Source: Balneola sp.
GTDB taxonomy: Bacteria > Bacteroidota > Rhodothermia > Balneolales > Balneolaceae
DNA: 64,000 nucleotides
Assembly (NCBI GenBank): GCA_028284195.1
Contig: JANQSE010000017.1
Coordinates: 124,001 to 188,000, forward strand
Direction of reading: 5' to 3'
This document shows positions 1 to 64,000 of this stretch, piece after piece (within the stretch, counting starts at the first letter, position 1; every line of letters begins with the position of its first letter). The translations under genes were made by a program, and so were the position numbers. The notes beneath the pieces are model-generated. The model was given only the letters and a program-made list of their open reading frames with translations. It made no database searches and was not told the origin of the DNA.

Positions 1-249
1 TGCTGTAATGTCTACTCCTTCAGTTTCGGCCATACCAATAATCATATATCCGATCTCTTCTTCGTGCTGAACAGGAATAGAGCAAGCGATAAAGATTAAA
101 GCCGTTAATACAAATGAGGCTGCGATTTTATACATAGATTTCATTTTTCCGGGTTTTGAATTGCTGTTGTTTAACCAATCACCCAGGTTCTTGAAAGAAG
201 AATCGTGCTTCGTGTTTTTTAGTTTTGCAAAAGCGTCCGGCAGGCTCAT
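1..249 (-). CDS. Membrane protein next to ECF sigma factor, possible anti-sigma (partial, 3' end outside window)
   Basis: The minus-strand frame opens with ATG at 249-247 and stays open to the window edge, giving about 83 residues. The N-terminal ~40 residues are hydrophilic and are followed by one strongly hydrophobic segment (around residues 42-58, containing VLTALIFIAC), then the beginning of an exported part. The start lies 4 bases after the stop of the sigma factor gene, so the two are almost certainly cotranscribed. A cytoplasmic N-terminus plus a single membrane span directly behind an ECF sigma gene is the usual layout of an anti-sigma factor, but no zinc-binding anti-sigma motif is visible in the part available. 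The function is inferred from position only. Confidence 0.6.
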   Translation of the reverse strand, partial: MSLPDAFAKLKNTKHDSSFKNLGDWLNNSNSKPGKMKSMYKIAASFVLTALIFIACSIPVQHEEEIGYMIIGMAETEGVDITA

Positions 250-253
250 ACTG

Positions 254-886
254 TTACCCAATGGATTTGATTTCTTTGATAACGTGAGAGGTTTCATGGT
301 ATAAGTTTTTATTTGATCGTTGACACGCAATATTTTGCGTCTTTATATCATTAAGCTTGATTGGTTTTGAACTTTGTTCTGACTTCACATCAAGCTGCAC
401 CATGAATTCCTTCAATTTTTTTCTGGATCGACTTAACCGTGACTTTACGGTCGATTCACTTTTCTCGTTCTGAATATTGGTGATCTCTTCAATCGAAAAT
501 CCACCAATTTCAAAAAGCAGTATGGCAGCCCGTTCCTTTTTGTTGAGTTTTGATAGTGCCCCAACCAACCATTGGTTGTCATCGAAATAATCATCCTCAA
601 AAACCTGGAAAGCAGCTTGGCCTTCCTCGGAATGCAGCGAAACAAACCTGCTCCAAAATGGCTTGCGAACCGAATCATAAAAACACCTGGTAATGATCTG
701 AAACAACCAGCTTCTGAACCGGTTTTTATCCCGAAGCGAGTCAAATTTTTCAAAAGCCTTGAGTAATGCCTGCTGCATTACATCTTCAGCTTCCGCTTTT
801 GATGACCCTGAGCATAATGCCCGGCAGTAATTTACTACATCATTGTAGTGTGGTTTCAGTAAACCGGTAAATTCAGAGTTTGACAC
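254..886 (-). CDS. ECF-type RNA polymerase sigma factor
   Basis: This 210-residue protein has the sigma-70 region 2 signature near the N-terminus (EAEDVMQQALLKAFEKF, then RFRSWLFQIITRCFYD). It also has a region 4 helix-turn-helix around residues 115-160 (KLNKKERAAILLFEIGGFSIEEI). About 45 residues of low-similarity tail follow region 4, which makes it longer than a minimal ECF factor. It would direct RNA polymerase to a small regulon. The next gene on the same strand starts 4 bases downstream and encodes a single-span membrane protein, consistent with a sigma/anti-sigma pair. The amylase gene is divergent across a 151-base gap. The inducing signal cannot be read from the sequence. Confidence 0.88.
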   Translation of the reverse strand: MSNSEFTGLLKPHYNDVVNYCRALCSGSSKAEAEDVMQQALLKAFEKFDSLRDKNRFRSWLFQIITRCFYDSVRKPFWSRFVSLHSEEGQAAFQVFEDDYFDDNQWLVGALSKLNKKERAAILLFEIGGFSIEEITNIQNEKSESTVKSRLSRSRKKLKEFMVQLDVKSEQSSKPIKLNDIKTQNIACQRSNKNLYHETSHVIKEIKSIG

Positions 887-1037
887 AGAATGTTTTTAGG
901 AATTCATGTTTGCGCGCAATCAGCCATAAGACGTGAACCAATCAACTAAAGTCGCAAAATAATTTTATGTAAGCATTTACATAAGAATATGAGAACACGG
1001 TTCATTATTATTTGGCTCATAAATATTAAATGTACTC

Positions 1038-2894
1038 ATGAAAAACGTTCTGCCTCTAATACTCCCATTTCTATTTCTAACAGTTATTCTTTCTGCTCAG
1101 CAAGTAACAGTGATTGACCCTCCCTTTTGGTGGGCAGACATGCCAGTAGCTGAACTTCAGATTCAGCTTTATGGCGAAGAGCTTGGGTACTACAGGGCAT
1201 CTGTTGATTATGAAGGCATTGAGATCATTCGCCAAATTGCCGTTGATTCCCCAAACTATCTGTTCATTTACCTTGATATTTCCAAACACGCAAAGCCCGG
1301 GCAGCTAAACATCAAATTAACGAGGGATGGAAACAAAATAGATGTTCCTTACCAATTACTGCAAAGAGAAAGCAGCCAAGGGCGTTATCAGGGGTTCGAT
1401 TCAAAAGATGTAATTTATTTAATGATGCCGGATCGTTTTGCAAATGGTAATCCGGATAATGATTCTATTAAAGGAATGCTGGAAAAAGCAAACCGGCAGG
1501 ATCCTACAAAAAGGCAGGGCGGAGACATCCAGGGAGTACGGGATCACCTTGATTACATTCAGGAAATAGGAATGACTGCTATTTGGTTTACTCCCATTAT
1601 TGAAAATGATATGAAACCCGAATACGGCGCCTATCACGGATATGCCGCAACCAACTTGTACAAGGTAGATCGGCGCTATGGAAGTAATGAAGAATACAAA
1701 GCGCTGATTGATGAGGTTCACCGGCGCGGGATGAAAGTAATTATGGATATGATTAATAATCATATTGGAGATCAACATTGGTGGATGAAAGACCTGCCCA
1801 CTAAAGATTGGGTTAATGATATAGAAAAGTTTGGTACAACAAGCTTCAGAGGATCTGTAGCATCCGATCCTTACGCTTCAAATTATGATATAAATAAGCT
1901 CACAAAAGGCTGGTTTGTTCCGGAAATGCCGGATTTAAACCAGAACAATGAATTATTGGGAGATTATCTTATTCAAAATACACTTTGGTGGATTGAGTAT
2001 TCGGGAATTGATGGCATCAGAATGGATACCTATGTATATCCCGACAAAGAATTTATGGCTCGCTGGGCAAAGCAGGTTTTAGATGCCTACCCTACGCTGA
2101 ATATTGTGGGAGAAGCCTGGGTAAACACAGTTCAGATGTCTGGATTCTGGCAATATGATGACGAAGGAGCATCTGACGGGTATCAATCGAATCTGCCAAG
2201 TGTTACCGATTTTCCATTTGCCAATACAGTAAGAAGTGCCTTCAATCAAAACTTTGGATGGACCCAGGGCTTAAGGAGTCTTTATTATCTTTTTGCCCAG
2301 GATGCTGTCTATGAAAACCCGATGCTCAATGTAATCTTTCTGGATAATCACGATATGGGTCGCATCTTCGAAACACTCGGTAAAAATAAAGAGCATTTTA
2401 AAATGACCTATGCTTTTTTAATGACAGCCAGAGGAATCCCTCAGGTTTACTATGGTACAGAACTTATGATGGAACACGAAAACCGGGGAGGAGATGACGA
2501 AGGCTGGCGGCAAACCATGCCAGGCGGCTGGCCTGATGATACAAGAAGTATATTTACAAAAGAAGGAAGAACTACCCAGGAAAATGAAACTTTCGAATAT
2601 GTTAAAACACTAACTAAATGGAGAAATACCTCCAAAGCAGCACAAAAAGGAAAGTTTCTTCATTTTGTACCTGAAGAGGATATATACGTTTATTTCCGAA
2701 TTCATGAGCAGCAAACGGTAATGGTAATAATGAATAATAATGCAGAGGCCAGAACGATCGGCAGAGATCGGTTTGCTGAAATTCTGGATGGCTTCACCTC
2801 GGGAAAAAATATCCTCACCAAAGAGGCCATCAATGTTCGGAGGAATTTCAAAGTACCCCCTAAAACAACATCTATCTGGGAGTTGGAGAAATAA
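1038..2894 (+). CDS. Secreted GH13 alpha-amylase family enzyme (neopullulanase/cyclomaltodextrinase-like, SusA-type)
   Basis: The 618-residue protein begins with a signal peptide (MKNVLPLILPFLFLTVILSAQ), so it acts in the periplasm or outside the cell. Residues ~22-115 form an Ig-like N-terminal domain of the cyclomaltodextrinase type (start VTVIDPPFWWADM). The GH13 barrel follows, with the four conserved regions visible: DMINNH, GIRMD with nucleophile Asp330, VGEAW with acid/base Glu359, and LDNHD with Asp439. A C-terminal beta domain ends the protein. The family hydrolyses alpha-1,4 links in pullulan, cyclodextrins or maltooligosaccharides. No SusC/SusD pair is adjacent, so this is not a complete starch-utilisation locus. 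The exact substrate is unknown. Confidence 0.92.
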   Translation: MKNVLPLILPFLFLTVILSAQQVTVIDPPFWWADMPVAELQIQLYGEELGYYRASVDYEGIEIIRQIAVDSPNYLFIYLDISKHAKPGQLNIKLTRDGNKIDVPYQLLQRESSQGRYQGFDSKDVIYLMMPDRFANGNPDNDSIKGMLEKANRQDPTKRQGGDIQGVRDHLDYIQEIGMTAIWFTPIIENDMKPEYGAYHGYAATNLYKVDRRYGSNEEYKALIDEVHRRGMKVIMDMINNHIGDQHWWMKDLPTKDWVNDIEKFGTTSFRGSVASDPYASNYDINKLTKGWFVPEMPDLNQNNELLGDYLIQNTLWWIEYSGIDGIRMDTYVYPDKEFMARWAKQVLDAYPTLNIVGEAWVNTVQMSGFWQYDDEGASDGYQSNLPSVTDFPFANTVRSAFNQNFGWTQGLRSLYYLFAQDAVYENPMLNVIFLDNHDMGRIFETLGKNKEHFKMTYAFLMTARGIPQVYYGTELMMEHENRGGDDEGWRQTMPGGWPDDTRSIFTKEGRTTQENETFEYVKTLTKWRNTSKAAQKGKFLHFVPEEDIYVYFRIHEQQTVMVIMNNNAEARTIGRDRFAEILDGFTSGKNILTKEAINVRRNFKVPPKTTSIWELEK

Positions 2895-3056
2895 AGCCTG
2901 AGTTAGTCATATTTGATAGTGAAGCTGGATTACTGGCACTTTTTTATTAGTTATATTGAGATCTACTGTTTGTGATAGAATGTTTTTTTTGTACGTTCAC
3001 GTAAATTGCTTTTATTCAAGTTTTATCCTGAACTCTACTAAAATAATGTATCCTTG

Positions 3057-4493
3057 ATGAAACACATAACAGTTAAAGTAATCGCCGGGCTTCTGTTGCT
3101 TATTGGGTTTTCGTTTTGTGATCTGCCTCCCAGCGAATCAGACAATGAAAACACCATTACATTCTCTTACATGAACCCTGGCGGGGCAAAAGCAAAAAAT
3201 GTCGAGAACACTTCTGAATATGCCTGTTTTGTTTCAGTTCGGAACCAGGCAGGCACGTATGATTATTGGAGTATTTATCTACACTTTCCGGAAGGTGTAG
3301 CCCAAACAGGCAACGGCCACAAAGTTAAGATCAAATACCGCGACCGGGATAATGACGGAGTGATCCGGCGATTGGCTAATTGCTGGATACCGGCATCTCG
3401 TGAGGCCGCTGATCTGTTTAACCAGGTGTTTAAAGCCTCCTACGCCGACCAGGTAAGAGCGGAAAAAGCATTAGCCTTAAGCAGTAGTACACGCTTTTGT
3501 AATGCTGATGGATTTTGCTGCCCGGAAGGATATGTGTGGACAGATGAAAGCAGAACCATTTGCTATCATTTCGATTACGGGTATTCCTTACCAGAGATCG
3601 TAGTGGACGCTGAGCAAGGAAATGAAGGCGACCCGGGTGGCGGATGGGACACCCCGCCGCCGCCGCCGGATGGCAACAATGGGCCTCCTAACAATGGAAA
3701 TGATAATAGCGGGCGAACTCCATGTACAAACTGCGATCCCGGTGGTTCGCAAGAAGACCCATGCCAAGAGACCGCCAGTGGCGGACAACCCATTGAGTGT
3801 GAACGGCCTTGTGACGTTAAGGCCAACGAAATTAAGAATGCGTATTCAACGGTAACCAGTCAAACCGCCTCAACCTTAGAAACCGTTATTGAACAGCAGG
3901 CATCCAGGTTTGGGATTAATAACAGTGCAAAGCTACAACATTTCCTGTCGCAGGCTGCTCATGAAACAGGTGGTTTATCCACCGTTAATACAAGTGAAAA
4001 TTTAACTTACACAACCCCTCAACGAATCGTTGATACCTGGCCTGGCCGATACTCTTTAACTGATCCAAGTAAAACGGATCCCACCCCTTACGTAAATAAC
4101 CCCCAGGGATTAGCCAATCACACATATGCCAACCGAGGCGGCAACGGTAATGAGGCCAGCGGAGATGGCTGGAAATATCGAGGCCGGGGGGCATTTCAGT
4201 TGTCAGGTAAGAATAATTACCGGGACTTTACCACGTTCTACCAGCAGGAATATGGGAGCACAACAGATTTTGTATCGAACCCTGATATTATTTCTTCCAA
4301 CGCCACCATTTCCATAATTAGCGGACTTTGGTATTTTAAAACGCGAGTTTTAAATACATTATCTGACAATCAACTAAACCCTGAAACAGTGACAAGAAAA
4401 ATAAATGGTGGTGATACTGGTTTAGATGATAGAGAAGCCAAATTTAACCAGGCCCAAACCAATATAAACTGCGAAAGTGAAAGTCAAAACTAA
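3057..4493 (+). CDS. Secreted protein with C-terminal GH19 (chitinase/endolysin-like) domain
   Basis: ATG 3057 is preferred over the adjacent TTG at 3054, giving 478 residues. The N-terminus is a signal sequence (VIAGLLLLIGFSFC); the Cys could be lipidated, but Phe at -1 is not a good lipobox. An unassigned domain follows to about residue 165. Next comes a Gly/Pro/Asn-rich, Cys-containing linker including a run of five prolines (about 195-250). The last ~210 residues look like GH19: AAHETGG with the likely catalytic Glu, then KYRGRGAFQLSGKNNY and a terminal RKINGG segment. GH19 enzymes cut chitin or, in phage and secreted bacterial forms, peptidoglycan. A small secreted-protein gene begins 12 bases downstream. 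Whether it acts on its own wall, prey or competitors is open. Confidence 0.8.
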   Translation: MKHITVKVIAGLLLLIGFSFCDLPPSESDNENTITFSYMNPGGAKAKNVENTSEYACFVSVRNQAGTYDYWSIYLHFPEGVAQTGNGHKVKIKYRDRDNDGVIRRLANCWIPASREAADLFNQVFKASYADQVRAEKALALSSSTRFCNADGFCCPEGYVWTDESRTICYHFDYGYSLPEIVVDAEQGNEGDPGGGWDTPPPPPDGNNGPPNNGNDNSGRTPCTNCDPGGSQEDPCQETASGGQPIECERPCDVKANEIKNAYSTVTSQTASTLETVIEQQASRFGINNSAKLQHFLSQAAHETGGLSTVNTSENLTYTTPQRIVDTWPGRYSLTDPSKTDPTPYVNNPQGLANHTYANRGGNGNEASGDGWKYRGRGAFQLSGKNNYRDFTTFYQQEYGSTTDFVSNPDIISSNATISIISGLWYFKTRVLNTLSDNQLNPETVTRKINGGDTGLDDREAKFNQAQTNINCESESQN

Positions 4494-4505
4494 GGATTTA
4501 AGAAA

Positions 4506-4967
4506 ATGAAAAACTCAAAAGTATATATCCTTTTTAGTGTACTAATAGTTACGGGTGCAATAGTGGTATTCACTGTTGGCGGTACATCCGTTGAAAAAAA
4601 TCAGGGTATAAACGATGCTGCCCACCCACCACAACCAACCAATTATTTTAACTTACTTAAAAACAAAAATTGGTTTACCTATGATGGGCCTTCGGGAGAG
4701 ATTGAAAATATAAATCGATATACGGTTTTTGATAATACCTATCATTACTTATATAGGGACGGCAAATTATTATACAAATACAAATATCATTTTGCGGATA
4801 ACTGTGTGTATAAACCCAATAGTGTAGGGCAAAATACATCCGGTACATACATGGTTTATGAAGATGATATTTGTAATGAAATTACCTCTATTACAAGCTC
4901 CAGGCTTTCCCTTATGAATGCCGAATCACTCAGAATTATTTTATATAAAACCAGTATTAGTGATTAG
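4506..4967 (+). CDS. Small secreted or membrane-anchored protein, lipocalin-like sequence pattern, unknown function
   Basis: The 153-residue protein has a hydrophobic N-terminal segment (YILFSVLIVTGAIVVFTVGG) that can act as signal peptide or anchor. The remainder is rich in aromatic residues and beta-strand patterns: YTVFDNTYHYLYRDGKLLYKYKY, then GTYMVYEDDICNEITSI and LSLMN near the end. This recalls small lipocalin-like beta-barrel proteins, but the match is by eye and weak. It starts 12 bases after the GH19 hydrolase stop, so it is probably cotranscribed. A protective (immunity-like) or accessory role to the hydrolase is possible and unproven. Debris of further small genes lies just downstream. 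Confidence 0.55.
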   Translation: MKNSKVYILFSVLIVTGAIVVFTVGGTSVEKNQGINDAAHPPQPTNYFNLLKNKNWFTYDGPSGEIENINRYTVFDNTYHYLYRDGKLLYKYKYHFADNCVYKPNSVGQNTSGTYMVYEDDICNEITSITSSRLSLMNAESLRIILYKTSISD

Positions 4968-4976
4968 GTTGTGTAA

Positions 4977-5147
4977 GTTGATCTCTTATTTGACCAGTCT
5001 AATTGGAACAGTAAGAACACAGGTAACGGCACCACATTCACCCTAAAAACTCAAGATCTTATTAGTGGAACAATGGTAAACCCTGCAAACTATATAGCTG
5101 CACAAATCGACAATAATGGAAATGCCACTCAAGCTTGTAATCAATAA
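4977..5147 (+). pseudogene. Orphan 3' coding fragment (56 codons, no start codon)
   Basis: Directly after a stop at 4974-4976 the frame is open to TAA 5145-5147. It reads as a protein-like Asn/Thr/Gln-rich sequence (DQSNWNSKNTGNGTTFTLK ... ending QACNQ). No plausible start codon lies before its beginning, and its end overlaps the start of the next small gene. The composition resembles the secreted small proteins around it rather than random translation. It is best read as the truncated tail of a lost gene, consistent with rearrangement in this cluster. The identity of the parent gene is unknown. Confidence 0.4.
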
Positions 5148-5609
5148 GATTATAAAAACATTAACATTACTTTTCTTTGGAATATTTGTTTTTTCATGCA
5201 CTCCTTCAAAGGCACAAACCATAGCGGTACTTGAAGATTTAAAAATCAATAATCAGGTTGGATATAATTCAACCTCATCCCAGTTTTTAAATGCAATTGG
5301 CAACCCAACTTCAACATCAAGTTTTGTTGATGAATTCTCAGATATAACCATACTTCGCAAAATTTATGGGGCAACAGAGTTTCATTTTTACCAGGATAAG
5401 TTGTTGTATTATTACATAAGTACATCGAATTTTACAATGTACTATCAGGGAACAACATTAACGTATTGGCAAACAAATTTTCTGCTTCATACAATAACAG
5501 ATCAAATGGCTGGATTACCGTGTGGTTTGCTGATACTAACTTGATAATGACCATTAGATATAATAGCTCAAATATTATAACTAATATTGATTTTAAATCG
5601 GCTGGTTGA
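5116..5609 (+). pseudogene. Small lipoprotein-like gene with apparent frameshift
   Basis: The start may be ATG 5116 or ATG 5122. The N-terminus has a hydrophobic signal ending in a Cys (LLFFGIFVFSC), resembling a lipoprotein. As written, the frame stops at 5542-5544. The sequence after about 5450 becomes more protein-like in the -1 frame: from the GGG at 5448-5450 it reads GNNINVLANKFSASYNNR, then WITVWFADTNLIMTIRY, and ends ITNIDFKSAG before TGA 5607-5609. One missing base in the G run would restore a single reading frame of about 165 codons. It is therefore either a recent pseudogene, a phase-variable G tract, or a sequencing/assembly error. The protein family is not recognised. Confidence 0.6.
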
Positions 5610-5682
5610 TAATTGGAAGTGTAGCTCCTCCTCATCGCAATTCTTAACTGTGTTGACAATCCTAGTTCTCCAAGTAGTTTTG

Positions 5683-6516
5683 TCAGCCATGTGTGGTTAA
5701 CGCATAAAAGTCATCCAACTGATCCTGCCTGATAATAGGAGAATCCAGATTCATCTCATCCATGATTTGCTTATTTCTCTGTGGGCCTGTTGCATAAAAT
5801 ATCTTCAATTGCTCTATTTCATTGTTGAAGTAATTGGTTGTAAACTTATCACTAAAATCTGACCTCTCTATCATGCGTTGAAACTCACCGATCAGTTCGC
5901 CTGATGTACCCTCTAACACTTGATGAGCCATCGCCTCAACATCGGGATCAATATCAATTTCATACCTCATTGGGGTTAACCTTCCCAGCAATTGTTTCGG
6001 CAGGTAGCAGGCATTAATCAATTCGTTCCGGCTCAGATAAAGCATTTTGAGTAAAGCACCCAATCCCTTTCGTGTCTTCCCATGACCTTTAAAACAGCCA
6101 TATACCTTTGGATAATCTTCAGGAACCCGCATTGACAACCTGAACTCTCTCTTATTGCCCCTGCGCCGTGTTGAGATGTAATAATAGGTTTCCGGTTTTT
6201 TATTGGCGTGGTTAAATGGCGGGCGCAGCGATCTGATCAAAAGGTTTTCGAGTAATACGGCATCCACTTCGGTTTTACATACCTCAAAGCCAATTCGTTC
6301 TGTCTGTGCAATCAGGCTCTGTACTTTTCTCGACTTTGAATACCGGTAAGATGTTACTCTTTTGAACAGATCTTTGGCTTTACCTACATACAGTACATCA
6401 TCTTTTCTGCCATACATGGTATAAACACCAGGTTCGTGTGGCGGAATTTCCCCAATCGCCGTGTTAACTCGATCTTTTTGGGTTTCAGAAGCAGGTTCAA
6501 ATAAATCTAACGTCAT
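5683..6516 (-). CDS. GIY-YIG nuclease domain protein (UvrC N-terminal/Cho-like)
   Basis: The 277-residue protein carries a GIY-YIG module near its N-terminus: GVY at residues 30-32, YVG at 43-45, Arg53 and the metal-binding candidate Glu90 (in AVLLENLLIR). That order matches the UvrC/Cho branch, which makes the 3' incision at DNA lesions. The rest of UvrC (UVR motif, RNase H-like nuclease half, HhH) is absent, so this is a stand-alone nuclease rather than UvrC. The C-terminal ~150 residues are not recognised. It lies 5 bases downstream of the DUF2911 lipoprotein gene on the same strand. A repair role is likely but not shown. Confidence 0.82.
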   Translation of the reverse strand: MTLDLFEPASETQKDRVNTAIGEIPPHEPGVYTMYGRKDDVLYVGKAKDLFKRVTSYRYSKSRKVQSLIAQTERIGFEVCKTEVDAVLLENLLIRSLRPPFNHANKKPETYYYISTRRRGNKREFRLSMRVPEDYPKVYGCFKGHGKTRKGLGALLKMLYLSRNELINACYLPKQLLGRLTPMRYEIDIDPDVEAMAHQVLEGTSGELIGEFQRMIERSDFSDKFTTNYFNNEIEQLKIFYATGPQRNKQIMDEMNLDSPIIRQDQLDDFYALTTHG

Positions 6517-6521
6517 ACGAT

Positions 6522-7691
6522 TTACTTAATATTAAAATCCACCGAATAAACGGTGTTTCCCCATATCAATTTTAAAACACCACCTGCTTTTGTTTCTTCA
6601 ACCAAAATGGTAAAACCTTCAATAGATTCGCCTTGCTCAGAAACACTCATTGGTACCCGGCCTAAATCTCTGGCTTCATCATAAGTTCTTCCATTTTGTC
6701 CGGTTTGTTTGTTGATGATTAGCGTACCTCCATCTGCTTCCGGAATAGTAAACAACGTATATTCACCCGCAGGTACATGGAGATCTCCAACAGATAAACT
6801 CTTTGATGTTTTAAAATGAGCTGCACGGTTTGCGCCGGTCCTCCACCGCTGGCCATAAGGCACAATTCCACCAAATAACTTTCTTCCCCTTTTTTGAGGT
6901 GACCCATAAGACACGTCAAAAACTGCTCCATTAAAGCTAAACGATTCTTCTACAGCTCCCGATAACGACCCAAAAGGGCTTCCGTTTTTATCCGACTTTG
7001 CAAATTTTGCCGCTATCACATCAATATCAACGTTAGGAACCCGGTTCACAGTAAGCTTACGGGTTGTTTGGGAAGCATCCAGTTTGATGATGTCGCCGAA
7101 TGAAGAAACATGTACTCCCATAACACCGCGCGAGGGATGGCGAATGGTCATGGAATCCTTTTCGATCTTCGCGATTATAAATGTGGCCGCTCTCGAACCT
7201 GTTAGCAATCGCTGGTTAATACTGTCTGCATCTGTTTTCACCGCATTGTTAAAAGCCAGCTCAAACGGCCAGTGAACCATATCAATAAAAGGAAGAATGC
7301 CTTCTTCATATAAAGATGTTAGCGTCCGGAATGTACCATCGTTTGTGCGTACTTGGGTGGTAAGACTGTCTCCTGTTTTTGCATACGATCGAATAATACT
7401 CCCTGAACCTGAAAAACCCGAATCAGGACTATGCCGGTTCATATACATTTCTGAAATACCACCATTTTCATCCAAAGTAATACCATAAGAAGTAAGTGTG
7501 GTTCTCGGGCTTCTCAATACCACTTTAGCTGTTAATCCATTTTCCGTTTTCTCAAAAAATTCTACTGCAAGCGTATCGTTACCCAAAAGAGTAACATAAC
7601 CTGCTTTATTTGAATTGTAATTTTGTGTTGTACAGCCTGCAAAAATAATCGCAAAGACAAATATCGAGCCTGCTAAATGTGTGAGCTTCAT
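6522..7691 (-). CDS. DUF2911 domain lipoprotein
   Basis: The 389-residue protein starts with a lipoprotein signal (FVFAIIFAGC, Cys at about 19), so it is probably anchored in a membrane. The last ~150 residues form a DUF2911 domain, recognised from the run SPQKRGRKLFGGIVPYGQRW, then TGANRAA and VPAGEYTLFTIP. The central part is beta-rich and unassigned. DUF2911 proteins are common in Bacteroidota and related phyla and have no known biochemical activity. The GIY-YIG gene follows 5 bases downstream, which suggests cotranscription without an obvious functional link. Confidence 0.85.
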   Translation of the reverse strand: MKLTHLAGSIFVFAIIFAGCTTQNYNSNKAGYVTLLGNDTLAVEFFEKTENGLTAKVVLRSPRTTLTSYGITLDENGGISEMYMNRHSPDSGFSGSGSIIRSYAKTGDSLTTQVRTNDGTFRTLTSLYEEGILPFIDMVHWPFELAFNNAVKTDADSINQRLLTGSRAATFIIAKIEKDSMTIRHPSRGVMGVHVSSFGDIIKLDASQTTRKLTVNRVPNVDIDVIAAKFAKSDKNGSPFGSLSGAVEESFSFNGAVFDVSYGSPQKRGRKLFGGIVPYGQRWRTGANRAAHFKTSKSLSVGDLHVPAGEYTLFTIPEADGGTLIINKQTGQNGRTYDEARDLGRVPMSVSEQGESIEGFTILVEETKAGGVLKLIWGNTVYSVDFNIK

Positions 7692-7777
7692 GTTGGCCAG
7701 GTTGTTTGTTTTTTTAAAGAAACTAAAATCTATTTTCTGATGCTGAAAATTATTTTAAAACCGGGCTAAAAAAATAG

Positions 7778-8176
7778 TTAGTTCAATAAGGCTTTTAAAG
7801 TTTCCGTTTGTACAGGTTTTTTAATGAAATCAGAAACCTTCTCATCCCATTCAACTTGATAAAGTTCTTGCTTCTTGGTGTCTATCCTGGAGCTTATCAC
7901 AAAAACTTCTACCGCCTTTTTTATTTCAAAACGAATGGACTCAAATTCATTAAGAAAATCCCAGCCATTCATTTCCGGCATGTCGATATCAAGGAGTATT
8001 AAATCCGGAAGATCGTGTTCTTGCTCCATCATCTTTTTAATACCTTCAATTGCTTTCCTGCCATTTTCGAAAGTGGTTATGTTCCCTTCCGGAGTAAGTG
8101 ACTTTATGATTTTTTTGACCCCATATGTGTACACTTTGTCATCGTCTATAATACAGATGCTCTTCATCTCTTTCAT
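7778..8176 (-). CDS. Single-domain response regulator (CheY-like receiver)
   Basis: The 132-residue protein is a receiver domain only. It has an acidic pocket DDD at residues 11-13, the phosphoacceptor Asp63 in LILLDIDMPEM, a Ser/Thr switch region (VFVISS) and Lys in FIKKP. There is no DNA-binding domain. Its start overlaps the stop of the PAS histidine kinase gene by 4 bases, so it is translationally coupled and almost certainly phosphorylated by that kinase. Output is presumably through protein-protein contact or a phosphorelay. Confidence 0.93.
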   Translation of the reverse strand: MKEMKSICIIDDDKVYTYGVKKIIKSLTPEGNITTFENGRKAIEGIKKMMEQEHDLPDLILLDIDMPEMNGWDFLNEFESIRFEIKKAVEVFVISSRIDTKKQELYQVEWDEKVSDFIKKPVQTETLKALLN

Positions 8177-10770
8177 GTTAGCTTTATTTTAAATGTTGTG
8201 CCTTTACCAAGCTCACTTTCTACAGTTATTGACCCCCCCAGCGATTCAATCTGGTTCTTGGTTATAAATAGCCCGATTCCTTTTGAGTTTTCATTTCCAT
8301 GAAATGTGCTATACATCCCAAATAACTTGTCGCCATGTTTTTCCATATCTATGCCTAAACCATTATCCGCCACTTCAAAATACACGTGGCCTTCTTTTTT
8401 ATACAAATTGATATGGATAGCAGGCTTGCGATCAGGATCGCGATACTTAATTGCATTCGACAATAGGTTCAGCATAATGCTTTCTAAGTATGCAGGATTG
8501 TATTCAATAGTAAGCTCTTCATCAATGCTATCCTCGAACTTGACATTGTAAGAGAGAATATCGGAAACCAAAATCTGCTTAACCTTTTCGATCATCTCAG
8601 CAGGCTTCAGCTCTTTAAGATCGTTTTGCGTTTTATATTGTTTGTCTATGATCTCATTCAAATCCTCAATAGAAATATTCAATCGCTCAGAAGCTGTTTT
8701 CAAATATTTCAGTAATTCTTTTTTCTCTTCTTCCGACTCTTCCATATCAAAAAGCGAGATCAACATGGAGATATTTCCTGCATGATTTCTCAGATTATGA
8801 GAAACAATATGAGCAAAATTTAGCAGTCTTTTATTTTGATCGCCTACTATATCAAGCGTTTCATTAAGCTCGTATTCCTTTTCTTTTATTAGAGTAATGT
8901 CGGATAAGTAGCCCGATGAAAGCACCGAACCATCTTCCTGCAGTTCGGGTTTAGCTCTGCCCTTAACCCATCTGGTTCCCTTGTTTGGCAAAACAACTCT
9001 GTATTCACAATCCCATTCTTCCTGTGTTTTTACCGAATGCTCAATAGATTTCATAACCCTTATCAGGTCCTCGCGATGAACTCTTCTCATCAACGGTTTG
9101 ATACTATTATTCAACTCTTTCTTTTCCAACTCCAGTACATCAACAATACCATCACTCACAAACGGGAAACTCACATTGCCATCCTTATCTACATTGTGTA
9201 GATATAAAAACCCAGGCGCCTGCTGCGAAAGCTTGGAAAACAATACATCTCTCTTGCTTAGTTCTTTCTCAATCTGCTTTTGGTAGGTAATATCGGTTAC
9301 TATCGCTAACGACGCATTTTTCTCAGAACCTTGCTGGACAAAAGGTACTTTGATTGTTTGATGGTAAACTGTTTGTCCGGAATTATTCTTCGATTTCATC
9401 TCGGGAATGAATTCAACCTCACCGAATCTGATTACTTTTAAATCATCTTCGCGGTACTTGACAGCCATTTCGGATGAAACTCCAAGGTCTTCGTCTTTAA
9501 GCCCGATAATTTCTTCTTTGGCTTTCCCAAAAAACTTACATGCTGCCTGGTTAGCCATTAAAAACCTGCCATTAAAATCTTTTACAAAAATCAGATTCGG
9601 AACACTGTCAAAAATTGCCTGAAACTGACTTTTTAGCTGCATATTGGCATTATAGATCTTACGCCGTTCAGTTACATCCCAAATATACCCGTATCCAATT
9701 ATGCTACCAGCCGGCTGTTCTTCGACAGAAGCCTGGCCTCTTAACCAACGCTCGCCTCGTTTCGGCAAAAGCACCCTATAGTCGCAAAACCAATCTTCTA
9801 ATGTTTTTGAAGAATGCTTCAAAGAATCTATTACCGTTTGCCGGTCCTCAGGATGAATTCTGTCGCTTATAGCAGACATATCATGCTTAACATCTTCGGG
9901 CTCTAGTTCATACACTGACCGAATTCCATCGCTTGCATATGGGAAACCGGCCGTTCCGTTTTTATTGTATGTGTACATATAGAAAAACCCGGGTACATGG
10001 CTCGAAAGGTTGTGCAGCATCTCGTAGCCTTGCTTCAGCCTTTCCTCAGCCTTCATCTCTGCAGTTATATCGCGCGTAATGCCGTATGTGCCAATTAATA
10101 CTCCATTATCATCGTACAATGGCATTTTACTGGTGGAAGCCCACTTTACACTCTCTTGCCCATCAGAAAAAATTTCCTTTTCTACTTTATTAAAAATGGG
10201 TTTTTTCGTCCTGATGATTTCCTGCTCGTCATCATGAGAGAGTTGGGCATATTCATCTTCAAAAAGATCAAAGTCAGATTTGCCTACAAGATCGGCGGGG
10301 TCGTTTAACCCGTGCTTTTTGGCGCAAGCCTTGTTCGCCTTTATGAACCGGCCTTCCAGGTCTTTGAAGTACACACTTTCTCGCAAATTATCCATCAACC
10401 GGGAAAAAAATAATGCCTCCTGATTTAAAGAGAGTGTAAAATCATCTCTTAAAGAACCGAGCTCTGCAAACCCGGCCATCTTGCTTATGTTGCCTTCATC
10501 ACATCGTTCAATAGGTTCTCCCACCCATTCTACGTAGTAATCTTTCCCGCTAATAGTATGCTTCGTGCGCCTGAAAAACAGAATATCTTCACTAATTTCA
10601 GCACTAGTGAAAACTTTTATAACACTGGCCTTGAGCTCATCCGGAACGCGCCGTGCTTGTTTTCCAAAAAGCTGTAAAAAAGTAAGCCCAAGGCTCAGTT
10701 CCCCTGATGCAATATCCCACACCCAGCTGGACTTTGGTATTTCTTTTCTATGTTGAGGAGGCAGGCTCAA
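8173..10770 (-). CDS. Multi-PAS sensor histidine kinase
   Basis: The 865-residue cytoplasmic protein has no membrane segment and about five PAS-type modules in a row. Clear starts include LMDNLRESVYFKDLEGRFIK and IFDSVPNLIFVKDFNGRFLM; two modules share the pattern PGFFYMY/PGFLYLH and look like duplicates of each other. The dimerisation/phosphoacceptor helix contains VSHNLRNHAGN with His658 as the probable phosphorylated residue, a variant H-box common in Bacteroidota kinases. The ATP-binding domain has the N box (LLSNAIKYRD), ADNGLGI and KGIGLFI. The coupled receiver gene downstream is the likely partner. The signal is unknown; soluble PAS domains point to an internal cue such as redox state or a small ligand. 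Confidence 0.93.
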   Translation of the reverse strand: MSLPPQHRKEIPKSSWVWDIASGELSLGLTFLQLFGKQARRVPDELKASVIKVFTSAEISEDILFFRRTKHTISGKDYYVEWVGEPIERCDEGNISKMAGFAELGSLRDDFTLSLNQEALFFSRLMDNLRESVYFKDLEGRFIKANKACAKKHGLNDPADLVGKSDFDLFEDEYAQLSHDDEQEIIRTKKPIFNKVEKEIFSDGQESVKWASTSKMPLYDDNGVLIGTYGITRDITAEMKAEERLKQGYEMLHNLSSHVPGFFYMYTYNKNGTAGFPYASDGIRSVYELEPEDVKHDMSAISDRIHPEDRQTVIDSLKHSSKTLEDWFCDYRVLLPKRGERWLRGQASVEEQPAGSIIGYGYIWDVTERRKIYNANMQLKSQFQAIFDSVPNLIFVKDFNGRFLMANQAACKFFGKAKEEIIGLKDEDLGVSSEMAVKYREDDLKVIRFGEVEFIPEMKSKNNSGQTVYHQTIKVPFVQQGSEKNASLAIVTDITYQKQIEKELSKRDVLFSKLSQQAPGFLYLHNVDKDGNVSFPFVSDGIVDVLELEKKELNNSIKPLMRRVHREDLIRVMKSIEHSVKTQEEWDCEYRVVLPNKGTRWVKGRAKPELQEDGSVLSSGYLSDITLIKEKEYELNETLDIVGDQNKRLLNFAHIVSHNLRNHAGNISMLISLFDMEESEEEKKELLKYLKTASERLNISIEDLNEIIDKQYKTQNDLKELKPAEMIEKVKQILVSDILSYNVKFEDSIDEELTIEYNPAYLESIMLNLLSNAIKYRDPDRKPAIHINLYKKEGHVYFEVADNGLGIDMEKHGDKLFGMYSTFHGNENSKGIGLFITKNQIESLGGSITVESELGKGTTFKIKLT

Positions 10771-10771
10771 C

Positions 10772-12424
10772 TTACTTACTGTCCTCCAACATTTTTAGCC
10801 GGGTTGCCTCAAACTCATCTCCTGCTTTCCATGATTGAAGCGTTGAGGCATTTAAAGCACGAAAACCAACTTCAAAAAATAAGCGCGTATCTTTTACTGC
10901 CCCAGCCAGATCCCAATATTCATTGATCTCATCATTTACAGAATGGTAGTTTGCTGCCGATACACTATCCACTGTTTCGGCATACCTTGCTGGTTTGTGT
11001 ACAAACTCATTTCCCGGATTTGGGAAAATAGCCGGAATCCCAACCTTTGCCATATTAAAATGATCAGATCTGTAGAAAATACCTTGTTCGGGATTGGCAT
11101 CCGGTTTTACGGTTCTTCCTTCTTCTTCGGCTACTTTCACCACTAAATCAGCCAGTGTATTTCTACCATACCCAATAATGACTATGTCATTAGTTTCGCC
11201 ATATACATTCATACCATCCAGATTGATGTTTCCGGTTACCTTTCCCGGATGTACTGTTGGGTTTTGCCCCCAATACTGAGAACCTAACAATCCTACTTCT
11301 TCTGCTCCTACTACTACCGCCAAAACACTTCGCTTCAATTCAGGCTGGATAGATTTATATGCTTTCATAGATTCTAATACTGCACTTACTCCAGCGGCAT
11401 TGTCTTCGGCACCATTATTAATTTCATCGCCATCAATCGCATTTGTTATTCCCAGATGATCATAATGAGCAGTAAGAACTAAGTATTCATTGTTCAGCTC
11501 AGGATCATTTCCTTCAATTTTTGCAATTACATTTTTGGAATTTATATCCCTGTACTCAGCATCAATCTGAACGGAAAGAGTAGTATTTTTTAATAATACA
11601 GGTTCGAAATCAGGGCTGTCAGCAGCTGTCAGCATTTCATCCACATCAAGTCCGGCAGAGCTGAATAATTTCTTAGCAGCATCGTAAGTAACCCAACCAT
11701 TCATTTCGGTTGAACCCGCTGCAAATTCACCTTCACTCTTCACATAAAAACGCTCACGGCTCCAGCCGTTTGACACTACTCCCCAACCGTAACCAGCAGT
11801 TGGTGTAGTGTGAATGATAATAGCACCAACCGCACCCATTTCTTGTGCCTTTTCATATTTATAGGTATAACGACCGTAATAAAGTCGTGTCTTTCCACCG
11901 AACAGGTTTTCGTCGTACTCCGGGTCATTGTTTTTGATCACAATGATTTTTCCCTTCACATCTGCACCTTTAAAATCATCCCAGTTTTCCTCAGGAGCTT
12001 GAATCCCATAGCCTACATAAACAAGTTCAGCATTTTTAATGTCCACACGCTCGCTTTGATTAGCCGGCCACGCTACAAAATCGTCAAAGAATGTATAGTC
12101 GTGAATAGAACTATTTTTCATTGGGCGGTGAATCTTCATGCTGTGATTCATTGTTTTCTGTCCTAAAAGAGGAAAAGGCTGAATATAACTTCCATCTTCA
12201 ACACCCGATGAAGCGCCCATTGCTTTAAATTCCTTGACAAGGTAATCCACTGTCATGTCTTCACCTTTGGTTCCGGTGCTCCTGCCTAAATATTCATCAG
12301 AAGAAAGCTCTTCAATGTGCGTCATCAGGCTTTCTTTAGTGATTGAGTTAGCTGCATCTTTTACTCCTGAAGAAGAGCAAGCGAAACCTAGTGCGGCGAT
12401 TAATACGATAGATAGTTTTTTCAT
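10772..12424 (-). CDS. M28 family zinc aminopeptidase/carboxypeptidase with PA domain, lipoprotein
   Basis: An in-frame ATG exists at 12493, but the start at 12424 is preferred because it begins directly with a lipoprotein signal (KKLSIVLIAALGFACSSS); this gives 550 residues. A PA (protease-associated) insert lies in the first half (VYVGYGIQAPEENWDDFKG and on). The M28 catalytic domain follows, with the zinc ligands in order: HYDHLG, EDNAAGVSA, AEEVGLLGS, NLDGMN and RSDHF. The family removes N-terminal amino acids or cleaves peptides outside the cytoplasm. The gene ends one base before the histidine kinase start region, in the same direction. Confidence 0.93.
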   Translation of the reverse strand: MKKLSIVLIAALGFACSSSGVKDAANSITKESLMTHIEELSSDEYLGRSTGTKGEDMTVDYLVKEFKAMGASSGVEDGSYIQPFPLLGQKTMNHSMKIHRPMKNSSIHDYTFFDDFVAWPANQSERVDIKNAELVYVGYGIQAPEENWDDFKGADVKGKIIVIKNNDPEYDENLFGGKTRLYYGRYTYKYEKAQEMGAVGAIIIHTTPTAGYGWGVVSNGWSRERFYVKSEGEFAAGSTEMNGWVTYDAAKKLFSSAGLDVDEMLTAADSPDFEPVLLKNTTLSVQIDAEYRDINSKNVIAKIEGNDPELNNEYLVLTAHYDHLGITNAIDGDEINNGAEDNAAGVSAVLESMKAYKSIQPELKRSVLAVVVGAEEVGLLGSQYWGQNPTVHPGKVTGNINLDGMNVYGETNDIVIIGYGRNTLADLVVKVAEEEGRTVKPDANPEQGIFYRSDHFNMAKVGIPAIFPNPGNEFVHKPARYAETVDSVSAANYHSVNDEINEYWDLAGAVKDTRLFFEVGFRALNASTLQSWKAGDEFEATRLKMLEDSK

Positions 12425-12525
12425 TCGGTTTACTCGTTGATTATTTTTCTTTCGACGAGTATAAATACTTTTCGGCACTTTTAGGAATTTCATTAACTAC
12501 ATTCTTCAATAAAAGCAGATAATTG

Positions 12526-13353
12526 ATGACTTCATTCAATAGCAAAAACGTCCTTATTACAGGCGGAGCCAGTGGAATTGGCTTTATTATGGGAAGAATG
12601 GCTTTGCAGAGAGGTGTTCACCATTTAGTGCTGTGGGACATAAACCCCGATGCACTTCAAAAAGCAGCCAAAGAACTTCAATCATCGGGATACAGTGTTT
12701 CTACTAATGTAGTGGATGTTCGGGATTATAAACAGATTCAGGAAACAGCAGATCAAGTATTGAAAGAAATCGACAAAGTAGATATGCTATTTAATAACGC
12801 TGGAATTATTGTAGGAAAATCGTTCAAAGATCATAGCTACGAAGACATAGAAAACACATTGGCAGTAAACTCAGCCGGATTAATGTATGTTGCCCGGGCA
12901 TTCATCAGCTCTATGATTAATCATGGTTTTGGCAGGATAGTGAATATAGCCTCGGCCGCAGGTTTGTCTCCCAATCCCGGAATGACGGTGTATGCCGCCA
13001 GTAAATGGGCGGCTGTTGGCTGGTCAGACTCTCTCCGGCTCGAAATGGAAAAACATCACAAGGAGATTAAAGTACTTACTGTTATGCCCAGCTACATTAA
13101 CACCGGAATGTTTGATGGAGTGAAAGCCCCGCAATTAATTCCACTTTTGGATGCAGAAAAAATAAGTGCCAAAATTCTGAATGCGGTTGAGAAAGAAAAG
13201 ATACATTTACGTGAGCCGTTCATTATTAAATGCTCCCCGTTTATAAAAGGAGTTTTACCAACCCGCATATATGATTTTATAGCAGGAAAAGTGCTGAAAG
13301 TATATAGCTCAATGGATACATTTACCGGAAGAAAGGAAAACAACAATGATTGA
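12526..13353 (+). CDS. Short-chain dehydrogenase/reductase (SDR)
   Basis: ATG 12526 is chosen over the adjacent TTG, giving 275 residues. The Rossmann glycine motif TGGASGIG is at residues 12-19, the NNAG motif at 90-93, and the catalytic Ser143, Tyr156 and Lys160 (YAASK) are all present. The overall pattern, including the later TGMFDG segment, resembles the retinol/17-beta-hydroxysteroid dehydrogenase-like classical SDRs. The downstream aldehyde dehydrogenase overlaps it by 8 bases. A joint alcohol-to-aldehyde-to-acid pathway, for example on fatty or isoprenoid alcohols, is therefore a reasonable inference. Confidence 0.9.
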   Translation: MTSFNSKNVLITGGASGIGFIMGRMALQRGVHHLVLWDINPDALQKAAKELQSSGYSVSTNVVDVRDYKQIQETADQVLKEIDKVDMLFNNAGIIVGKSFKDHSYEDIENTLAVNSAGLMYVARAFISSMINHGFGRIVNIASAAGLSPNPGMTVYAASKWAAVGWSDSLRLEMEKHHKEIKVLTVMPSYINTGMFDGVKAPQLIPLLDAEKISAKILNAVEKEKIHLREPFIIKCSPFIKGVLPTRIYDFIAGKVLKVYSSMDTFTGRKENNND

Positions 13354-14719
13354 CTTACAGGCATATTTAAACAAACAGCGAGCTTTTTTCAGAGCCGGAA
13401 AAACTAAAAGTATAGACTACCGGATCAGGCAGCTCAAAAAGCTCAAAAAAATTCTGGTAGATAATGAGCAGCTCTTGATTGACGAGGTACACAAAGACTT
13501 CAGAAAATCTGCTTTTGAAACTTATGTAACCGAGATCGGGCTTGTTATTACAGACATTAATTTTGCAATCAAAAATGTGGAATCGTGGGCAAAGCAAAAA
13601 CCCGTATCAACGCCTATTGTTAACTTTCCTTCTAAAAATTTTATCATCACTGAGCCCTACGGAAATGCACTGATTATTGCTCCCTGGAATTATCCGATCT
13701 TACTCGCGCTTCAACCTCTGGTAGGAGCCATTGCGGCCGGAAATACTGCCATCCTCAAACCATCCGAACTTACCCCGAATACTTCAGCCGCTTTAGAACA
13801 ATTGATTTCTGACTCTTTTGATGAAGAATTCCTGAAAGTGATTTTAGGCAGTGCAGAAGAAGCTTCGGCTTTGGTGAAAATGGATTTTGATTTCATTTTC
13901 TTCACCGGAAGTACAAGAGTGGGGAAAATCATTATGCGAGATGCCGCTGAGCGACTTACTCCGTTAACTCTGGAACTGGGAGGAAAAAGTCCCTGCATAG
14001 TTGACAAATCGGCCAATCTTGAAGTTTCTGCAAAACGAATTGCCTGGGGGAAATTCGTAAATGGGGGACAAACCTGTGTAGCTCCCGATTATGTGTTGGT
14101 TGAAAAATCTGTAAAAAAAGAATTTTTGGAATGTATCAAAGCATCAATCATTCAATTGTATGGAGATGAACCCGAACAAAGCCCCGATTTTCCACGCATT
14201 ATCAGCGATGCCCATTTTGAACGGCTTTCAGGTTTGCTGGGGGAAGGAAAAATTATCACCGGAGGACAAACGAACCCACAAACACGCTACATTGCCCCAA
14301 CTGTAATTGATGAAATTTCACTTGATGATCCCGTTATGGAAGATGAGATTTTTGGACCTATTCTTCCTGTGCTCGGATATGAATCCATTGATGAGTGTGT
14401 GAGTATCATTAACGACCGCCCCAGACCATTGGCATTGTATGTGTTCACTTCCGATCAGGAAATCGAAAATCACATTATGAAATTTATTTCTTTCGGAGGC
14501 GGAGCCGTTAACGACACTATTGCTCAGCTTGGAAATCATCATTTAAGTTTTGGCGGAGTAGGGGCCAGCGGATTTGGGTCTTATCATGGCAAAGCAAGCT
14601 TCGATTGTTTCTCACATCAAAAAAGTGTGATGAAAAAGCCATTCTGGCCGGATGTACCCATTCGTTATGCTCCTTACGATGATCTAAAGCTTAATCTGGT
14701 GAAGAAGGTTTTGAAGTAA
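13346..14719 (+). CDS. Aldehyde dehydrogenase, class 3/fatty aldehyde-type
   Basis: The 457-residue protein has the ALDH fold with the general base Glu210 (LELGGKSP) and the catalytic Cys244 (NGGQTCVAPDYVL). It also has the cofactor segment FTGSTRVGK and the substrate-oxyanion Asn in APWNYP. Its length, the spacing of these sites and the C-terminal SFGGVGASGFGSYHG place it with ALDH3-type enzymes, which oxidise medium and long-chain aldehydes with NAD(P). The start codon lies within the end of the SDR gene, indicating an operon with coupled translation. Confidence 0.92.
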   Translation: MIDLQAYLNKQRAFFRAGKTKSIDYRIRQLKKLKKILVDNEQLLIDEVHKDFRKSAFETYVTEIGLVITDINFAIKNVESWAKQKPVSTPIVNFPSKNFIITEPYGNALIIAPWNYPILLALQPLVGAIAAGNTAILKPSELTPNTSAALEQLISDSFDEEFLKVILGSAEEASALVKMDFDFIFFTGSTRVGKIIMRDAAERLTPLTLELGGKSPCIVDKSANLEVSAKRIAWGKFVNGGQTCVAPDYVLVEKSVKKEFLECIKASIIQLYGDEPEQSPDFPRIISDAHFERLSGLLGEGKIITGGQTNPQTRYIAPTVIDEISLDDPVMEDEIFGPILPVLGYESIDECVSIINDRPRPLALYVFTSDQEIENHIMKFISFGGGAVNDTIAQLGNHHLSFGGVGASGFGSYHGKASFDCFSHQKSVMKKPFWPDVPIRYAPYDDLKLNLVKKVLK

Positions 14720-14898
14720 AGAGTTGTAGCACACAACCTAACATACAACAAATATAACTTTATGTTGACTTTGGGCTTTACTAAGAGGCAATCCTAGAAC
14801 CTTAAGATTCCTTGTCTGACGAACCATCAGGCTGGTTATCTATCAAAGCCGATAAGTAGATTATGATGAGAGGAGTTTGGAATCTTATTGACCTTTTG

Positions 14899-14926
14899 CT
14901 CACTTTTGGGTCAAGCCAAAAGTGAG
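14899..14926. repeat. Perfect 11-bp hairpin
   Basis: The arms CTCACTTTTGG (14899-14909) and CCAAAAGTGAG (14916-14926) are exact reverse complements, separated by the 6-base loop GTCAAG. The position downstream of the SDR/ALDH operon would suit a transcription or mRNA-end structure, but there is no following T-run. It shares the core ACTTTTG with the hairpin at 15102-15125. Confidence 0.7.
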
Positions 14927-15101
14927 ATACTTTAAAATGGTTTATATACTTTTGACTGGTCGCTTTCAAATTTCTTGTGTGTGCCTCCAAAAAACTCCGG
15001 GAAACATGGGGACTAATTACATCAACGAAAAGAAAGGATCGTAAGCAAGAAAAAAATGGGTGTCTGATCGTGGATATCTACATGTTTTCCGGTGGCTTTT
15101 G

Positions 15102-15125
15102 ATACTTTTGACCAGTCAAAAGTAT
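15102..15125. repeat. Perfect 10-bp hairpin
   Basis: The arms ATACTTTTGA (15102-15111) and TCAAAAGTAT (15116-15125) are exact reverse complements around the 4-base loop CCAG. It lies about 90 bases before the AcuI-like reductase start. A half-copy of the same element is at about 14946-14961. Confidence 0.7.
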
Positions 15126-15217
15126 GAAGAAAAACCCCAAAGCTATAGGGTTGCTCATCTATAAACCCATTACCCGAACTTTTCTTACTTTCTCCGCAGA
15201 CAACTAAACCACCAACC

Positions 15218-16216
15218 ATGAACAAAACCTTCAACGCCTTTTGGGTCACCGAACAGGAAAACGGCGCATTTACTTCAGAAGTAAAAAAGGTTCCATTCTC
15301 TGTACTTCCGGAAAACGAAGTGCTCATCAAAGTGCATTATTCCTCCCTGAATTATAAAGACGCATTATCAGCTTCCGGGAATAAAGGCGTAACCAAAACC
15401 TATCCATTTGTGCCGGGAATTGATGCTTCAGGAGAGGTTATGGAAGATAAATCAGACACTTTTAAACCGGGCGATAAAGTAATAGTAACCGGCTACGATC
15501 TTGGCATGAACACCTTTGGCGGTTTTGGTGAATACATTTGTGTACCGGCAAGCTGGGTAGTTCCTTTGCCCAAACAACTTTCTTTACTGGAAAGTATGAT
15601 CATAGGAACTGCAGGATATACCGCAGCCTACGGAGTCATTCGGTTGCAACGAGAACTCATTACACCTGAAAGTGGAGAAGTACTCGTCACAGGAGCAACA
15701 GGAGGTGTGGGAAGTTTCTCTGTTTTTTTACTGAATAAAATGGGCTACAAAGTAATAGCAGCCACGGGCAAACCGGGGGCAACTGACTTACTGAAAGAGA
15801 TAGGAGCACATCGTGTTATTCACAGAGATGAGATTTATCCGGAAAAGAAACGATTACTAAACAAAGGAATATATACCGCTGCTATTGATACCGTGGGCGG
15901 AGCCATGCTCGAAGCACTGATTCCCCAAATGAAACAGGACGGAGCCATTGCCTGCTGCGGAAATATTTTAGGATATGAACTCAATACGAATGTATATCCG
16001 TTTATACTTCGGGGGGTAAGTTTACTCGGTATTGATTCCGGTATTACTAAAATGCCGTTCCGGCTTAACGTGTGGGAAACGCTTGAAAAACTCGGAACAG
16101 GATTTCCTGAACGTGCATACCGGAAAGTATCACTAATGGAATTGCCTTCCGAAATTGAACGCATTCTTTCAGGAAAGCAAACAGGGAGAGTGGTGGTACA
16201 ACATTCTCATAGTTAA
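15218..16216 (+). CDS. YhdH/AcuI-family acryloyl-CoA reductase-like MDR oxidoreductase
   Basis: The 332-residue protein is a medium-chain dehydrogenase/reductase without the zinc ligands of alcohol dehydrogenases. Diagnostic segments are SSLNYKDALSASGN near the N-terminus, FVPGIDASGEV, and the NADPH-binding VTGATGGVGSFSV. The family pattern PRGVSLLGIDS appears here as LRGVSLLGIDS. Members reduce acryloyl-CoA to propionyl-CoA with NADPH and are also labelled YhdH/YhfP quinone oxidoreductases. It is transcribed alone; the receiver gene downstream is convergent, with only 6 bases between them. Confidence 0.9.
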   Translation: MNKTFNAFWVTEQENGAFTSEVKKVPFSVLPENEVLIKVHYSSLNYKDALSASGNKGVTKTYPFVPGIDASGEVMEDKSDTFKPGDKVIVTGYDLGMNTFGGFGEYICVPASWVVPLPKQLSLLESMIIGTAGYTAAYGVIRLQRELITPESGEVLVTGATGGVGSFSVFLLNKMGYKVIAATGKPGATDLLKEIGAHRVIHRDEIYPEKKRLLNKGIYTAAIDTVGGAMLEALIPQMKQDGAIACCGNILGYELNTNVYPFILRGVSLLGIDSGITKMPFRLNVWETLEKLGTGFPERAYRKVSLMELPSEIERILSGKQTGRVVVQHSHS

Positions 16217-16222
16217 CCCGGC

Positions 16223-16588
16223 TTAGAAAGCAGCAGCGCATTCCATAGATTTACGAAGATCTTCAACCTTCACAGGCTTTGCCAGTGGTTGCACATTGCT
16301 ATGAACCGAAGCTTTTTGCAGATGCTCAAAGGTAGTATCACCGGAAAGAATGAGTGCCGGAACCTCGTTGTTCATTTCGCGAAGGGCGGCAACTACATCT
16401 AAACCCTTCATATCGCCAAGTAAGTTTTGATCGCAAACAATGATATCAGGATTTAAAGCTTTGATTTTCTCTAATCCATCTTCACCTGAAGCCGCTGTTT
16501 CAATAACATCGTAGCCTAATACTTTAAGCATTTTCTTTTGTACTAAAACAAGCAAGGGGTCGTCCTCTAATAAAATTACTTTTTTCAT
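16223..16588 (-). CDS. Single-domain response regulator
   Basis: The 121-residue protein is a receiver domain with the acidic pair EDD at residues 8-10, phosphoacceptor Asp53 in DIIVCDQNLLG, a switch Ser in LILSGD, and Lys in LAKPVK. There is no output domain and no adjacent kinase gene, so it is an orphan CheY-like regulator within this window. Its 3' end faces the reductase gene. Confidence 0.92.
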   Translation of the reverse strand: MKKVILLEDDPLLVLVQKKMLKVLGYDVIETAASGEDGLEKIKALNPDIIVCDQNLLGDMKGLDVVAALREMNNEVPALILSGDTTFEHLQKASVHSNVQPLAKPVKVEDLRKSMECAAAF

Positions 16589-16731
16589 AGCCTGAACCTT
16601 TTAATTAGCCTCTGAAAAGAGAGGTTAACAGGATTATCGGCAAACATTAGAAAATCTTAATAAAAAAGTTTGGGGTTTTTTGGAGAATAGCTCCTTTCAA
16701 TTTATATATAGAAAAACCGAATAGATTGGGA

Positions 16732-17637
16732 TTAACTTTTATTGTAACTCATAAGAATTAAGTCTTCTGCTTTTCTCAGATCCTCTTCAGAACGGATCGT
16801 TATTTCAAGGTCACCAGTTCCGAGATGACCAATAGAGCGCACATCCCTTGTGAATCCTTCTTCAAGTTGTATTTCATCAGGATTAACTTTGACATTTAAA
16901 AGAAGCTTGTTGCTTTGTGTATAAATTTCAATGCAAGCAAAATTCTTAATTCGTTTAAAGGCTACATAGTATTTAAGATGTTTTTCCTGGACATCATCTC
17001 CAAGCGAAAGCATATAATCCCGTACCGATTCATAAAGCTGAACTAATTCTGCTCCAGCTGATTCAAAGTGATCCTTGAAGCCTTTATAGTTTGCTTTTGA
17101 AGTACCAGGCTTACTTTCCAGTGTCCCTTTGGCTTCTGCTACATTTACCAACTCCAGTAGTAAAAGATCTTCTTCAAACTTGATATAGCGTATAAGCTCG
17201 ATATTCCGGTTCATTTGTTTTACGGCATGTTCATCGAATTTTGTAAATGCTCCTGCAATGCATAATAATCGGGGGTTATTCCATTCGATACTATTAGAGT
17301 GCTCCTTTCCATACTTTTTAAGCACTAAGAGCTCAAATTCAGCTTTGTGATCCATTAACCAGTCCAGGTAAAACAACCCCTGGTTAATCACATTTTCGTC
17401 CCGATGGCGTTTGTATTCAATGATAACCGGACTACCATTTTCATCAATACCCAGTGTGTCAATGCGCCCACCATGACTAGCTCCGGTGGAATATTCTGTT
17501 TCCAGGAAACGTACTCCTAGATAGGTTTCCAGGTTTTTTTCTATCTGGGATTGCAGGCTTTTTTCAATATTAGCTGTTCCCCCAGAAAGCTCGGTTACCT
17601 GATTGTTACTCGTTCGAAAAAGTTTAATGTCTGACAT
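16732..17637 (-). CDS. PD-(D/E)XK nuclease-fold protein (DUF5655/NucS-like)
   Basis: In this 301-residue protein, residues ~25-130 contain a PD-(D/E)XK-type core: Asp60 in GGRIDTLG followed by Glu74-Tyr-Lys76 in PVIIEYKR, then a supporting QGLFYLDW helix. The last ~100 residues (from about GFKDHF) look like the DUF5655 domain often fused to this nuclease fold, including LKYYVAFKRIKNFACIEIY. Related proteins are annotated as predicted transport or DUF5655 proteins without proven activity. It is the first gene of the accessory stretch that ends with the restriction-modification genes, which suggests a nucleic-acid or defence role, but this is context only. Confidence 0.75.
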   Translation of the reverse strand: MSDIKLFRTSNNQVTELSGGTANIEKSLQSQIEKNLETYLGVRFLETEYSTGASHGGRIDTLGIDENGSPVIIEYKRHRDENVINQGLFYLDWLMDHKAEFELLVLKKYGKEHSNSIEWNNPRLLCIAGAFTKFDEHAVKQMNRNIELIRYIKFEEDLLLLELVNVAEAKGTLESKPGTSKANYKGFKDHFESAGAELVQLYESVRDYMLSLGDDVQEKHLKYYVAFKRIKNFACIEIYTQSNKLLLNVKVNPDEIQLEEGFTRDVRSIGHLGTGDLEITIRSEEDLRKAEDLILMSYNKS

Positions 17638-17712
17638 ATTTTAAGGATTAATCAATTGCTACCCAATATAATTAATTCTTTTCGATTTAATGCTCAACCT
17701 TTACTTTTAAGA

Positions 17713-18648
17713 ATGGAATATCTGCTAACCATATTCTCAGATAAAATTGGTCCTCTTCTTAATCGAGCGTGGACATACACACAATATGTTTGGAATAACT
17801 TATTCAAACGCTCTAAGCCATACACAAATGAAGAAGCGATGGAATATGCTTATGGATTACTCTCAGGGAGCATAGTTGAAATTCAGTCTTTTAGAAATTT
17901 TTCAAATGGTAATATCTACATTATTGCAAAAGCAAAAGAGAAGAAGGAGGAGTATTTTTTTAAGCTAATTCTACTTAAAAAAGTCGGTAGTACATTTATT
18001 AGAGAATGGGACCAAGAATTAATGAGCTTTACCGAAGATTTTGAAATTATTGATCTACAAAAAATAGGAAGCCATTTTATTCTATTTATAGAAAACTCCT
18101 TTGGTTCTGGAGCAGGAACAAGAATCTTATATGCACTTAACTCCTCCAGTAAAGAATTGTTCAAAGTAATTGAACATCATGATTGGTCAGATATGACACG
18201 TGTATATACGCCTACTATAGAATTCAGCCCTAAGGATATAGATCAGAAGCTTTTGAAAAGTCTGGAGAAGTATGCCTTGGCTAAAGAGATGTTAAAGGGA
18301 AAACGAGTCGATTTTTCTATCCCTGAATATGCTGTCCGTAATTGGCATCGTATGAATGGAGAGATTAAGAAAGGTGATGTCGAACTTTATTTTTATCCTG
18401 GACGGCCAACTTATAGTAGTTCTCCGACTGAAGTAGTTCATTCTGATAACATTGAATGGATTGGATATTTCAAGGGCCCCCTCTGTGGCTATCTAAAAAA
18501 GAAGAATGAGCATTTTGTCGCCTATTCTCCAGGTTGGACTTATGATTGGCCACAACACCTGAAGTTGAAAGGAAAAGGCATACAATTTACTTCTGGAAAT
18601 CATACACTCCATTTTGAGTTGAAAGGTGATAAAGGAATACTCAGCTAA
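17713..18648 (+). CDS. Hypothetical protein, unknown function
   Basis: The frame is open from TTG 17656, but ATG 17713 is the better start because what follows reads as a normal N-terminus (MEYLLTIFSDKIGPLL); this gives 311 residues. No domain was recognised. The protein is rich in aromatic and charged residues, with several beta-like stretches (YFFKLILLKKVG, VELYFYPGRPTYSSSP) and no signal peptide or membrane span. It lies back-to-back with the nuclease-fold gene and 13 bases upstream of the DUF4145-like gene. It is probably in an operon with the latter, inside the accessory region. Nothing more can be said about its job. Confidence 0.6.
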   Translation: MEYLLTIFSDKIGPLLNRAWTYTQYVWNNLFKRSKPYTNEEAMEYAYGLLSGSIVEIQSFRNFSNGNIYIIAKAKEKKEEYFFKLILLKKVGSTFIREWDQELMSFTEDFEIIDLQKIGSHFILFIENSFGSGAGTRILYALNSSSKELFKVIEHHDWSDMTRVYTPTIEFSPKDIDQKLLKSLEKYALAKEMLKGKRVDFSIPEYAVRNWHRMNGEIKKGDVELYFYPGRPTYSSSPTEVVHSDNIEWIGYFKGPLCGYLKKKNEHFVAYSPGWTYDWPQHLKLKGKGIQFTSGNHTLHFELKGDKGILS

Positions 18649-18661
18649 AATTCAATCATGT

Positions 18662-19435
18662 ATGCACTTAGATGTCATTAAAATTTCCCGAATCATCAGC
18701 AGAATGGAAGAACTGTATAACAGAATACTTACCAGTACTTTCGATGGCGAAATGGATAAAGAGGCAGTTCATGAATACAAGGAAACTAAAAAGGAACTCT
18801 TGCTTTATCTTTTTGATAAACCCATACAGACAACCGATTCGAAATACTTTGCTGATGTCCGCAAAAGACTCCAGCGACTTACCCTAAATGGTGACCCCTT
18901 TATTCCGGATAGATCATTTGATGATGAAAGTTTAAACAAGACACTGAAAATATTTAAAGATTTATTAGATCCCGAGTTCTCATTTGACGAGCTAAGTAAG
19001 ATTGCTTCAGACCACTTCTACTCATGGTTCTGTGGTGAGGATTATGTCGAAAATAAGCTTAGAAGTCAGATTCTTTTTCTTCAAACTGAGCGATTACCTG
19101 AACACTTCAAAGCTTTTGTAACCGAAATACAGGATTGTTACAATTTCCAACAATATATAGCAGCTACTGTACTATGCAGAACCATCTTAGAAATTGCTGT
19201 GAAGGATCTTTTCCAAAGCAATAATTTGAGCGGAGGTAAACGGTTAACGCTTTTTCAAAGAATGGAAAAATTGAGCTACTTACCCAAATTTGCTCTATAT
19301 AAGCCAGATATGGATGATGTTCGTGAATTAGGAAATTCAATCATTCATGGTGAAGAGACTGCTAATCGAGAAACATCTACAGAGATGATTAAGAAAACAT
19401 TCTTCCTGATTCATCATTTGTACGAGGTGAATTAG
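18662..19435 (+). CDS. DUF4145-like (HEPN-like helical) protein
   Basis: ATG 18662 is preferred over GTG 18626, which lies inside the preceding gene; ATG 18704 is also possible. The 257-residue protein is alpha-helical. Its C-terminal part matches the DUF4145 pattern: YIAATVLCRTILEIAVKDLF, a short linker, then DVRELGNSIIHGEE with an N-x3-H-type motif. DUF4145 and related HEPN-like domains occur in defence and restriction-associated genes, some as RNases, but no catalytic R-x4-6-H motif is clear here. Placement between an unknown gene and the invertase/RM block supports an accessory or defence role. Confidence 0.65.
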   Translation: MHLDVIKISRIISRMEELYNRILTSTFDGEMDKEAVHEYKETKKELLLYLFDKPIQTTDSKYFADVRKRLQRLTLNGDPFIPDRSFDDESLNKTLKIFKDLLDPEFSFDELSKIASDHFYSWFCGEDYVENKLRSQILFLQTERLPEHFKAFVTEIQDCYNFQQYIAATVLCRTILEIAVKDLFQSNNLSGGKRLTLFQRMEKLSYLPKFALYKPDMDDVRELGNSIIHGEETANRETSTEMIKKTFFLIHHLYEVN

Positions 19436-19500
19436 AGGCCTTTGCTTCTAAATTAAATTCAACTTCGATACATATAACTGGAGCAAACATACACAAATCT

Positions 19501-20109
19501 CTATTCCTGCTTGTACAGTTTATGCTTTTTTGCGAAAGAAGCTACCGTTAAACGATGTACTCCTAGTATCCGTGCAATGGCACTGAACGATACTTTTTTT
19601 TCTAAAAGTTCCTGAATCCTTTTCTCTTGACCGGTTAACTTAGTTCTTGATGACTTCCTTCCTTTTGGCCTACCAAGCACAACTCCCTCCGCTCTCTTTC
19701 GAGCTAATGCTTCTTTCGTACGTTGAGAAATTAGATTTCTCTCTATCTCAGCTGCCAAACCAAAAGCAAATGCTAATACTTTTGAATTAATATCATTTCC
19801 CAAACGATAATTATCTTTGATTGTCCAAACATGGACATCTCTTTTCATACAATCATTTAGAATTCCCATAATCATCAGTAGACTTCGACCAAGACGAGAG
19901 AGTTCAGTACAAATCAAAATATCATCTTGCTTCATTTTTTTTAAGAGCCTCCCCAGCTTCCTACGCTCCATTTCCTTTGTTCCTGAAATAGTTTCTTCTA
20001 TCCATTTATCAACCAGCAGTTCTTTTTCTTCACAAAATCGGTTGATTTCAAATCTCTGGTTCTCCACAGTCTGCTTATCTGTACTTACTCGAATATATCC
20101 ATATATCAT
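19501..20109 (-). CDS. Small serine recombinase (DNA invertase/resolvase family)
   Basis: The 202-residue protein is the size of Hin/Gin-type invertases. The catalytic domain starts MIYGYIRVSTDKQ with nucleophile Ser9. It continues through CTELSRLGRSL and FGLAAEIERNLISQRTKEAL (the long E helix) to GRPKGRK. A C-terminal helix-turn-helix follows (SFSAIARILGVHRLTVASF). The family cuts both DNA strands at paired short sites and rejoins them after rotation, giving inversion when the sites are opposed. The gene abuts a DNA segment bounded by inverted repeats within the neighbouring methylase gene, so it is the obvious candidate enzyme for inverting that segment (inference). Confidence 0.93.
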   Translation of the reverse strand: MIYGYIRVSTDKQTVENQRFEINRFCEEKELLVDKWIEETISGTKEMERRKLGRLLKKMKQDDILICTELSRLGRSLLMIMGILNDCMKRDVHVWTIKDNYRLGNDINSKVLAFAFGLAAEIERNLISQRTKEALARKRAEGVVLGRPKGRKSSRTKLTGQEKRIQELLEKKVSFSAIARILGVHRLTVASFAKKHKLYKQE

Positions 20110-20110
20110 T

Positions 20111-20145
20111 TTTATACTATTTTTTGGTTAAAAAAATAGTATAAA
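20111..20145. repeat. Perfect 15-bp palindrome upstream of the recombinase start
   Basis: The arms TTTATACTATTTTTT (20111-20125) and AAAAAATAGTATAAA (20131-20145) are exact reverse complements around the loop GGTTA. The dyad begins 1 base upstream of the recombinase start codon (20109-20107) and ends 7 bases before the outer inverted repeat of the silent cassette. It could be a recombinase-binding site (autoregulation or accessory site) or an mRNA hairpin limiting recombinase translation. No second copy was seen at the other edge of the invertible segment, which argues against it being a crossover site. Confidence 0.75.
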
Positions 20146-20152
20146 GAAAACC

Positions 20153-20177
20153 ACCGATTTTACGCGGCAGGGATATT
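20153..20177 (+). repeat. Outer inverted repeat, silent-cassette copy (IR1)
   Basis: This 25-base site encodes ILRGRDI in the cassette. It matches the reverse complement of 21405-21429 at 20 of 25 positions: the first 9 bases (ACCGATTTT) and last 8 (GGGATATT) are identical, with 5 mismatches in the middle. Serine-invertase sites tolerate imperfect flanks if the central dinucleotide agrees. Confidence 0.75.
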
Positions 20178-20371
20178 CGCAGATATGGGTATAACTTTGG
20201 TGATCGATGGTTAATAAACACTCATAATGGAAGTAGAGAAAGTGGCATTGAGCCTGTAAAAATTGAAGATTTTCCGGCAATTAAAGAACATCTGGATCAG
20301 TATTATGACAAACTGAAATGTAGGACTGATAAAGGAGTTACCGCCTATAATCTTAGAAACTGTGCTTATAT

Positions 20372-20395
20372 GGAGGATTTTTTTAGACCGAAAAT
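20372..20395 (+). repeat. Inner perfect 24-bp inverted repeat, silent copy (IR2)
   Basis: The 24 bases start GGAGGA, contain seven consecutive T and end CCGAAAAT. They are an exact reverse complement of 21181-21204. The encoded EDFFRPKI is conserved, but complete DNA identity over 24 bases stands out because the sequences on both sides have diverged strongly. That points to recent exchange or to a maintained recombination site. Confidence 0.85.
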
Positions 20396-20807
20396 AATCT
20401 ATCCGGATATTATGCGTATGCCACGAAAATTTGAGAAGCTTGGAGAGTATCCTTATTTCTATTTGGATAAAGAAAGTTTCTACATTGAAGCAACGAATTT
20501 TATGATGACAGGGCAAAATATCGATATAATTTATTCATTTCTTACATCCGATTTGGGGTTCTTTACTTTTTCAAAATTTTATACAGGACCACAATTTGAT
20601 GCAACAGGATTTCGATATAAAAAAGCCTACTTAGATGAAACATTTGTTCCCAAGCCAGATGACAAGGAAATTGAAACTTTACGAAATATTTTAAAAAGGA
20701 TAAAAAATCAAAAAGATAAAAATCGAGAAATGGATTCTGCTTGGTATGATATTATTGATTTAAGTGCTGAAGAAATTCAATATGTAAGTCTTTACAAAAA
20801 TAACTTG

Positions 20808-23800
20808 TTATCTCAAACTTTCGATAAAAACAATCTCATCGTGTGACAATCCGCAGATTCTATAGATTTGGGAGTTGATGCTGGTGATATCTATTTTTTT
20901 TGCCTTCAATTCTGATAAAGAGAGCAAAAACTCTTTTTCTTGTTTATCTGTGATGGTAGGGACAAATAGTTGTCCAATAGTAAACTTTGACCATTGGAGG
21001 GTTCCCACACCTGTTGTAGTTGCAATTTTGGAAAACAAATGTTCTGATAATGGGGAATTCAAGAAGCAGACTAAATATTCTAACTTACTACCCGACAATA
21101 AGTAGCATTTATTATTAATGAAATATTTGCCGGACTCATCCAATACAAAATTGGCGTTATCAGATATCTCTCCCCATACAATTTTCGGTCTAAAAAAATC
21201 CTCCCAATAATTTATACTATCCTGTGTTTCGAACCATTCATTATTAGTTTTTTTTCTGGAACCTCGTTCGCCGGTTTGTTTGAGTCGATCATATCCAAAC
21301 GACAATAGATGCTCTTTTATAGCTGGGTATTGTTCAATATCGTAATTCATACTTGGAAATGTAGCAATCAGCCATAAGTCAGCAAATTGGTAGTGATAAC
21401 GTTTAATATCCCGTCCTCTCAAAATCGGTCTTATAATTTCGGCAGATTTTGGGTCCTTAGCTATGAGCTCATTTTTCTTTTCACCACTTATAATAAATGC
21501 CTCATTATAACCTGTTTTGATGCCATAATTTATTTGGACATCCCAATCTTTAAGAGGCTTTCCTATTTTTTCAATCTTATCTTTTATTCCTTGTTCAATT
21601 GATGATAGTACAACCCAACTATCACCATTATTAAATTCTATTTTTGTCCTATGCTTAGAAATATAAACACCCAAGTTCGGTATTGATTTTTCCTTTATGA
21701 CACATGCTTCAGTCGTCGTTTCGCTTAATCCTTTGCTAAATAAGAGAATGTTAGTGTCAACTGTTGCCGATTTAAACACTTTCTGACCAGCAAAATCTAT
21801 TAACAAAATTGGGTTTGTTTCTTTAACAAAAAAATTCCTCGTTGAAGCACCATATCCAGCTCTCATCCACTTATTAGAGGTAATAAAGCATAAAACTCCT
21901 TCTTTCTTCAATAATTGATTCCCTTTTTCATAAAAAAGGGAATAGATATCTCCCATCCGTTCAAAAGTCTGAAAACTTTGAGAAAAATACTTTTTTGCTA
22001 GCGCTCCTCCGTCTTTTTGCAATTGAACATAAGGAGGGTTGCCTATTATCAAATCGAAACCTTTCACACCAAACATCCATTCAGGATCAAACCAGCTTGA
22101 TAAATCATGACTAAAAGGGTCCCAGCTACTTATTAAGTAAGCACGACTTGTTACATCTAAATTTTTTCCTAACTCAAATTGAGACTTAATAATCTTATCC
22201 TGAATTGCTTTAAATCTGGATTTTATATGTTTTTTTTCGTCTCCAAAGCTTTGTAAGTAGTCAATTCTCAGTTTTTTTAGCTTTTCTAAGTCATCATTAG
22301 AATTAAAAAGCCCCCCAAAATTTTCTTCTTTTGGCAAGCTTAGTAGTGTATCAGCAGTGACAAATTTAAATTCTAAGTTTGGAAGAGGTTCCACCCCTCT
22401 GTTAGGCTTAGATTCATCTATATTTTCATCCACAACTAACGTAAGAAAACAACGGAGCTTAGATATTTCAGCAGCAATTGGTTGAATATCTACGCCATAA
22501 AGTGAGTTTTGAATAATTCCTATCTTGCGAGCATATTCTATGCTTGCCTGATCCATTTTAGATTTAATCTGCTGCCGGATATAGGCATTGTCTATTTTCT
22601 CTATTTGACGAGCCTTCCACCAAGCTGCTTGTGGATCAATTTTCTGTAGTGCTATCACAATTTTTTGTAATACGCCCATTGGAAATGCTCCAGAACCACA
22701 GGCTGGATCCAAAATTCTTACTTGATTTAAGGCCTCTAGTATCTTCTCTTTTTCTCCAACAGAAAAAAAAGATACTTCTTCTTCTGTCATCCTGAATAAT
22801 AGACGTAGCTGATCTTTATCAAAGCCACTCTTATTGTGTAGATATTGTACCAAGCTTTCAGTAGCCATATAAGCCACTACTTCACGTGGTGTATAAAAAC
22901 TTCCCGTTGCTTTTCGAGCTGATTCACCAGTATCAGGGTCAATTTCAGCTAACAAATTTTCGAATATTCGACCCAACATTTCTGGATCAATACTTACCTC
23001 TACTTCGGTTATTGAGTTTTCATCTATCGTGAAGTTGTATTTCTCTAGCTCCCCGAAAAATTCCAAAAACCAATGATCTTCAATTTTTAACGTATTCAGA
23101 TGTTCTGAAAGCCCAGTAACTGAATTTGCCTTGTAGTAATCTTCCACATCGGGTTCAAATAAACCTCCGTTTAGAAAAGGAATATCATTTGCTTCACCTG
23201 GGAGACCATCGACTCTATCTGGAATCGGAGTATTTAAAATTTGAAAGAATATTTTTTCAAGGATAGAGTGGTAATAATTGTGATATTTCTTTACCGCACT
23301 TGAGGATAGCAGTTCTTCTGGAAGTAGAGCCTTTCCTTCCTCAGATTTTTTCATTTTTAAAAACCAGCAAAAAACAATTCTACCAATAAGTCTCACTGCA
23401 AATTCTTGGTAAATCCTTCTATTCTGATTCGGACTTAATCCTGGCAACTTTAAAATAGCCTCATACTTCTTTGACTTGCTTCCTCTTCTAACATTTCCTC
23501 CTACAAGCTTATAAAACTGATCTGATATAATTTTATAAAACTCCTCATTCAAAGCCTCAACGCTGAATGCCTCCCTTATATCCTCTAACGATAAAGATTT
23601 ACGTACAAGCCGGCTTAACTGAATTGAAGGGGTCAATACTTTTTCGCCTACCCCAAGCAAATAGGTATATCTTTTTGGCTCAGTTGCTCGCTTAATTACT
23701 TCTCCCTCTTCATTCAGAACCTTTATTTCAGATACAAAGGAAAGCCGCCATTTTTCATCCTGCTCAAATACGATAAGAGCTCCATCAACATCATATTTAT

Positions 23801-24074
23801 ATACATTCCTAAGTAGTTCCCTCAGGCCCACTTTATTTCGGTCCAACCATACATCCGAACTAACATTTACTTTGTATAAACCTATTACCCTGTCATCAGA
23901 TGTAGTAAAACTCCCTAATTCATAAGCTGTATCCGCTTTATCATTTTTTGGAAGAATTATTTCTTTCGGTTGCGCCAATAATTGTCTGGCGCCAAAAACA
24001 GACTTTACAAGATCCAACCAGCTTTGGGAGTTGAATGGTTGAGTTAATATTTCTTGTAGTTGCTTTTTATCCAT
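20808..24074 (-). CDS. Eco57I-type N6-adenine DNA methylase/RM enzyme with switchable C-terminal specificity region
   Basis: In this 1088-residue protein, residues ~1-140 form an N-terminal domain of the kind found in large type II/IIG-like methylases (segment NKVGLRELLRNVYK); a nuclease active site there is not certain. The gamma-class methylase core has FYTPREVV at ~393, motif I DPACGSGAF from Asp456 and the catalytic NPPY at 679-682. After that come target-recognition sequences: the first variable half lies between LRGRDI (~890) and EDFFRPKI (~957), the second runs from there to the end. It methylates adenine in a specific site chosen by this region. The helicase/PLD gene ends 8 bases inside its start, so the two form one unit. 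A divergent silent version of residues ~885-1088 lies inverted at its 3' end. Confidence 0.92.
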   Translation of the reverse strand: MDKKQLQEILTQPFNSQSWLDLVKSVFGARQLLAQPKEIILPKNDKADTAYELGSFTTSDDRVIGLYKVNVSSDVWLDRNKVGLRELLRNVYKYDVDGALIVFEQDEKWRLSFVSEIKVLNEEGEVIKRATEPKRYTYLLGVGEKVLTPSIQLSRLVRKSLSLEDIREAFSVEALNEEFYKIISDQFYKLVGGNVRRGSKSKKYEAILKLPGLSPNQNRRIYQEFAVRLIGRIVFCWFLKMKKSEEGKALLPEELLSSSAVKKYHNYYHSILEKIFFQILNTPIPDRVDGLPGEANDIPFLNGGLFEPDVEDYYKANSVTGLSEHLNTLKIEDHWFLEFFGELEKYNFTIDENSITEVEVSIDPEMLGRIFENLLAEIDPDTGESARKATGSFYTPREVVAYMATESLVQYLHNKSGFDKDQLRLLFRMTEEEVSFFSVGEKEKILEALNQVRILDPACGSGAFPMGVLQKIVIALQKIDPQAAWWKARQIEKIDNAYIRQQIKSKMDQASIEYARKIGIIQNSLYGVDIQPIAAEISKLRCFLTLVVDENIDESKPNRGVEPLPNLEFKFVTADTLLSLPKEENFGGLFNSNDDLEKLKKLRIDYLQSFGDEKKHIKSRFKAIQDKIIKSQFELGKNLDVTSRAYLISSWDPFSHDLSSWFDPEWMFGVKGFDLIIGNPPYVQLQKDGGALAKKYFSQSFQTFERMGDIYSLFYEKGNQLLKKEGVLCFITSNKWMRAGYGASTRNFFVKETNPILLIDFAGQKVFKSATVDTNILLFSKGLSETTTEACVIKEKSIPNLGVYISKHRTKIEFNNGDSWVVLSSIEQGIKDKIEKIGKPLKDWDVQINYGIKTGYNEAFIISGEKKNELIAKDPKSAEIIRPILRGRDIKRYHYQFADLWLIATFPSMNYDIEQYPAIKEHLLSFGYDRLKQTGERGSRKKTNNEWFETQDSINYWEDFFRPKIVWGEISDNANFVLDESGKYFINNKCYLLSGSKLEYLVCFLNSPLSEHLFSKIATTTGVGTLQWSKFTIGQLFVPTITDKQEKEFLLSLSELKAKKIDITSINSQIYRICGLSHDEIVFIESLR
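21181..21204 (-). repeat. Inner perfect 24-bp inverted repeat, expressed copy (IR2)
   Basis: This is the exact inverted partner of 20372-20395 within the methylase gene, at about residues 957-965 (EDFFRPKI). It separates the two variable halves of the specificity region. Confidence 0.85.
21405..21429 (-). repeat. Outer inverted repeat, expressed-gene copy (IR1)
   Basis: This is the partner of 20153-20177 inside the methylase gene, at about residues 882-890 (ILRGRDI). It defines the point where the active and silent specificity regions start to correspond. Confidence 0.75.
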
Positions 24075-27000
24075 TCCTAAATGTCTCAGTAATTACTATC
24101 TCAGGAGTAATATTTACTTCTATCTCCGTTTTCATTTCTTCATCAGCTTCCTGAGCCATTGCATCATATTTGGCTGCTAATGCAAGTATTAAGTTGTCTG
24201 CTTGTCCATAGGTAATCGTTTTCTTTTCAAGTTTTCTCCTTAACTGCCTGACCTCATTAGGTAATGGTGTATAAGTACCTTTATCAACCAAATCTAATAA
24301 TGCTTCACACGCCTTTTTTGTCTTTCCTTTTTTGGTAAACCCTTTAAAATCCCGAAGAAACTTTTTTGCCTGAGCAGAAATTGCATCTGCTTTATCTGCG
24401 GTAGTTACAGCTTCCGTTGTTGACCCTAAAAAGTCTTTATCGAAGTCATCCAGCGCAGCCTGAACATGTGCGTAATGCTCCGAGGGGATATCCAGCCCTT
24501 GTTCGTTCACTTCTGCTTTGAACAGCTCTGCAGCTTCAATGAAGGTTAGAGTAGAAACATCTTTTTCAGAACTCACCTTATAGAACTCCATCTTGTAAGG
24601 AGACTTTAAGAAGATAAGTGAGCCATCTTTTACCGACTCATCATTAGCAAAGTCATTCTTTCTAGCTGTTCTCGCTTTGAGTGGAAACTTTTTTATTCTT
24701 TTGAATTCGTTCGGATTATTATCCTTGAACTCTCTTATAAACCTGAGATATATTAGTCTCTTATCTTCCTCGTTTGGCATTCCCTCCTTGAAAAGCTCGA
24801 ATTGTTCCAACATTTCTTCATGTGAATAAATCTGAGCATCTTCTCCAAAAGCCGTGTGAAACCCCTGAAGCTTGATCAGAGCATTATTGTATAACTTGAT
24901 CTCCTCGTCTCCTTGTTGGGAGGGGTAGAAGTTATAATTATAAATGGTATCTGATACGCTTCCAATCCGGTTTACCCTTCCTATTCTTTGCATCAATCGG
25001 GTAGCATTCCAGGGCGTGTCATAGTTGATAACTACGTTGGCACGATGAAGGTTTACCCCTTCAGCAAGTACATCTGTTGTAATAAGAATATCATAGTCAT
25101 TCTTTTGAGTGCCTATATAATTGGCATCAAAATTTTGCTGAATAACATCGAATATCTTCTTTCTGTTTTTAGAAGATATCTTTAGAACTGTGTGATCTGT
25201 TTGTGATTCGATCTTTTCGGCAAGATAACTGGCGGTATCATTGCTTTCTGAAAAAATGATTAGTTGGCTGGTAGGATTAATCTCCTTGTCCAAAAACTCT
25301 GATTCAAGGGTTTCGAAGAAAGTATCCAGTTTAGGATCCTCTTCTATTTTACCCCATTCCTCCGACAGCTCTTTTAGTAAGTCTCTGTCCTTAGCCAATC
25401 CTTTAATAAATTCTTCTTCAAAATCTTCGGAAGCAAAAATATTGTTTTTGGGGCTTTCAATACTAAGCTCAAGGATCAACTCTTCTACTTCTTCCATACT
25501 GAAGCCCTTTTCGATTAGCTCATTCACATTTAAATCCGGCGCGATGAACACTTTGTCATTTTCGAACATTTCGATCATCCGCTCAGTAGATCGAAGTAAG
25601 TTGTTTAAAGTAATACCGAATGCATAAAAGCTGCTTTCTAGCCTTTTAATCATCATGGTTTTCATGATTCCGGCCAAAGCCTTGGAGACTAATATGGCTT
25701 GATCGTAGTATGCCTCTCTTTTTTCTTCAATTAAAAACCGAATGGCCTGGTAACGATAATATCCAATCTTATCATCGTCAGTAAGATAAAACACTGTTTT
25801 ATAGAACAGCTTACTCAGTTTGGCATTAAGATCGTAACGTACAGCTCTCGGAAGCGCTGGTTCCGGAAAATTGATACCCTGACTTTCTAAGTCATCAATG
25901 TATTTAGGATAATTTCTTAAATCCTTCCGGGTCCGTCGAACTGTAATCTGAGAAATGATCTTCTCCCTGATAATGGTATAAAGCTCCCGAATTCGACTTA
26001 TATCCGGGTCTTTGCTTTTTATGATTTCGCGATATTCCCTAATAATTGGACCAAAGAAGGACTGCAAATTGGTTTCTGAAAGGGTACTTCTTCTTGAATC
26101 TTGAAAAAGTAATAATTGATAGTACAAATCCTGTGGTCGATTATTCAATGGAGTAGCTGATATCAGGATCACCTTCTTTTTTTTACCCGAAATTAGTCCA
26201 TCACCGTTTCTTGGAGCTTTACATATGCGCTGCAAATTCCCAAACATGGTTGAAGTATGATTCCTGTACTTATGGGCCTCATCTACCAGGACCAGGTCAT
26301 AATCCTCTTTAGCCCAATAATTGAGATCATCACCCTTCAGTATCTTTTCGAGTCTACCATTGGTAATAAACTTTGTATGGCGATCTATTCCAAAAAGACG
26401 AAACGTATTCTTCCAGTTCTTTTCTAATGCCGGAGGGTACACAACCAGAATCTTAGTGTTCAATGAGCCGTTGGCAATCAAAAATCGTTTGGCTATCATG
26501 GATGCAACAACGGTCTTACCCAGACCCACCACATCCGATAGGAAAAACCCATTATGTTCCATTAACATCTGGAATCCTTGGTTTACAGCATCTACCTGAT
26601 AGCTCAATTTTTTATAGCTTTTTGGAAGATCTCCAACCGTATCCGGATCGTAATCAATGTTATTACCAAAATACTCGATGAGTAGTTTAATGTAGATCTC
26701 AAAAGGGGTGAAATTCTGGCCTATGTGGGTTTTCTTTTTGAAGGCCTGAATATCTGTAGGTAAAATCGGAGTAGACTCTGCCCAAAGTTGTTCAAATTCC
26801 TTCTTTGCAAAGTTTACATCATCAAAATCTTTTAAAGCAATATTAAGTTCATAATTTGGAGATTGTTTAATTCCTAACCCTGCTTCTGTTAGGTTAGAAG
26901 AGCCCATAATCACCCATCCGTCTGAGTGTTCAGTATGCACCTCTGGAAGGAATAAGTAAAATTTTGCGTGTATGGCTTTTGAGTTATGCGCCCTTACCTC

Positions 27001-27366
27001 AATCTTACCTTCAATCAAGTCATCAATAAAATCTAGTATCCCATTTTCAACATCCTCAGAATACTTTGCTTCTTTGAGGTCTTGGATAAACCATTTTAGA
27101 AATTCATCCTTGGTTTTTTCTTCATCTCCAAAATAGAGCAACCCTTTTCTTTGTGCTTCCGCAAACATTTGATCGACATTGATTCCTACCAAGATCTTTA
27201 CATCCAAGATATTTTCTAAATAAGGTTGGAGCGCGAAATATCCAGAAGACCGGAAATACCCAACAACGACATGAAAGGCATAAACATCTTTCATGTGTTC
27301 AAAAATGCCCGAAAACTTATTGAATAACGTGTTCTCGTTGCTGTTTGTGAAGAAGTTAGAACTCAT
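24067..27366 (-). CDS. PLD-family nuclease fused to SNF2-type helicase (restriction partner of the methylase)
   Basis: In this 1099-residue protein, residues ~1-200 are a phospholipase D-like domain with His133-x-Lys135 (IHAKFYLFLPE) and the following GSSNLTEAG (155-163), the usual HKD half-site; two such domains in a dimer would make one nuclease site. Then comes an SF2/SNF2 motor: Walker A GLGKT at 281-285, DEAH at 362-365, and SATPLNNRPQDLY. The C-terminal helicase lobe has TTDVLAEGVNLHRANVVINY and QRIGRVNRIG. The tail is helical and unassigned. Expected role: ATP-driven translocation or remodelling on DNA lacking the partner's methylation, with cleavage by the PLD domain. The gene overlaps the methylase start by 8 bases. 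It is not a standard type I R subunit. Confidence 0.9.
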   Translation of the reverse strand: MSSNFFTNSNENTLFNKFSGIFEHMKDVYAFHVVVGYFRSSGYFALQPYLENILDVKILVGINVDQMFAEAQRKGLLYFGDEEKTKDEFLKWFIQDLKEAKYSEDVENGILDFIDDLIEGKIEVRAHNSKAIHAKFYLFLPEVHTEHSDGWVIMGSSNLTEAGLGIKQSPNYELNIALKDFDDVNFAKKEFEQLWAESTPILPTDIQAFKKKTHIGQNFTPFEIYIKLLIEYFGNNIDYDPDTVGDLPKSYKKLSYQVDAVNQGFQMLMEHNGFFLSDVVGLGKTVVASMIAKRFLIANGSLNTKILVVYPPALEKNWKNTFRLFGIDRHTKFITNGRLEKILKGDDLNYWAKEDYDLVLVDEAHKYRNHTSTMFGNLQRICKAPRNGDGLISGKKKKVILISATPLNNRPQDLYYQLLLFQDSRRSTLSETNLQSFFGPIIREYREIIKSKDPDISRIRELYTIIREKIISQITVRRTRKDLRNYPKYIDDLESQGINFPEPALPRAVRYDLNAKLSKLFYKTVFYLTDDDKIGYYRYQAIRFLIEEKREAYYDQAILVSKALAGIMKTMMIKRLESSFYAFGITLNNLLRSTERMIEMFENDKVFIAPDLNVNELIEKGFSMEEVEELILELSIESPKNNIFASEDFEEEFIKGLAKDRDLLKELSEEWGKIEEDPKLDTFFETLESEFLDKEINPTSQLIIFSESNDTASYLAEKIESQTDHTVLKISSKNRKKIFDVIQQNFDANYIGTQKNDYDILITTDVLAEGVNLHRANVVINYDTPWNATRLMQRIGRVNRIGSVSDTIYNYNFYPSQQGDEEIKLYNNALIKLQGFHTAFGEDAQIYSHEEMLEQFELFKEGMPNEEDKRLIYLRFIREFKDNNPNEFKRIKKFPLKARTARKNDFANDESVKDGSLIFLKSPYKMEFYKVSSEKDVSTLTFIEAAELFKAEVNEQGLDIPSEHYAHVQAALDDFDKDFLGSTTEAVTTADKADAISAQAKKFLRDFKGFTKKGKTKKACEALLDLVDKGTYTPLPNEVRQLRRKLEKKTITYGQADNLILALAAKYDAMAQEADEEMKTEIEVNITPEIVITETFRNG

Positions 27367-27434
27367 CGAGTGATATGATACTATTTACTCTACTTTTGGC
27401 TCAACAATATCACTCAGGTAATTCAATTACAAAC

Positions 27435-27725
27435 CTATTTATAAAAAAGCCTCTCATATCCGTGATAAGGTTTTAAGGGGATGAGCTCAAAGGAAATAAG
27501 GCCTTTTTCAACCAGTGGTAAGGTTGCCAGATGTTCTTCCGCCGATTTGAGATCATTGCATTCGAGAATAAGCACTGCTTCGGGTTTGTCATCCCTGAAG
27601 TACATTTCCCTTATAATCCCTTTTTTATAAAGCTCCCACCCGGAACGGGCTTCATCTCTCAGGTAAGGCACAAAATCTCTGGCTGTTAAACCCGGTGCTT
27701 CTTTTTCAATGGCAATGATTCTCAT
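27435..27725 (-). CDS. Small dimeric alpha/beta-barrel protein (YciI/muconolactone isomerase-like)
   Basis: The 96-residue protein has the pattern of a ferredoxin-like alpha/beta-barrel: an initial beta strand MRIIAIEKE, a helix with DEARSGWELYKKGIIREMYF, then EAVLILECNDLKSAEEHLATLPLVEKGLISFELIPL. This resembles the muconolactone delta-isomerase-like/YciI superfamily. No catalytic residues can be named. It sits 18 bases downstream of the DUF3592 gene on the same strand. Its substrate is unknown. Confidence 0.7.
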   Translation of the reverse strand: MRIIAIEKEAPGLTARDFVPYLRDEARSGWELYKKGIIREMYFRDDKPEAVLILECNDLKSAEEHLATLPLVEKGLISFELIPLKPYHGYERLFYK

Positions 27726-27743
27726 ACTAACTGAATTTTGGAA

Positions 27744-28775
27744 TTAGACACGTCTGATTATAGCCGTTAACATACTTACACCAACCCCTCCAAATAGCAT
27801 CCCAATAAAGCCTAACAATGCCGGTGCTAACCAAATAAAAATACCGGAATCAATAATTGCATTTTCTAAATCCTTTGGATGATATAAAACATCTACCCGT
27901 TCTCCTACGGAATAACCTGGCGGGCTGCTTCCCGAGTCATGCTTGAAGCGGATTACGTCATAAGAACTTTGCGGAGAATATTCTACAATCGGGTAATACA
28001 CATATCCACCATCAGAAGATTGAGATTCCAAATCCACAACCTCGCCCTGAGCCGGTTGTGCAACTTGCAAAAACTCATATTTTTCCATTCCGAGATAAAT
28101 AGCTCCTGCTACTGCAGCAATTCCAATTAAAGTACAAAGTGGGGCCGCTACTTTATTTGACTTGCGATATACAGCCGTTTCTTGATCGATCTGCTCCGGA
28201 GTAGAAATTAGTTCTCCTTCATTATTTTCAGGACCGGCAGATCGAGAATGAAATGATATTCCACTTTCTTTATAAGACTTTAGTTCTCTGTATTTTTCTT
28301 TAATGTCATCGACATTTTGAATGCCTGCTTTTCCCAACATTCTAAATAGCTTAAAAGCCCCATAACCAATTATTATTGTAGCAATTGAAACAGACCACAT
28401 ATTAAACTGGAACAAATGCCAGAATACGCCAATAAATATGCCTCCTATTATCATTATTACACTTCCTATTACATAAGGAACTCTTGATTTAATTCTTGGC
28501 TCCTTTTCCTCTTGATACAGCACTTTTACTTCTTCACCAAGTTTATATTGTAAGGCACTACTTCCATAACTTGAAGTAAACTCTCCATCCGGTATTGTAT
28601 AAACCTGCACAATTGGGTAGTAATAAAAAGAACCTTTACTGCCTTTTACTTTTTTATATCCTTTGATAATTCCAGTGGTGACTGTTGCCCTTTTTACAAA
28701 TAATAAATGATCAAAAAAAATAAGAACACCTGATCCAAAAACCGGAATTCCAACTATAAAAAACAAAATCTCCAA
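27744..28775 (-). CDS. Membrane protein with two DUF3592-like repeats
   Basis: In this 343-residue protein, two similar halves each consist of a membrane segment, a short beta-rich extracytoplasmic part with a YYYPIVQVYT/YVYYPIVEYS motif ending in a VLY(Q/H) turn (GEEVKVLYQ, GERVDVLYH), and another membrane segment. This is the DUF3592 pattern, duplicated within one chain. The central linker (about 155-205) is hydrophilic. The function of the family is unknown. The alpha/beta-hydrolase gene lies 17 bases upstream on the same strand, so a small operon is likely. Confidence 0.8.
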   Translation of the reverse strand: MEILFFIVGIPVFGSGVLIFFDHLLFVKRATVTTGIIKGYKKVKGSKGSFYYYPIVQVYTIPDGEFTSSYGSSALQYKLGEEVKVLYQEEKEPRIKSRVPYVIGSVIMIIGGIFIGVFWHLFQFNMWSVSIATIIIGYGAFKLFRMLGKAGIQNVDDIKEKYRELKSYKESGISFHSRSAGPENNEGELISTPEQIDQETAVYRKSNKVAAPLCTLIGIAAVAGAIYLGMEKYEFLQVAQPAQGEVVDLESQSSDGGYVYYPIVEYSPQSSYDVIRFKHDSGSSPPGYSVGERVDVLYHPKDLENAIIDSGIFIWLAPALLGFIGMLFGGVGVSMLTAIIRRV

Positions 28776-28792
28776 AAAAACTCCGTTTAGTA

Positions 28793-29584
28793 TTATCCTT
28801 TAAAAAAAGCCTCGGCTATTGCAGTAAATTGCTTTGGTTTGTCAAGAAAGGCATAATGCCCGGCGTCTTCAATTACAACCAATGCTGCATTATCTATACC
28901 CTTCTCCATTCTTTCTGCCTGGTAAATTGGGGTAGCATCATCATTTCTTCCCCATAAAAGCAGAGCATCGTGAGGAATTTGCGGCAGGCATGGCTCAAGA
29001 TACTCAGTAACTGACTTTACAAACGTTTCGCGCATAACTCCTGATAATTGATTGTATTCACCCGAACCCAGATGCTTCCACAGAGCCGTTTTCCTGAGTT
29101 TCGATAATGCTTTCTCTCTTCGTTCCTCTGGAAGAATAAAGAATGGTGCCTTTAACATTTTTGCCAGGTATTTTTTGTAGTAAAACTTGAGCGAACGCCT
29201 GGGCTTCATCCCGGCACCGCCAGTTATCAACACCTTTTGGATGTGTTTTTTCCCAAATTCCCTGGAGCATAGTTTTAGTATAACTCTGCCACCGAAAGAA
29301 TGCACAAGAACATCAACCGGTTCATCAAATTTGTTTGATATAAATTCCTGAACAGCATCGCCATAATCATCAATACTCCAGGAAGCAGAAGGCTCAGGCG
29401 AATCACCGAAACCAGGAAGATCCAGCACATAAGAAGTTCGAATACCAGCTAATTGTTTGGCAATGGGTATCATCACTCTTTTGCTGCTTCCCCAACCATG
29501 AAGAATAACCAGCGGTTTACCTTCACCTAATTGCTCAAAAGCAATTGATTGGCCTTTGTAATTAAAATTTTTGGTGTCTGTCAT
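28793..29584 (-). CDS. Alpha/beta-hydrolase
   Basis: The 263-residue protein has the oxyanion-hole motif HGWGSS near residue 30, the nucleophile elbow VHSFGGRV (Ser at about 96), a late Asp in LLWGRNDDATP, and the catalytic His in DAGHYAF. The N-terminal strands (FNYKGQSIAFEQLGEGKPLV) are typical of soluble esterase/haloperoxidase-like members. There is no signal peptide. The substrate cannot be predicted. It is the first gene of a minus-strand set with the DUF3592 and YciI-like genes. Confidence 0.9.
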   Translation of the reverse strand: MTDTKNFNYKGQSIAFEQLGEGKPLVILHGWGSSKRVMIPIAKQLAGIRTSYVLDLPGFGDSPEPSASWSIDDYGDAVQEFISNKFDEPVDVLVHSFGGRVILKLCSREFGKKHIQKVLITGGAGMKPRRSLKFYYKKYLAKMLKAPFFILPEERREKALSKLRKTALWKHLGSGEYNQLSGVMRETFVKSVTEYLEPCLPQIPHDALLLWGRNDDATPIYQAERMEKGIDNAALVVIEDAGHYAFLDKPKQFTAIAEAFFKG

Positions 29585-29670
29585 AGTTCATCATAAACAT
29601 CTCATTTAAGCACATTGAAAACAAGTTGACTTGCTGATATTTTGTTCCCTTATTGCCGATATTTATAGCT

Positions 29671-30159
29671 ATGAAAAAACTTAGACGAGATTTCTTTTTC
29701 TGGATCGAGCGGTTACAAATTACACGTAAAGAACGTGTTGTAATTTCGAGTTTGCTGGTTATTGTTGTACTGATGACAGTATTGACTGCGTTTCTTCAAC
29801 AAAAATATAATTACAGCCAGGAAGAGTATGACGCCATTCTGGCTGAATTCGAGAAAAAAAGTGCTGCTATTCGAAAAGAACAAGAAAAAGATTTAGCTAA
29901 ATATTCTGGCCAAAATAATGAACGTAAAGCCGAAAAAAATGACCCTGTAACCCTTAGCCCGAATCTGATTAACATAAATACCGCCGGCGTTGACGAGCTC
30001 CAAAAACTAAACGGGATTGGAAAAACTTACGCTCAACGAATTGTTGATTACCGTACAGAAAACGGCGAATTTACTACGGTCGAAGATTTATTAAATGTTC
30101 GAGGGATTGGCAAAAAAAGATTAGAACAAATCGAAAAATTTGTAACAATAAGAGATTAA
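29671..30159 (+). CDS. ComEA-like helix-hairpin-helix protein
   Basis: ATG 29671 is preferred over an upstream TTG, giving 162 residues. One membrane segment ([19 protein letters not shown], about residues 23-41) anchors it, followed by a charged helical stretch. The C-terminal ~65 residues carry two helix-hairpin-helix motifs ([19 protein letters not shown] and [16 protein letters not shown]). This is the ComEA layout: membrane-anchored DNA binding for uptake of transforming DNA. No other competence genes are nearby, so DNA uptake is an inference from the family. The porX gene follows after 11 bases. Confidence 0.85.
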
Positions 30160-30170
30160 TAAGGAACAGC

Positions 30171-31712
30171 ATGGCAGATATTTTATGGGTAGATGACCAA
30201 ATTGATGAGTTACGATCTCATATCATCTTTTTAGAAAAAAAAGGATTTAATATTGAGCCGGTTGCCAATGGAGAAGATGCTGTAACCATAATCCGTGACA
30301 AAGCCTTTGATATCGTTTTTTTGGATGAACAAATGCCAGGAATGGGTGGTATCGAAACCCTGGAGCAAATCAAGAATATGCAGCCTCAGCTTCCGGTTGT
30401 AATGATTACAAAAAGCGAAGAAGAGTCCATTATGGAAGATGCTATTGGAGGGAAAATATCGGATTACCTCATTAAACCTGTCAATCCAAATCAAATTCTG
30501 CTTACCACCAAAAGAATTTTGGAACGCTCCCGGCTGCAAAACGAAAAATCGGCACAATCCTATCTGAAGCAGTTTGGAGAACTTTCATCCAGAATACATC
30601 CTAAAACTGGATGGAGGGAATGGATAAATATCTACAAAGAACTTTCGAAATGGAAAATGGATTTGGAATCAGGTGATGAAAATCTGATCCATGTATTGGA
30701 TGATCAATTGCAGGAAGCAAATAAAGAGTTTGGCAAGTTTGTTGAGAGTGAATACAAAAATTGGCTACACATTGAAAATGACACACCAATTCTTTCTCCG
30801 GAAATAATTTCAAACTATGTGCAACCTCATTTAGAGGATGACAAAAAGGTTATGTTCTTTCTAATTGATTGTATGCGCTACGATCAATGGTTGACTTTTG
30901 AAGCCGTGCTGGCAGAGCATTATAACATTGAAACTGATTTCTATTATTCGATCTTACCTACTGCTACACCATATTCCCGCAATGCCATTTTTGCCGGGTT
31001 GTATCCATCAGATATTGAGCGTTTGTATCCCGATCTGTGGCAGCAGGGGCAGGATGAAACTTCTTTAAACCGCCATGAGGAGGAGTTGCTTAAACGTCAG
31101 CTGGATCGAGCCGGAATTAATATCAATTTCAAATATGAAAAAGTATTAAATGCTCAGGAAGGGAAAAAAATCGCTGATAAAATGCAGAACTATACCCAAT
31201 CTCGTTTAGCAGCATTTGTATATAATTTTGTAGATACCCTTGTTCATTCCCGGTCAGATTCTGCTGTAATTAAAGAACTCGCTCCCGATGAATCTGCATT
31301 TCGATCTATTACAGAGGCCTGGTTTATGCACTCCAACTTGCTCCAAATGTTCAAGACCCTGGCAGAAGAAGATGTAACCGTAATAGTAACTACCGATCAT
31401 GGCTCGGTTCGTGCACTTCGAGACACCAAAGTTTTTGGAGACAAGGCTACTGCCAAAAACCTCCGCTATAAATATGGCCGAAATCTTAAAGCAGATGAAC
31501 AGAATGCCGTGTTCTTTATGGATGATCCCGAAGGGTTTAAGCTTCCCGCAGTAACAGGGATTAATAACTACATTATTGCGAAAGAAGATTATTTCTTTGT
31601 GTATCCAACCAATTACAACAAATTCCAGAACCGGTACAAAGATACCTTTCAACATGGTGGTGCTTCTATGGAAGAAATGATTTTGCCCATAGCCACAATG
31701 ACTCCCAAGTAA
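30171..31712 (+). CDS. porX: PorX: response regulator with PglZ-type (alkaline phosphatase superfamily) effector
   Basis: In this 513-residue protein, the N-terminal receiver has VDD at 7-9, phosphoacceptor Asp52 (VFLDEQMPG) and Lys in LIKPVNP. A helical linker leads to a PglZ/alkaline phosphatase-like domain from about residue 200, with [12 protein letters not shown], a nucleophile-like Thr/Ser region ([14 protein letters not shown]) and the metal-site TTDHGS. This fusion is characteristic of PorX, which controls the type IX secretion system together with the kinase PorY and a sigma factor, and is reported as a zinc-dependent phosphodiesterase. The porY gene is not in the window. PorQ, another type IX component, is encoded at 47873-48868. 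Confidence 0.93.
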
Positions 31713-31715
31713 CAT

Positions 31716-32123
31716 ATGGTCTTCGAAAGTAACTCCGTATCAGATACCATTGCCTTTGGAAAGCAGTTTGCTGAAAAACTTAATTCAGGAGATATCGTTT
31801 GTTTGGAGGGCGATCTCGGAGCAGGCAAAACACATTTTGTTAAAGGAGTTGCTTCTTATTTTGGGATAGATAAAAGTACCGTGAACTCACCTACTTTTAC
31901 ACTCATCAATGAATATCATGGAAAAATCTCGGTTTACCATTTTGATTGTTACCGATTAAAATCGGAACAAGAAGCATTGGAGATTGGTGCTGAGGAATAT
32001 TTATTCGGAGATGGCGTTTCAATTATTGAATGGCCTTCGAAAATAAAAAACCTGATCCCTGAAGATTCCATCAAGATTAAGATCAAACATAAAGGCGATT
32101 CTAAGCGAATATTTCTATTTTAA
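31716..32123 (+). CDS. tsaE: tRNA threonylcarbamoyladenosine biosynthesis ATPase TsaE
   Basis: The 135-residue protein is of family length. It has the P-loop EGDLGAGKTHFVKG, the following SPTFTLINEY, and the late HFDCYRL and IEWPSKI segments, which together are diagnostic for TsaE. It works with TsaB, TsaC and TsaD to place the t6A modification at position 37 of ANN-decoding tRNAs. ATG 31716 lies 4 bases after the porX stop, so the two are probably on one transcript. Confidence 0.95.
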   Translation: MVFESNSVSDTIAFGKQFAEKLNSGDIVCLEGDLGAGKTHFVKGVASYFGIDKSTVNSPTFTLINEYHGKISVYHFDCYRLKSEQEALEIGAEEYLFGDGVSIIEWPSKIKNLIPEDSIKIKIKHKGDSKRIFLF

Positions 32124-32126
32124 ACC

Positions 32127-32414
32127 ATGTCGTTCACAAAAAGGCGCAGGCTTTCATATCGTTTAGATCTTTTACCGGTAATTCTTCCTTTTCACCGAAG
32201 AGCTCAGAATGACTTGAAAAAAGGAGATTTGGTGTATTATGGACCCAGCCCTGAATATTATGGAATAGGAGAAGTAGTACAGCTTGAAGAAAAAGTATGT
32301 GTCGTTGATTTCAGGGGAACTGGTTTAATGGGAATTCACAAAGACGAGCTGCTTTCCAGTTACCTCATCCCTATCCACAAGCTAAACCTCTCCAGAGTGC
32401 TGAAGGCCCGGTAA
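32127..32414 (+). CDS. Conserved-looking small hypothetical protein
   Basis: This 95-residue protein starts three bases after the tsaE stop, and its own stop touches the pnuC start, so it is held in a tight operon and likely real. The N-terminus is basic (MSFTKRRRLSYRLDLLP). The rest looks like a small beta-barrel with YYGPSPEYYGIGEVVQL and VVDFRGTGLMGIHKDEL, reminiscent of short SH3-like folds. There is no signal peptide or membrane span. The function is unknown. Confidence 0.65.
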   Translation: MSFTKRRRLSYRLDLLPVILPFHRRAQNDLKKGDLVYYGPSPEYYGIGEVVQLEEKVCVVDFRGTGLMGIHKDELLSSYLIPIHKLNLSRVLKAR

Positions 32415-33032
32415 TTGGAAACAATCATTGACAGCATTTTTACCGGGGTAATTCAAACTTCTTTTCTGGAATGGGTTGCAGTAATCTGCGGTATAGCCAG
32501 CGTTATTTACTCAATGAGAGAGAACATTCTCGTGTACCCGGTCGGCATCATCAGTGTGCTAATTTATGTGTACCTCGCTTTCCAATACAAGTTGTATGCA
32601 GATATGGGCGTAAATGGCTACTACTTTGTGATGAGTGTGTACGGATGGTACTACTGGACAAATACAAAAGATGACAAACCACAAATTCCGGTAACAAAAA
32701 ATTCAATCCAGGAGTATTTCTATTCAATAATTATTCTTTTGGGAAGTTTCGGTGTGTTGGTTTTTGTTTTGATGAATTTTACTGATAGCGATGTGCCTGT
32801 TTGGGACGCTTCAACCACCGCTTTTGCTATTTTAGGCATGTGGTTAATGGCTCGCAAAAAACTGGAAAACTGGATTGCCTGGATCATTACAGATTTAATT
32901 TCTATTCCGCTCTACTTCTACAAAGGCCTGGTGCTTACCAGTTTTCAATTTCTGGTTTTCACCATTCTTGCTTTTATGGGATATCTGGCCTGGAAAAAAT
33001 CGTATGAGAATTCTTTGAATCAACATACCTGA
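32415..33032 (+). CDS. pnuC: Nicotinamide riboside transporter PnuC
   Basis: The 205-residue protein has about seven hydrophobic segments and the PnuC signature: REN-ILVYPVGI near residues 36-45, then YGWYYW and the C-terminal WIAWIITDLISIPLYFYKGL. PnuC passively imports nicotinamide riboside or related vitamins for NAD synthesis. The start is TTG 32415, immediately following the TAA of the previous gene; the next in-frame ATG would delete part of the first membrane segment. The substrate could instead be thiamine-like (PnuT) or riboflavin (PnuX); a thiamine pyrophosphokinase gene lies 242 bases downstream on the opposite strand, which makes a thiamine-type substrate worth considering. Confidence 0.88.
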   Translation: METIIDSIFTGVIQTSFLEWVAVICGIASVIYSMRENILVYPVGIISVLIYVYLAFQYKLYADMGVNGYYFVMSVYGWYYWTNTKDDKPQIPVTKNSIQEYFYSIIILLGSFGVLVFVLMNFTDSDVPVWDASTTAFAILGMWLMARKKLENWIAWIITDLISIPLYFYKGLVLTSFQFLVFTILAFMGYLAWKKSYENSLNQHT

Positions 33033-33160
33033 AAAAAAGTTTTCTGACTTCTACAGTAATGACTTGGGTCATTTTATTATTCTATTCCCTGCTCCCGCTT
33101 TACCAAGACTTTGTCTGGATTTTCAGGATTACCCGGCTCTATCAATCATTGCAAAAAAAC

Positions 33161-33218
33161 CGTCTTTGCGAGGAGGCTTGAACTAAGTTTGGGGCAGGTA
33201 AAAACTAGACGAAGCAAG
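33161..33218. repeat. Degenerate REP-like element
   Basis: The bases CGTCTTTGCGAGGAGG (33161-33176) and GACGAAGCAAG (33208-33218) resemble the two halves of the widespread CGTCATTGCGAGGAGG...GACGAAGCAATC extragenic repeat. The element lies in the gap between the convergent pnuC and thiN genes. The match is by memory and partly decayed. Confidence 0.35.
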
Positions 33219-33273
33219 AAAAGAAATACATAACATCTACAGGAGTAACTCTGAAAAATCTCAAACAATAAAT

Positions 33274-33900
33274 TTAAAGCTTCTTTCCTGTCACAATAAA
33301 AATTCCCAGTTTTCCCGAAGTAAACTCCACACGTACTCTTTTTTCTGTAACAGTATTGGATGTTCCGTCCTGAACTCCCGGTTCCAGTACTTTATTTGCA
33401 AGCGGATACAAAACCCCTGAAGAAGTAAAACCTTTCACCAGGCCTGATAGCGGAAAAAAAGAAATCACAGTATGTATCGGCAATTCAATTTCATAAGGAG
33501 ATTCCACCATAAATGTCTCTCCGTAATTATCATAAAAAACCAACGCATCAAATTGCGGATGAAACTCAACCAGCGACGAAAGATTTTTTTGCTGATGATC
33601 GATCCGCTTGCCAAAAGCTCCTAGTACAGAACATGTTTTAGCACCCTGTTCTAAAGCGTAATTCAAAGCTTTATCTAAATCTGTAGAATCCTGATCCTCA
33701 AGTTTCAGCACATGCACATTCTCATGGTTAGTGTATTTAAAGCTATCGAGATCGCCCAATACAATATCTGGTGTAAAACCAAATCCTAAAAAAACATGGC
33801 CGCCGCTATCCGCACCTATTTTTAAATCGGCCTTCGCCATATGGTTTTCAAGAAGTAGTTTGTTAGGCGGTGTGCCGCCACAAACGATCAACGCGTGCAT
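33274..33900 (-). CDS. thiN: Thiamine pyrophosphokinase
   Basis: The 208-residue protein has the family's active-site elements: IGADSGG at about 32-38, DIVLGDLDSF at ~47-56 and the DQDSTDLDKAL stretch. It then has FGKRIDHQQKNL, replacing the usual G-R-x-DH pattern. The enzyme transfers pyrophosphate from ATP to thiamine, giving thiamine diphosphate. The C-terminal part (SGVLYPLANKVLEPG, TSNT) agrees with the thiamine-binding domain. It is divergent from nrnA, with about 90 bases between the start codons. The pnuC-type transporter gene is its 3' neighbour. Confidence 0.92.
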   Translation of the reverse strand: MHALIVCGGTPPNKLLLENHMAKADLKIGADSGGHVFLGFGFTPDIVLGDLDSFKYTNHENVHVLKLEDQDSTDLDKALNYALEQGAKTCSVLGAFGKRIDHQQKNLSSLVEFHPQFDALVFYDNYGETFMVESPYEIELPIHTVISFFPLSGLVKGFTSSGVLYPLANKVLEPGVQDGTSNTVTEKRVRVEFTSGKLGIFIVTGKKL

Positions 33901-33966
33901 ACTTTTTTAGTTCGAAACTCGAAAAAAATCATCCCAAAAAGAAATGGAATTGTACATGGATACGCC

Positions 33967-33974
33967 TATTTTTG
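33967..33974 (+). promoter_or_regulatory. Putative -7 promoter box upstream of nrnA
   Basis: TATTTTTG fits the Bacteroidota-type -7 consensus TAnnTTTG and lies 17 bases before the chosen nrnA start. A nearly identical string (CCTATnTTTGCGGGC) precedes the tRNA-Leu gene, which supports a shared promoter motif. A well-spaced -33 box is not evident. Confidence 0.4.
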
Positions 33975-33990
33975 CGGGCAAAAGAATTCT

Positions 33991-34971
33991 ATGTTCGAAA
34001 AACTGATCCCACGGCTGTTATCCCACAAAAAGATTGGTGTTTTTTCACACATCAGCCCGGATGGAGATTGTCTGGGCTCACAAGTAGCTCTTTGTTTATG
34101 GCTGCAAGCTAACGGTATTGAATCGGCTGCTTTTAATGAAGATGATGTAAACAAAAACCTGGAATGGCTGACTTATTTCAAATCCATAGAAAAACCAGGT
34201 TCTTCTGATTTGGACAGTTTTGATGCTTTTGCTTTTGTTGACGGAAATGCCCTTCATCGATTTGGAGAGACAGCAGAAAAACTTGTTACGTTGGGCAAAC
34301 CGCTTTACATGATCGATCATCATCCCCAGCCTGAAGATGTTTTTGAGGAGTTTGTTTCAGATACTAATGCTTCATCTACCTGCGAGCTAATGTATCGCCT
34401 GTACAAAGAACATGATATCAACCAGGTAAATGAACAATCTGCAAAAGCTATGTATGTGGGCTTAGTTACTGATACCGGTTCCTTCCAGTTTGACAGTGTA
34501 AGCCCTGAAACCATGCGGGCCGCCGCAATGCTGTTAGAAAAAGGCAACTTCTCTCCCCACGAAATCACCCAAAAAGTATATTCCTCAAAACCTGAAAAAC
34601 AGATCAAATTGCTGGGAATGGCATTGGAAACCATTTCTTTACACGAAAACCAACAAATCGCCACTATGTACGTTACACAATCCATGTTTCAGGAAACCGG
34701 AACAAGTAACGAAGACACCGAAGGTTTTGTGGCATACCCGTTAAGCATAGAAGGCGTAAAAGCCTGCGTTTTTTTCAGAGAGGATAGAGCAGGCAAAATC
34801 AAATTGAGTTTACGCTCGCAAAGTGATATTGACGTGAACGAATGGGCTCGAAAACTCAACGGCGGGGGCCACAAAAAAGCTGCCGGTGCCTGGTATCAGG
34901 GAAGCATCGAACATGCGATTACAGATGTAATCAAAATTGGACAAGAACAATGGATTAACCGATTAATATGA
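33991..34971 (+). CDS. nrnA: DHH-family phosphoesterase, NrnA-type oligoribonuclease/pAp phosphatase
   Basis: The frame is open from 33895, but that overlaps thiN; ATG 33991 starts exactly at the domain edge (MFEKLIPRLLSHKKIGVFSH) and gives 326 residues. DHH-domain motifs follow in order: HISPDGDCLGS, the motif II Asp in AFVDGN, MIDHHPQP (DHH), and GLVTDTGSF. The DHHA1 domain ends with NGGGHKKAAGAW. NrnA degrades short RNAs (2-5 nt) and removes the 3' phosphate from pAp. Its stop overlaps the start of the htrA-like gene by 4 bases. Confidence 0.93.
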   Translation: MFEKLIPRLLSHKKIGVFSHISPDGDCLGSQVALCLWLQANGIESAAFNEDDVNKNLEWLTYFKSIEKPGSSDLDSFDAFAFVDGNALHRFGETAEKLVTLGKPLYMIDHHPQPEDVFEEFVSDTNASSTCELMYRLYKEHDINQVNEQSAKAMYVGLVTDTGSFQFDSVSPETMRAAAMLLEKGNFSPHEITQKVYSSKPEKQIKLLGMALETISLHENQQIATMYVTQSMFQETGTSNEDTEGFVAYPLSIEGVKACVFFREDRAGKIKLSLRSQSDIDVNEWARKLNGGGHKKAAGAWYQGSIEHAITDVIKIGQEQWINRLI

Positions 34972-36170
34972 GATTAACCGCTACAATTTCTTTACTTATC
35001 ATACTTATCTCTTATATAGGATGTGCAGAAGAAAAGCCAATGGAAGTTCCTGTAATTACGGCTTTGGAGTATGAATCATCTCCCGCAAAAACCCCCGGTC
35101 CTGTTGAATACGTGAACGCTGATGATACTTCTGCTCAGGAGAGTATTTCTGAAAGCAGAACCAATGCTATCACAAAAGCAGTGGAAAAAGCCAGCCCGGC
35201 CATCGTAAGCATCACTGTTACCGAAGTAGAGCGGGGATATTCCCGATCTATTGACCCCTTTTTCTCACGTTTTTTTCAAATGCCCAGAGAAAGAGAAGTG
35301 CAAAGTATTGGTTCGGGGTTTATTATTAGCGAAGATGGGCTAATCGTTACTAATGAACATGTGGCGAGTAAGAGTGCCCGAAAAATTATGGTGGCTCTTT
35401 CAAATGGAGATACGTATGAGGCAGAGTTATTGGGTTCGGATGAATTAGCAGACTTAGCATTACTTAAGATCAAGTCTCCCAAAAAGAAACTTCCGTATGT
35501 TGAATTTAGCAACTCTGAAACTGCCATGGTTGGGGAATGGGCAATTGCAATGGGCAATCCGTTTGGGCTGTTTAACGATGGGCAGGCCTCGGTAACCGTT
35601 GGTGTGATTAGTGCTACCAAAAGAGATTTTCGTCCTGATCCTAAAGACCCTCGCGTGTACACCGATATGATCCAGACCGACGCAGCTATTAATCGTGGAA
35701 ATTCCGGCGGGCCTTTGGTAAACAGTGATGGCGAAGTAATTGGCGTAAATACATTTATTTTTACAGGCGGAACAAGTAGTGGATTTGTGGGATTAGGATT
35801 CGCTATCCCATCAAACCGGGTTAAAAAAATCATAAAGCAGCTGGAAGAATCGGGGGAGGTTGCGTTGGATTTTGACCCCGGCATGGAGTTTACAAGAATG
35901 ACAACTCAGATTGTTTACCAATATGGAGTTCCGTCCATTCATGGATTATTTGTAACAAGCGTAAATAAAAATGGCCCCGCTTATGATTGCGGCATCATGC
36001 CGGGAGATATCATTGTAAAAATTGGCCGCGAAAAAGTTAGCAGCGAAATGCATGCCTGGGCTTTAATGCGTGAATTTGAAGAGGGAGATGACATGGCCAT
36101 ACAGCTTGTCCGCGGGCAAAATCAGTACGAAGCAGTAATGAAGCTTAGAAAAAGAGTAAAAGGGAATTAA
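34968..36170 (+). CDS. HtrA/DegP-like periplasmic serine protease with PDZ domain, lipoprotein
   Basis: The 400-residue protein has a lipoprotein signal ending ISYIGC with lipidated Cys19. The trypsin-like domain carries His131 (TNEHVAS), Asp162 (LADLALLKI) and Ser246 (GNSGGP), the S1C triad. A single PDZ domain follows (about 300-395; GLFVTSVNKNGPAYDCGIMPGD). Only one PDZ domain suggests a DegS-like or single-PDZ HtrA, acting in envelope protein quality control or regulated proteolysis. It is translationally coupled to nrnA through an ATGA overlap. Confidence 0.93.
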   Translation: MRLTATISLLIILISYIGCAEEKPMEVPVITALEYESSPAKTPGPVEYVNADDTSAQESISESRTNAITKAVEKASPAIVSITVTEVERGYSRSIDPFFSRFFQMPREREVQSIGSGFIISEDGLIVTNEHVASKSARKIMVALSNGDTYEAELLGSDELADLALLKIKSPKKKLPYVEFSNSETAMVGEWAIAMGNPFGLFNDGQASVTVGVISATKRDFRPDPKDPRVYTDMIQTDAAINRGNSGGPLVNSDGEVIGVNTFIFTGGTSSGFVGLGFAIPSNRVKKIIKQLEESGEVALDFDPGMEFTRMTTQIVYQYGVPSIHGLFVTSVNKNGPAYDCGIMPGDIIVKIGREKVSSEMHAWALMREFEEGDDMAIQLVRGQNQYEAVMKLRKRVKGN

Positions 36171-36218
36171 TCCTTCTATTAAATTTATACTCTATACTCC
36201 TTAAATAAGTGATGCAAC

Positions 36219-36872
36219 TTACCTTACCTTTGTAGCAATTGTATCATTATGTCCCACCAGGAATCGGCGCAGATAAAACCCAATTGTTGAACGGGATTCA
36301 AAGCCGGCTTTCTTTGCAGCGTCTTCGAATTGTTTATCGGTTAAATCGGGATCGGTTGCAAAATCGACCATGCTCTTATAAAAACCAAGTGTGAAGTTAT
36401 CTACATCGCTGCCGAACTTGGTTTCGAAGATCACATTTCCCGCCCGTTCTGTTTCATTGTAGTAGATGTTTTCCATCGCCCTTTGCTTAAGTAGTTCATC
36501 ATGCAAACCACGAGCTGCATTAAACATTTCAATATGGTACAAACCCGCATCTTTATCCTGCTCCATAAGTTCTTTCCAACTCACTTCAGAGGTAACCAAA
36601 AAATCATGCTGAAAATCCACCCATTCTGAGTAGTTGTACATTTCCAAACTCTTAAATGGAGAAAGCAGCATTAAATCCCAATGATCGCCCTGGCTGTGGC
36701 GCATAATTATCATTTCTCCATTTACTTGTTCCTTTTGGGATTTTGCTTCTTCAATTAACGGCTGGAGCTCTCCTGGCGCAGCCCTAAGTAACGTAACGGT
36801 ATAATCGTTTTGCGCCGACAGATAAGCACCCATCAAACCTGTGAGCAACATGGTTAAGCATAGTTTCTTCAT
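36219..36872 (-). CDS. Secreted hypothetical protein, possible dimeric alpha/beta-barrel
   Basis: The 217-residue protein has a signal peptide (KLCLTMLLTGLMGAYLSAQ). The mature part has a repeating pattern of strand, helix, strand: YTVTLLRAAPGELQPLIEEA with MIIMRHSQGDHWDLMLLSPF, then a later similar block with GNVIFETKFGSDVDNFTLGFYKSM. This recalls NIPSNAP/ferredoxin-like barrels, here secreted. No catalytic residues can be named. It follows the enoyl-CoA hydratase gene by 7 bases on the same strand, a three-gene set with cutA. Confidence 0.6.
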   Translation of the reverse strand: MKKLCLTMLLTGLMGAYLSAQNDYTVTLLRAAPGELQPLIEEAKSQKEQVNGEMIIMRHSQGDHWDLMLLSPFKSLEMYNYSEWVDFQHDFLVTSEVSWKELMEQDKDAGLYHIEMFNAARGLHDELLKQRAMENIYYNETERAGNVIFETKFGSDVDNFTLGFYKSMVDFATDPDLTDKQFEDAAKKAGFESRSTIGFYLRRFLVGHNDTIATKVR

Positions 36873-36879
36873 AATAGTT

Positions 36880-37620
36880 CTATTTGTTCTTGTTCATAAA
36901 TTTTTCCACACGAGAGGCGTGCTCGCTGTGCACCCACAACTTAGAAAAGGGCTCTATTTCTGCTTTCATTGCTTCGTACCTGTGCCCTGAAACACCGCTG
37001 GCACTTTGTTTAAGAGTCAGGATAAAATCCCTGTCATTTCTTGTGAGTTTTTCTGCCCAATCCAACACATCTTTTTCTTCAACTATATGATTGATGAATC
37101 CTTCAGAAAGCATTTCTTTTACTGACTTTATTTCTGCTTTTCCTTGCCACTCAAGAGCTTTGCTTCTGCCTGCTCTTTCAACTAACCGGGTTAAGCCTCC
37201 CCAACCAGGTGTCAAATAAAATTTACCTTGAGTAAAGCCAAATTTTGAGTGTGGTGCCGAGAGGATAAAATCGAACGCCATCATCAGTTCAACTCCTCCG
37301 CCATAAGCATCACCATTTACAAACGCTATATTCCAACAAGGCAATTGTTCAATTCGGTTAAAAAGAGCTTGCATCCGCTCCGACATTTTAATCGCTTCTT
37401 CCTTTTCGGTAATAGTATGAAACTCTTTCAAATCACCGCCGGCAATAAAACTCTGTGTTCCCGTTCCTGAAAAAATAAATACCCGAACCTGCTTATTTGA
37501 TTCAATATCAGATACAAGCTTTTCCAGGTTATCGATCATTTCAAAATTGACTGCATTTCTAGCCTGGGGCCGGTCTATTTTTGCCCAGAGAATATGTTCA
37601 GATACTTGTTCTACTATCAT
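36880..37620 (-). CDS. Enoyl-CoA hydratase/isomerase family protein (crotonase fold)
   Basis: ATG 37620, overlapping the cutA stop, is preferred over an upstream GTG; this gives 246 residues. Crotonase-fold landmarks are RPQARNAVNFEM near the N-terminus, the oxyanion-hole segments FIAGGDLKEF and VNGDAYGGGVELMMAFDF, and FGFTQGKFYLTPGWGG. The typical catalytic Glu in the GGGxE helix is present (GGGVELM). The second Glu of the hydratases lies where TQGKFYLTPGWG is seen and appears replaced, so hydratase activity is uncertain. The reaction on the CoA ester is unknown. Confidence 0.88.
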   Translation of the reverse strand: MIVEQVSEHILWAKIDRPQARNAVNFEMIDNLEKLVSDIESNKQVRVFIFSGTGTQSFIAGGDLKEFHTITEKEEAIKMSERMQALFNRIEQLPCWNIAFVNGDAYGGGVELMMAFDFILSAPHSKFGFTQGKFYLTPGWGGLTRLVERAGRSKALEWQGKAEIKSVKEMLSEGFINHIVEEKDVLDWAEKLTRNDRDFILTLKQSASGVSGHRYEAMKAEIEPFSKLWVHSEHASRVEKFMNKNK

Positions 37621-37952
37621 CCTGCACCTTTTGATTCCTGAAACAACCACTCAAGATATTCAGAATTCCCTTTGTCTTCAGAAAGAGGAAATGCAACTAT
37701 ACAAGGGCATTCGTAATTGTGCATATCTTTTACCAGTTTTGTTAGCTCTTTAATTCTTGAAGTATGTGTTTTCGCAATCAAAACCGTTTCGCTTGCCTCT
37801 TCGATTTCTCCCTTCCATCGATATATTGATTGCATACCCGGAATAATATTTACACAAGCAGCCAATTTTTGCTCAACAATTGCCTTACCAATCCTGGATG
37901 CTTCTTCTTCGGATTCCGTAGTTATATAAACGAGTGTCAGGTTTTTGTACAT
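37617..37952 (-). CDS. cutA: Divalent-cation tolerance protein CutA
   Basis: The 111-residue protein is of normal CutA length, with the family core KLAACVNIIPGMQSIYRWKGEIEE, then ETVLIAKTHTSRI and the late YECPCIVAFPLSEGN-type segment (here PLSEDKGNSEYLEWL). CutA forms stable trimers and is linked to copper or other metal tolerance, though its molecular role is unsettled. Its stop overlaps the start of the crotonase gene (ATGA). Confidence 0.95.
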   Translation of the reverse strand: MYKNLTLVYITTESEEEASRIGKAIVEQKLAACVNIIPGMQSIYRWKGEIEEASETVLIAKTHTSRIKELTKLVKDMHNYECPCIVAFPLSEDKGNSEYLEWLFQESKGAG

Positions 37953-38075
37953 GGTGCAATTAAGTTCTTTAAAGCACTTCGAAAACCCAAATCATTTTGA
38001 ATAAAAAAATCAGATCCTACACCAGACATGTAACATTCAGGCTCTCAAAAACTGGACTTTATTTTTGATTACTCC

Positions 38076-38083
38076 TATCTTTG
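38076..38083 (+). promoter_or_regulatory. Putative -7 promoter box for tRNA-Leu/tig
   Basis: TATCTTTG matches TAnnTTTG and lies 15 bases before the tRNA 5' end, a suitable distance for initiation just upstream of the tRNA. The surrounding CCTATCTTTGCGGGC is nearly the same as the box before nrnA. Confidence 0.45.
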
Positions 38084-38098
38084 CGGGCTCTGAATTTT

Positions 38099-38182
38099 GC
38101 GAGAGTGGTGGAATTGGTAGACACGCTAGATTTAGGATCTAGTGCCTTAACCGGCGTGGGGGTTCGAGTCCCCCCTCTCGTA
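38099..38182 (+). tRNA. tRNA-Leu (anticodon UAG)
   Basis: The 84-base cloverleaf has a long variable arm. The acceptor arms are GCGAGAG and CTCTCGT (last pair G-U). The D arm contains GGTGGAATTGGTAGACAC. The anticodon stem CTAGA/TCTAG encloses TTTAGGA, giving anticodon TAG and reading CUA-type leucine codons. The T arm is GGGGGTTCGAGTCCCCC. CCA is not encoded. The trigger factor gene follows 49 bases downstream. Confidence 0.95.
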
Positions 38183-38231
38183 CATTCCTTTCTAAAAAAT
38201 ACCTGTTCAAATAGCTAAAAGCGGAGAAAAC

Positions 38232-39521
38232 GTGGACATTTCTGTTAAAGAATTAACCAAAGTTGATAAAGAGCTCACCCTAACAGCGAAGCGCGAAGAT
38301 CTTCAGGAAAACTTTGATCAAGCATATAAAAAGTATAAAGGCCAAATCGCCTTGCCAGGATTTCGCCCCGGTAAAGTACCCTTAGGAATGATTAAAAAAA
38401 GATTTGGTAACGAGATTGAGTACGAAGAAATAAATAAGTACGTACAAAAGATCTTTGAAAAAGATGTAATACCTGAGTATAAGCCTGTTGGTGAAACCGA
38501 GATGGTAGATCTGAAATGGGAAAATGATGAGCTTGAAGTAATCTTCAAAATCGGTACCAGGCCGGAAGTAGAACTTAAAGACCTTTCAAAAATCAAAGTG
38601 AACAAAATGGTTCACGATGTTACCGATGAAGAGGTAACCGAAGAAATAAACAGAACTCTCGAACGCGAAGGCAATTGGGAAAACGTTCAGGAAAAAGCAA
38701 CCAAAGATTCTAAGTTGATCGTGGATGTAATTTCTTTGGATACCGATGGAAACCCTGTTGAAGGAGAAGAAGATAAAGACCAGGTTATTGACCTGCGGCA
38801 GGAAGGGGCAAAAGATTTCCTTAAATCTCTGAAAGGGAAAACCATTGGCGATGTAGTTGATATGGAACTTGGCAAGGGGAATGAAAAAGACCATTTCAGG
38901 GTAACCATAAAACAAGTTCAGAAATTGCACCAGGCAGAATTGAACAAAGAACTTATTTCAAAAAACAGCAATGGCGAAGCCAAAACCGAAGATGAGTTCA
39001 GGGGCTTTATCAAAAGCCAAATGCAAAAATACTACGATCAAACTTCTGACGACTTGATTAAAAACGAGATAGTAGATGCACTTGTGAACGCACACAAAGT
39101 AGATGTGCCTGAAGTATTTCTTGAGCAGATCCTTAACTCTTACGTAGAACAACAAAAGCAACAGCAGGGTGGAAAGCTTCCGGAAAACTTCGATGATGTA
39201 TTATATAAAGAACAAATGAGAGAGCGCGGACTGAAAGAAGCACAATGGTATTTTATCAGCCAAAAATTGCAAGAAACATTTGAAGATATCGAAATAAAAC
39301 CCGAAGATATCGATGAGTTCATTTCCATCGAAGCGGCCCGTTATGGAGCATCTGCGGATCAGTTAAAGCAGTATTATGCTCAAAACCCGAATATGCTTGA
39401 ACAACTAAGAAGCAGTATCCGGGAGAACAAGGTATTCGAAAAGTTGGAAGATGAAGTCAAAATTACGGAGCTCGACAAAGAGAAATACCGTACAATGCAG
39501 GAGAAGAAATCCAAAAAATAA
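38232..39521 (+). CDS. tig: Trigger factor (ribosome-associated chaperone)
   Basis: The 429-residue protein starts at GTG 38232. The N-terminal ribosome-binding domain carries GFRPGKVPLGMIKKRFG (the ribosome-docking loop is the FRPGKVP part). The middle PPIase-like region (about 150-235) is shortened and divergent. The C-terminal chaperone arms run from about 250, with VPEVFLEQILNSYVEQQ. It binds nascent chains at the ribosome exit. It is followed by clpP and clpX, a conserved order in bacteria. Confidence 0.95.
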   Translation: MDISVKELTKVDKELTLTAKREDLQENFDQAYKKYKGQIALPGFRPGKVPLGMIKKRFGNEIEYEEINKYVQKIFEKDVIPEYKPVGETEMVDLKWENDELEVIFKIGTRPEVELKDLSKIKVNKMVHDVTDEEVTEEINRTLEREGNWENVQEKATKDSKLIVDVISLDTDGNPVEGEEDKDQVIDLRQEGAKDFLKSLKGKTIGDVVDMELGKGNEKDHFRVTIKQVQKLHQAELNKELISKNSNGEAKTEDEFRGFIKSQMQKYYDQTSDDLIKNEIVDALVNAHKVDVPEVFLEQILNSYVEQQKQQQGGKLPENFDDVLYKEQMRERGLKEAQWYFISQKLQETFEDIEIKPEDIDEFISIEAARYGASADQLKQYYAQNPNMLEQLRSSIRENKVFEKLEDEVKITELDKEKYRTMQEKKSKK

Positions 39522-39539
39522 AACATATTTAAACCGGCT

Positions 39540-40190
39540 ATGATTAAACAACCTATTGCAACACAACCTCTATTCAGCACCGCTGAACCTATACAAAACA
39601 ATCTTGTGCCCATGGTTGTTGAAACTACCAGCCGGGGTGAACGGGCTTACGATATTTACTCCCGCCTTCTTAAAGACCGGATCATTATTCTTGGAAGTGC
39701 TGTAAATGATGTTGTTGCAAGTTCGCTGGTCGCCCAAATGTTGTTCCTTGAATCAGAAGACCCCGAGAAAGACATCAACTTTTATATAAACAGCCCGGGC
39801 GGTGTTGTTTCTTCCGGCCTGGCCATTTATGACACCATGCAGCATATTAAATGTGATGTTGCTACTACTTGCATGGGGATGGCGGCAAGTATGGGTGCTG
39901 TATTGCTTACAGCCGGTGCACCGGGCAAAAGAAGCTGCCTGCCTAACGCCCGTGTTATGATCCACCAACCTTTGGGAGGCGTACAAGGCCAGGCAAGTGA
40001 TATTGAAATAGAAGCACGTGAAATTCTCCGAACCAAAAAACAACTCAGCCAAATTATCGCAGATCATAGCGGAAAAACACTTGATGATATCCTGAATGAC
40101 TCTGACCGTAATAACTGGATGACATCAGAAGAAGCTAAAAAATATGGCTTGGTTGATAATGTGGTTGCAAGGCCTAAAGCTGCGAAATAG
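39540..40190 (+). CDS. clpP: ATP-dependent Clp protease proteolytic subunit
   Basis: The 216-residue protein has the catalytic triad Ser117 (MGMAASMGA), His142 (MIHQPLGG) and Asp189, plus the FYINSPGG oxyanion-region loop. Residues 22-40 ([19 protein letters not shown]) are the standard ClpP N-terminal segment; the first ~20 residues are probably a cleaved propeptide. It forms a barrel of two heptamers that degrades substrates unfolded by ClpX, whose gene follows 26 bases downstream. Confidence 0.97.
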
Positions 40191-40216
40191 CATTTTTTTA
40201 GTTAGATTTATCTGCC

Positions 40217-41470
40217 ATGAGCGACAAAAAAGAAAATAACGACATCGTTAATTGTTCGTTTTGTGGGCGTTCCAGCCTGGAGGTAAATAGTATGGTTGCC
40301 GGCCCCAACGTATATGTATGCGATCGGTGCGTTGAAGACGCCTCCAGTATTATCAAAAGCGATCTGGCTTCTCTGGCGCAGAGAAGAGAAAAATCTGTTA
40401 AACCATTACTTAAACCTGTTGAGGTTAAAACTAAGCTTGATGAGTATGTAATTGGCCAGGATCAAGCAAAGAAAACACTTTCTGTTGCAGTTTACAACCA
40501 CTATAAACGCATAAACTATGGCAGCAAAGAGATAGATGACACTCAAATTGAGAAGAGTAATATTGTTTTGCTTGGGCCAACAGGTAGTGGAAAAACATTG
40601 CTTGCCCGCACTTTGGCAAAGATTATTGATGTGCCTTTTACCATAGCCGATGCAACCGTGTTAACAGAAGCCGGATATGTTGGTGAAGATGTGGAAAGTA
40701 TTTTAAGCAATCTTCTCCAGGCCGCCGATTACGACGTAGAACGCGCAAAGCAAGGGATCGTTTACATTGATGAAGTAGATAAAGTGGCTCGCAAAAGTGA
40801 TAACCCATCCATTACCAGAGATGTTAGCGGAGAAGGCGTTCAACAAGCACTTCTGAAAATTCTGGAAGGAACCATAGCGAATATTCCACCAAAAGGAGGA
40901 AGAAAACACCCGGAACAAAGCTTTATTCAACTGGATACGGCCAATATTCTGTTTATTTGTGGAGGTGCTTTTGCCGGGCTGGAAGAAATTATCTCGCGAC
41001 GGCTTTCTACCGGGGCAATGGGGTTCCACAACGCCGATAATGTGAAGTTTGATAAGAATACGCCAGATATTTTCACTCATGTTGAACCTGAAGACCTTCA
41101 AAAATTTGGGCTAATACCCGAGCTTATTGGACGGCTACCTATGATTTGCGGACTTCATGAGCTCTCTGATGAGGCCATGCTCGATATTCTTCAAAACCCA
41201 AAAAATGCACTTTGTAAACAGTATAAAAAGCTGTTTAAAATGGAAGGTGTTGATCTGAAATTTGAAGAAGAAGCACTTACAGCTATCGTAAAAAAAGCCA
41301 AAGCCAGAAAAACCGGAGCTCGCGGTTTACGATCTATTATGGAAGAAGCTATGCTGGATATTATGTTCACTCTTCCATCTATGAAGGATATAACAAAGTG
41401 TGTAATAACCGCAGAAACAATTGAGAAGAAAGCCCCACCTGTTTACGAAAAACAGAAAGCTTCAGCTTAG
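40217..41470 (+). CDS. clpX: ATP-dependent Clp protease ATP-binding subunit
   Basis: The 417-residue protein has an N-terminal C4 zinc-binding domain ([11 protein letters not shown] ... YVCDRCVED), then the AAA+ module with Walker [16 protein letters not shown] and Walker [12 protein letters not shown]. It also has the pore loop (GYVGEDVES) and sensor regions, and the ClpP-docking IGF-like loop is represented by [10 protein letters not shown]. The C-terminal [15 protein letters not shown] is typical. It unfolds tagged proteins and feeds them to ClpP. A terminator follows the gene. Confidence 0.97.
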
Positions 41471-41476
41471 GATAAT

Positions 41477-41509
41477 GCCCCATACACAGCTCATGTGCGG
41501 GGCTTTTTT
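41477..41509 (+). terminator. Intrinsic terminator after clpX
   Basis: GCCCC at 41477-41481 pairs with GGGGC at 41499-41503 around an ACACA/TGTG-containing inner part, and is followed directly by six T (41504-41509). It ends the tig-clpP-clpX unit. Confidence 0.8.
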
Positions 41510-41551
41510 GTTTCTAAAGATTCATACATTCTTTGAGCATCATTTTATATC

Positions 41552-42892
41552 ATGAAGCTTTTTGTTTCTTCCAACAGAGTTAAAATTGTACTGGTTTTCC
41601 TGCTTGTTTTTTTAGGCGCCGGGTCGGTTGTTTATAATCAATATCTGGTCAGCCGAATACTAGAGCAGGAACGCTCAAGTGTTGAGTTATGGGCAAAAGG
41701 AATAGAGTTTAACACCTTACCTTTTAACGAACAAGCTACAGCAAAACTATTTCAGGCAATCACGCTGCTGCAGCAATACCCGGAAGTACCGGATAGTGTA
41801 ATCAATTTAATTCGCGAAGCTGAGCAGGCAAAAAGTTCTTTCGATTTTGTTGCAGAAGAAATCATTATTGATACTACCCGCTTTAAAATACCTACTATTG
41901 TTGTAAGTGAGGATAACATTATTCTTCATCAAAAAAATGTAGACTCAACACGGCTTTCATCCCCCAGAGAAAGAGAACTTTTAATCCGCGAATACCGCAG
42001 CCTTAATCCGGGTATCCCCATCACATTCGGCGACGAAAAAACACAGATCCAACAATTTGTGTACTATGGAGAAAGCCCCACCGTGCAGTTACTGCGCTAT
42101 TTTCCCTTTATACAAATTTTGCTCCTGGCATTACTTTTGGGCATAGGATACACATCATATAGAAGTATCACCCGATCGGAACAATCTAATCTTTGGGTGG
42201 GAATGGCTAAAGAGGCCGCTCATCAATTGGGAACACCAATTTCAAGTTTGTATGGTTGGATACAGCTATTAAAGGATGAATATCGTTATGATGAAACAGC
42301 AGCTAATATCACAACTGAGATTGAAAATGATGTAAAACGTTTGGCCGGAGTAGCCGAACGGTTCGGAAAAATAGGTTCGGAGCCGGAGTTAAAACTAATG
42401 GATATTGAACCTATCCTTGACCAGGTTATGGTTTATATGGAGCGGAGGGTACCGAGAATCGGTAAAGCAGTTAGGGTTGAGAAAAATCTAAATGCCAAAG
42501 GGATGGTTATGATTAACCCCGAGTTGTTTCAATGGGCAATAGAAAATCTGGTTAAGAATGCCATGGATGCATTATCTACTCAACAGAAAAATTCTTTTAT
42601 AAAAGTAACTTCTATGGTAGATGGCCAGGAAATTCTGATCGATATAGAAGATTCTGGAACCGGAATGGAAATCAAGCATGTTAAAAATGTTTTTCGGCCT
42701 GGGTTTAGTACAAAAAAGAGGGGCTGGGGACTAGGCTTAAGTTTAACAAAGCGAATTATTGAAGATTATCATAAAGGTTCGGTCTATGTACTCCGTTCTG
42801 AATTGAATGAAGGAACCACTATGCGGGTAACACTTAAATTAAAAGAAGACTCTGAGAAACTCTCCCCGATTTTAGATCAATCGCCGGTATAG
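41552..42892 (+). CDS. Membrane-bound sensor histidine kinase
   Basis: The 446-residue protein has two membrane segments (about 10-28 and 185-205; FPFIQILLLALLLGIGYTSY), enclosing a ~155-residue sensor region outside the cytoplasm. The HisKA box is KEAAHQLGTPISSLYGW, with His followed by QLGTP rather than the common ELRTP, a form frequent in Bacteroidota. The ATPase domain has the N box (ENLVKNAMDAL), IEDSGTG and GWGLGLSLTKRI. No receiver gene is adjacent. Its 3' end overlaps the convergent sigma factor gene by 16 bases. Confidence 0.93.
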   Translation: MKLFVSSNRVKIVLVFLLVFLGAGSVVYNQYLVSRILEQERSSVELWAKGIEFNTLPFNEQATAKLFQAITLLQQYPEVPDSVINLIREAEQAKSSFDFVAEEIIIDTTRFKIPTIVVSEDNIILHQKNVDSTRLSSPRERELLIREYRSLNPGIPITFGDEKTQIQQFVYYGESPTVQLLRYFPFIQILLLALLLGIGYTSYRSITRSEQSNLWVGMAKEAAHQLGTPISSLYGWIQLLKDEYRYDETAANITTEIENDVKRLAGVAERFGKIGSEPELKLMDIEPILDQVMVYMERRVPRIGKAVRVEKNLNAKGMVMINPELFQWAIENLVKNAMDALSTQQKNSFIKVTSMVDGQEILIDIEDSGTGMEIKHVKNVFRPGFSTKKRGWGLGLSLTKRIIEDYHKGSVYVLRSELNEGTTMRVTLKLKEDSEKLSPILDQSPV

Positions 42893-43443
42893 CCCCGCTT
42901 TTTGGCATAGTCGATCAGTTCAGTTTTAAGCAGGTTTCTGCCACGATGCAACCGGGATCTTATAGTTCCGATGGGTACGTCCAACATATTTGCTATTTCT
43001 TCATAGGTATAGCCTTCCACATCACAAAGTAGTACCACTGTTCTGAAATCTTCGGGAAGTTGTGAAAGAGCTGTAGACATTTCATCGTCCATTAATTCTC
43101 TGAACATGAGCCGTTCTAAATCGGATGTCTCCGTGTGCTCCGCTCTTATTGTTTCGTAATAAGACGAAATCTCATCGTAATCAACTTGTTGAGGCAGCTT
43201 AGAGGTTTTCCTGTAATTGTTTATGAAAGAGTTCTTAAGGATCCGGAATAACCATGCTTTAGCATTGGTTCCTTTTTCGTAGCTGCTAAAAAACCGATAT
43301 GCCTTTACTATCGTGTCCTGAACAAGATCTTCTGCATCGGTTGGCTCTGCGGTTAAACGAAGGGCGAAGTTATACAGCACATCCAAATGAGGAATAATCT
43401 CTTCGTTAAAATCCTGCTGCTTTTTTTTGTTATCCCTCATCAA
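42877..43443 (-). CDS. ECF RNA polymerase sigma factor
   Basis: The 188-residue protein has region 2 with YNFALRLTAEPTDAEDLVQD and AKAWLFRILKNSFINNYRK. Region 4 has LPEDFRTVVLLCDVEGYTYEEIA and a helix-turn-helix (MLDVPIGTIRSRLHRGR). This sequence is close to the RpoE-like ECF factors, which in some Bacteroidota act in envelope stress and, through PorX/PorY, in type IX secretion control. No anti-sigma gene is adjacent. Its end overlaps the histidine kinase gene on the other strand. Confidence 0.93.
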   Translation of the reverse strand: MMRDNKKKQQDFNEEIIPHLDVLYNFALRLTAEPTDAEDLVQDTIVKAYRFFSSYEKGTNAKAWLFRILKNSFINNYRKTSKLPQQVDYDEISSYYETIRAEHTETSDLERLMFRELMDDEMSTALSQLPEDFRTVVLLCDVEGYTYEEIANMLDVPIGTIRSRLHRGRNLLKTELIDYAKKRGYTGD

Positions 43444-43594
43444 ATGTCCTATCTAACTGGAAAGCAATGTAATTTTCCTGCATCGTTTTTACAAGAATTA
43501 TGCTCTTCTTTTTATTTGTTTAACACAAAATTAAAATACAACGACCCTGCTTTATAATTAAATAGATAAAAGTGATAGAAAGGTTAAAGATTCT

Positions 43595-44320
43595 CTAAAA
43601 CACAAAGAGAACCATTAGGTCATATAAAGCATGAGTCCAGGCTGCTATTCCAAATCCCCGCCACACATAAATTCCATTAAGCATGACCCCAAACACAAAC
43701 CTGTAGGTGAAAGAAGAAAAAGTAAACACATCCCCCATCGAACCTACATAGTGAACTAAACTGAATAAAAACGCAGATAGCACAATAGCAGCTGTAGTAG
43801 CCGCCCAGCTTTTATTATTGAAGACTTTCTTGAACACAAGAATAAGAACTGAAACCAGAATAACTCTGAAGAACAATTCTTCATACAAGCCAGCTCCTAA
43901 CGACAGCGCAAACTTCTGCAGCCCGGTAAGCGATGAGATCGGATCGCTTGCTGATAGTGCAAAAATCATGGAGATAAAAAAGGTGGCAATAAGAGTAACA
44001 ATTCCCGCATAAACTATGGACTCGGCAATCATAATGGGGAAAAATTTAAATTTCAGCCTCTTTAGCTGCTCCCGCTCTTTATACAAAATTGCTATGCCAA
44101 GTAAAGCAACTACCAATAATGTGATGGATACGGCATTTACACCCAGTGAATAGAATAACGACTTAAACCAGGAATCTACACTGATGCGAACTATTTGAGA
44201 AGCGTCAGGTTGTGAAATTAATATCAATAATTCATAGGCAAGAAAAAGAGGAAGGCTGATTAAAAAACTATAGAGAAGGTTTTTAGTATCTGAAAAATAT
44301 GTTTTAAGAGGTGCTTCCAT
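43595..44320 (-). CDS. CPBP-family intramembrane metalloprotease
   Basis: The 241-residue polytopic membrane protein has the three CPBP/Abi motifs: EELFFR (about 143-148), FLFSLVHY with the second ligand His, and WTHALYD near the C-terminus. The family relates to Rce1 prenyl-protein proteases, and bacterial members serve in signalling or peptide-immunity roles. The start codon overlaps the stop of the LysM protein gene by one base, so they are coupled. Confidence 0.9.
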   Translation of the reverse strand: MEAPLKTYFSDTKNLLYSFLISLPLFLAYELLILISQPDASQIVRISVDSWFKSLFYSLGVNAVSITLLVVALLGIAILYKEREQLKRLKFKFFPIMIAESIVYAGIVTLIATFFISMIFALSASDPISSLTGLQKFALSLGAGLYEELFFRVILVSVLILVFKKVFNNKSWAATTAAIVLSAFLFSLVHYVGSMGDVFTFSSFTYRFVFGVMLNGIYVWRGFGIAAWTHALYDLMVLFVF

Positions 44321-45303
44321 TAACTATCAATGTAAATGGTTACTGACTGGGGTTGATCCGGAACGAGCCCCAATATTCGAAAAGCAGTATGCGAAAGTTT
44401 CAGCCCCTGGCTTGTTATTCGGTCATTAATACGAACATAAATTCCCTGGCCATTTGCCGGATTCTCGATAAATACAACAGAGCCAATAGAAATATTTGAG
44501 TGGGCCGCTGTTAGTTTGTCGGGGTTATAGAGCTCACCATTTGTAGTGATATCACCTTTATCAGAATCTGTATAAACAGAAACCGGTACGGATCCTAAGT
44601 CCTGTAAATTTGCTTTCTCTAAATAAGGATTATCAAACGATTTTGAAGGAGGAAGCAAAACCGTAATACTTTTTGCCAGCTGGAGATTGTTTATATTTAT
44701 TTCGGGATTTAGAGCTGCAAGCTCTTCGGTTGTCATCTTAAATTTTTCCAAAATTCCTTCCAGATTATCCGAATCTGCCAGTGTGTATAATGCAAACTTT
44801 CCCTGAGGAGATGATTCTTCAGAAAACTCAGAAACTACAGGTGCTACACTTACTGATTTTACTGCTAATTTTTGGCCAATTCTCAAATTGTCGCTGGTAA
44901 GATTGTTCAGGTCTCTGAGTTGCTGAACAGTCATATCATTCTCACGGGCAATCTTATACAAGTTATCTCCACTTTTAACCAGGTAATAGGTATTGGCAGC
45001 TACAGAAGCAGAACTAATAAGCGATGTAGTATCTTCTTTAGCTAAAGATCCATTGGTTTGAAGTGTATCAACAACGGCATAGTAAATCAGCTCCTGCCCG
45101 ATAGATATTTTGTTCCCCGTAATCCCGTTCCATTGCTTAAGTTCAGCAACAGTAACATCCAGGGTTTTGGATATGCTGTAAAAAGTATCTCCCTGTTTAA
45201 CGGTGTATATTTTTTTATCCTGCGCTGCAGCTCCAACAAGCAAAAATAGAGTGATGAATAAAGTAAATACCGCCTTGGTTTTTCGGGTTTTATTTTTGCT
45301 CAT
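44320..45303 (-). CDS. LysM-repeat protein with RlpA-like C-terminal domain
   Basis: The 327-residue protein has a basic N-terminus with a signal peptide (VFTLFITLFLLVGAAAQ). Three LysM repeats follow, starting YTVKQGDTFYSISKT, YLVKSGDNLYKIARE and the weaker LYTLADSDNLEGILEK. The C-terminal ~85 residues match the RlpA-like double-psi barrel (TAAHSNISIGSVVFIEN, then VRINDRI). LysM domains bind peptidoglycan, and RlpA-type domains can be lytic transglycosylases on denuded glycan; the catalytic Asp is plausible in VRINDRI. It is coupled to the CPBP protease gene and 2 bases from the TPR gene. Confidence 0.88.
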   Translation of the reverse strand: MSKNKTRKTKAVFTLFITLFLLVGAAAQDKKIYTVKQGDTFYSISKTLDVTVAELKQWNGITGNKISIGQELIYYAVVDTLQTNGSLAKEDTTSLISSASVAANTYYLVKSGDNLYKIARENDMTVQQLRDLNNLTSDNLRIGQKLAVKSVSVAPVVSEFSEESSPQGKFALYTLADSDNLEGILEKFKMTTEELAALNPEININNLQLAKSITVLLPPSKSFDNPYLEKANLQDLGSVPVSVYTDSDKGDITTNGELYNPDKLTAAHSNISIGSVVFIENPANGQGIYVRINDRITSQGLKLSHTAFRILGLVPDQPQSVTIYIDS

Positions 45304-45305
45304 TA

Positions 45306-45632
45306 CTAATCCTCTAATTCTATTTCTAAGTTAATCAAAGCACCTTGCAATTCCGATTTTGAATGGTGGTCCTGGTTTTGTTCTGCAACACTTATCCCTG
45401 CCTTATAGGTATCAAAAGCTAAATTGTTCTCACCTAGTTCTTCATATAATTTACCAAGATGATAATACACGCCAACATACTCCGGGTCATTGGCTGCAAT
45501 GTTTTTAAACAACGGTAATGCACTTTTTTGTTCACCAATTTTCAGTAGCTCCAACGCCAGTGCAAATTTCGAGAAAGAATCATCCGGATTTTTTTTTATC
45601 TGACGAGCCAGTTTTGAAATATTTGTACTCAA
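45306..45632 (-). CDS. Small TPR-repeat protein
   Basis: The 108-residue soluble protein contains about two and a half tetratricopeptide repeats: DSFSKFALALELLKIGEQKSA, PEYVGVYYHLGKLYEELGEN, and LAFDTYKAGISVAEQ. Such modules bind other proteins. Its close packing between aroC and the LysM gene (2 bases on each side) indicates an operon. The partner is unknown. Confidence 0.85.
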   Translation of the reverse strand: MSTNISKLARQIKKNPDDSFSKFALALELLKIGEQKSALPLFKNIAANDPEYVGVYYHLGKLYEELGENNLAFDTYKAGISVAEQNQDHHSKSELQGALINLEIELED

Positions 45633-45634
45633 AA

Positions 45635-46813
45635 TTAACCCGTTTTAAACCGCTCCTCGATTTCGGCGATAGAATCGCCTCCAAATTTCTCCAGAAATGC
45701 ATTTGCAATTACCGGAGCCACAACACTTTCTGCTACCACAACTGCCCTTGGCAATGCACACACATCCGACCGTTCATACCGGGTTTCTGTTTGCTCCAGC
45801 GTATTCATGTCCACCGTGCCTAATGGTTTCAACATGGTGGGAATAGGTTTCATTGCCCCTCGAATAATAATCGGCATTCCATTACTCATTCCCCCTTCAA
45901 TACCACCGTAATGATTTGTTTTACGCCCAAAACCGGATCCATCGTGAGTGATTTCATCGTGCACATTTTGGCCGTCTCTTTTAGTGGCTTCAAAACCAAG
46001 ACCGATTTCAACACCTTTCATCGCCTGGGTTCCCATGATAGCCTGAGCAATTTTTCCATCTAGTTTCTGGTCCCAATGTGTAAAACTGCCTAACCCTACA
46101 GGTACTCCGGTAACGATAATCTCGTAAATACCGCCTAGCGAAGATCCGGTTTTTCGTTGAATTTTTATTTCCTCTCTCATTTTTTCAGAAAGCTCGGCAT
46201 CCAAACACCGAACATCCGATTTATCTGCGGTCTTGAAAATTTTCTCGGCTCCGTTTTCATAAAGAGAATCTGTTTTTTCTCGAATCTCATCCCAATTCGC
46301 ATAACCTACATTCCCTATCTGGATAACGTGGCCACCAATTTCAATACCAAAATGTTTTAAAAACTTTCTGGCTATACCACAGCAGGCAACCCGCATTGCT
46401 GTTTCTCTCGCACTGGATCGTTCAATCACCGGACGAATATCATCGAACCGGTATTTTTGTGCGCCAACAAGGTCGGCATGGCCCGGGCGCGGAAGTGTGA
46501 TTTTTTCAATTCCTCCGGCTTCGGTTTCTTTGTTCATTACTACCGGCCAGCCTGCTTCATCTTTTTGAAAAGCCCGGTTTTCCATCGTTAAGGAAATTGG
46601 CCCCCCCATGGTTTTTCCAAAACGGACACCAGAGGTGATTATGGCATGGTCTTTTTCGAACGCCATACGCCCACCGCGTCCATAACCTTGCTGCCTGCGG
46701 GCAAGATGCAATGCCAGTTCATCTTCTTTTAAAGGCAGCCCAGCAGGTATACCTTCAACAATACCTGTTAATGCAGGGCCATGTGATTCTCCGGCTGTTA
46801 AGTATCTTATCAT
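45635..46813 (-). CDS. aroC: Chorismate synthase
   Basis: The 392-residue protein carries the family signatures GESHGPALTGIVEGIPAG near the N-terminus, then RPGHADLVGAQKY, the RSSARETAMRVACG-type segment (here RVACCGIARK), and the late SDVCALPRAVVVAE. It converts 5-enolpyruvylshikimate-3-phosphate to chorismate with reduced FMN, the last common step to aromatic amino acids. It is in line with the TPR, LysM and CPBP genes downstream; the channel gene is 1 base upstream. Confidence 0.97.
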   Translation of the reverse strand: MIRYLTAGESHGPALTGIVEGIPAGLPLKEDELALHLARRQQGYGRGGRMAFEKDHAIITSGVRFGKTMGGPISLTMENRAFQKDEAGWPVVMNKETEAGGIEKITLPRPGHADLVGAQKYRFDDIRPVIERSSARETAMRVACCGIARKFLKHFGIEIGGHVIQIGNVGYANWDEIREKTDSLYENGAEKIFKTADKSDVRCLDAELSEKMREEIKIQRKTGSSLGGIYEIIVTGVPVGLGSFTHWDQKLDGKIAQAIMGTQAMKGVEIGLGFEATKRDGQNVHDEITHDGSGFGRKTNHYGGIEGGMSNGMPIIIRGAMKPIPTMLKPLGTVDMNTLEQTETRYERSDVCALPRAVVVAESVVAPVIANAFLEKFGGDSIAEIEERFKTG

Positions 46814-46814
46814 T

Positions 46815-47876
46815 CTATGAATTTACAGAATTCCGGGTACGTTCAGAAAGTGAGCGTTCGTCGTTACAAACTTCGCTTCTGAATTTTTCGATTTGATTTG
46901 AGTCTCCGAGCAAAATTAAGGAATCTCCCACATTAATTTGTGTAGAACTGCCAGGGTTAAAGTTTAATGCTCCAGATTTAGGGAGAATCGCTATAATGAG
47001 TACTCCGTATTGGCTTCTTAAATTGATTTCGGCGAGTGTTTTGCCATCTAAAACGGATCCTTCAGCAATAAGTGTTTCATCAAAAGTATGATCCTGCATC
47101 ATGTTTTTAGTTAATGAATCTACGAATTCATCAACATGAGGCCGAAGAATTACGTTAGCCATTCGGTCTGCCCCGATTTCGTATGGAGAAATCACCTTAT
47201 CAGCTCCGGCACGAAGCACTCTATTGCGATTTGTGTGCTCATTTGTGCGAACCAGGATAAACAAATCCGGGTTTAAATCTCGTGCAAGTAACGTAGCAAA
47301 TACATTGTCCTGATCGTTTGAAAGAGTACAGATCATGGACTTAGCTTTTTTGACACCAGCTTTGATCAACGTGTCTTCGTCTTCTGCATCTCCTTCTACA
47401 TACGCTAAATTATGTTCTTTTAGCCTTTCAATGCTTTGCGCTTTGTTTTCAACAATTACCAGAGGCAGCCCGGCTTCTTTCAACACCTCAGCAATACGAT
47501 GGCCAATACGGCCATATCCACATATTATGTAATGATTTTCCATTTTTTCTAAACGTTTTTGCATTGCTCTTTTATAAAATAGTTCGCCTTCAAAAAGTAA
47601 TTGGGTTGTTTGAGAGGCAATGTAGGATATAACCCCTATTCCAATTACAAAAATCATCATGGTAAAAACTCTACCCTCATTCGACAACGTATGTAACTCA
47701 GTAAAGCCAATAGTAGAAATGGTAATGAAAGTCATATACAAACCTTCAAACCAGGTCATTCCTTCAATAAAATGATATCCTGTTGACCCAAAGGTGAAGA
47801 TTACCATCATTATAAAGGTAGCAACAGAAATGTTTTTGAATCCCGGGTTTTCAAAAAGAGCTTTAAGTGAGGTCAT
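46815..47876 (-). CDS. Two-TM potassium-channel-like protein with RCK (TrkA-N/TrkA-C) domains
   Basis: The 353-residue protein has two membrane helices around a pore loop at residues ~50-60, reading ISTIGFTE. A cytoplasmic RCK_N domain (IICGYGRIGHRIAEVL, a Rossmann glycine motif; then VEGDAEDEDTL) and a TrkA_C domain (GKTLAEINLRSQYGVLIIA) follow. This is MthK/Kch-like architecture: a ligand-gated ion channel. The selectivity filter TIGFTE departs from TVGYGD; related bacterial proteins often have VGFGE-type filters. The start overlaps the porQ stop by 4 bases. Confidence 0.9.
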   Translation of the reverse strand: MTSLKALFENPGFKNISVATFIMMVIFTFGSTGYHFIEGMTWFEGLYMTFITISTIGFTELHTLSNEGRVFTMMIFVIGIGVISYIASQTTQLLFEGELFYKRAMQKRLEKMENHYIICGYGRIGHRIAEVLKEAGLPLVIVENKAQSIERLKEHNLAYVEGDAEDEDTLIKAGVKKAKSMICTLSNDQDNVFATLLARDLNPDLFILVRTNEHTNRNRVLRAGADKVISPYEIGADRMANVILRPHVDEFVDSLTKNMMQDHTFDETLIAEGSVLDGKTLAEINLRSQYGVLIIAILPKSGALNFNPGSSTQINVGDSLILLGDSNQIEKFRSEVCNDERSLSERTRNSVNS

Positions 47877-48868
47877 TTTTGAAGCGTTGTTTTAATACTA
47901 AGCTGAACCACTGCCCCGGTTTCGCTGTACGAATTTCTGCTTATATCGATGATGAAATTTCTAACATGAAAACCAACACCAAAACCAACCCCGGCGAAAT
48001 CAAAATTTTCTTTAGTCTTGTTTAGTTCATGCAAGTACCGGTTATATCCCATTCGAAAACGGAAGTTTTCACTCAAATCAAACATACCCCCAAGAATTAT
48101 ATGACGAAATGCATTATCAAAAAAATCGGGTTTTCCGGACTCTCCTACAATCTTCATATCCCAGTTATTCAATCTTCTTAATGTAATACTAACTTCAGCA
48201 GGAAAACCTGCAGGCTTTTTGGTGATACCTACTGATACATCAAGAGGCATAGGTTCCCGGATGCCATTATATGTGGAAAGCTGTGTGCCAAGATGCCGAA
48301 TAGCTGCTCCAAAACTAAAATGCCGTTCTGTGTTCTTGTAATAAACCCCCCCTGATATAGCTACTGCACTGGATTTATATTGCTCGTATGACGAATAGAC
48401 TAAATCTATCCCAACCCCTCCATTCCAGCCTTTTATAAGCTTTGCAGCATACACACCGGAAATAGCAATATCAGTGGCATTAAAATCTCCAAGTTCATTT
48501 CCACGTTCATCAATAGTTTCAAAATCGCCATATCCCACAAACCGTATTCCTATTCCCGCATAGTTATTCTCATTCAGCTTAACAGCACCATTTGTAAAGC
48601 CCATCTTTGAATCCACTAATTGATTCACGAATGTAGCAGAAACGCTTCCCGTTTCTGCACCAAAAAGGTATGCGGGGTTTATATGAAATCCGGCATAATC
48701 GCCACTATACAAACCGGTATGATTTCCACCTAATGCAGATGCACTTGCAGTAGGGGTAACATCCAGAAACCGGAAAATTGTATTAGTATCTGATTGAGCA
48801 AAAACAGTTCCCGGCAATGCACTTAAACTAACAACAAGTAGTAAAATTTTTAAATCTTCAGATTTCAA
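47873..48868 (-). CDS. porQ: Type IX secretion system protein PorQ
   Basis: The 331-residue protein has a signal peptide (LLLVVSLSALPGTVFAQ). The mature protein opens FRFLDVTPTASASALGGNH, the typical PorQ start, and continues as alternating beta strands ending FIIDISRNSYSETGAVVQLSI, consistent with a PorV/PorP-like outer-membrane barrel. In type IX secretion PorQ helps PorU/PorZ process cargo at the surface. It is the second type IX-linked gene in the window after porX. Confidence 0.88.
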   Translation of the reverse strand: MKSEDLKILLLVVSLSALPGTVFAQSDTNTIFRFLDVTPTASASALGGNHTGLYSGDYAGFHINPAYLFGAETGSVSATFVNQLVDSKMGFTNGAVKLNENNYAGIGIRFVGYGDFETIDERGNELGDFNATDIAISGVYAAKLIKGWNGGVGIDLVYSSYEQYKSSAVAISGGVYYKNTERHFSFGAAIRHLGTQLSTYNGIREPMPLDVSVGITKKPAGFPAEVSITLRRLNNWDMKIVGESGKPDFFDNAFRHIILGGMFDLSENFRFRMGYNRYLHELNKTKENFDFAGVGFGVGFHVRNFIIDISRNSYSETGAVVQLSIKTTLQK

Positions 48869-48961
48869 AATGACAATTAGCTGAAATGTTTTGTAATATA
48901 ATCAATAGAATGTGCAAAGCCCCAAAATGGTTAAGAAAATGATTACATATTTAATCACTAA

Positions 48962-49699
48962 ATGAACGCTCTTAAGCAATTAGGTCAATATACCCTGCTG
49001 CTGTATCAGGCTTTACGTTCAGTAACTGAATTTAGTACCTATCGGCAAAACCTGTTTAGTGAATTTGTTAAGATTGGCTATCAATCTATTCCAATCATTA
49101 TGCTGGTGGGGATTTTTACCGGAGCCGTTTTAACGCTGCAAACTGCCTATCAACTGGATACCGATTTATACCCTGCATATATAGTAGGTTCTATTGTAGC
49201 GCAATCGATTATCATTGAGCTTGCCGCTGTGATTAGCGGTTTAGTACTGGCAGGAAAAGTTGGGGCGAGAATTTCTACCGAACTAGGTACCATGCGTGTT
49301 AGTGAACAAATTGATGCTTTGGAATCAATGGGATTCAATTCTGTGGCATTTCTGGTTATCCCGCGCATTTTTGCTGGCATACTAATGTTTCCCGTTCTTT
49401 ACATAATTGCTTCCACACTTGGAATTATTGGGGGGCTGGTTGCCGGAGCAGCTGATGGCATTTTGCCGGCTGCTGAGTTTATGAAGGGTGGGCGCCTGTT
49501 TTTTTTTCCTGAGGATGTCGTTTTCGGAATGTTAAAATCGTTCGTTTTTGGTTTTGTAATTACTTCCATCTCATGTTTCAAAGGGTACTATGCTTTTGGC
49601 GGAGCCGAAGGTGTCGGGAATGCAACTACACAGGCAACGGTTCTTAGCTGTATCTATATTTTGCTGGCAGACTTTGTGCTGGCAGCAATACTACTTTAG
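48962..49699 (+). CDS. mlaE: MlaE-type ABC permease
   Basis: The 245-residue polytopic membrane protein has the Mla permease signature: PIIMLVGIFTGAVLTLQTAYQL, then VISGLVLAGKVGARISTELG, followed by MRVSEQIDALESMG and VIPRI. It is the membrane domain of a lipid transporter moving phospholipid between the inner membrane and the periplasmic MlaD ring. The ATPase gene starts 2 bases downstream. Confidence 0.95.
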   Translation: MNALKQLGQYTLLLYQALRSVTEFSTYRQNLFSEFVKIGYQSIPIIMLVGIFTGAVLTLQTAYQLDTDLYPAYIVGSIVAQSIIIELAAVISGLVLAGKVGARISTELGTMRVSEQIDALESMGFNSVAFLVIPRIFAGILMFPVLYIIASTLGIIGGLVAGAADGILPAAEFMKGGRLFFFPEDVVFGMLKSFVFGFVITSISCFKGYYAFGGAEGVGNATTQATVLSCIYILLADFVLAAILL

Positions 49700-49701
49700 T
49701 T

Positions 49702-50442
49702 ATGATAGAGATAAATAACCTTACGAAAAGCTTTGGAGACAATCTTATTTGGAGAGATGTTAGTTTTACTATTCAGGACGGAGAAACTCTGGCTGTAATT
49801 GGAAAATCGGGATGTGGAAAATCTGTTTTGCTTAAACATTTAAATGCTCTTTTATACCCAGATTCTGGTGAAGTTGTTATTGACGGACAATGTGTTTTTG
49901 ACCTTGATTACTCTGAGTTAAGAATTATGCGGCAACGATTTGGAATACTCTTTCAGGGTGGGGCATTATTCGATTCTATCAACACTTTTGAAAATATTGC
50001 CTTCCCCCTCCGGTACTTCACAAATAAAAACGAATCAGATATAAAAAAGGAAGTCGAAAAAGCTCTTGAAATGGTAAATCTTAAAGATGCAGGAAAAAAA
50101 CCTACATCTGCACTTTCAGGGGGAATGAGAAAACGTGTTGGTTTAGCAAGAGCAATTATTTTGAAGCCAGATTACTTACTTTATGATGAACCAACATCCG
50201 GACTGGACCCTCAAACTTCGGATGAAATCAACGAATTAATTGTTTATATGGCAGACAGCCTGGATATAACCTCTATTGTAATTACCCATGACATGCACAG
50301 CGTGTTGTCTATTGCTGAAAAAGTAGCTTTCTTAGATGATCAAAAACTAAGCTGGTTTGGAGATATCGAAGAAATGAAAAAAAGTGAACATCCCCCATTG
50401 GTTGAATTTATAACAGCCAGTGAATATAAAATTAAGGCGTAG
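49702..50442 (+). CDS. mlaF: MlaF-type ABC ATPase
   Basis: The 246-residue protein has Walker A IGKSGCGKSVLLKHL, Q loop in GILFQGGALFDS (the GGALFDS form is typical of MlaF), signature LSGGMRKRVGLARA, Walker B YLLYDEPTSGLDP and switch His in VITHDMH. It powers the lipid transporter formed with MlaE and MlaD; the three genes are spaced by 2 bases each. Confidence 0.96.
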   Translation: MIEINNLTKSFGDNLIWRDVSFTIQDGETLAVIGKSGCGKSVLLKHLNALLYPDSGEVVIDGQCVFDLDYSELRIMRQRFGILFQGGALFDSINTFENIAFPLRYFTNKNESDIKKEVEKALEMVNLKDAGKKPTSALSGGMRKRVGLARAIILKPDYLLYDEPTSGLDPQTSDEINELIVYMADSLDITSIVITHDMHSVLSIAEKVAFLDDQKLSWFGDIEEMKKSEHPPLVEFITASEYKIKA

Positions 50443-50444
50443 AT

Positions 50445-51392
50445 TTGAATTCTGAAAAATTTAGTACCAGCAACGAACTCAAAATCGGGCTTACCATACT
50501 CGTAGCCATTGCTATCGCTTTTGTGGGGTTCCGAATTATGAGAGACCAACCACTTTTTAGGCAAGCCAAGTTTTTATATGTAAAATTTGACAGGGTTGAC
50601 GGGTTACTTCCGGGAAATGTGGTTCATATAAAAGGCTTTAAAGTAGGATCGGTAAAAGAACTGCAATACCTTTTTAAAGAAGACAGTACTTTAGTTACTC
50701 TTAGCATAACTGCTGATTTTAACGTTCCAAAAGGTTCAAAAGCAATACTGAAAGAACCCGGCCCACTTGGTGCAGTTACCATAGAAATTATCCAATCCAC
50801 AAACAGTGAATATATTGAGTGGGGCGCAAGTATTGATGGAGAAATAGATAGCGGGATCTTTGGAACATTTGCCGATAAAGGGGAAGAACTTGCTGATAAA
50901 CTAACAAAATCGTTGAAAGATTTAAATAGCCTTTTGGTAAAAGTCGATTCCTCTTTGTACTCAAAAAATAAAGATCCAATAAATAGCACACTTACCAGCT
51001 TTGAGAAAATAGGCAGAGATGCCCGGCAGCTTCTTGAAAAACGTAAAGCTGATATTGACTCTATGATTGTGAGCATGAGCAACATCACCCAAAACTTTGA
51101 TGATTTGACCGAAGAAAACAAAGCCGAAATTGATTCTATGCTTACCAATTTGAGCATAGCAAGTGCAGAACTTGAAGTGCTCAGTAAAAATCTTAATAAA
51201 ACCACTACATCATTCAACCAAGTCTTAGACAAAATAAACAGCAAAGAAGGCTCTCTTGGAAAAATGGTTTACGATGAGTCTTTATATAATAATCTTGACA
51301 GCCTTTCATTCAATCTTAACGAGCTGATAAAGAACATTCAAAAAGACCCAAAAAAATATCTCAAGCATATGAGATTAATTGAAGTCTTTTAA
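50445..51392 (+). CDS. mlaD: MlaD-type MCE domain protein
   Basis: The 315-residue protein starts with TTG 50445 right after the mlaF stop; the next ATG would cut the single N-terminal membrane anchor (LKIGLTILVAIAIAFVGFRIM). The MCE domain follows (about 35-110: VDGLLPGNVVHIKGFKVGSV), then a long helical region with repeats of DSM and SNLSIAS-like stretches (about 170-285), longer than E. coli MlaD. MCE proteins form hexameric rings that carry lipids across the periplasm. Confidence 0.92.
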   Translation: MNSEKFSTSNELKIGLTILVAIAIAFVGFRIMRDQPLFRQAKFLYVKFDRVDGLLPGNVVHIKGFKVGSVKELQYLFKEDSTLVTLSITADFNVPKGSKAILKEPGPLGAVTIEIIQSTNSEYIEWGASIDGEIDSGIFGTFADKGEELADKLTKSLKDLNSLLVKVDSSLYSKNKDPINSTLTSFEKIGRDARQLLEKRKADIDSMIVSMSNITQNFDDLTEENKAEIDSMLTNLSIASAELEVLSKNLNKTTTSFNQVLDKINSKEGSLGKMVYDESLYNNLDSLSFNLNELIKNIQKDPKKYLKHMRLIEVF

Positions 51393-51436
51393 CGAACCAG
51401 GCTACACTCAGGCTTTTAATTCCTTCGTTATTGCGT

Positions 51437-51444
51437 TATATTTG
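51437..51444 (+). promoter_or_regulatory. Putative -7 promoter box before the PpiD-like gene
   Basis: TATATTTG fits TAnnTTTG and lies 80 bases before the start codon of the PpiD-like gene, within a 131-base gap after mlaD. No -33 box with good spacing was found. Confidence 0.4.
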
Positions 51445-51523
51445 CAAGCTATTTTTTGATGCTTAAAGCATCTTTCATAGTCAATCAAGAATTTTTAAAG
51501 AACTGTTTTAGAGGATACCTGCT

Positions 51524-53299
51524 ATGGGTTTAATGGAAAGGCTTAGAAATGGTACCAAGTATATTGTAATCATACTTATTGTTTCGTTTGGTTTAATTTG
51601 GGTACTTGCCGATGTGGATTTTTTTGGAGCAATGAATGCCGGGCCTAACAAATTAGGCAAAGTAAACGGTGATGACATCACCCTTGAAGAATACAACCAA
51701 AGAGTTCAATACTATAACAATTTGTATGTACAGCAAACCGGAAGTAGTATGACTCCCGAAATTTCTGCTTTGTACGAACAACAAGTTTGGGATGAACTGG
51801 TAAATTCCCGCTTGATTGAGCAAAAAATGGATGCACTAGGAATTACAGTTACTGACAGCGAGTTACTTGATATGGTTTATGGAGACAATCCCGATCCTAT
51901 CATTGTGCAGAACTTCAGCCGCCAGGATGGTACTATTGATCGTGCAAGCATCGACCAGATGTTAACCAATCCCGATTTTTCTCAACAAGCTATAGCTCTT
52001 GATCTTCAGCTTCGCCAAAAAAGAAGACAGGAAAAACTAACGAATTTTATCGCTGCGGGTGTACAAGTTACCGATGAGCAAATTGAAGCCGAGTATTTTA
52101 AACAAAATTCATTCGCTGATATTGCTTTCGTTCGCCTTCCTTTCGGTGAAATAAGCAACGATGAAGTTACCATTACCGACAAAGACTTAAGGAATTATTA
52201 CAACAGTAATAAAGAGCAATACAAAGTAGAAGAGAATTACAGAGCTAGAATTGTATCATTCAGCTTTTTGCCAACAGCAGAAGATACCGCCGAAATTTTC
52301 GAAGAAGTACGGGAATTAAAGCCAGATTTCGCTGCAGAAACAGAAGATTCTCTATTTCTTCTTCGGCAGCAATCGTCAACACCATACTCTGCAGCTTTTG
52401 TTAACAAAGAGGATGTTCGTGAAGAATATAAAGCCGTTCTTGATTTAAATACCGGGGAAATCACAAATCCATTTTTGAACGGCAGCCAGGTTAGTATGAT
52501 TAAAAAACTAGACGAAAAAGGTGATGAAATTAAGTTTGTGGTATTTTCAAGATTGATCGAGGCTCTGCCAGCCACCATCAGAGATGCTGACGAAGCCGCT
52601 CGCGACTTTCAATTATTTGCTGATGAAGAAACCGATTTCGAAACCGAAGCTGAACGAGCCGGAAAAACAATGGATGAAATTTTTGCCACAAAAGGCAATT
52701 CATTTATCTCCGGATTAGGAAACAGCCAGCAAGTACTTTCTTTCCTCGAAAAAGCAGATGAAGGTGATATTTCCAGAGTAATTGAGCTGGGAACTGATTT
52801 TGTTGTTGTTCAACTTCTGCAAAAAAACAAAGAAGGATATCGCCCCTTTGACGAGGTACAAACTCAAATCGAAACGCTAGTGCGGCTTGAGAAGAAAAAA
52901 GAACTTACCGCACAAAAAGCAGCTGATATTGTAGCATCCAATACCGATATGGCCGCAATTGCCAATGCTGCCGGTTATGAACTACAAACAACGGAAAGTG
53001 TTGCTGCAAATGCTGTTTTTCTGGATGGTGCAGGAAGAGAACCAAAAGTAATTGGAGCTATTTTTACACTCGAAGAAAACGATATCTCTGGCCCAATACA
53101 AGGAAATGCCGCCGTATATATAATTCAGGTAACCTCCAAACAAACTCCAAACCTGGAAAATTTAACGGATGCCGAAAAAGATCAAATACGTACACAGCTT
53201 GAGGGCGAAATCAATCAAAAATTCGGTGCAATTTGGCTGGAAGAACTCAAAAAAGAGGCCGACATTATAGACAACAGAAATTTGTTAATTCAAAGCTAG
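51524..53299 (+). CDS. ppiD: PpiD-like membrane-anchored peptidyl-prolyl isomerase/chaperone
   Basis: The 591-residue protein has an N-terminal cytoplasmic stub, one membrane helix (YIVIILIVSFGLIWVLADV) and a large periplasmic part. This begins with a SurA_N-type helical chaperone domain (VNGDDITLEEYNQRVQYYNN, then QQVWDELVNSRLIEQKM). Rotamase-like segments come later, around 230-360 and 370-480, but the parvulin motif is poorly kept, so isomerase activity may be lost. This topology is that of PpiD, which assists folding of proteins leaving the Sec translocon. The E. coli form is ~620 residues, a good length match. Confidence 0.85.
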   Translation: MGLMERLRNGTKYIVIILIVSFGLIWVLADVDFFGAMNAGPNKLGKVNGDDITLEEYNQRVQYYNNLYVQQTGSSMTPEISALYEQQVWDELVNSRLIEQKMDALGITVTDSELLDMVYGDNPDPIIVQNFSRQDGTIDRASIDQMLTNPDFSQQAIALDLQLRQKRRQEKLTNFIAAGVQVTDEQIEAEYFKQNSFADIAFVRLPFGEISNDEVTITDKDLRNYYNSNKEQYKVEENYRARIVSFSFLPTAEDTAEIFEEVRELKPDFAAETEDSLFLLRQQSSTPYSAAFVNKEDVREEYKAVLDLNTGEITNPFLNGSQVSMIKKLDEKGDEIKFVVFSRLIEALPATIRDADEAARDFQLFADEETDFETEAERAGKTMDEIFATKGNSFISGLGNSQQVLSFLEKADEGDISRVIELGTDFVVVQLLQKNKEGYRPFDEVQTQIETLVRLEKKKELTAQKAADIVASNTDMAAIANAAGYELQTTESVAANAVFLDGAGREPKVIGAIFTLEENDISGPIQGNAAVYIIQVTSKQTPNLENLTDAEKDQIRTQLEGEINQKFGAIWLEELKKEADIIDNRNLLIQS

Positions 53300-53319
53300 G
53301 TTTCTTCTGCTTAGTTGTT

Positions 53320-53349
53320 AAGGCGAGAAGTTTTCTTCTCGCCTTTTTT
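53320..53349 (+). terminator. Intrinsic terminator after the PpiD-like gene
   Basis: The perfect 11-bp stem AAGGCGAGAAG/CTTCTCGCCTT (arms 53320-53330 and 53335-53345) with a TTTT loop runs straight into six T (53344-53349). It separates the PpiD-like gene from ribD. Confidence 0.9.
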
Positions 53350-53395
53350 GTTTACAGTTTTAATAAATTTTACCTGCCTTACATAACCCCGCCCA

Positions 53396-54523
53396 ATGAG
53401 TAACCAGTCTTTAAATATGGATCAAAAATGGATGCTTGAAGCACTTGCGCTGGCTTCTAAAGGCAAGGGAAACGTATCACCCAATCCCTTGGTTGGATGC
53501 GTGATCGTATCAAAAAAAGGAGAAAAAATTGGCCAGGGGTATCATAAAAAGTTTGGTGCTGCACATGCGGAGGTCAACGCGGTCAATTCAGTTAAAAATG
53601 AGGAAGCGTTAAAAGGCGCAACAGTATATATAACTCTTGAACCTTGCTCTCATCATGGAAAAACTCCTCCCTGTGCCGAGCTATTAGCTAAACTCCCCAT
53701 TGCTAAAGTAGTTGTAGCCATGAAAGATCCTAACCCAAAAGTAAATGGCAGCGGCCTTAGGATTTTGAAAAATGCCGGTATAGAAACTGAAGTTGGGATT
53801 CTGGAAAAAGAAGCGGAACAGCTGAATGAGTTCTTTATTCATCATCAAACAGTTGGCAGACCCTTCATTACATTAAAATTTGCTCAAACAATAGACGGTT
53901 TTCTTGCCGCTGCTGATGGAGACTCGAAATGGATATCAGGTAAACAATCCCGCAAAAAAGTGCACCAATGGCGCAGCGAATACGATGCCGTATTAGTTGG
54001 AAGAACTACTACCATGGCCGACAACCCAAGTTTGACTGTTCGGCACATAAAAGGCCGCCAACCTAAACGTGTTATAATTGATGGCCCTTTTGAACTTCCC
54101 AGAACTTTGAATGTATTTTCGGATAAGCATGAGGATAAAACAATTATCCTGACATGGAATAAAGAAGCTTCTAAAGATGAAGCCGACCCTATGTTAAAAA
54201 TGCTTTCTCAAAATTATTTCAGAGGTGAAATTCTTCAGGTTTCAAAGTCAGATGGCCATGTAGATCTGCGGCAAGCTTTTAAGTTACTTGGAGAAAAAAG
54301 CATTTCATCTATCCTAGTGGAAGGCGGACAGCAGCTTTCTTCTACCTTAATTAAACAAAGCTTGGTTGACAAGCTTTGCGTTTTTATTTCTCCTAAACTA
54401 CTTGGCGCGGGAACGCGGTCTGTTCTGAATATAGGCATCAACAACATGAACGAGATTGCTAATTTAAAAGATGTGAGCTGGGAACAGATTGGCGATGATA
54501 TGTTAATGACAGGGTACTTTTGA
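53396..54523 (+). CDS. ribD: Bifunctional riboflavin biosynthesis protein RibD
   Basis: In this 375-residue protein, the N-terminal deaminase has the zinc-site motifs HAEVNAV and EPCSHHGKTPPC. The C-terminal reductase starts near 150 with RPFITLKFAQTIDGFLAA and includes LVEGGQQLSSTLI. It deaminates and then reduces the pyrimidine intermediate in riboflavin synthesis. No other rib genes are adjacent. It is convergent with the CHAT-TPR gene, 8 bases apart. Confidence 0.96.
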   Translation: MSNQSLNMDQKWMLEALALASKGKGNVSPNPLVGCVIVSKKGEKIGQGYHKKFGAAHAEVNAVNSVKNEEALKGATVYITLEPCSHHGKTPPCAELLAKLPIAKVVVAMKDPNPKVNGSGLRILKNAGIETEVGILEKEAEQLNEFFIHHQTVGRPFITLKFAQTIDGFLAAADGDSKWISGKQSRKKVHQWRSEYDAVLVGRTTTMADNPSLTVRHIKGRQPKRVIIDGPFELPRTLNVFSDKHEDKTIILTWNKEASKDEADPMLKMLSQNYFRGEILQVSKSDGHVDLRQAFKLLGEKSISSILVEGGQQLSSTLIKQSLVDKLCVFISPKLLGAGTRSVLNIGINNMNEIANLKDVSWEQIGDDMLMTGYF

Positions 54524-54531
54524 TCCCCTAA

Positions 54532-57456
54532 TTACTTCCCAAAAAGAATAAAGGGTGCCCAATGATTTGGATGGTTATAATACGGGTGCTCCAGCATTGC
54601 AAGCTTAGCATCTCTTAAAGCTCTTTCTTTATACCCAAAAAGAGGCGCTTCATAAATATTAAGGAACAATTTGAATTTAACCCAAAGCCCGATGTCCTCT
54701 TTTTCGTAGTCGTTTAACTTTTCATAAAATCTGGCCATCAGCTCTGATGTGCTTTTATCATATACGTTCCACAAACTTACTACCACAGAAGAAGCCCCTG
54801 CTTTAAAGAATGACCGCTGAAGCCCCAAAATACCTTCTCCTGCAACCAGCTTGCCCATTCCGGTATTGCAAGCACTTAGAACTACCATATCTGAGTTTAG
54901 TGATAAGGCCGATATCTCAAGGCTGTTTAAAAATCCATCTTCCCCAAAAGTATTTTCAAATTCATTTTTCTTTGAAATTATTAGACCACTTTGTAAAGGA
55001 CTTTCTTCATTTATACTTCCATGAGTAGCAAAGTGCAGGTATCTGAAAGAAGATAAATCCAATGCTTTTATAGCAGATTCTGTTACTTGTTCGTTCTTAA
55101 GAACGGTAGCTTGATCAAAATGAGAGGAAATTGAGTTTACTTCAGTTAATGAGGCAGGAAGAGAAGCAAAGTTATTTTGCGATCTGGAAGGGTTTGTGGC
55201 AGAACCGGATTCAAATCCTGAGCCAGCTACAGCAAGCAGTTCTTTGGTATAACTTCGGTGCAAGTCCTGAATATATTCGTAAATTGAAGCAGAAGGAAGG
55301 TGTTTAATATTATAATCTTCAATCAGGTAACGGTTATTATTGATTAGTGCATCAAAAGGGAGTACTGATAAGGATCTGCTGGGTATGATTACCAGTTTAT
55401 TGATTTCAGGAAATTGATTTTTAAAGGGCTCGATAAGATGTGAATATAAAAAGGAAGAATAAGCTGCTAAATCTTCTACTGGCTTTGATTCTTCTATTGC
55501 TACCCTGAAAGAAGCTATATGTTCTTTAAATATTATATCAGCACTTTTAGCAGAATCAAAATCAGACACATTATAGCCTGGCCCTTCTATCGTAATCCAG
55601 AAGGTGATGAGTTTATTTTTTACAAAGACATATTCAATAAAAGCAGAATTCGAATCTAGCAAAGATTGAAGCTTAGAAATAGAAACAATCTCAGGAGATT
55701 CCAGCCTTTTTAGCTTTGGGTTCTTAATCCTTATCTCGTTTGTAAATGATTCGTACTCTAATTCTGCAGCCTGTATTTCTTGTTTCAGAAGCATGATTTT
55801 TTGCTGATCAGAAGTATTTTCCAGTGTTCTATACAACTTATCAACTGCTTTACTTTTCTGCAGAATAGAAAGATATGTTGGCTCATCAACGGCTTTTAAT
55901 ATATCCTCGGAAGAAAGGCTTTGAAGCAATACTTTTGATTTTCCAGACTCCACAACTTCAAATGCTTTTTCTATGTCATTTTTTTCTGACAAATACCAAT
56001 AAGCAACTTCATTATAAAACTCTGAGTAATTGCTAAATAGTGTTGATTGTAAATTATCTCCATAGAGATTGTTTCGAACACGTTCAATTTCATTAAAAGC
56101 CAGATCGGCGTAATAAAAAGCACTATCCGAGCCTATATCATGAAATCTTTGGGACAAGTTGATTAAATAATCAGAGATTTGATAACCTTTATAGAAAGAG
56201 GCTGTTGAAAAAGCTTTTTTGGCAAAACTTAAAGCGAGAATATGCTCACCAATAGAAGAGTAAACTTTTGAAAGGGATGTAAATGCTTTCGCTTTTAACC
56301 GTTTTGATTCTGTATTTATAGCAATTTCTATTGCCTTATTAGAATATGAAATAGCCTTACCTGAATTTCCAACTGCAAGTTCTAATTCAGATAAGTTCAT
56401 GTATGTTTCAGCTAAGAGGGAAAACTGGTTGCCAACGATCAAATAATCAATCGCTGCTATATAGATATTCCGTGCTTGATCATAGCTTTTTAAACGTTTA
56501 AGAGCAGTAGCTGTTTTTAATGAAACAATGGCTGCTTGGTATCTATTAGTGTTTTGAATCCACAGATTTTGGGCCTGATCTAAAAAATTAAAAGCTGAAT
56601 TATAATTCCCCAATAGCATATATATTTTGCCCACATTTTCATTTGCCTGAATTATTTCTGTTGGATCAAAAGATTCTTTAGCCGTTTCAAGATGTTTATT
56701 GAAATAAAGTAATGCTTTACCATATTCTCCTTTTTTTTCATAAAATAGCCCCAACCGTTCATATTCTCGGGAAAGCAGGTCAAGGTTTCCAAGCTTCTTT
56801 TTTAATTGTAAAGATTCAAAAGCTAGAGCCTCAGCTTTTTCTGTATAACCAAGTTCATTATATACCACAAAAAGATTGCTTTTTATGATGGGCAGCATAA
56901 AAGCATCATTGTATTTTTGCATAAGCTGTTCTGCTTGTTTGCCATACTCAATTGCTTTTTGATAATTACCAACCAAACGATTCTCTAACATTAGAGAATT
57001 AGAAACTTGTGCAATTCTGTATGAGTTATTTGAAGATTTTGCTAGCTCAAACGCCTCTTCATAAAAAGGGATGGCTTCGGTGTCGTTATAAAGCCATGCT
57101 ATTGCCCATGCTTTATGACTTTTAGCATAAGCACGAAGCTCAAGATCAGGGTAATTAGCTGCTACAGAATCTGCTTTAAATATCCATTTTGAGCCTTCAT
57201 ATGGCCTGTTTTGATCAATAATGGAAGCACCAAGCCCTACTGCAGCAACAATCCATTTTTTTGTGTTTATATTTTTGGAATGAAGTTTTTCAGCTTTTCT
57301 GTATACTTTTTCTGCTTCAATATAATTACCCTTTCTATAGACATTGTTTCCGAGCACTAAAAGAGAGTCATCTTTAATGTATGGATATTGGGCAAGCACT
57401 ATTTCAGAAGTAAAAAAGAATATTACCAATAAAGAAAAAATGACTTGTTTAAACAT
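54532..57456 (-). CDS. Secreted TPR protein with C-terminal CHAT (caspase-like) protease domain
   Basis: The 974-residue protein has a signal peptide (VIFSLLVIFFFTSEIVLAQ). At least ten tetratricopeptide-type repeats span about residues 25-480 (for example YEKKGEYGKALLYFNKHLE, LGNYNSAFNFLDQAQNLW). A helical coiled segment follows, then the CHAT domain in the last ~350 residues, with catalytic His812 (FATHGSI) and Cys863 (LSACNTGMGKL). The final part has GILGLQRSFFKAGASSVVVSLW. CHAT domains are caspase-fold cysteine proteases; here both catalytic residues are present. Export to the periplasm is unusual for a caspase-like enzyme but common for this Bacteroidota subgroup. A 44-codon microORF is divergent 78 bases away. 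Confidence 0.92.
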   Translation of the reverse strand: MFKQVIFSLLVIFFFTSEIVLAQYPYIKDDSLLVLGNNVYRKGNYIEAEKVYRKAEKLHSKNINTKKWIVAAVGLGASIIDQNRPYEGSKWIFKADSVAANYPDLELRAYAKSHKAWAIAWLYNDTEAIPFYEEAFELAKSSNNSYRIAQVSNSLMLENRLVGNYQKAIEYGKQAEQLMQKYNDAFMLPIIKSNLFVVYNELGYTEKAEALAFESLQLKKKLGNLDLLSREYERLGLFYEKKGEYGKALLYFNKHLETAKESFDPTEIIQANENVGKIYMLLGNYNSAFNFLDQAQNLWIQNTNRYQAAIVSLKTATALKRLKSYDQARNIYIAAIDYLIVGNQFSLLAETYMNLSELELAVGNSGKAISYSNKAIEIAINTESKRLKAKAFTSLSKVYSSIGEHILALSFAKKAFSTASFYKGYQISDYLINLSQRFHDIGSDSAFYYADLAFNEIERVRNNLYGDNLQSTLFSNYSEFYNEVAYWYLSEKNDIEKAFEVVESGKSKVLLQSLSSEDILKAVDEPTYLSILQKSKAVDKLYRTLENTSDQQKIMLLKQEIQAAELEYESFTNEIRIKNPKLKRLESPEIVSISKLQSLLDSNSAFIEYVFVKNKLITFWITIEGPGYNVSDFDSAKSADIIFKEHIASFRVAIEESKPVEDLAAYSSFLYSHLIEPFKNQFPEINKLVIIPSRSLSVLPFDALINNNRYLIEDYNIKHLPSASIYEYIQDLHRSYTKELLAVAGSGFESGSATNPSRSQNNFASLPASLTEVNSISSHFDQATVLKNEQVTESAIKALDLSSFRYLHFATHGSINEESPLQSGLIISKKNEFENTFGEDGFLNSLEISALSLNSDMVVLSACNTGMGKLVAGEGILGLQRSFFKAGASSVVVSLWNVYDKSTSELMARFYEKLNDYEKEDIGLWVKFKLFLNIYEAPLFGYKERALRDAKLAMLEHPYYNHPNHWAPFILFGK

Positions 57457-57534
57457 TTGAAAGTGTTAGTGGAATAACTAAAATAAATTTTGTTGATTAA
57501 GTATAATTAAAATTTAAAATCAGCGGAAGCAAAA

Positions 57535-57669
57535 ATGAACTATTCAAAAATTCAAGCCAAATACGGTGCGCCAGATGGAGAAGGGGGAAACCCTAGTAGT
57601 AATCGTCCAGGAAGTGGATCTGGCAGCGGTTCTGGAAATGATACCGGGGGTGGCAGAACTAACTCATGA
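57535..57669 (+). CDS. 44-residue Gly/Ser-rich microprotein, divergent from the CHAT protease
   Basis: ATG 57535 to TGA 57667-57669 encodes a protein starting MNYSKIQAKYGAPDGEGGN and ending in a Gly-Ser-Asn-Arg tail with SGSGSGSG. A purine-rich GCGGAAG lies 8-14 bases before the ATG, and an intrinsic terminator begins 8 bases after the stop, both favouring a real gene. It has no signal peptide or hydrophobic part. The unstructured, Gly/Ser-rich body next to a protease gene invites the idea of a substrate or ligand, which is speculation. No similarity was recognised. Confidence 0.5.
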   Translation: MNYSKIQAKYGAPDGEGGNPSSNRPGSGSGSGSGNDTGGGRTNS

Positions 57670-57677
57670 AATTAAAC

Positions 57678-57702
57678 CTCGCTATAAATAGCGGGTTTTT
57701 TT
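57678..57702 (+). terminator. Intrinsic terminator after the microprotein gene
   Basis: The stem CTCGCTA/TAGCGGG (57678-57684 and 57689-57695, one G-U pair) with a TAAA loop is followed by seven T (57696-57702). It lies at the 3' edge of the convergent ftsY gene. Confidence 0.75.
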
Positions 57703-58654
57703 ATTCTCCGAATAAAGCATTTACAAATTCAGTTCTTTCAAACACCTGGAGATCTTCAATTTTCTCTCCTAACCCGATGTACTTAACAGGTACGCTCAGT
57801 TCGTTAGAAATTCCAATTACAATCCCGCCTTTTGCCGTGCCATCAAGTTTAGTGAGTGCCAGGCCGGTTATATCAACAGCCTCTGTAAAAGCTTTGGCTT
57901 GTTGCATAGCATTTTGTCCGGTTGATGCATCCAATACTAAAATTACTTCATGAGGGGCCCCTTCCACAACTTTACCCATCACACGTTTAATTTTGGTAAG
58001 CTCATCCATCAACGCTTTTTTGTTATGTAAGCGGCCCGCTGTATCTACCAAAACAATATCCGATCCTCTTGACTTTCCAGAAGATACCGTATCAAAAGCA
58101 ACGGAGGCCGGATCTGCATTTTGGCCCTGTTGCACAATAGGCACACCAGCCCGTTCACTCCAGATAATTAACTGATCAACAGCAGCGGCACGAAAAGTAT
58201 CTGCAGCACCAAGCAACACATTCTTTCCTGCTTGTTTATAGAGATTTGCCAATTTACCAATCGTAGTTGTTTTACCCACCCCATTTACGCCAACCACCAA
58301 AACCACGTGGGGTTTAATTGGAAATTCTGCATCAAATTCGGCAAGCTTATCTGTATCATTGTCTTTTAATAGTTCAACAATTTCTTCTCGAAGTATTGTT
58401 TGTAGTTCCTGTTGGTTCACAAACTTATCTCTTGAAACGCGTGCTTCAATCCGTTTTATGATTTCCAGGGTAGTTGTAACGCCTACATCAGAAGTGATCA
58501 GAATTTCTTCAAGTTCATCAAGGGTTTCGTCATCAATATGATCTTTTCCTACAAAAGCTTTCCCTAATTTATTTAAAATTCCTTCTCTGCTTTTTTCAAC
58601 TCCTTTGTTTAGCGTTTCTTTTTTCTTTAGTCCAATTTTATCTAGAAAACCCAT
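57701..58654 (-). CDS. ftsY: Signal recognition particle receptor FtsY
   Basis: In this 317-residue protein, the N and G domains of the SRP GTPases are complete: GVNGVGKTTTIGKLA (P-loop), DTFRAAAVDQL, VDTAGRLHNK, and TKLDGTAKGG near the C-terminus. The acidic A domain of E. coli FtsY is missing, the short form usual outside enterics. It receives SRP-ribosome complexes at the membrane. The gene is three bases from pgsA on the same strand. Confidence 0.97.
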   Translation of the reverse strand: MGFLDKIGLKKKETLNKGVEKSREGILNKLGKAFVGKDHIDDETLDELEEILITSDVGVTTTLEIIKRIEARVSRDKFVNQQELQTILREEIVELLKDNDTDKLAEFDAEFPIKPHVVLVVGVNGVGKTTTIGKLANLYKQAGKNVLLGAADTFRAAAVDQLIIWSERAGVPIVQQGQNADPASVAFDTVSSGKSRGSDIVLVDTAGRLHNKKALMDELTKIKRVMGKVVEGAPHEVILVLDASTGQNAMQQAKAFTEAVDITGLALTKLDGTAKGGIVIGISNELSVPVKYIGLGEKIEDLQVFERTEFVNALFGE

Positions 58655-58657
58655 AGC

Positions 58658-59248
58658 TTAATTAAATGTAGACCCCTTCATAATTTTTCGGTAGCGATTA
58701 AAATAGTCGAAAAAAGAATATATCATGATTGCAGTACAAGAATATAACAACCATTGATGAACCTGAGTTGCGTCTCTGAAAAAGAAAACAGCAATCCAGT
58801 AAAGAGCCAGTACATTAACAGCAATTTTTCCTGACATGATAGACATCGCCACTTTACCATACGTAAATTTGATAAAAGAAGAACCAACCATGATAAGGGA
58901 ATCACGAATTACGTTCAAAATCAAAAACCAAATAGGAACCCAACCCAGCCAAACAGTATATATAAAGAGTACAGCAGCACAAAGTTTGTCAGAGATCGGA
59001 TCAATCATTTTACCAACTTCTGAAACAGTGTTGGTTCTTCGAGCAACTAAACCATCCAGATAGTCAGAAATAAAAGCATATATAATCAGACCAATAATAA
59101 GGCCATTAGCCTGGTAATTGTTTTGATTGTGAAGATATATTACCGGAATAGCTACCAAAAAACGGGAGAAAGAAATCCAGTTCGAAAGAGTCAACACCCT
59201 TCCTGATACTGATACTATTTTTCCGTCTATGTTCTGTTGTTTCTTCAA
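58658..59248 (-). CDS. pgsA: CDP-alcohol phosphatidyltransferase, probably phosphatidylglycerophosphate synthase
   Basis: The 196-residue protein has about five membrane helices and the full CDP-alcohol motif DG-x2-AR-x8-G-x3-D-x3-D, seen as DGLVARRTNTVSEVGKMIDP followed by ISDK. PgsA makes phosphatidylglycerophosphate from CDP-diacylglycerol and glycerol-3-phosphate. The N-terminal LSNWISFSRFLVAIPVIYL fits PgsA better than CDP-DAG-serine or choline enzymes. It is adjacent to ftsY in a two-gene unit. Confidence 0.88.
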   Translation of the reverse strand: MKKQQNIDGKIVSVSGRVLTLSNWISFSRFLVAIPVIYLHNQNNYQANGLIIGLIIYAFISDYLDGLVARRTNTVSEVGKMIDPISDKLCAAVLFIYTVWLGWVPIWFLILNVIRDSLIMVGSSFIKFTYGKVAMSIMSGKIAVNVLALYWIAVFFFRDATQVHQWLLYSCTAIMIYSFFDYFNRYRKIMKGSTFN

Positions 59249-59319
59249 GGCATATATGCTCAGAAATTAATGTGCAAAGTTACGTTCATTGTCAGGAGAA
59301 AACCAATACAATTGCAATG

Positions 59320-59604
59320 CTATATCATCCCTTCAGCTATAGCCAACTCATACAGGCTTTGGTGAAGCTTGTTTTTGTCCAGCTCACCTCTTTTTTCTAG
59401 TTCATCAATCTCAGCTTCATTAAGCATAATCAGGCAACCGGCACTAAGTAGTGCTGCATCAAAATTTCGAGGATCAGCAAGGCGCAGCTTTTCAAAGTCA
59501 ATTCCATTTGGGCTGATATTCTTATTAACCAGCACATAAAAAACGTCTTCTTTTGCCTCACCAAAGCTTAGTTCTTCAAGCCCTGTTTTATTGAATGGAA
59601 TCAT
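59320..59604 (-). CDS. Small acidic hypothetical protein coupled to an HTH protein
   Basis: The 94-residue soluble protein has the pattern FGEAKEDVFYVLVNKNISP, then LADPRNFDAALLSAGCLIMLNEAEIDELEKRGELD. No family was recognised. Its start lies 17 bases inside the upstream HTH gene, so the two are translationally coupled. A toxin-antitoxin-like or regulatory pair is possible, but nothing in the sequence proves toxicity. Confidence 0.55.
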   Translation of the reverse strand: MIPFNKTGLEELSFGEAKEDVFYVLVNKNISPNGIDFEKLRLADPRNFDAALLSAGCLIMLNEAEIDELEKRGELDKNKLHQSLYELAIAEGMI

Positions 59605-60004
59605 GTGTGTCTAAAAAGTCTCGTGCTTTAATTATTTCTATAACTTCCTGCGTATCGGCATCAATTTTTTGAATCTGGAAGAGACTAATTATTGCCTGCT
59701 CATTTAAAGTATGGATTACTTCTTGTACTGTTTCGCAATATTCAGTTTCACTCACAAGATCATTAATACCCTGAACAATGTAGGTATATTTTCTTCCTTT
59801 TTGTGAAGAAGACTGATGCATCAATTCAGCTTCTTCGAAATACTCGCGAATTGCGTTTTCAGTAACAAACCAGCTCACGCCTAATTTCCTGCCTTTTAAT
59901 CTTCCTTCACGAAGGTACGCTCGAAGTGTCATTTTTGAAATGCCAAGCATTTCGTGAAGATCATCTATTGAATAAAGAGTAAGCGAACCAATTTTACGAG
60001 GCAT
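59588..60004 (-). CDS. Excisionase/MerR-type helix-turn-helix protein
   Basis: In this 138-residue protein, the N-terminal ~60 residues are a winged HTH of the excisionase family: YSIDDLHEMLGISKMTLRAY, LREGRLKGRKLGVSWFV, then ENAIREYFE. The rest is a small alpha/beta part (KYTYIVQGINDLVSETEYCE). It likely binds DNA. It is upstream of and overlaps the 94-residue gene and is divergent from the metallophosphoesterase across a 238-base gap. No integrase or prophage genes are near, so an excisionase role is unlikely; transcription regulation fits better. Confidence 0.75.
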   Translation of the reverse strand: MPRKIGSLTLYSIDDLHEMLGISKMTLRAYLREGRLKGRKLGVSWFVTENAIREYFEEAELMHQSSSQKGRKYTYIVQGINDLVSETEYCETVQEVIHTLNEQAIISLFQIQKIDADTQEVIEIIKARDFLDTHDSIQ

Positions 60005-60100
60005 TTTAAAAAAATAATTCTGTTTTTATCATCTATTGAACAACTATTATAAAACATATACTAGATATTATCTAACATTACTCGCACATTTATAAAAAGA

Positions 60101-60133
60101 TTTGGTTAACCCCTTACTCACGCCGTATATTGG
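60101..60133 (+). promoter_or_regulatory. Putative Bacteroidota-type promoter
   Basis: TTTG at 60101-60104 (-33 box) and TATATTGG at 60126-60133 (one base off TAnnTTTG) are separated by 21 bases, within the accepted spacing. Initiation would fall near 60140, just before the terminator-like hairpin at 60157-60183. It probably drives the metallophosphoesterase gene or a short leader RNA. Confidence 0.5.
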
Positions 60134-60156
60134 TGGCAGTTGATTCAAAAAAGCAG

Positions 60157-60183
60157 CCCGGCCATTTAAGGCAGGGTTTTTTT
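60157..60183 (+). terminator. Terminator-like hairpin in the 5' leader of the metallophosphoesterase gene
   Basis: The arms CCCGGCC (60157-60163) and GGCAGGG (60170-60176) pair except for one G-A mismatch, with a 6-base loop, and seven T follow. It lies about 60 bases upstream of the coding start and just downstream of a promoter-like sequence, so it could cut short the leader (attenuation) or end a small RNA. It might instead end weak transcription from upstream. Confidence 0.6.
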
Positions 60184-60242
60184 ATGTCTATGATTCAAGA
60201 GTTTTTATGTGGAATCAGCCTGTACTTATTTTATCTTCCGGC

Positions 60243-63200
60243 ATGAAAAGAATATTTCAAGTTTTTCTGTTTTCCATTCTTATCATTTCTTGTTCAAGCT
60301 CAAAAGTATACTATTCCTCTGAAGCCAAAAATTGGAATGATAAAAAAGCCGATACCGAAAAAGAGCTTATCTACGAAATATATTTAATCGGCGATGCCGG
60401 TTCCCCTTCGTTAGACGTTCAGCATCCAAATCTGAAGCTTCTTCAGAATAAGCTCAATCAAAGTTCTGAGAATAGTGCAGTAGTTTTTCTGGGAGATAAC
60501 ATTTATAACTATGGGTTACCAAATGCGGCACATCCTGATCGTAAATTTTATGAACGCAGGATTATTGAGCAGATGAAAACCGTAGAGAATTTTCAGGGGC
60601 AGGTATTTTTTATTCCGGGAAATCATGATTGGGAAAATGGAGGCGAAAACGGACTTAAAACACTAAAGAGACAAGAAGAATTTATAGAGAATTATCTTGA
60701 TCGGGGAAATGTGTTTCTACCCGATGATGGATTTCCCGGCCCGGTTGATGTTAAATTAATGGACGATGATGATCACCCTTTGTTAAAAGATGATATCAGG
60801 CTAATCATACTCGATACTCAATGGTGGCTTCATAAGCATGACAAATCATATGGCGATACAGGAGAATATCATCTTTTTGATGGTGGCGATTTTCTAAATG
60901 AGTTCGAAGATGTTTTAACAAAACGACAGAAAGATTTTTTGGTAGTAGCCGCTCATCATCCATTAATTACAAACGGCCCGCATGGTGGTTACCTTCCTCC
61001 ATCCACTCATCTAAAGCCTCCTGTTTTTGGCTCTCTCTATGCATTATACCGAAGGGTTTTTGGTTTCGAGCAAGACGTGAACCATTTCAAGTATCGTAAT
61101 ATGGCATCCAAATTTCGGGAATTAATGAAGCAAAACGATCATTTGATATACGCTTCGGGGCACTCTCATAGTTTGCAATATTTCAGAGAATCAGGCAAAC
61201 GATTAACCCAGCATTTTGTAGTTACCGGAGCCGGAACCAAGAAATCCTACGTAGCAAGTGGAAGAGGAGCAGAATTCAGCTATGCAGGAGAAGGGTTTAC
61301 AAAACTAAAATATATCGGAGACGGTTCGGTTTGGTTAGAAGCCTGGGCGTACGATGGCTCGCCAGCAGGTAAGTTATTATACAAAACACAGATGAAACCG
61401 CCTTACGGAGATCCATTGCACGAACCTAAAGAGCTGCCAGATTTTGACCATACTGATAGCACGAGAGTATTGGCAGCAAATCCTGATTATGACAACAAAG
61501 GATTTATTTTTGAAGCACTAATCGGATCGCACAACCGGAGGTACTGGTCTGTTGAATCGGAGTTCCCTGTGTTTAATGTTGCGGAAGTAAAAGGTGGGCT
61601 AATTCCTGTTCGTATGGGTGGGAAAGGTCAATCTAACACGCTGCATCTCGAAGACAAAAAAGGAAACGAGTACGTACTTCGATCGGTAGATAAACAGGCA
61701 GGAAAAATTTGGGGTGAAAACCTGAAGAAAACAATTGCACTAGATGTGGCTCAGGATCAGTTCTCTATCATTAATCCTTATGCGGCACTCGTTATCCCGT
61801 CTCTTGCCGATGCAGTTGAAGTTTATCACACCAATCCCAAAATTTATTATGTGCCAAAAGACCCTAAACTTGGATTATATGCTGAGCAGATTGGCGGACA
61901 GTTAGCACTGTTTGAGGAAAAGCCTGATAACGACATGAGGCATGTATCAAGTGTCGGAAATTCCAAAGAAGTTGTGGCTTATCGTGATATGATCCGTGAA
62001 ATAGACGGAGACATTGATCATCGGGTAGATCAGGAAATGTTTGCAAAAGCACGGTTACTGGATATGCTGATTGGTGATTGGGACAGGCACAGCGATCAAT
62101 GGAGGTGGGCAACATTTGAACCGGAAGATAAAAAAGGAAAAATATATCGCCCGATTCCCCGCGACAGAGATGTAGCATTTATGGCAATGAATGGGTTGAT
62201 ACCAAACCTGTTAAAATTTGGCCCCTTTTTTCAGTATCAAAACTTTGAGAATAGCTATGGCAACCTTAAGGGATTAAACTTCAATTCTTTGGAGCAAACC
62301 AGGCGTTTCACAAATCAGGTTACAAAAAGTGAGTGGTTACAAATCGCTTCAACAATGAAAGAGCAGTTGTCAGATCAGGTAATTGAAGAAGCAGTATTAA
62401 AGTACCCACCTGAAGTTTTTGAGAAATACGGTGCCGAAACTATAAAGCATCTTAAGATCCGTAGAGATAACCTGCTTCAGGTTACCGAAAAATACTATAA
62501 CCTGCTCTCAAAGGTAGTCTCTGTTCCTGCTAGTAATAAAAGAGAACGTTTTGTAGTAGATATTTTGAATAAAGAACAAACCAGAGTTCGAGTCTATAAA
62601 CTATCAGGCAAGGGAGAGCTTAGAGAAAAGTATTTCGACCGGGTTTTTGAAAATAATCAAACAAAAGAACTCCGTTTGTTCGGGCTCGGTGATGATGATG
62701 AATTTATAATACAAGGCGAGGCAAATAACAAGATTAAACTTTTGCTTACAGGCGGTGCCGGAAGCGATATTTATAATACTTCTGAATTGGGGCGTAAGGC
62801 TTCTCATAATCTGAGAATTTTCGATACAGAAAAGGAAAACGATTACATAACCACGAAAAAAGTTCGTAAGCACTTAACAAGCGATCCAACTAAAAACACA
62901 TATAATTACGAAACAGATTATACGTGGAACAGAGTATTTCTTGGGTATTATTTTGAATACAACAGTTTTGACGGGCTTTTTCTGGGAGGTGGCCCTAAAA
63001 TAGTTCGGCATGGTTTTCGAAAATTTCCTGCTGTAAATCATTACTTGAGGTTTAACTATGCACCAAAAACAGGAGCTTCAAACTTAAAATATAACGGCAC
63101 CTATTTTGAACGGGTAGGTTTGTGGGATTTGAACCTGGAGTCTCAACTGCTTTTTCCAAAAAGTTTTAGAAATTTCTTTGGATTAGGTAATGAAACCAAT

Positions 63201-63968
63201 CTTCAGGAAAGAGGAAATAAATTTTACAAAGCCCGGCTTACCCGATACCAATTTGCCGGAAGTTTGAGTCAGTCAATAAACCAGGTATTATCTGCTGAAA
63301 TAGGAAACAAAATAAGCATTACAACTATTGATGATAACCCGGATGAAAGTAATATTTTAAATGAATTAGGAACCGGGATCAGTATTACCACAAATGAAGA
63401 TCAATGGTTTAACACAATATTTACGAACCTGTCCGTGGCCGATGTAGATAACATGGTAAACCCCAAACAAGGATATAGGTTTTCATTGTATTCAGATTTA
63501 AACATCGGCATCCGAAATACATCTCACACTTTTTCCAGATTAGAATCCAGTTTTCGAATGTATTATCCGCTTCGGTTTAGTCCACAAATCGTAGTGGCTA
63601 ATCGGGTGGGTGGTTCACATAACTTTGGCCCGTTCCCTTTTTATGAATCCAACACAATTGGCGGCACGCAAAATCTGCGGGGACATAATGGCCGGCGATT
63701 TTCAGGCAGAAGTACTTTTTATAACAACACCGAACTACGTTTAGAACTGTTCGACTTTTACAGATACCTGCTGGGAGGTAAAATCGGACTTTCCGCATTT
63801 TTCGATACCGGCCGCGTGTGGACCGATGGCGAAAGCTCTTCAACCTGGCATAAGGGGTATGGCGGAGGGTTGTGGTTCAACGTTTTTGATATGATTCTTA
63901 TCAATTCAACAGTCGGTGCATCTGAAGAAGGAACACTTATAGAAATAAAAGCGGGATTTTTCTTTTAA
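60243..63968 (+). CDS. Lipoprotein with N-terminal calcineurin-like phosphoesterase and C-terminal outer-membrane barrel
   Basis: ATG 60243 is chosen over an upstream ATG because it opens the lipoprotein signal (MKRIFQVFLFSILIISC); this gives 1241 residues. The metallophosphoesterase motifs are YLIGDAGSP, FLGDNIYNYG, PGNHDWENG, VAAHHPLI and ASGHSHS (about residues 45-320). A middle region of ~500 residues is unassigned; it contains LLDMLIGDWDRHSDQWRW and PRDRDVAF, which resemble a kinase-like CotH/HipA-type metal site. The last ~350 residues look like a surface-antigen (Omp85-type) barrel ending in alternating aromatics (EIKAGFFF). Such fusions occur in Bacteroidota as hypothetical metallophosphatases. 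A surface phosphate-scavenging or signalling role is an inference. Confidence 0.88.
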   Translation: MKRIFQVFLFSILIISCSSSKVYYSSEAKNWNDKKADTEKELIYEIYLIGDAGSPSLDVQHPNLKLLQNKLNQSSENSAVVFLGDNIYNYGLPNAAHPDRKFYERRIIEQMKTVENFQGQVFFIPGNHDWENGGENGLKTLKRQEEFIENYLDRGNVFLPDDGFPGPVDVKLMDDDDHPLLKDDIRLIILDTQWWLHKHDKSYGDTGEYHLFDGGDFLNEFEDVLTKRQKDFLVVAAHHPLITNGPHGGYLPPSTHLKPPVFGSLYALYRRVFGFEQDVNHFKYRNMASKFRELMKQNDHLIYASGHSHSLQYFRESGKRLTQHFVVTGAGTKKSYVASGRGAEFSYAGEGFTKLKYIGDGSVWLEAWAYDGSPAGKLLYKTQMKPPYGDPLHEPKELPDFDHTDSTRVLAANPDYDNKGFIFEALIGSHNRRYWSVESEFPVFNVAEVKGGLIPVRMGGKGQSNTLHLEDKKGNEYVLRSVDKQAGKIWGENLKKTIALDVAQDQFSIINPYAALVIPSLADAVEVYHTNPKIYYVPKDPKLGLYAEQIGGQLALFEEKPDNDMRHVSSVGNSKEVVAYRDMIREIDGDIDHRVDQEMFAKARLLDMLIGDWDRHSDQWRWATFEPEDKKGKIYRPIPRDRDVAFMAMNGLIPNLLKFGPFFQYQNFENSYGNLKGLNFNSLEQTRRFTNQVTKSEWLQIASTMKEQLSDQVIEEAVLKYPPEVFEKYGAETIKHLKIRRDNLLQVTEKYYNLLSKVVSVPASNKRERFVVDILNKEQTRVRVYKLSGKGELREKYFDRVFENNQTKELRLFGLGDDDEFIIQGEANNKIKLLLTGGAGSDIYNTSELGRKASHNLRIFDTEKENDYITTKKVRKHLTSDPTKNTYNYETDYTWNRVFLGYYFEYNSFDGLFLGGGPKIVRHGFRKFPAVNHYLRFNYAPKTGASNLKYNGTYFERVGLWDLNLESQLLFPKSFRNFFGLGNETNLQERGNKFYKARLTRYQFAGSLSQSINQVLSAEIGNKISITTIDDNPDESNILNELGTGISITTNEDQWFNTIFTNLSVADVDNMVNPKQGYRFSLYSDLNIGIRNTSHTFSRLESSFRMYYPLRFSPQIVVANRVGGSHNFGPFPFYESNTIGGTQNLRGHNGRRFSGRSTFYNNTELRLELFDFYRYLLGGKIGLSAFFDTGRVWTDGESSSTWHKGYGGGLWFNVFDMILINSTVGASEEGTLIEIKAGFFF

Positions 63969-64000
63969 AAGCCATATAGTATGGCCCGATTATTGATATA

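Follow-up and report, generated by a model that had tools for sequence, protein, structure and literature searches.

A candidate DNA-inversion switch for target recognition by an Eco57I-type methylase in Balneola sp.

We describe a locus in which two different recognition regions of an N6-adenine methylase lie tail to tail, with inverted sites in frame within them and a single dedicated Mpi-family invertase gene adjacent. Three elements of such a switch are found here, namely a second recognition region in inverted orientation, inverted repeats that keep the frame and a neighbouring recombinase, and sequence comparisons indicate that the arrangement is very probably best explained as a DNA-inversion specificity switch, in which the serine invertase swaps the recognition region of the Eco57I-type methylase. 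A sequence-only reading of the same window (the whole 64,000-nt stretch that was analysed) had proposed such inversion, and the proposal is strengthened by ten like loci in other genomes, by conservation of the crossover motif as DNA, and by contig breaks at that motif in two genomes.

Genes and recognition modules of the locus

The features of the locus are collected in Table 1. The helicase is the first gene of a two-gene unit, and its 3' end overlaps the start of the methylase gene by 8 bp. The methylase joins in one chain a gamma-type adenine methylase core and a C-terminal recognition domain (Pfam Eco57I, N6_Mtase and TaqI_C), with NPPY at residue 679 and the TaqI_C recognition region toward the C-terminus; it matched PADLOC REase_MTase_IIG at 548 bits, the best IIG model aligning only from residue 224 onward. 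The methylase model was nearest to CamA, BrxX/PglX, M.BseCI and MmeI, and CamA (E 8e-47) and M.BseCI (E 4e-40) were the closest solved structures that span both methylase and recognition region. These 2 proteins are single adenine methylases that are not known to switch or to have an inverted copy. A Pfam family search of the methylase chain found no nuclease family, so that it is the helicase, through its PLD domain, that suggests restriction by this gene pair.

Table 1. Features of the locus (positions are those of the window)
Feature	Position	Strand	Remarks
Mpi-family serine DNA invertase, 202 aa	19501-20109	-	NF009949; Pfam Resolvase 3e-36
Perfect 15-bp palindrome, 5-nt loop	20111-20145		Between recombinase start and silent copy
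Site A, silent arm	20151-20175	+	Preceded by neither a start codon nor a methylase body
Silent a-module, type II ('THNG' type)	20176-20371	+	
Site B, silent arm	20372-20395	+	Exact 24-nt inverted repeat of 21181-21204
Silent b-module in inverted copy	20396-20846	+	
Type IIG/Eco57I-like N6-adenine methylase, 1088 aa	20808-24074	-	Pfam Eco57I 8e-39, TaqI_C 1.6e-10
Expressed b-module, C-terminal half of recognition region	20808-21180	-	
Site B, methylase arm, GGAGGATTTTTTTAGACCGAAAAT, EDFFRPKI codons	21181-21204	-	Best candidate crossover
Expressed a-module, type I ('TFPS' type)	21205-21406	-	
Site A, methylase arm, RPILRGRD codons	21407-21431	-	Homology with inverted copy starts here
PLD (HKD)/SNF2 helicase	24067-27366	-	Pfam PLDc_2, SNF2-rel_dom, Helicase_C; PADLOC 'HKD+Snf2' 166 bits

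The recombinase scored 343.3 bits against NCBIfam NF009949 (Mpi-family invertase; cut-off, 272) and carries Pfam Resolvase and HTH_38 domains, the HTH match falling slightly below cut-off. It is the sole Mpi-family gene in the 2.7-Mb genome, and in an alignment of the recombinases from 16 loci the N-terminal RVS and ELSRLGR segments were near invariant. By these matches it is a small serine recombinase, specifically of the Mpi family, and a predicted invertase. The palindrome beside its start is possibly an operator or a regulatory hairpin.

A plus-strand open frame (20151-20846), in which the part homologous to the methylase has no start codon, repeats the methylase C-terminus in colinear but divergent form (tblastn, 32% over 220 aa, E=1e-23). 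This silent copy matches Type IIG methylase models by itself (E=1e-36), stays open for 231 codons up to its own stop codon, and lies tail to tail with the expressed copy with an overlap of 39 bp. The expressed a-module is 68-79% identical to the type I a-modules of loci L118, L119, L120, L121 and L047, and the silent a-module is 61-68% identical to type II modules at other loci. For the silent a-module, pN was 0.20-0.28 compared with a pS of 0.64-0.96; on such comparisons, the silent modules are under purifying selection. The domain, model and tblastn matches bear out what the sequence-only reading had stated here, that is, an Eco57I-type methylase paired with a PLD/SNF2 helicase, colinear tail-to-tail copies of the methylase C-terminus of which one is startless, and an adjacent Hin-size serine recombinase.

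Crossover sites and their recurrence in other genomes

The 2 pairs of inverted sites differ in how well they are conserved as DNA. At site A (20153/21429), the codon is shared at 3 of 7 identical residues, whereas the two arms of site B are identical at 24 of 24 nt, and at 28 of 30 across 30 nt. When both proteins were held fixed and their codons resampled, a shared run of at least 24 nt arose in 5 of 400 trials. The site B 24-mer occurs exactly twice in the genome, once on each strand, even with up to 3 mismatches allowed. Across the switch loci, site B showed 51 of 61 identical codons, compared with 222 of 471 elsewhere (p=2.8e-8), and GAGGATTTT was present in all 12 switch copies and in none of 20 other relatives. 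These counts indicate that the site B codons are conserved as DNA, beyond what the protein needs. For site A compared with the rest of the region, the pooled test gave p=0.10, which does not confirm that A-site exchange contributes in the window; since this site is weakly conserved as DNA there, the region as a whole may be swapped rarely, or may have been swapped in the past.

The sequence-only reading had placed inverted repeats at equivalent codons, in phase with each other, and it had set the boundary of inversion at 20153-21429. The placement agrees with in-silico inversions at A, at B and at the two in succession, each of which left a single methylase frame open (1086-1114 aa). Inverted sites are present at the proposed boundary too, but the identity of the site B arms speaks against a main crossover there. 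The main crossover is probably site B, which would flip ~0.83 kb, and not site A; with B as the best-supported site, A may be a second boundary that is weaker or older.

The module is found beyond this Balneola sp. genome. Its layout recurs in ten others (Bacteroidales, an Elusimicrobiaceae MAG and further genomes), at loci L041, L047, L107, L118, L119, L120, L121, L123, L142 and L143. The recombinases at these loci are 62-83% identical, and in a set of 296 genomes all 5 that had a recombinase match at E<=1e-50 contained such a locus beside the best match. Layout, site motif and intact silent frames are, by these alignments, conserved across phyla. Furthermore, the type II a-module is on the silent side in the window, L118, L119 and L047 and on the expressed side in L120; thus the two conserved half-domain types appear on opposite sides in different genomes. 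An additional b-module is present in L047. Among single-copy relatives, xEFEKEK is common where switch copies have EDF at site B, and a profile of the L041/L107 recognition class gave one strong match in 394 genomes, at a locus without a switch. Three relatives of the methylase were found on viral contigs, and they did not bear on switching.

In both G655 and G737, the contigs on the methylase side and on the recombinase side stop precisely at the final base shared in site B. Such ends are expected if the reads held both orientations, but they are indirect evidence, as a mixture of two strains, each fixed in one of the orientations, would give equal breaks; neither bin holds pieces of the b-modules. 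In G737, runs of N between the a-modules and the body or recombinase make the a-module sides uncertain, and this genome was left out as evidence on orientation of the a-modules.

Alternative explanations and related systems

The inverted copy could be a locked or decaying relic of an old duplication on which the recombinase no longer acts. The window does show one orientation on one contig, site A has diverged, and in the degenerate locus L040 the methylase frame stops right at site B, beside the recombinase. A relic is nevertheless unlikely in view of a silent copy that has remained open with pN far below pS, an exact site B unique to the locus, and a recombinase that is intact and conserved in 16 loci. 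It is, by a little, less likely still that a flip merely turns the methylase on or off. Hybrid proteins could lack activity, but both versions have a complete recognition region that matches Type IIG models, the silent a-module is under selection, and L120 expresses the other a-module type. We consider it very improbable that homologous recombination or gene conversion exchanges the copies and that the recombinase is incidental. Near-identity long enough for homologous exchange exists upstream of site A in L047 and L121 (a 243-nt stretch with a single mismatch, and exact stretches of 96, 111 and 32 nt), but the window, L119, L120, L041 and L107 have no exact run above ~28 nt, the recombinase adjoins the copies in every complete locus, and the G655 contigs break exactly at B.

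An inversion switch of methylase specificity has relatives among known systems. The Mpi of Bacteroides fragilis flips many promoters genome-wide. In contrast, the window has one dedicated enzyme copy with sites inside coding sequence at one locus, and global control over many invertible promoters was rejected because site B occurs at this locus only; the difference lies in how the enzymes are used, since both belong to the family NF009949 and both concern DNA inversion. The B. fragilis enzyme is described as a serine invertase by Coyne et al. 2003, as cited in PMC11892184 and PMC10939037. Invertible hsdS genes of Type I R-M systems, for example in S. pneumoniae, join alternative recognition regions to a fixed protein through inverted-repeat inversion (PMC4948785). 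They likewise obtain combinations from more than one repeat pair, but here there is no HsdS subunit, the swap would fall within a single Eco57I-type polypeptide, at the methylase C-terminus, and the invertase is of Mpi type. Membership in Type I R-M was rejected, as no S-subunit family was found among the locus proteins scanned. The phase-variable pglX gene of BREX encodes an adenine methylase for which a second C-terminus lies in inverted orientation. The present methylase shares that feature and its model resembles PglX/BrxX, but the partner is a PLD/SNF2 helicase, and the PglX model scored 73.6 bits against a cut-off of 500. No PglZ or BrxC was noticed among the neighbouring frames; a PglZ-like frame (30171-31712) looks, by reading, like PorX and not BREX. 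DISARM was also rejected (DrmD helicase, 134.9 bits; cut-off, 610). A genome-wide survey of gene-altering programmed inversions by Milman et al. in 2023 reportedly predicts inversions in Type II R-M genes already, so that the general idea is not new; no account of the present combination came up in our literature searches.

Proposed mechanism and significance

In the proposed inversion switch, the invertase would pair both site B arms and cut at the core inside GAGGATTTTnnTAnnnCnnAAAAT. About 0.83 kb would flip, so that the fixed methylase body and a-module would be followed, in frame, by the other b-module. At some loci and on some time scale, the outer A arms, or C arms further upstream, may be used, so that both modules are exchanged; A/C plus B exchange could yield up to four proteins from two copies. 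One extended reading would have a single Mpi-type invertase act on 2-3 nested site pairs in conserved recognition-region codons (C upstream, A at RPILRGRD and B at EDFxxxKI), half-domains a and b reassorting independently to give at least 4 specificities per locus, and the DNA site dictating the protein at B, where EDF replaces xEFEKEK. We give these propositions, taken jointly, an even chance. As the methylase is likely the specificity element for itself and for the helicase, a flip should change both the methylated and the attacked motif. The change would arise in a subpopulation and amount to a form of bet-hedging toward phages or mobile DNA, possibly with altered gene expression.

If the switch is true, the flip of a short segment should change which DNA words the cell marks and attacks. 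A widespread two-gene family, methylase plus PLD helicase, would then join the Type I and BREX systems among those with programmed specificity switching, and a recombinase of the type that flips promoters would be at work within a gene. The locus would be a compact natural system in which methylase recognition half-domains are swapped at one fixed codon position, and it could be used to learn which half-domain reads which bases and to ask how cells alter restriction specificity without attacking their own DNA.

Organization of the locus and the crossover site

The startless plus-strand copy of the methylase C-terminus described in the sequence-only reading was borne out by our searches. Taken alone, this open frame matches Type IIG methylase models (E=1e-36), and it is 32% identical to the methylase C-terminus over 220 aa; by these two matches, it is a second recognition region. 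The adjacent serine recombinase belongs to the 'master DNA invertase Mpi' family (343 bits, curated cut-off 272), and a search of the whole 2.68-Mb genome revealed no other member of this family.

Features of the proposed switch locus and related loci (window positions unless a locus is named)
Feature	Position	Strand	Remarks
PLD/SNF2 helicase	24067-27366	-	
Eco57I-like methylase	20808-24074	-	1088 aa
Open frame between methylase and recombinase	20151-20846	+	homologous part without start codon
Serine recombinase	19501-20109	-	202 aa
Site A (LRGRDI codons)	20151-20175 / 21407-21431		
Site B (EDFFRPKI codons)	20372-20395 / 21181-21204		
Palindrome	20111-20145		perfect, 15 bp, 5-nt loop
DUF4145 protein	18626-19435	+	alternative start
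Unknown gene	17656-18648		
PDC-S18 match	16732-17637	-	486 bits
Extra b-module	L047:11358-11741		direct orientation
Methylase tail pieces	L041:6170-7171		ELYGLTEEE
Truncated methylase locus	L040:9990-10948		Clostridiales MAG
Second recombinase copy of G292	L171:1492-2139		57% identical

The palindrome, which lies directly upstream of the recombinase start and beside site A, is a possible operator or hairpin governing the invertase; in L119 and L120, too, an AGTATAA-like sequence closely precedes the silent copy. The DUF4145 gene adjoins the recombinase gene and overlaps the unknown gene. PDC-S18 is a PADLOC candidate defence family, and the switch may therefore sit within a defence island.

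The same reading had placed the crossover at site A. Homology between the methylase C-terminus and the inverted copy does begin there, but the same codon is used at only 3/7 identical residues, whereas the arms of site B are identical at 24/24 nt (28/30 over a wider stretch) and lie in the same frame, so that inverted repeats at corresponding codons in the same phase, as had been claimed, are indeed present. A shared run as long as site B arose in 5/400 trials in which codons were resampled with both proteins fixed. The site-B 24-mer has exactly 2 copies in the genome, one per strand and both at the locus, even allowing three mismatches. Inversion in silico leaves the methylase frame open, with products of 1114 aa (at B), 1112 aa (at A) or 1086 aa (both). 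From these comparisons, the crossover is most likely site B rather than site A. In an AlphaFold model of the methylase (mean pLDDT 78, lower in the recognition region), which is nearest to CamA, BrxX/PglX, M.BseCI and MmeI, site B forms residues 958-965, with a low-confidence stretch of the recognition region on either side; this position is compatible with a module boundary, although it is not proof of one.

Conservation of the sites and of the silent modules

Across eight loci, identical residues share their codon at 51/61 positions of site B, as compared with 222/471 in the remaining recognition region (Fisher p=2.8e-8). Site A, when pooled, showed no excess (33/58, p=0.10), and is well conserved in L120, L121, L041 and L107. 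At the EDF codons, 12/12 switch-locus copies carry GAGGATTTT, and this sequence occurred at 0/20 homologous positions of loci not classed as switches, most of which carry the protein motif xEFEKEK instead, with the limit that 2 of the 20 (L036 and L039, Clostridia MAGs; DDFSKQKI) are possibly unrecognised switch loci, their contigs stopping 62-76 nt past the start of the site-B-like sequence GACGATTTTTCTAAGCAAAAAAT. Site B is thus conserved as a DNA element in addition to being a protein motif. In L047, L118 and L121 the duplication reaches further upstream and starts at site C, a related sequence (AGCGTTTTTnTTAGAC) that in L121 diverges after TTTTTGT.

Between sites A and B we distinguished two conserved types of a-module. 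Identities are 59-79% among type I modules and 61-83% among type II modules; modules of different type are 28-40% identical. Type I is on the expressed side and type II is silent in the window, L118, L119 and L047; the arrangement is reversed in L120, and L121 combines type I with a third type. The b-modules, which follow site B, are much more varied (19-57% identity), and a single a-type is found with several b-types. The silent type II a-modules are intact, with pN of 0.10-0.27 against pS of 0.64-0.96, and are therefore under purifying selection although untranslated in the assembled orientation. These data fit repeated exchange of the whole region, beyond b alone. The extra b-module of L047, a third recognition piece with the methylase on one side and the inverted copy on the other, begins exactly at a site-B sequence. 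The two C-terminal tail pieces of L041, downstream of the recombinase, suggest further cassettes or remnants.

Recurrence and contig ends

Species genomes were scanned with the methylase and each locus was then compared with itself. An inverted C-terminal copy with an Mpi-type recombinase was found in L041 and L047 (Bacteroidales MAGs) and L107 (Elusimicrobiaceae MAG). Profile searching across 394 genomes from the window's phylum yielded L118, L119, L120, L121 and L123, together with L122, where the inverted copy is partial and the sequence runs out ahead of any recombinase. Two more loci, L142 and L143, came from 344 genomes of another order. The recombinases of the other loci are 62-83% identical to the window's, and most complete loci have the helicase close to the methylase, while it is not demonstrable in all (eg, L118, L142). 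When 296 genomes were searched with the recombinase only, 5/5 genomes matching at E<=1e-50, including the window's own, had a switch-type locus beside the best match; the sixth match, a second copy carried by G292, has phage-like genes around it and no methylase copy near it. The recombinase search found none in the window's seven genus relatives, and the module is therefore accessory. In L040 the methylase frame stops just at site B, with an Mpi-type recombinase alongside, and we report this as a degenerate or rearranged locus. L041, L107 and L123 contain two other recognition-region classes (YFKEGFCW and APEISxGGN types) with the same recombinase family and their own in-frame repeats.

Contig ends in two of the genomes may point to both orientations. 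In G655, the contig with the helicase, methylase and type I a-module terminates at ...GGAGGATTTTTTTAGACCAAAAAT, and that with the recombinase and type II a-module terminates at the identical base, the shared run being those 24 nt alone. G737 shows the same pattern with 17 shared nt; its a-module is cut off by N runs from the methylase body as well as from the recombinase, and its orientation was left out of the evidence. Coincidence of both contig ends with the site by chance is expected at about 2e-9 per genome, from contig-end density, and several further genomes have contig ends <=76 nt from the motif start. A 24-bp repeat should not halt an assembler using longer words if the reads contain a single continuation. 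This argument is limited by the absence of the b-module contigs from the bins, and a mixture of two strains, fixed in opposite states, would look the same.

Proposed switching and its relation to known systems

We propose that the recombinase would act on site B, as well as on A or C, that the resulting hybrid enzymes would be active, that the modified motif would change after inversion, and that the PLD/SNF2 helicase would restrict DNA without the mark. Inversion of the pglX specificity gene is known, and Milman et al. 2023 reportedly predicted inversion in Type II R-M genes. Inversion of hsdS, another R-M specificity gene, has also been described (PMC4948785). Our search of open-licence papers yielded no description of a methylase that is linked to such a helicase, is served by a dedicated invertase of the Mpi type and carries the sites within conserved codons. 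Because of these precedents, and with this combination undescribed in that literature, we rate the locus as a new variant of a known strategy, the inversion of R-M specificity genes.
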